The notes below the pieces were generated by a model. It saw only the letters and a program-made list of their open reading frames with translations. It was not told the origin of the DNA and searched no databases. This document shows, piece after piece, positions 1 to 14,342 of a stretch of 14,342 bases of DNA. How positions within the stretch are numbered: the stretch's first letter is position 1; each line of letters opens with the position of its first letter. The stretch is from Candidatus Fermentibacterota bacterium (lineage in GTDB: Bacteria; JAFGKV01). Location of the stretch: NCBI GenBank assembly GCA_030620115.1, contig JAUXFG010000097.1, forward strand, positions 1 to 14,342, in the 5' to 3' direction. Made by a program: the position numbers and the translations under genes.

Positions 1-20
1 GACCGAGGACCCCGGCTCTG

Positions 21-62
21 TCAGGGCGTAGCCTGGCTCCGCCGTGGCGAAGCCCGAAGGCG
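21..62. repeat. GC-rich repeat fragment of the GGCGAAGC type
   Basis: This stretch alternates short blocks such as GGCGTAGCC and GTGGCGAAGCCCGAAGGCG. Related but not identical wording occurs at 8781-8850 and 14043-14068, both in repeat-rich places. No open reading frame with a ribosome binding site covers positions 1-244. That segment otherwise holds only a 16-bp palindrome (120-135) and the leader of the Nudix gene. The grouping is by eye and the copies are divergent. Confidence 0.4.
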
Positions 63-119
63 TATCCTCTGCGAGGAGCCTGTGCTGAGTGACAGCGAAA
101 TATCTCGAGGCTGATGGAG

Positions 120-135
120 TCCGCCAGCTGGCGGA
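120..135. repeat. 16-bp perfect palindrome TCCGCCAGCTGGCGGA, copy 1
   Basis: A perfect 16-bp inverted repeat identical to the copies at 2497-2512 and 8751-8766. The bases on either side differ in all three places, so the shared unit is the palindrome alone. Here it lies about 110 bp upstream of the Nudix start. It has no following T-run, so it is not a standard intrinsic terminator. Confidence 0.85.
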
Positions 136-244
136 AAGCAAGCGGTGTCATATCGGCGGTTACGGCCGGAAGTTGGTGAGAAGTCCGGGTTAGCCCCTTC
201 TCAGTGTTCGTGGGCATTGAAGACAGATCCAAAGGAGCAATGCC

Positions 245-679
245 ATGGAACGAATCTACCCATCCACACCCTTAGTTGGTGTTGCCGGCGTGGTGATCAA
301 GGATAAGCATGTGCTGATGATTCAGCGGGGCAAGGAGCCGGGGTACGGAGCTTGGAGCATCCCTGGCGGACTGCTTCGGCTTGGTGAGACAATCCATGAT
401 GGAGTCGAGCGGGAGATCCTCGAAGAGACCGGCGTTCAGGTAGTGGTAGGGGAGATGCTTGGAGTGGCGGATCTCATCCAACGGGATGAATCGGGCGCTG
501 TCAAATATCATTATGTGCTCATCGACTTGGCGGCAAGGCATATCTCCGGCACGCCTGCGCCCTCGTCCGACGCATTGGCAGCCCGGTGGGTATCATTTGA
601 TGAACTCCCCACACTGACAATGCCTGATCGTCTCCGTGAGCTTCTCGACCGGGTGATCGATACGACGCCAAGTGACTGA
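245..679 (+). CDS. Nudix hydrolase
   Basis: Predicted Nudix-family pyrophosphohydrolase of 144 residues, which would cleave a nucleoside diphosphate linked to another moiety using Mg2+. The complete Nudix box GX5EX7REUXEEXGU is visible at residues 42-64, running from G42 through E48, R56-E57 and E60-E61 to G63-V64. The preceding GAWSIPGG is typical of ADP-ribose pyrophosphatase-like and related small Nudix enzymes. There is no signal peptide, so it should be cytosolic. The ATG at 245 follows GGAG (234-237) at normal spacing. Length is normal for a single-domain Nudix protein. The substrate cannot be told from sequence; ADP-ribose, a damaged nucleotide such as 8-oxo-dGTP, or an NDP-sugar are all possible. 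It is followed by 150 bp without a gene, so it is probably transcribed alone. Confidence 0.93.
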   Translation: MERIYPSTPLVGVAGVVIKDKHVLMIQRGKEPGYGAWSIPGGLLRLGETIHDGVEREILEETGVQVVVGEMLGVADLIQRDESGAVKYHYVLIDLAARHISGTPAPSSDALAARWVSFDELPTLTMPDRLRELLDRVIDTTPSD

Positions 680-829
680 GCAGGAAACATAATTCCCCTG
701 TTTCGGTGTTGCATGTGATAAGGGGCGCATTTCCGGTGCGACGACAGGGCCGACCTCGCCGCCTACAGGACACAGGCTTATTGGCTCACCCGTTCACCGA
801 TCTTCTCCCCATTCGATAAGAGGAGTAAT

Positions 830-1267
830 ATGAGAATATCTCGATCATGGGGCCTCTTTTTTTCAGCAATAATCTTCCTTACCGCCGGTGAGGGCGCATC
901 CGCAACCCTGTCGGGCTTCGTGCTTGATGCCACCAGTGGTGAGCCACTCCCCGTGGCCAACATCTGGGTGGAGGGAGGTTCTGGAACATTCTCCAACAAG
1001 GATGGCTACTTCGTCCTCCCGAGGATGCTACCCGGGGCATACACCGTGATGGTCTCCTATATCGGGTACAAGACCACCCGACAATCCGTGACCCTGGGGG
1101 AGGCCCCTGCTGAGCTTCTCCGCATCGAGCTGAACCCGCAGGTCTTGCTTCTCGAACCTATTGTCGTGGAAGAGACCTCTGAAGACAAAGGCCAACGCAC
1201 CAGCCCGCGGGTCTCCACCGTGCCGGTGGCGGCGCCCGTCATCCGAGACCACAAGACGAGAGAATGA
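830..1267 (+). CDS. Exported carboxypeptidase-regulatory-like domain protein (possible truncated TonB-dependent receptor)
   Basis: A 145-residue protein with a probable signal peptide (residues 1-25: basic n-region, hydrophobic core, cleavage after an A-S-A site). It is followed by one carboxypeptidase-regulatory-like beta-sandwich (CarboxypepD_reg-like, about 26-103). The motif order is typical of the domain: SGFVLDATSGEPLPVANIWV, then NKDGYF, LPGAYTVMVSYIGY and a closing strand LLRIEL. In FCB-type bacteria this domain usually heads a TonB-dependent outer-membrane receptor of 700-1000 residues, and the linker here (LLLEPIVVEETSED) reads like the approach to the plug domain. Instead the frame ends about 35 residues later. 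AGAGGAG (819-825) precedes the ATG closely. Either it is a genuine stand-alone periplasmic domain protein or the remains of a receptor gene that lost its plug and barrel. Confidence 0.8.
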   Translation: MRISRSWGLFFSAIIFLTAGEGASATLSGFVLDATSGEPLPVANIWVEGGSGTFSNKDGYFVLPRMLPGAYTVMVSYIGYKTTRQSVTLGEAPAELLRIELNPQVLLLEPIVVEETSEDKGQRTSPRVSTVPVAAPVIRDHKTRE

Positions 1268-1285
1268 AATATCCCCGGAGAAGGC

Positions 1286-1357
1286 ATGAGAATAGAACGA
1301 CTTGAGGATATTGAGGCCTGTCCGCGTGTCCGCACAGACAGGGACACAGACAGATGA
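1286..1357 (+). pseudogene. Possible remnant of a four-helix-bundle (S23/IVP-like) protein gene
   Basis: A 23-codon frame with a good Shine-Dalgarno (GGAGAAGG, 1277-1284). Its first residues, MRIERLEDIEA, closely recall the conserved start of small four-helix-bundle proteins related to the 23S rRNA intervening-sequence protein, which typically read M-x-I-E-R-F-E-D-I/L-E-x-W. The aromatic residue expected after EDIEA is replaced, and a stop comes after 23 residues where the family runs to about 120. No continuation was found in the next 100 bp in the frames I checked. I read it as a decayed or truncated gene start. The match is short, so chance resemblance is possible. Confidence 0.3.
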
Positions 1358-1451
1358 ACTCCGAACCTCTGAACGCCTATTGCATTCTGATGGTCATTGG
1401 GAGAGATTGCGTGCTCTCAAGCCTATCCCTCATAATCAACACAGGTGAAGC

Positions 1452-2303
1452 ATGAAGACCTATCTCGATTGTTATTCCTGCTTTGTACGCCAGGCCCTTG
1501 AAGCAAGCCGTATGGCGGGCGCGGACACAGAGCAGCAACGCTCCATACTCCTTCGAGTATTCCGGATACTGGAAGGGCTCGATCCCGAGAGCACACCACC
1601 GGAAATCGCGGACAGTGTACATCGGATTATCCGCCAGGAAATCCACGGTGGCGATCCATATCGTGCTGCCAAAGATGCCGCAACGGCCCAGGCCCTGGCC
1701 CTCTGTCCTCGGCTGAGAGAGCTCATGGATGATGCTGATGATCCCCTGGACATGGCCATCAGACTGAGCATTGCCGGCAACATCATCGACTTTGCGCCAA
1801 GCATCAAATTCGATCTCTGGGATACGGTACAGCGCGTTTGTACCCAGCCATACGCTGCCAACGATCAGCAATCATTCCGAAGACAGCTTGAGCACGTGAA
1901 TCGTATTCTTTTCCTGGCGGACAACGCCGGCGAAACGGTCTTCGATCGCTTTCTCATCGAACTGATAGACACCCCTGTGCTCTACGCAGTAAAGGGTGGC
2001 CCGGTGCTCAACGATGCAACCGTTGAGGACGCGGTGGCCGCGGGTGTTGATCGTGTGGCCGCCATTGTGTCTACCGGATCGGACGCGCCGGGTACGATCA
2101 TTGACCACTGCTCCCAAGAATTCCGGCAACTCTATGACAACGCGGAAATGATCATCGCCAAGGGACAAGCGAACTACGAGACGTTAAGCAAGGAAGGAAG
2201 CCGGGTCTTTTTTCTCCTGCAGATCAAGTGCCCCATTATTGCCCAGGATATCGGCTTCCCCACGGGAAGCATCGTGCTCAGACAAGGCCGCAACGAGCAA
2301 TGA
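1452..2303 (+). CDS. DUF89/ARMT1-like metal-dependent phosphatase
   Basis: A 283-residue member of the DUF89/ARMT1-like family (PF01937), bacterial/archaeal small subgroup. Family members are metal-dependent damage-control phosphatases acting on harmful phosphorylated metabolites; the exact substrate of this one is unknown. Visible signatures are an N-terminal DCYSCF with two cysteines (C7, C10), AGNIIDF (108-114), LADNAGE (155-161) followed by F164-D165, KGGPVLNDAT (181-190), and GQANYETL (238-245). The Asp/Asn residues of the DNAGE and ND motifs are those known to hold the catalytic metal in the family. There is no signal peptide or membrane segment. The ATG follows AGGTGA at short spacing. 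It is preceded by 184 bp with only a gene remnant and followed by a repeat-rich spacer, so it is probably monocistronic. Confidence 0.88.
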   Translation: MKTYLDCYSCFVRQALEASRMAGADTEQQRSILLRVFRILEGLDPESTPPEIADSVHRIIRQEIHGGDPYRAAKDAATAQALALCPRLRELMDDADDPLDMAIRLSIAGNIIDFAPSIKFDLWDTVQRVCTQPYAANDQQSFRRQLEHVNRILFLADNAGETVFDRFLIELIDTPVLYAVKGGPVLNDATVEDAVAAGVDRVAAIVSTGSDAPGTIIDHCSQEFRQLYDNAEMIIAKGQANYETLSKEGSRVFFLLQIKCPIIAQDIGFPTGSIVLRQGRNEQ

Positions 2304-2661
2304 CGGAACCATGGAAGCGGAAGCGCCACCGCATCCCGTACCCCGGCCTTCCTTATCCCATTCTCCCCCCCTTCCAGCAATCCAGCAATCCAGCAATTCG
2401 AAATTCCCCCGTCCCCATCTCCCAAGAAACCTTGTCGGGAGCTTCGGCGGGAGCCTTGTCGATTCCCTCCGTCCTGCCCTTCCTCCATTCGACGTTTCCG
2501 CCAGCTGGCGGATCGCATCCGCCATATCGAGCATCAACGGCCATGACGGAGCATGGCCTTCCATCATTCTCATTTCGACGTTGAATATTGAATGTTCGAT
2601 GTTCAATCCAAATCCCGCAATCCCGCAATTCCCCCCATTGCCCCGCCCCAAATGCCGAGCG
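2304..2661. repeat. Repeat-rich intergenic spacer between DUF89 gene and MBL-fold gene
   Basis: This 358-bp spacer has no convincing gene; one frame stays open through it but its composition is that of the repeats. It holds a run of CCAGCAAT words ending in GCAATTCGAAATT (2372-2405), a phrase found again near 3790, 5068 and 14115. It also contains the second 16-bp palindrome (2497-2512), a TTGAATATTGAATGTTCGATG-like stretch around 2581-2605, and CCCGCAATCCCGCAATT (2613-2630). The plus strand is markedly C/T-rich, as in the other spacers. Confidence 0.7.
2497..2512. repeat. 16-bp perfect palindrome TCCGCCAGCTGGCGGA, copy 2
   Basis: Identical to the copies at 120-135 and 8751-8766. It sits in the spacer between the DUF89 gene and the MBL-fold gene, about 150 bp upstream of the latter, with unrelated flanking sequence. 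Confidence 0.85.
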
Positions 2662-3489
2662 ATGGGATTGACCTATCTTGTCATATTCCTATCCTTGGGC
2701 GCGATGCCCTGGGAAACAAACGCGGCCCCCAAGCAGGAGCCATCCCAGTCAACCGATTCCATGACCAACAGTGAGGAGAGAGCAGTGAAAATTACCGTCG
2801 CGTATGACAACTACGAATGCAACCCCTCGCTGCAGACCGCATGGGGATTCGCTTGTCTTATTCAAGCCGGGCATTCCACTGTGCTATTCGATACCGGCGG
2901 AGACGGCCCCACATTGTTGGGAAACCTTGAAGCCCTGGGAGTTGATCCGAAGACAATCGACGCCGTGGTGCTCTCCCATCCCCACCATGATCACGTCGGG
3001 GGGCTTCGCTCACTCCTGGAAACAGGCGTGAGGCCTCCGGTCTATGTACCGACGGAATTCCCCGCGGAGTTCAAGCGAGAAATAGGTCTTATCACCATGT
3101 TGGAAGAAGTGGAAAGACCGTTGGAGATTGCACCAGGAATACATGCCACCGGGCGAGTGGGAACCGGCATCGTGGAGCAGGCATTGGTGGTGGCTACTCC
3201 AGAGGGCAATGTGGTCATCACGGGCTGTGCGCATCCCGGTGTGTCGAATATGGTCTATGCCGCCAGGCGGATCATCGAGGGTGAAGTTACCTTGGTTATG
3301 GGAGGCTTCCATCTCCGCAGTGCATCCGACGCGCAGTTGCGAGCAATCATCCACGATCTCGAAGCCATGGGCGTGCAGCGTGTAGCGCCATGCCATTGCA
3401 CCGGAGATCATGCACGCAGCTTTTTCGCTCAGGCATATGGAACCAACTACATTGCCGCAGGAGCCGGATGGAGCATCACACTACACTAG
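2662..3489 (+). CDS. MBL-fold metallo-hydrolase, COG1237 type, probably exported
   Basis: Metallo-beta-lactamase-fold protein of the COG1237 group, whose archaeal members are linked to methanopterin precursor synthesis and whose bacterial members are mostly uncharacterised. The group opening is plain at ITVAYDNYECN (44-54) and WGFACLI (61-67). The metal motif HPHHDH lies at 106-111, with further likely ligands H191 (GCAHPG), H217 (GGFHL) and H245 (PCHC). Counting from the ATG at 2662, the first 22 residues look like a signal peptide with a short hydrophobic core and an N-A-A cleavage site, but the n-region lacks a positive charge and there is no Shine-Dalgarno. An in-frame GTG at 2785 has an excellent GAGGAG (2773-2778) and would give a cytosolic protein starting at the conserved domain. 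I prefer 2662 because exported relatives are common, but the start and location are open. Confidence 0.85.
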   Translation: MGLTYLVIFLSLGAMPWETNAAPKQEPSQSTDSMTNSEERAVKITVAYDNYECNPSLQTAWGFACLIQAGHSTVLFDTGGDGPTLLGNLEALGVDPKTIDAVVLSHPHHDHVGGLRSLLETGVRPPVYVPTEFPAEFKREIGLITMLEEVERPLEIAPGIHATGRVGTGIVEQALVVATPEGNVVITGCAHPGVSNMVYAARRIIEGEVTLVMGGFHLRSASDAQLRAIIHDLEAMGVQRVAPCHCTGDHARSFFAQAYGTNYIAAGAGWSITLH

Positions 3490-3810
3490 CCCGCACTATC
3501 ATGCCTTCTCATCACCTCTCAATCCCGCAATTCGCATCCCCTCCCAGATTCTTCCGTCGCACTGCTCTCTCAGAATGACACGTCTTTTCCCGTCCAATGC
3601 CAACAACCCCCGTCATTCTGAGCGACTCCAAGGAGCGAAGAATCTCTCCTTCCCCTCCGAGACGACCGAAGGTCGCCCCCTTTGCGTGAGACTCCCTCTC
3701 CTGATCAGATCCCAGATTATAAATTGACAGATTCGAGATTGTCAGATTCCACATTCCCCCACCAGTCCCCCATTCCCGCAATCAAGCAATCCAGCATTTC
3801 GAAATTCCCC
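3490..3810. repeat. Intergenic repeat cluster A
   Basis: No gene. It holds a class 1 unit in reverse orientation (3546-3580, beginning AGATTCTTC and ending CAGAATGACA). After 30 bp comes a class 2 unit (3611-3645, from GTCATTCTGAGCG to GAAGAATCT). Next is the module CGAGACGACCGAAGGTCGCC with CCCTTTGCGTGAGAC (about 3657-3693). Then come ATTGACAGATTCGAGATTG and TCAGATTCCACATT (about 3723-3754), and finally CCCGCAATCAAGCAATCC with a TTCGAAATT ending (3775-3808). Each class unit is an imperfect palindrome with constant ATTCT/AGAAT outer arms. Confidence 0.8.
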
Positions 3811-3826
3811 ACGGAGGTGTTGCTCA

Positions 3827-4066
3827 ATGCCGATCTATGAATATCGATGTGGCTCGTGCGGAGCGCGGGTCGAGCTTTTTCTCAAGACAACCCTCGAAAC
3901 TCCCGCGTGTCCCGAGTGTGGTCATCCGCTGACCGAGAGACTGCTGTCAGCCCCCAACGTCTCCAGCGGGCGCATAACCCGGGAGCCGGGCCATACCTGT
4001 TGTGGGCGCGAGGAGCGCTGCGATACCCCACCATGCTCAAGTGGAGATCCCTGCTGCCGTACGTAG
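3827..4066 (+). CDS. FmdB-family zinc ribbon protein
   Basis: A 79-residue FmdB-type zinc ribbon (the CxxC_CxxC_SSSS family), named after a putative regulator of formamidase genes; the molecular role of most members is unknown. It starts MPIYEYRC as the family does. The ribbon cysteines are C8/C11 and C28/C31, followed by the usual LTERLLSAP segment. The C-terminal tail is cysteine-rich (CCGREERCDTPPC, then CC near the end), a frequent extension in environmental bacteria that may bind additional metal. A strong GGAGGTG (3813-3819) precedes the ATG. Repeat clusters lie on both sides, so it is probably its own transcription unit. It is convergent with the small peptide gene downstream. Confidence 0.92.
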   Translation: MPIYEYRCGSCGARVELFLKTTLETPACPECGHPLTERLLSAPNVSSGRITREPGHTCCGREERCDTPPCSSGDPCCRT

Positions 4067-4290
4067 CGGAAAGGGATTGGGTACCCACTGTCATTCTGAG
4101 GGAGCGGAACGACCGAAGAATCTGGGGGGGGGAAAGAAGGAAGCGTTCAGCGTTGAGATGACAGAACGAGGAGCAAGGAGAGATTCTTCGCTTCTTGGAG
4201 TCGCTCAGAATGACAGTGGTAGTGTGCAGAAGTATGTGGCATCTGAAATCTATAATCTCAAATCTGTCAATCTGCAATATAGGATCTAAA
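4067..4290. repeat. Intergenic repeat cluster B (inverted relative to the others)
   Basis: No gene. A class 1 unit in forward orientation (4089-4123) is followed after 57 bp by a class 2 unit in reverse orientation (4181-4215). The middle carries AAGCGTTCAGCGTTGAGATG (4141-4160), the reverse complement of the CAACGCTGAACGC module seen at about 4972-4984 and 14214-14224. The end (about 4244-4277) holds AATCTGTCAATCTG wording, the reverse complement of the ATTGACAGATT module. The whole cluster is thus flipped compared with clusters A, C, D, E and F, which makes its plus strand purine-rich. It lies between two convergent genes. Confidence 0.8.
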
Positions 4291-4317
4291 GAGAAAGACG
4301 AAGGAAGAAGGAAGAGA

Positions 4318-4352
4318 AGGTGAGACCGGATCTTGCCGACCCGATCTCACCT
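4318..4352 (-). terminator. Rho-independent terminator of the small peptide gene
   Basis: On the minus strand, AGGTGAGATCGGGTC pairs with GATCCGGTCTCACCT across a five-base GGCAA loop. This gives a 15-bp stem with two G-U wobbles and no mismatch. On the plus strand the same two positions become C-A mismatches, which fixes the direction. The stem is followed on the minus strand by a pyrimidine-rich T/C tail. It begins 10 bp after the stop codon of the 83-residue peptide gene. Confidence 0.85.
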
Positions 4353-4362
4353 CACGAGCGAA

Positions 4363-4614
4363 CTAGCTCGACATCAGGGCAAATTCGCAATCCAGCGTAG
4401 TCAGGCTCTCCATTCCCGTCGGCACATGCCACGTATTGCCGCCGGTCCCCGGTGTATGGCTGAATGTCATGCTTCCAAAGCTGTGGCCGGAGAAGAATGT
4501 CGATCCCGCACCATAATGGATCGGCGTTCCGGAATTGACCTTCGCACAAGCCAGAGCCGACGTCTCAAAGGAATTCTGCGAAAAAACTGTCGGTTTCCGG
4601 TATGCCTTGCGCAT
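4363..4614 (-). CDS. Small peptide, possible RiPP precursor
   Basis: An 83-residue peptide that I cannot assign to a named family. Its start MRKAYRKPTV recalls the K-x-Y-x-K-P leader start seen in many small putative precursors of ribosomally made, modified peptides. It is followed by FSQNSFETSALACAK (11-25), a short acidic-hydrophobic patch ending at C23. The rest (26-83) is rich in Gly, Ser, Thr and His, with segments such as GAGSTFFSGHSFGSM, a lone tryptophan (W62) and a second cysteine (C76). There is no membrane segment. Evidence that it is a gene: AAAGAGGG lies 8 bp upstream of the ATG on the minus strand, and a strong terminator specific for that strand follows 10 bp after the stop. 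No radical-SAM, YcaO, LanM-like or protease gene is visible in the window, so a modified product is an inference only. A small structural or regulatory protein is the alternative. Confidence 0.65.
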   Translation of the reverse strand: MRKAYRKPTVFSQNSFETSALACAKVNSGTPIHYGAGSTFFSGHSFGSMTFSHTPGTGGNTWHVPTGMESLTTLDCEFALMSS

Positions 4615-5312
4615 AGCAGCCGCCCTCTTTCAACACGTGAAAGCCTTCCAATGACCGGCAGGTCAGGATACTCAATTGCGTCAAGCGTTACACGTGTTCA
4701 CGCCCACGAGGCGCCATCATCCGAAGGATGGACGCAAAAGAAACCCAGGGCAAAACAACCCTTACTGCTCATATGACTATGAATCTATCGAGCCCCAACT
4801 CCCCAGGCAAGTATTTCCTCCCCTCCTCCCATCCCCCAGATTCTTCGGTCGCTTCGCTTCCTCAGAATGACATACGCATTAACACGCCCTATAGCAACCA
4901 CCCCTGTCATTCTGAGCGACTGCAGAGAGCGAAGAATCTCTCCTTCGTCCTTCCTCCGTCATCTGAACGCTCAACGCTGAACGCTTCCTCCCCTCCTCCC
5001 CACCCAGATTCTTCGGTCGCTCTGCTCCCTCAGAATGACACGTAGTGGCCCAGTCCCCCATTCCAGCAATCCAGCAATTCGAAATTTCTCCCTATTCGCC
5101 CCCCCCTCCTTTTCTCCTTTCCCGGTGAGGATGAACAGCTAAGTTCGTGCCGACCATTGATTCATTGTGAATGCCCCGCACAGAGTTGGTACTCATGCAT
5201 CAAGACGCGAGCCTGGATATTGCCATGCCCAACTACGACATACCGGTAGCGACTCGACGGCCTTGCCTAATATCCCACCATTCCAAAGCCCAATTCTGCA
5301 TAAGTCCTCACA
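4615..5312. repeat. Divergent intergenic region with repeat cluster C
   Basis: No gene is supported here. 4615-4837 is unique sequence upstream of the peptide gene; a TTGACG at about 4674-4679 (minus strand) is the only promoter-like word and no matching -10 was convincing. Cluster C follows: class 1 reverse (4838-4872), 32 bp, class 2 forward (4905-4939), 66 bp containing TCAACGCTGAACGC (4971-4984), then class 1 reverse again (5006-5040). After it comes CCAGCAATCCAGCAATTCG with an AAATT end (5063-5087). 5091-5312 is the leader of the Mla operon; I see no clear regulatory element in it. Confidence 0.75.
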
Positions 5313-6440
5313 ATGTCCTTTGACGACAAGGTAAGATCGACGAGCGCGGGCCTGGCGTTTTGCGGCTTCCTCAAGGCCCCGGATGTATCTCTCATCCGGA
5401 GCGCCTTCGCCGATATCTCGTTGCGCGCAAAACAACACGTGGTGATGGACTTCACCGAATATGATGGCATGGATACGGTTGCCGCCTCGGGCATCTACGA
5501 AGGGATTCGGAATCTGGAACGAGCGAAGATCGACGTCTATATGAACGGCCTGCTCCCCCGTGATCAGGAACTGCTGGCCTCATTTCGCCGCCATGAACAG
5601 AGCCTCAGTGCGCCCCGCCGGAGCTGGAGTCTGAAGGATCATTTCGAGGGAGTTGGAGACGACGTAGTGGCTTCTTGGGAGACAGCTCGGGGGCTTTGGG
5701 TTTTCTCGAAGAATACATTCAGCGCCCTCGTCAGGGTTCTGACCACGCCTTCTCTGTTCAGATGGCACCTGACCTTCTACTATATGGAACATGCCGGGGT
5801 CCGCGCAGTACCCATCGTGGGCACCCTCTGTTGGCTCATCGGAACGGTCCTGGGTTTCCAGGCAGGCTACCAACTCAAGTCCTTTGCTGCGGAGATGTTC
5901 ATGCCTGACCTCATTGCATATAGCATCACGTGGGAGATCGGCCCACTCCTGGCCGCCATTTTAGTGGCCGGGCGATCGAGCTCTGCATTTGCTGCGGAGA
6001 TCGGCACCATGAAGGTCCGCCAAGAGATCGATGCATTGGAGGTGATGGGATTCAATATCTTCGAGTACCTTGTGACACCCAAGATGTGTGCGCTTTTCCT
6101 GGTCATGCCCGCTCTTGTCCTTATGGCCGACTTCTTCGGCCTGCTTGGCGGATTGCTCATCGGCGGCTGGTATTTGGACATGCCCGCCAGCTACTATCTC
6201 TCACGTTTGAACTTCGTCATGTTGCCCATCGATTTCTGGTGGGGTATGCTCAAAGGTCTGGTCTTCGCGGTCATTATCGCTAATGTTGGCTGCTATATGG
6301 GTATGCGTGTCAGGGGCGGTGCTGCTGAGGTGGGCCGTGCCACGACCGCCGCAGTCGTCACCGCCATCTTCCTGGTCATCATGGCCGACGCGCTCATCTC
6401 CTTGATCTTCATGGAGATACGACCAACAGTACAGGTTTGA
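5313..6440 (+). CDS. mlaE: MlaE-type ABC lipid transporter permease with N-terminal STAS-like domain
   Basis: Inner-membrane permease (MlaE/DUF140 family, PF02405) of an ABC system that moves phospholipid between the inner and outer membranes. The 375 residues divide into an N-terminal cytosolic STAS-like domain (about 1-95, with VVMDFTEYDGMDTVAASGI at 43-61), a linker, and the permease (about 130-375) with around five membrane segments. The family signature is complete at 210-246: GPLLAAILVAGRSSSAFAAE followed by IGTMKVRQEIDALEVMG. In E. coli the STAS protein MlaB is separate, but the fused form is common elsewhere. A stop codon lies four codons upstream in frame, so ATG 5313 is the first possible start; it has no clear Shine-Dalgarno. 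It is the first gene of a four-gene operon, with mlaF starting 6 bp after its stop. Confidence 0.95.
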   Translation: MSFDDKVRSTSAGLAFCGFLKAPDVSLIRSAFADISLRAKQHVVMDFTEYDGMDTVAASGIYEGIRNLERAKIDVYMNGLLPRDQELLASFRRHEQSLSAPRRSWSLKDHFEGVGDDVVASWETARGLWVFSKNTFSALVRVLTTPSLFRWHLTFYYMEHAGVRAVPIVGTLCWLIGTVLGFQAGYQLKSFAAEMFMPDLIAYSITWEIGPLLAAILVAGRSSSAFAAEIGTMKVRQEIDALEVMGFNIFEYLVTPKMCALFLVMPALVLMADFFGLLGGLLIGGWYLDMPASYYLSRLNFVMLPIDFWWGMLKGLVFAVIIANVGCYMGMRVRGGAAEVGRATTAAVVTAIFLVIMADALISLIFMEIRPTVQV

Positions 6441-6446
6441 TATGCC

Positions 6447-7241
6447 ATGAATGCGCGGGAAATTATCCTCGAAGTCGCCCATCTTTTTGGAGGATACGAG
6501 GAACAAGAAGTCCTCAAAGACATATCTATGTCGGTATGCCGTGGTGAAATCCTTGTCATCGTGGGCCGTAGCGGTTGTGGCAAGAGCACGCTCATGCGTT
6601 ATCTCCTCGGGCTGTCAAAACCATGGTCAGGCGCCGTCCATTTTGAGGGGGAAGACATCTGGGGGGAAAGCATGGATGTCCTTCGCCGATCGCGGGCAAG
6701 ATGGGGTGTGCTTTTTCAATCCGGTGCGCTCCTTGGAAGCCTCACCTTGTTGGAAAACATCACCTTGGTGCTTAACGAATTCACCAATCTCAGCCTGAAA
6801 GAAATGGAGCTGGTTGCACTGAGGAAGCTGGAAACTGTAGGATTAGCCGATTTCGCGCGGTCATATCCGCTGGAGGTATCGGGCGGAATGCAGAAAAGAG
6901 CAGGTCTCGCACGGGCTATGGCCCTTGATCCCGAGGTACTCTTCTTTGACGAACCCTCCGCTGGTCTCGACCCGGTGACCTCGTCCGAATTGGACCATCT
7001 GATCCGCTCGATCAACCGAACCATGGGAACCACCATGGTTATTGTCACCCACGAACTTGCCAGCATTCTTGCCATCGCTGATCGGGTAATCATGCTTGAT
7101 GGGGAGAGCCGCGGGATCATCGCGGAAGGAACCGTCAGGCAGCTGCAGGTGGAATCTTCGGATCGTCGCGTCACGGCCTTCTTTGGTCGAGAGAGCCTTA
7201 ATGCTTCGGGAGTCACATCAGATGTCAATGGAAGCGAATAG
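6447..7241 (+). CDS. mlaF: MlaF-type ABC transporter ATP-binding protein
   Basis: Cytosolic ATPase subunit that pairs with the MlaE-type permease to power lipid transport. All motifs are present in 264 residues: Walker A GRSGCGKST (40-48), Q-loop Q91, ABC signature VSGGM (144-148), Walker B LFFDEP (165-170) with D-loop SAGLDP, and switch histidine H202. The SGGMQKR form of the signature is typical of the MlaF group rather than of other importers. It lies 6 bp after mlaE and its last 20 bp overlap the start of the MCE gene, which suggests translational coupling. The roughly 25-residue tail after FFGRES is variable in the family. Confidence 0.95.
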   Translation: MNAREIILEVAHLFGGYEEQEVLKDISMSVCRGEILVIVGRSGCGKSTLMRYLLGLSKPWSGAVHFEGEDIWGESMDVLRRSRARWGVLFQSGALLGSLTLLENITLVLNEFTNLSLKEMELVALRKLETVGLADFARSYPLEVSGGMQKRAGLARAMALDPEVLFFDEPSAGLDPVTSSELDHLIRSINRTMGTTMVIVTHELASILAIADRVIMLDGESRGIIAEGTVRQLQVESSDRRVTAFFGRESLNASGVTSDVNGSE

Positions 7242-8091
7242 ATTTCGGTTAGGCGTCTTCTTCTTCACCACTGGCATCCTCTTCGTCAGCATCCTGATCT
7301 GGCTGACCGGCTGGTTCAAGAGTGAGGAAACTTGCGAGTATCTCTGTTACTTTGCTGAATCAGTACAGGGTCTGGAGACAGGAAGCTCCGTGAGGTTCAA
7401 TGGCGTGCCCGTGGGAACTGTTGACCGTATCGTCGTGGCCCCCGATGGCCGGTTGGTCGAAGTAATGGCACGCATCGACGCCGATTTTCCTATTGATACC
7501 GACATCGCAGCCCGGCTTGACTTCGTCGGCATCACGGGGATCAGAATCATCAATCTTCGACTCGCCGATGCCGATCAGATAGAAAGCCTCTTTCTTGCAT
7601 TTGAACCGAAATATCCCGTCATACCCGTGCAGAAATCCCAGTTGGAGAGGCTTGACATAGGATTGCAGAATCTGCTCGAGTTCATGGCGGATCTCGATAT
7701 CGCCGAGATCAGTAATCTCACCATAGAATCGCTGCATTCTATGAACAACCTCCTGAACAGCGAAGATCTGACAGGTCTTCTCCACAACGCCAACCGGACA
7801 TCCAGTCGTCTCGATTCGTTGATTCTGATCTATGCTGAGTTAGGCACAAGAGCCAATAGACTTGCCGATCAGATGAGCACCGAAGCGCCAGCGGCCGCCG
7901 AGGAAATCGGAATGCTGGTCGAGAACCTGAGCGCTCTTACGGCTTCCTACCATACTATGAGCTATGACGTCGGAGCCATTGTCGCCGAGGCCGGCGAGCT
8001 GCTGCGTGATCTTCGTTTGCTGATCAATCGATTATATGAGCATCCAGAGGAGTTCCTCGTGGAACCTCGGAAGGAGGATGTGTGGCCATGA
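7222..8091 (+). CDS. mlaD: MlaD-type MCE-domain lipid-binding protein
   Basis: Substrate-binding component of the Mla system, anchored in the inner membrane with its body in the periplasm. Of 289 residues, about 10-30 form the single N-terminal membrane helix, and 36-115 form the MCE domain (PF02470). The conserved SVQGLETGSSVRFNGVPVGT lies at 47-66 and GITGIRIINL at 103-112. The remainder is largely helical and may form the tail that oligomerises into a channel. A longer frame is open upstream, but ATG 7222 is chosen because GGGAG (7208-7212) fits it and the protein then begins just before the membrane helix. It overlaps mlaF by 20 bp and the lipoprotein gene by 4 bp (ATGA). Confidence 0.93.
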   Translation: MSMEANRFRLGVFFFTTGILFVSILIWLTGWFKSEETCEYLCYFAESVQGLETGSSVRFNGVPVGTVDRIVVAPDGRLVEVMARIDADFPIDTDIAARLDFVGITGIRIINLRLADADQIESLFLAFEPKYPVIPVQKSQLERLDIGLQNLLEFMADLDIAEISNLTIESLHSMNNLLNSEDLTGLLHNANRTSSRLDSLILIYAELGTRANRLADQMSTEAPAAAEEIGMLVENLSALTASYHTMSYDVGAIVAEAGELLRDLRLLINRLYEHPEEFLVEPRKEDVWP

Positions 8092-8690
8092 GACTGAAGC
8101 TTCTAATTCTGCCTCTGCTTCTCACAAGCTGTGTTTCCGTAAGAATCAAGTCGGAGCCCCCTCCGATCACCGCGTACAAGCTGGGCTATCCAGTGCCCGT
8201 CGCTGTTGACTCCGCCCGCGGAGGCGTCATCCGAATCAGGGATTTCTCCGTATCACCGGACTATGATCGCCTCGACATGATTCTGATCACGGGAGAGGGT
8301 ACCCTTGCGCAGACTTCGCTGCATCGGTGGGCGAGCAGACCAGCCAACATCTTGGCGGACCTCCTCTTGAGAGATCTCGTAGCAGAAGGATCTTTTCGGG
8401 CCGTGTTCAAGGGAGCCACCGCAGTAGCTGAAAATGTGACGATTCATGGTCATGTTCGAGAGTTTGGCGCAAGAAAGGAACGCAGCACATGGCACGCGGT
8501 GCTCGACATGGATCTGACATTGGTGGGCCGCGCTTCCGGGATCATCTTCCAGAAAAACTACCGCTTCGACAGAACAATGCAGACACCGGGCTACGATGCC
8601 TTGGCCGCTGCCCTCTCCACCCTGGTGGAAGAATGGTCCCTCACCGTTCGTACCGACATCCACTCATCCTTAGGGTTCGCGCAGGAATAG
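8088..8690 (+). CDS. ABC-type transport auxiliary lipoprotein (PqiC-like)
   Basis: A 200-residue lipoprotein of the ABC-transport auxiliary family (PF03886, PqiC/YmbA type), which accompanies MCE transport systems and probably sits at the outer membrane facing the periplasm. The lipobox LTSC with acceptor C15 follows a short hydrophobic signal. Family wording is visible around RIRDFSVSPDYDR, then RWASRPANILADLLLRDL, and a C-terminal segment ending in a helix. ATG 8088 overlaps the mlaD stop as ATGA, with AAGGAGG (8071-8077) upstream. An in-frame GTG at 8082 would add two residues and sits only 4 bp from that Shine-Dalgarno. It is the last gene of the operon; no intrinsic terminator was found, though a palindrome lies at 8751-8766. 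Confidence 0.85.
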   Translation: MRLKLLILPLLLTSCVSVRIKSEPPPITAYKLGYPVPVAVDSARGGVIRIRDFSVSPDYDRLDMILITGEGTLAQTSLHRWASRPANILADLLLRDLVAEGSFRAVFKGATAVAENVTIHGHVREFGARKERSTWHAVLDMDLTLVGRASGIIFQKNYRFDRTMQTPGYDALAAALSTLVEEWSLTVRTDIHSSLGFAQE

Positions 8691-8750
8691 CTTCACATTC
8701 TTGCATCCCATCTTCACCGCGGAATTGGTCTCCCCCATGTAGGGGCACGG

Positions 8751-8766
8751 TCCGCCAGCTGGCGGA
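8751..8766. repeat. 16-bp perfect palindrome TCCGCCAGCTGGCGGA, copy 3
   Basis: Identical to the copies at 120-135 and 2497-2512. It lies 60 bp after the end of the Mla operon, between convergent genes. The stem is strong but no T-run follows on either strand, so simple termination is doubtful. Confidence 0.85.
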
Positions 8767-8780
8767 TGCCCACCGGCTTG

Positions 8781-9088
8781 TCACGGCGTAGTCAAACGTA
8801 GACGGGCCTGCCACGGCGAAGCTTCCGCGAAGACGGGAGGCGTAGCCGAAGCTACATCGAGGATTTGGCTCTTCTCCCCACCTCCCCTCTCCCAGATTCT
8901 TCGGTCGCTCCGCTTCCTCAGAATGACACACGCCATATCCGTCTGCGCGCCATCACTGTCATTCTGAGCGACTCCAAGAAGCGAAGAATCTCTCCTACAT
9001 CCTTCCTCCGTCATCTGAACCCTGAACACTCTCTCCTCCGCCCGCAGATTGACAGATTCTAGATTGACAGATTCCACATTCCTCCCCC
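8781..9088. repeat. Repeat cluster D, inside the 3' end of the membrane protein frame
   Basis: From left to right: a GGCGTAG/GGCGAAGC-type GC-rich repeat (8781-8850), class 1 unit reverse (8894-8928), 28 bp, class 2 unit forward (8957-8991), a CATCTGAACCCTGAACACTC module (9017-9036; also near 11255), and AGATTGACAGATTCTAGATT with GACAGATTCCACATT (9049-9080). All of these are repeat modules found in gene-free spacers elsewhere in the window. Here they have no stop codon in the minus-strand frame of the upstream membrane protein and are therefore read as its C-terminus. Confidence 0.8.
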
Positions 9089-11012
9089 TCAATCTCATCC
9101 TCCACAATCTGAAGCCGGCGGGGCATTGATATCTGCCCCGATTGGTGAGATACGCTCGGGGTCGGTCTTCACAAATGAAGCTTATGCAATTCTTCCCACG
9201 AGGACGTAGGAGATGCCACGGCAGCGGAAGGTAATAAGCATGTCTCCTCAGTCCCAGTATCATCATGGAACCGATGTCTTGCCCGTTGACCTCCACATGT
9301 ACGTATTCACGGCAGAAAGCGCCGGCTTCCACGGTGAGCACAAGATCCGCCTGGTAGCGCTCATCAGAGGCCAGGTTGAACCATATGGAGGCATCTCCAT
9401 CGGAAAACCGGAAAGGTGCTCCCTGCTCATCTGATTCCGTAGCCCACCATCCATGGAAGAACATTATGTTGCTGCGCGGGGCGATAGGATCGCCGAATTC
9501 ATAAGAACCCAGGGCTCTCAGATTGTGATCGATCCATCTCGAGTCGAGAGATCTCTTGTTCGCCAAGAACTGAGGATATCTCCAACTCCACAGATAATTC
9601 TGATAGATATCGATATTAGGAAAAGCATTCCATCTCGTGGTATCGTTATTATAGAGACCCTGGAATGTATTGATGCCAATAGAGGCGCCACATAAGAGAA
9701 CCATGAACACGGCTACCGCCCACCGATGACGCCACTGCCGCAAAGGCTCACTATCCAAGATGATGAGTGTAAGAAGGATAACGCCGGGAAATGCCTCGGT
9801 GAAGAACCGGCTGCCAAAGCAGTGCCCTCCCCACCATCGAAAGGGCTTCGAGATCACCACGAGATGGATCATAAGCCAGCCTATGGTGAGCCAGAAGAGG
9901 GGCTTCCTGCGTACACGGGCAAAGGCCAAGGGGAGCCCCAGCCATGTCAGAATGAGATAAGGACTGAACACCACGAGACCTCTGGAGGGGCTGAACAGAT
10001 TCCCGTACATCCCCCGAATCATCCGCCACAGAAGCTCCGCACTCACCAGGGAGCCAGCCAAAAACCGCTGTCGAACAAGGAACCAGATGAGGATGGCGAA
10101 GCCCACCAGGAGCAAACCACCAATGCGAACTCTCCAGTGTTTCCATCCTAGAAAGATCCCTAGCGTCATAGCCAAGACAGCTCCAAATCCGATCAAGAAA
10201 AAACGCGTCACGCCAGGGACTCTGGTCAACAGGTAATAGTCTGGAAGGACTTGCCCGTATTCCTTCAGAGAATGAAGAATCAGCACGAGCATCAATCCCA
10301 CGAACGTCGCGGCGAGTTTGAAGAATTCACCTCGCTTGATGACGAGAACATAGACACACACGCCCACGGCGAAAAGGAGGGCCGTGGGCCTGCATAGATA
10401 GGCCGAGAAGAGGAGGAATCCCAGCAGATAGGGATTCATGGCAGCGGCATTTCGTTCCGAGTTCACGAGCATAACCAACGCCGAGAGAATGAAAAGTACT
10501 GCGAAGTTCGTGTTCCACAGCGCCGTACCCATGGTGCTTATCAGCGGGCTTCCAAGGACAAAGGCGGTGGTGATCGAGAGACTTGGGATGTGTGGCAGAT
10601 ACTGTGCGGAGATGAGATAGACCAGCAGGAATGCCAGGCCCACAGTCATGGCGGAGAGCAAATTCTGAAGAGCCCCATCGGATTTCGGAGAAAGCATGTC
10701 CTCCCCGGCTACGCGCGCGAAAAAGACAAAGGGCAGTATATAGATTGACGTCCCCAAAGGAGAGAAGTGGTAGCAATGCCCCCTGATGTGACGCAGCCTC
10801 TCGCCCTTGTCCATCCATGTCGTGGCAGGCACATAGCTCATCCCTGCATATGCATCGAGCCGAACCGTATGGTGATCTAGAATCGCCTGTGAGGTGAGAA
10901 GCGTTCCTTGGGGATCACTACCCGTGTACCGTACCGGCCCCAAGTACGCAACGAAAAAAGCCCCAACCGAAAAGAGGATTACCCCCACGCTTATCCTAGC
11001 CCGAAACTTCAA
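8781..11012 (-). CDS. GT-C-like polytopic membrane protein with repeat-derived C-terminal extension
   Basis: A large integral membrane protein, 743 residues as read. About 12 hydrophobic segments fill residues 1-445. Loop motifs resemble the GT-C superfamily (lipid-linked-sugar glycosyltransferases of the PMT/ArnT type): GSDPQGTLLTSQAIL (31-45), HFSPLGTSIYILP (82-94) and WWGGHCFGSRFF (393-404). A soluble periplasmic-type domain follows (about 490-640), with beta-rich wording such as DLVLTVEAG and VHVEVNGQDIGSM. The function is probably sugar transfer in the cell envelope, but donor and acceptor are unknown. The start is TTG at 11012, with AGAGGA six bases upstream on the minus strand; no ATG fits better. 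Residues from about 645 to 743 are encoded by intergenic repeat modules, so the functional protein probably ends near residue 640, or the extension is a recent addition. Confidence 0.75.
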   Translation of the reverse strand: MKFRARISVGVILFSVGAFFVAYLGPVRYTGSDPQGTLLTSQAILDHHTVRLDAYAGMSYVPATTWMDKGERLRHIRGHCYHFSPLGTSIYILPFVFFARVAGEDMLSPKSDGALQNLLSAMTVGLAFLLVYLISAQYLPHIPSLSITTAFVLGSPLISTMGTALWNTNFAVLFILSALVMLVNSERNAAAMNPYLLGFLLFSAYLCRPTALLFAVGVCVYVLVIKRGEFFKLAATFVGLMLVLILHSLKEYGQVLPDYYLLTRVPGVTRFFLIGFGAVLAMTLGIFLGWKHWRVRIGGLLLVGFAILIWFLVRQRFLAGSLVSAELLWRMIRGMYGNLFSPSRGLVVFSPYLILTWLGLPLAFARVRRKPLFWLTIGWLMIHLVVISKPFRWWGGHCFGSRFFTEAFPGVILLTLIILDSEPLRQWRHRWAVAVFMVLLCGASIGINTFQGLYNNDTTRWNAFPNIDIYQNYLWSWRYPQFLANKRSLDSRWIDHNLRALGSYEFGDPIAPRSNIMFFHGWWATESDEQGAPFRFSDGDASIWFNLASDERYQADLVLTVEAGAFCREYVHVEVNGQDIGSMMILGLRRHAYYLPLPWHLLRPRGKNCISFICEDRPRAYLTNRGRYQCPAGFRLWRMRLRGRNVESVNLESVNLRAEERVFRVQMTEEGCRRDSSLLGVAQNDSDGAQTDMACVILRKRSDRRIWERGGGEKSQILDVASATPPVFAEASPWQARLRLTTP

Positions 11013-11429
11013 CTGCGATCCTCTCTATCCAGTGGCCTCTCATTCCCGCAATCCAGCATTCCCTTTCTCTCCTCCCCAGATTCTTCAGGCGCTCCGCTCC
11101 CTCAGAATGACACACATTTACACAGGCACATTCCCACTACCACTGTCATTCTGAGCGACCATAAGGAGCGAAGAATCTCTCCTTCCCCTCCGAGACGACC
11201 CAAGGTCGCCCCCTTTGCGTGAGAATCATCCCAAATCCCATTCTTCCTCCGTGACCTGAACCCTGAACACTCTCTCCTCCGCCCCCCCAGATTGACAGAT
11301 TCGAGATTGTCAGAACCACAGATTACACAGATTGGGAGAGGAGATTGGGAGATTGATTGCATGGATTCCCCCAGATTCCACATTCTTCATCCTTCCCCCC
11401 CATTCCAGCAATCCAGCAATTCCCCATCC
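11013..11429. repeat. Intergenic repeat cluster E
   Basis: No gene, apart from the leader of the minus-strand membrane protein at its left edge. Contents: CATTCCCGCAATCCAGCATT (11041-11060), class 1 reverse (11078-11112), 31 bp, class 2 forward (11144-11178), CGAGACGACCCAAGGTCGCC with CCCTTTGCGTGAGA (11191-11224), a GAACCCTGAACACTCTCTCC module (11258-11277), and GATTGACAGATTCGAGATTG with TCAG (11291-11314). It then has a degenerating AGATTGGGAGAGG stretch (to about 11356) and CCAGCAATCCAGCAATT (11404-11420). Long open frames on the plus strand here belong to the antisense shadow of the aminotransferase. Confidence 0.75.
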
Positions 11430-13796
11430 CTATATCTCCACACTCATGCTCTGGGAGAGCCCATCTCCTCCTGCCTCAAACCCCTCGACGCGACAGTTCA
11501 CGTGCCGGCCGATCACGAGTCCGGTGCGAATAGCTTGGATGATGCCCGGCGTCCCCGCATCCTCAAGCACTGTTCGATCTTCCACGTAGCGATGCGATGT
11601 CTTCGTCGTCCAGTAGACGATTCCTCCTCCCACATCAAGTGGGATGGTATTCCGAAAGAGTGGCTCCTCCAGCAGGAGGATCGGGTGAGTTTGCCACCCG
11701 CCGGGAAGTCGCTCTGTAGATACGATGCCACCCGCGATATGATCTCTCGCCATCTGCATCTCGATCTTGCCCAAACCTGCGGTGAGGTCGGCAATCAACC
11801 GGACGCCAATGTCGTGCAGAGCAGAAGCGAGAGACCGTGGATCAGGGAGCGGGAGTCGATCATCAAATCCTGCCAGCACAATGGTGCGGTCGGGTTCTGC
11901 CCGTGCAGTTTCCATAACCTCTTCAACCGAGTCGCAGGGCGCCACCGTGGCAATCAACGAAAGCCCCGGCCGGGACAAGGGGTCTCCCAAGGTTACGAGC
12001 CTTACTCTCGCATCCTCGGATACCGTCCTGGAGATGCCATACGCGTCCTCCAGGCCTCCAGGCAATTCAGCGCCAAGGTGATAGAGCAGAACACGCAGGG
12101 GATCATATCCTGCACGGATGAACCTCAGCCCATACCCATTGGGTGCTCCGAGACAGCCCCGTATGGTGTTCTGGGCCCAATGGTACCAGTATGTCGAAGT
12201 GGTGCCCGTGAAGTTGATCTCCGTGTGCGTATTGGCAGCAAAGGGGAGGATCTCGGAACGAATGAACGACTCGATGGCCGGGCTGCTGGGCGTCTCCTCT
12301 TGATCCTGAAGCATGCTCCAGTCAGCGATGCCCACCCTCCGGACCACCTGGTCCCTGTGGGCGAATTCACCATTTCCTCTATCCTGGCCATAGGCAGGGG
12401 CATACTCATCCCAGCCCCGACTGATCTCCTCTACCGCGTTGAGCACTGTTTCGACCTCGTCAATTGAGTTCATCTCATTGAATGTGACTCTGATCCAACC
12501 GGGTTTCTGATCAAAGAGGCCGCGATTGATCCTGTCACGGTGATAATCGGATTCCTCATCGCTGATCTGCAGGAGCCAGTGCCCATAAGGCCCTGCGCAC
12601 GAGCACCCGGGTCGAACTTGTATGCCGAACAGATCATTGAGGAGCTTGGCAATCAAGTTGTGATGCACATAGTACACGATGGTGCCGTCGCCCAGAGGAT
12701 GAGGGAGCAGATAGGGCATCAACGAGGATGGAGGCGGGTTGTCGGTGGTGTTGTACCTGCTTCGCACCACAAAGGAAATGATGGCGAAGCGATCGAGATC
12801 AGTTCCACCGATCACTTCGATCTCGGCAACGCGGGAGAGGCGTTGAAGCGCCACTTGGGCGAAATAGCGCACCACGCTTCTGATCTGGGGAACCCGCATT
12901 TGCTTCTTGATTCGCATGACCTCCCCGATCCTGATCAACTCGATCATGGTGGATATCCGGGGAGCGGGAAGCACAAGTCTCTTCTCGTCAAACGAATCGC
13001 GACGAACGCACAGAAGGCCACAGGCCTGCGGGCCGCCGGGGAATTTGTGAGGAGAGAGCCCCACTGCATCCGCCTGACAATCCTCCAGATGCAGCGCGGC
13101 ATACGGCCCGGCAGCGGCATAGTCGAGAGCCGAAAGGGCGCCGTACTGATGTCCCAAGGAAACCAGGCGGCAAAGATCCGGTTGAATACCGGTCACATTC
13201 GAGCCGGCTGTGCACGTAATAAGAATCGGATTCGCGGCTTCGTCTCGAGCTTGTGCGAGATGTCTCTCCAAGGCATGAAGGTCGGGCTTACCCGCATCAT
13301 CGAATCCAAGGTGTATCAGCCGTTTATAGAGGCACTCCCTCAGCACCAGGTCAGCCGAGTGGTGCTCCATCATGGTCGTGATGAGTATGGGAAGCGCATC
13401 CTCCGGAATCAGCTCCACGATGCGGTCCTGATCCCAGTAGTCGGGAAGTCGGTAACCCAGGATATCACGGGTGAGCACATTCATAGCCGCGGTACAGCCC
13501 GTGCCTACCGGCAAGAGGGCGAACTGGTCTCCGGCGTGAAGTTGGCGAGTCAACCTGTCCATTGCTTCGTCGTACGCATCATGTATACGCTGCAGATCTC
13601 CCGGCGCCACGAGCTCCAGGATAACATCCTCGATGCTGCGCAGGGGTAGCCCCATGGCCGTGGAATCTGTGTAGATCACCGGGACTTCCTTGCCAAATGG
13701 GCTCTTGAATCTCGACGACGTGTAGAACAACGTGGTTCGAAATTGCTCGAAGAACTCCAACTCCTCTACCGGCACATGTGGCGTACATTCCGACAT
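11430..13796 (-). CDS. Tandem class V aminotransferase / cysteine desulfurase-like protein with a degenerate second copy
   Basis: A 788-residue PLP enzyme of the class V (SufS-like) family, about 250 residues longer than usual. Copy 1 (about 1-470) carries GTGCT (98-102), EHHS (144-147), SNVTGI (199-204), the PLP-ring aspartate D225, SPHK with Schiff-base lysine K251, the cysteine loop RPGCSCAGPYGH (395-406) and a complete small domain. It lacks the usual ANTHTE motif and the GGG...EGGTP loop. Copy 2 (about 506-788) has ANTHTE (521-526), an aspartate at D670 aligned with D225, a GGG loop (723-725) and DAGTP (746-750). In it SPHK has become STER (693-696), the phosphate loop is lost and there is no small domain. 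Residues 222-255 and 667-700 align without a gap at an offset of 445. ATG 13796 follows GGGAG by six bases. The reaction (desulfurase, epimerase or other) is unknown. Confidence 0.88.
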   Translation of the reverse strand: MSECTPHVPVEELEFFEQFRTTLFYTSSRFKSPFGKEVPVIYTDSTAMGLPLRSIEDVILELVAPGDLQRIHDAYDEAMDRLTRQLHAGDQFALLPVGTGCTAAMNVLTRDILGYRLPDYWDQDRIVELIPEDALPILITTMMEHHSADLVLRECLYKRLIHLGFDDAGKPDLHALERHLAQARDEAANPILITCTAGSNVTGIQPDLCRLVSLGHQYGALSALDYAAAGPYAALHLEDCQADAVGLSPHKFPGGPQACGLLCVRRDSFDEKRLVLPAPRISTMIELIRIGEVMRIKKQMRVPQIRSVVRYFAQVALQRLSRVAEIEVIGGTDLDRFAIISFVVRSRYNTTDNPPPSSLMPYLLPHPLGDGTIVYYVHHNLIAKLLNDLFGIQVRPGCSCAGPYGHWLLQISDEESDYHRDRINRGLFDQKPGWIRVTFNEMNSIDEVETVLNAVEEISRGWDEYAPAYGQDRGNGEFAHRDQVVRRVGIADWSMLQDQEETPSSPAIESFIRSEILPFAANTHTEINFTGTTSTYWYHWAQNTIRGCLGAPNGYGLRFIRAGYDPLRVLLYHLGAELPGGLEDAYGISRTVSEDARVRLVTLGDPLSRPGLSLIATVAPCDSVEEVMETARAEPDRTIVLAGFDDRLPLPDPRSLASALHDIGVRLIADLTAGLGKIEMQMARDHIAGGIVSTERLPGGWQTHPILLLEEPLFRNTIPLDVGGGIVYWTTKTSHRYVEDRTVLEDAGTPGIIQAIRTGLVIGRHVNCRVEGFEAGGDGLSQSMSVEI

Positions 13797-14323
13797 ATTT
13801 TTCTCCCGCTCGAAAAGGGCCTCGCTTCCCGCTCACCCCCAACCTTCAGTTATCAGCTCACCAGTCGTCAGCTCCTCTCCTCCCCAGATTCTTCAGTCGC
13901 TCCGCCCCCTCAGAATGACACACGATCCAATATCCGTCTGTACGCCACCCCTGTCATTCTGAGCGACTCACAAGAGCGAAGAATCTCTCCTTCCCCCCGA
14001 GACGACCGAAGGTCGCCCCCTTTGCGCCTTTGTGCCCTCTTGTCACGCCGAAGCCTCGGCGAAGGCGGATGTGTGAGACTCCCTTCCTCTCCCCACATTC
14101 CAGCAATTCAGCAATCAAGCAATTCGAAATCCCTACCACTACCACTGTCATTCTGAGCGACAACAAGGAGCGAAGAATCTCTCCTTCCTCCATGCTCCAT
14201 CATCTCAACGCTCAACGCTGAACGCTCTCTTCCCCCCACCCCCCCATCCAGTTTCCTCTTGAGCTTTGCATGATGTCACTTCTCTTTCCTCTGGATGTCG
14301 ATATCCCAGAAAAGGAGAAGACC
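13797..14323. repeat. Intergenic repeat clusters F and G
   Basis: No gene. Class 1 reverse (13886-13920), 31 bp, class 2 forward (13952-13986), then CGAGACGACCGAAGGTCGCC with CCCTTTGCG (13999-14027). Compared with cluster A, this last module is interrupted after TTTGCG by about 46 bp containing ACGCCGAAGCCTCGGCGAAG (about 14028-14073) and resumes as TGTGAGACTCCC. Next come CCAGCAATTCAGCAATCAAG with CAATTCGAAAT (14099-14129) and a solitary class 2 unit (14146-14180) followed by CAACGCTCAACGCTGAACGC (14206-14225). The leader of the plus-strand gene starting at 14324 occupies the last ~80 bp. Confidence 0.78.
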
Positions 14324-14342
14324 GTGAAGGCCGTTATTCAAA
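14324..14342 (+). CDS. Start of a gene cut by the window end
   Basis: A GTG codon preceded by AAAGGAG (14311-14317) opens a frame reading (M)KAVIQ up to the window edge. That start is seen in D-aminoacyl-tRNA deacylase and also in zinc-type alcohol dehydrogenase/quinone reductase proteins; six residues cannot separate these. Only the good ribosome binding site and the recognisable first residues support the call. Confidence 0.45.

Follow-up and report, generated by a model that had tools for sequence, protein, structure and literature searches.

A SufS-like class V protein with two complementary fold copies in one chain: a probable fused pseudo-dimer with a single active site

The window analysed here, a stretch of 14,342 nucleotides, takes up an entire contig of a draft genome (4.1 Mb in 296 contigs, 98% complete) from a Candidatus Fermentibacterota bacterium, a group represented at the phylum level by three genomes only. 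On the minus strand, positions 11430-13796 hold an open reading frame of 788 codons without a stop or frameshift; the longest open frame in shuffled sequence of equal length was 308. A purine-rich GGGAG stretch stands immediately ahead of the ATG, and codon-position composition is similar in the two halves of the gene and in the adjacent genes. Within its own genome this frame is the sole match to the 788-residue protein, and other class V enzymes are encoded elsewhere in that genome. The adjoining frame, which runs in the same direction (8781-11012, minus strand), encodes 743 residues with weak matches to the PMT_2 and LA_3751/LA_3752 glycosyltransferase families. Also in the window are an Mla-type lipid transport operon (5313-8690, plus strand), comprising an MlaE permease with a STAS-like N-terminus, an MlaF ATPase, MlaD and an ABC auxiliary lipoprotein, and an ARMT1-like damage-control phosphatase (1452-2303, plus strand). 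The frame of the latter overlaps an open frame at 2239-3489 (plus strand) whose C-terminal half contains a metallo-beta-lactamase-fold domain.

The features of the 788-residue protein, with the evidence on which each was placed, are as follows.

12306-13796, minus strand: copy 1, residues 1-497, a nearly complete SufS-like class V subunit (Pfam Aminotran_5; structure match)
13587-13601, minus strand: site of the first deletion in copy 1, residues 66-70, where the ANTHTE loop, about 10 residues, is gone (alignments)
13362-13364, minus strand: H145, equivalent to SufS H123 (alignment)
13122-13124, minus strand: D225, equivalent to SufS D200 (alignment)
13044-13046, minus strand: K251, the Schiff-base lysine, equivalent to SufS K226 (alignment; invariant among aligned sequences)
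12954-12959, minus strand: site of the second deletion in copy 1, between residues 280 and 281, where the GGG...beta-hairpin...GTP block, about 27 residues, is gone (alignments)
12597-12599, minus strand: C400 in RPGCSCAGPYGH, equivalent to the catalytic C364 of SufS (alignment)
12279-12305, minus strand: linker, residues 498-506 (alignment ends of copies 1 and 2)
11433-12278, minus strand: copy 2, residues 507-788, a degenerate large domain without the lysine and without a small domain (profile matches; copy 2 model)
12219-12236, minus strand: ANTHTE in copy 2, residues 521-526, equivalent to the A53-G57 region of SufS (R56 loop) (alignments)
11709-11711, minus strand: R696, which replaces the Schiff-base lysine (alignment)
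11547-11630, minus strand: GGG...GTP block in copy 2, residues 723-750, equivalent to the SufS beta-latch, with T749 matching T278 (alignments)

The initial annotation had recognised two copies of the PLP fold in this single frame, and profile searches, blastp and a MAFFT alignment all bear that reading out. A profile that we made from nine relatives, leaving out both copies, matched copy 1 at 12-282 (E 8e-49) and 296-496 (1e-44), and copy 2 at 519-576 (E 6e-7, the ANTHTE stretch) and 667-774 (8.6e-19, the K-to-GTP stretch), in a numbering that starts at the open-frame start, 12 residues before the ATG. On nearly all other relatives the profile gave one continuous match, and on L017 and L025 it gave two adjoining pieces. 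Compared with one relative by blastp, copy 2 gave a value of 2e-17; its homology to the subfamily is far beyond chance. An internal pairing proposed earlier, with an offset of 445 that sets D225 against D670 and K251 against R696, reappeared unchanged in an independent MAFFT alignment of both copies with E. coli SufS and 20 relatives.

The whole protein scored 70.2 bits against Pfam Aminotran_5, for which the curated cut-off is 21.5. When the halves were searched separately, as had been proposed, copy 1 alone scored 67.5 bits and copy 2 alone gave no match to this profile. The nearest subfamily is annotated as 'aminotransferase class V-fold PLP-dependent enzyme'; it is uncharacterised and carries the motifs ANTHTE, SPHKFLGGP, GGGTV...GTP and GCSCAGPYGH. 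By tree and motifs both copies fall within this ANTHTE/SPHKFLGGP subfamily, whose other members are single-copy proteins with all of the motifs, many of them 450-630 residues long. The score against the NCBIfam sufS profile was 60.3, far under its cut-off of 475.1.

Copy 1 consists of a large domain, a small domain and a C-terminal extension. It contains the class V trio of lysine, Asp and His, and the elements that act within a subunit are retained: K251, D225, H145, N200, R395, C400, R436 and the small domain. R395 aligns with R359 of E. coli SufS and R436 with R379, so that the Cys on the S-transfer loop and the substrate Arg pair expected of a cysteine desulfurase are all in place. Because C400, R395 and R436 are retained, the predicted chemistry is most likely cysteine-desulfurase-like. 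Both deletions in copy 1 are clean gaps, and the sequence that flanks them stays aligned. The small domain of copy 1 also carries an insert of about 30 residues (RYNTTDNPPPSSLMPYLLPHPLGDGTIV, residues ~347-376, 12669-12758) that is absent from all relatives.

Copy 2 is a different kind of remnant. Alignment upheld the earlier claim that it lacks the Schiff-base lysine, the phosphate loop and the small domain, and further showed that the PLP-stacking His, the catalytic Cys, SNVTG and the equivalents of R359 and R379 are gone. D670 is all that it has of the lysine/Asp/His trio, and no remnant of a second small domain was found downstream of it. As the first reading of the sequence had also held, the ANTHTE and GGG...GTP elements are missing from copy 1 and present in copy 2, and the alignments agree. 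The class V arrangement in which a repeated subunit carries every active-site element, two trans loops among them, is therefore not seen in this protein. Judged by its sequence, it is a class V, SufS-like member by descent, with an altered architecture.

In SufS, crystal structures show that the R56 loop of one monomer extends in the direction of the other monomer's site and its partner SufE (PMC11408855), and that the beta-latch enters the active site of the adjacent monomer (PMC4934914). We used published SufS structures to define a 'trans' set, comprising residues 53-66 (the R56 loop and the start of helix 4; PMC11408855) and 250-279 (the glycine-rich loop, beta-hairpin, cis-Pro and GTP; PMC10011822, PMC4934914), the exact boundaries being our own choice, and scored a position as near-invariant when 10 or more of 12 close relatives share its residue. 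Copy 1 retains 0/21 near-invariant trans positions and 87/117 elsewhere; the corresponding figures for copy 2 are 16/21 and 25/117. Restricted to the large domain, Fisher tests gave p = 6e-9 for copy 1 and 1e-3 for copy 2. Since the matching SufS loops act across the dimer, complementary loss of this kind is what a one-site pseudo-dimer predicts. The suggestion that the halves have split the work, with copy 1 holding PLP and copy 2 supplying the trans elements, thus receives strong support from the sequence and the published SufS structures together.

A reading in which copy 1 acts alone, its missing loops somehow replaced, and copy 2 serves as a pseudoenzyme domain for regulation or scaffolding would fit the disappearance of the lysine and most cofactor contacts from copy 2; the extra segment at ~347-376 of copy 1 could in principle fill a gap. 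It leaves unexplained, however, why copy 2 retains just those loops that copy 1 is missing, and we regard it as distinctly unlikely.

In a tree computed on shared columns, both copies lie inside the close-subfamily clade with support of 100/100, on long branches (3.1 and 5.2 changes per column). The data did not reject a shared origin for the copies (p-AU 0.10), and tandem duplication would be the simplest account of how they arose. The long branches also fit relaxed constraint, and we count them, together with the occurrence of the tandem form in one genome, against a single-site pseudo-dimer. They would equally suit a decaying gene or non-functional duplicate, in which tandem duplication took place during erosion, and the lack of a further tandem case among 1304 genomes points the same way. 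Against decay stand 788 codons free of stops and frameshifts, coding-type composition over both halves, and losses that are sorted by role rather than random. We give it little credence.

To place the protein among its relatives, we compared it with about 50 of them. The loops, the lysine and the Cys motif occur together in one copy, apart from frames interrupted by a frameshift or by the end of a contig, and one very distant row. Relatives with long open frames (780, 802 and 1027 residues) contain one copy each. No second tandem case was found in 1304 whole genomes, made up of sets of 60 and 386 spread over bacteria, seven further phyla and the phylum of origin; part of these searches used strict E limits, and their outcome is informative on tandem relatives and gives no tally of canonical ones. 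A scan of GTDB contigs yielded 18 relatives, all single-copy, plasmids (80 records) were single-copy throughout with no tandem form, and no relatives were found in IMG/VR. With no second case in the 1304 genomes, the 788-residue protein is a singleton.

The initial annotation had taken absence of the tandem form from other genomes as a sign of local rearrangement or misassembly. The absence holds for the genomes searched; the misassembly reading is opposed by the precise complementary deletions and the long divergence of the halves. An assembly artefact, with two genes joined in a metagenomic contig, draws some encouragement from a singleton whose whole window is a single contig among 296. Joining two genes could not, however, remove the lysine from copy 2 or cut two precise blocks out of the interior of copy 1, and the join would have had to fall in frame between stretches of similar composition. 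Such an artefact is barely credible.

Structure models were examined for the full chain and for copy 2 alone. The full-chain AlphaFold model (pTM 0.65) is good over most of copy 1, with blocks mostly at pLDDT 75-95, and unreliable over copy 2, where pLDDT is mostly below 50 and the MSA covered copy 1 only; MAFFT always placed the relatives on copy 1, which left the copy 2 columns of the full-chain MSA uncovered. Complete SufS structures match the copy 1 model at Z 34-37 over 365-370 aligned residues. Modelled alone, copy 2 reached a pLDDT of 62.7 and a pTM of 0.69 and superposes on the large domains of cysteine desulfurases (SufS 53-297, Z 15-18, ~210 residues), a fold match that is partly expected because the alignment behind the model consisted of relatives of copy 2. 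The hairpin is among the least certain parts of this model, as might be expected for an arm that needs a partner. The glycine decarboxylase P-protein was not among the VIA-align rows.

Taken together, these results point to a fused SufS-like class V pseudo-dimer with one active site, a reading to which we assign a probability of roughly three in four. SufS, a group II cysteine desulfurase of class V and fold type I, is a homodimer with two sites and complete subunits; here the elements are divided over two fused copies. Copy 1 matches the whole SufS fold and keeps the equivalents of K226, H123, D200, R359, C364 and R379, and copy 2 retains the R56-loop and beta-latch positions. In the relatives, two identical subunits would form two sites. 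To each site one subunit would contribute the lysine, the PLP pocket, the small domain and the reactive Cys, and the other the ANTHTE and GGG-hairpin-GTP loops. In the 788-residue protein, copy 1 would provide what acts in cis and copy 2 the loops that act in trans, with the reciprocal site lost. Copy 2 would pack on copy 1 like a partner subunit, and the site would form inside one chain and presumably be active. Because both trans loops are deleted in copy 1, two copies of it could not complete a site if the subfamily shares SufS geometry, which the alignment with SufS suggests. Copy 2 could complete the site of copy 1 and could not host its own, which would leave one site per chain.

The same division of labour might operate between chains, giving two composite sites either in a domain-swapped dimer or in some larger assembly. 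The sequence pattern predicts only that some copy 1 meets some copy 2, and the relatives are expected to be dimeric like SufS. About 58 residues nevertheless separate the last SufS-aligned residue of copy 1 (464) from the first of copy 2 (522), and this slack suffices for pairing within a chain; we consider the between-chain arrangement unlikely.

The working principle of such a single-site enzyme is already known from two precedents in the same fold. The glycine decarboxylase P-protein (GLDC/GcvP) belongs to fold type I; in many species it is one chain of two related halves, one of which lacks the active lysine, with one PLP site per pair (PMC7259800). The 788-residue protein likewise has two homologous fold type I halves per chain, one of them without the lysine. 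The P-protein differs in its size (~1000 residues), its PLP family, the location of its lysine in the C-terminal half and the full-size fold of both halves, whereas the 788-residue protein carries its lysine in copy 1 and has no small domain in copy 2. No P-protein family appeared among the Pfam or NCBIfam matches (E up to 0.01), and the likeness is one of analogy only. Serine palmitoyltransferase SPT1/SPT2 (LCB1/LCB2) is similarly a duplicated fold type I pair with one lysine, in which one member of the heterodimer lacks it and a single site lies at the interface (PMC6148460), but it comprises two separate chains and belongs to the alpha-oxoamine synthase family.

In the light of these cases, the earlier statement that no enzyme with such a split had been described was too strong; what stands is that we found no class V pseudo-dimer in the open-access literature, with few subscription papers covered. 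The reciprocal loop loss is sharper here than in the P-protein or SPT as described in PMC7259800 and PMC6148460. We think it probable that the cis and trans elements of a class V, SufS-like homodimer were lost in an exactly reciprocal way, leaving one chain with a single composite site, and that this happened independently of glycine decarboxylase and SPT. If so, the protein is a natural separation-of-function experiment, which reveals the cis and trans parts of a class V dimer without mutagenesis, in an assignment consistent with SufS structures. It would add to the P-protein and SPT another independent example of how a symmetric PLP dimer turned into an asymmetric single-site enzyme, and offer a simple chain for changing cis and trans residues one by one.

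When the neighbourhoods of relatives were compared, no conserved gene neighbourhood was seen around the class V genes. Relatives of MlaE and MlaF lie ~3 kb from a class V gene (L068) in one genome (G508), and the other neighbourhoods compared showed no common pattern. Within the window, families of interspersed intergenic repeats occur at 3526-5096, 8874-9088, 11058-11430 and 13866-14245. The repeats are 35-108 nt long, 60-93% alike and present in both orientations (for example TGTCATTCTGAGCGAC...GAAGAATCT), and they border most genes, including both sides of the 788-residue gene.
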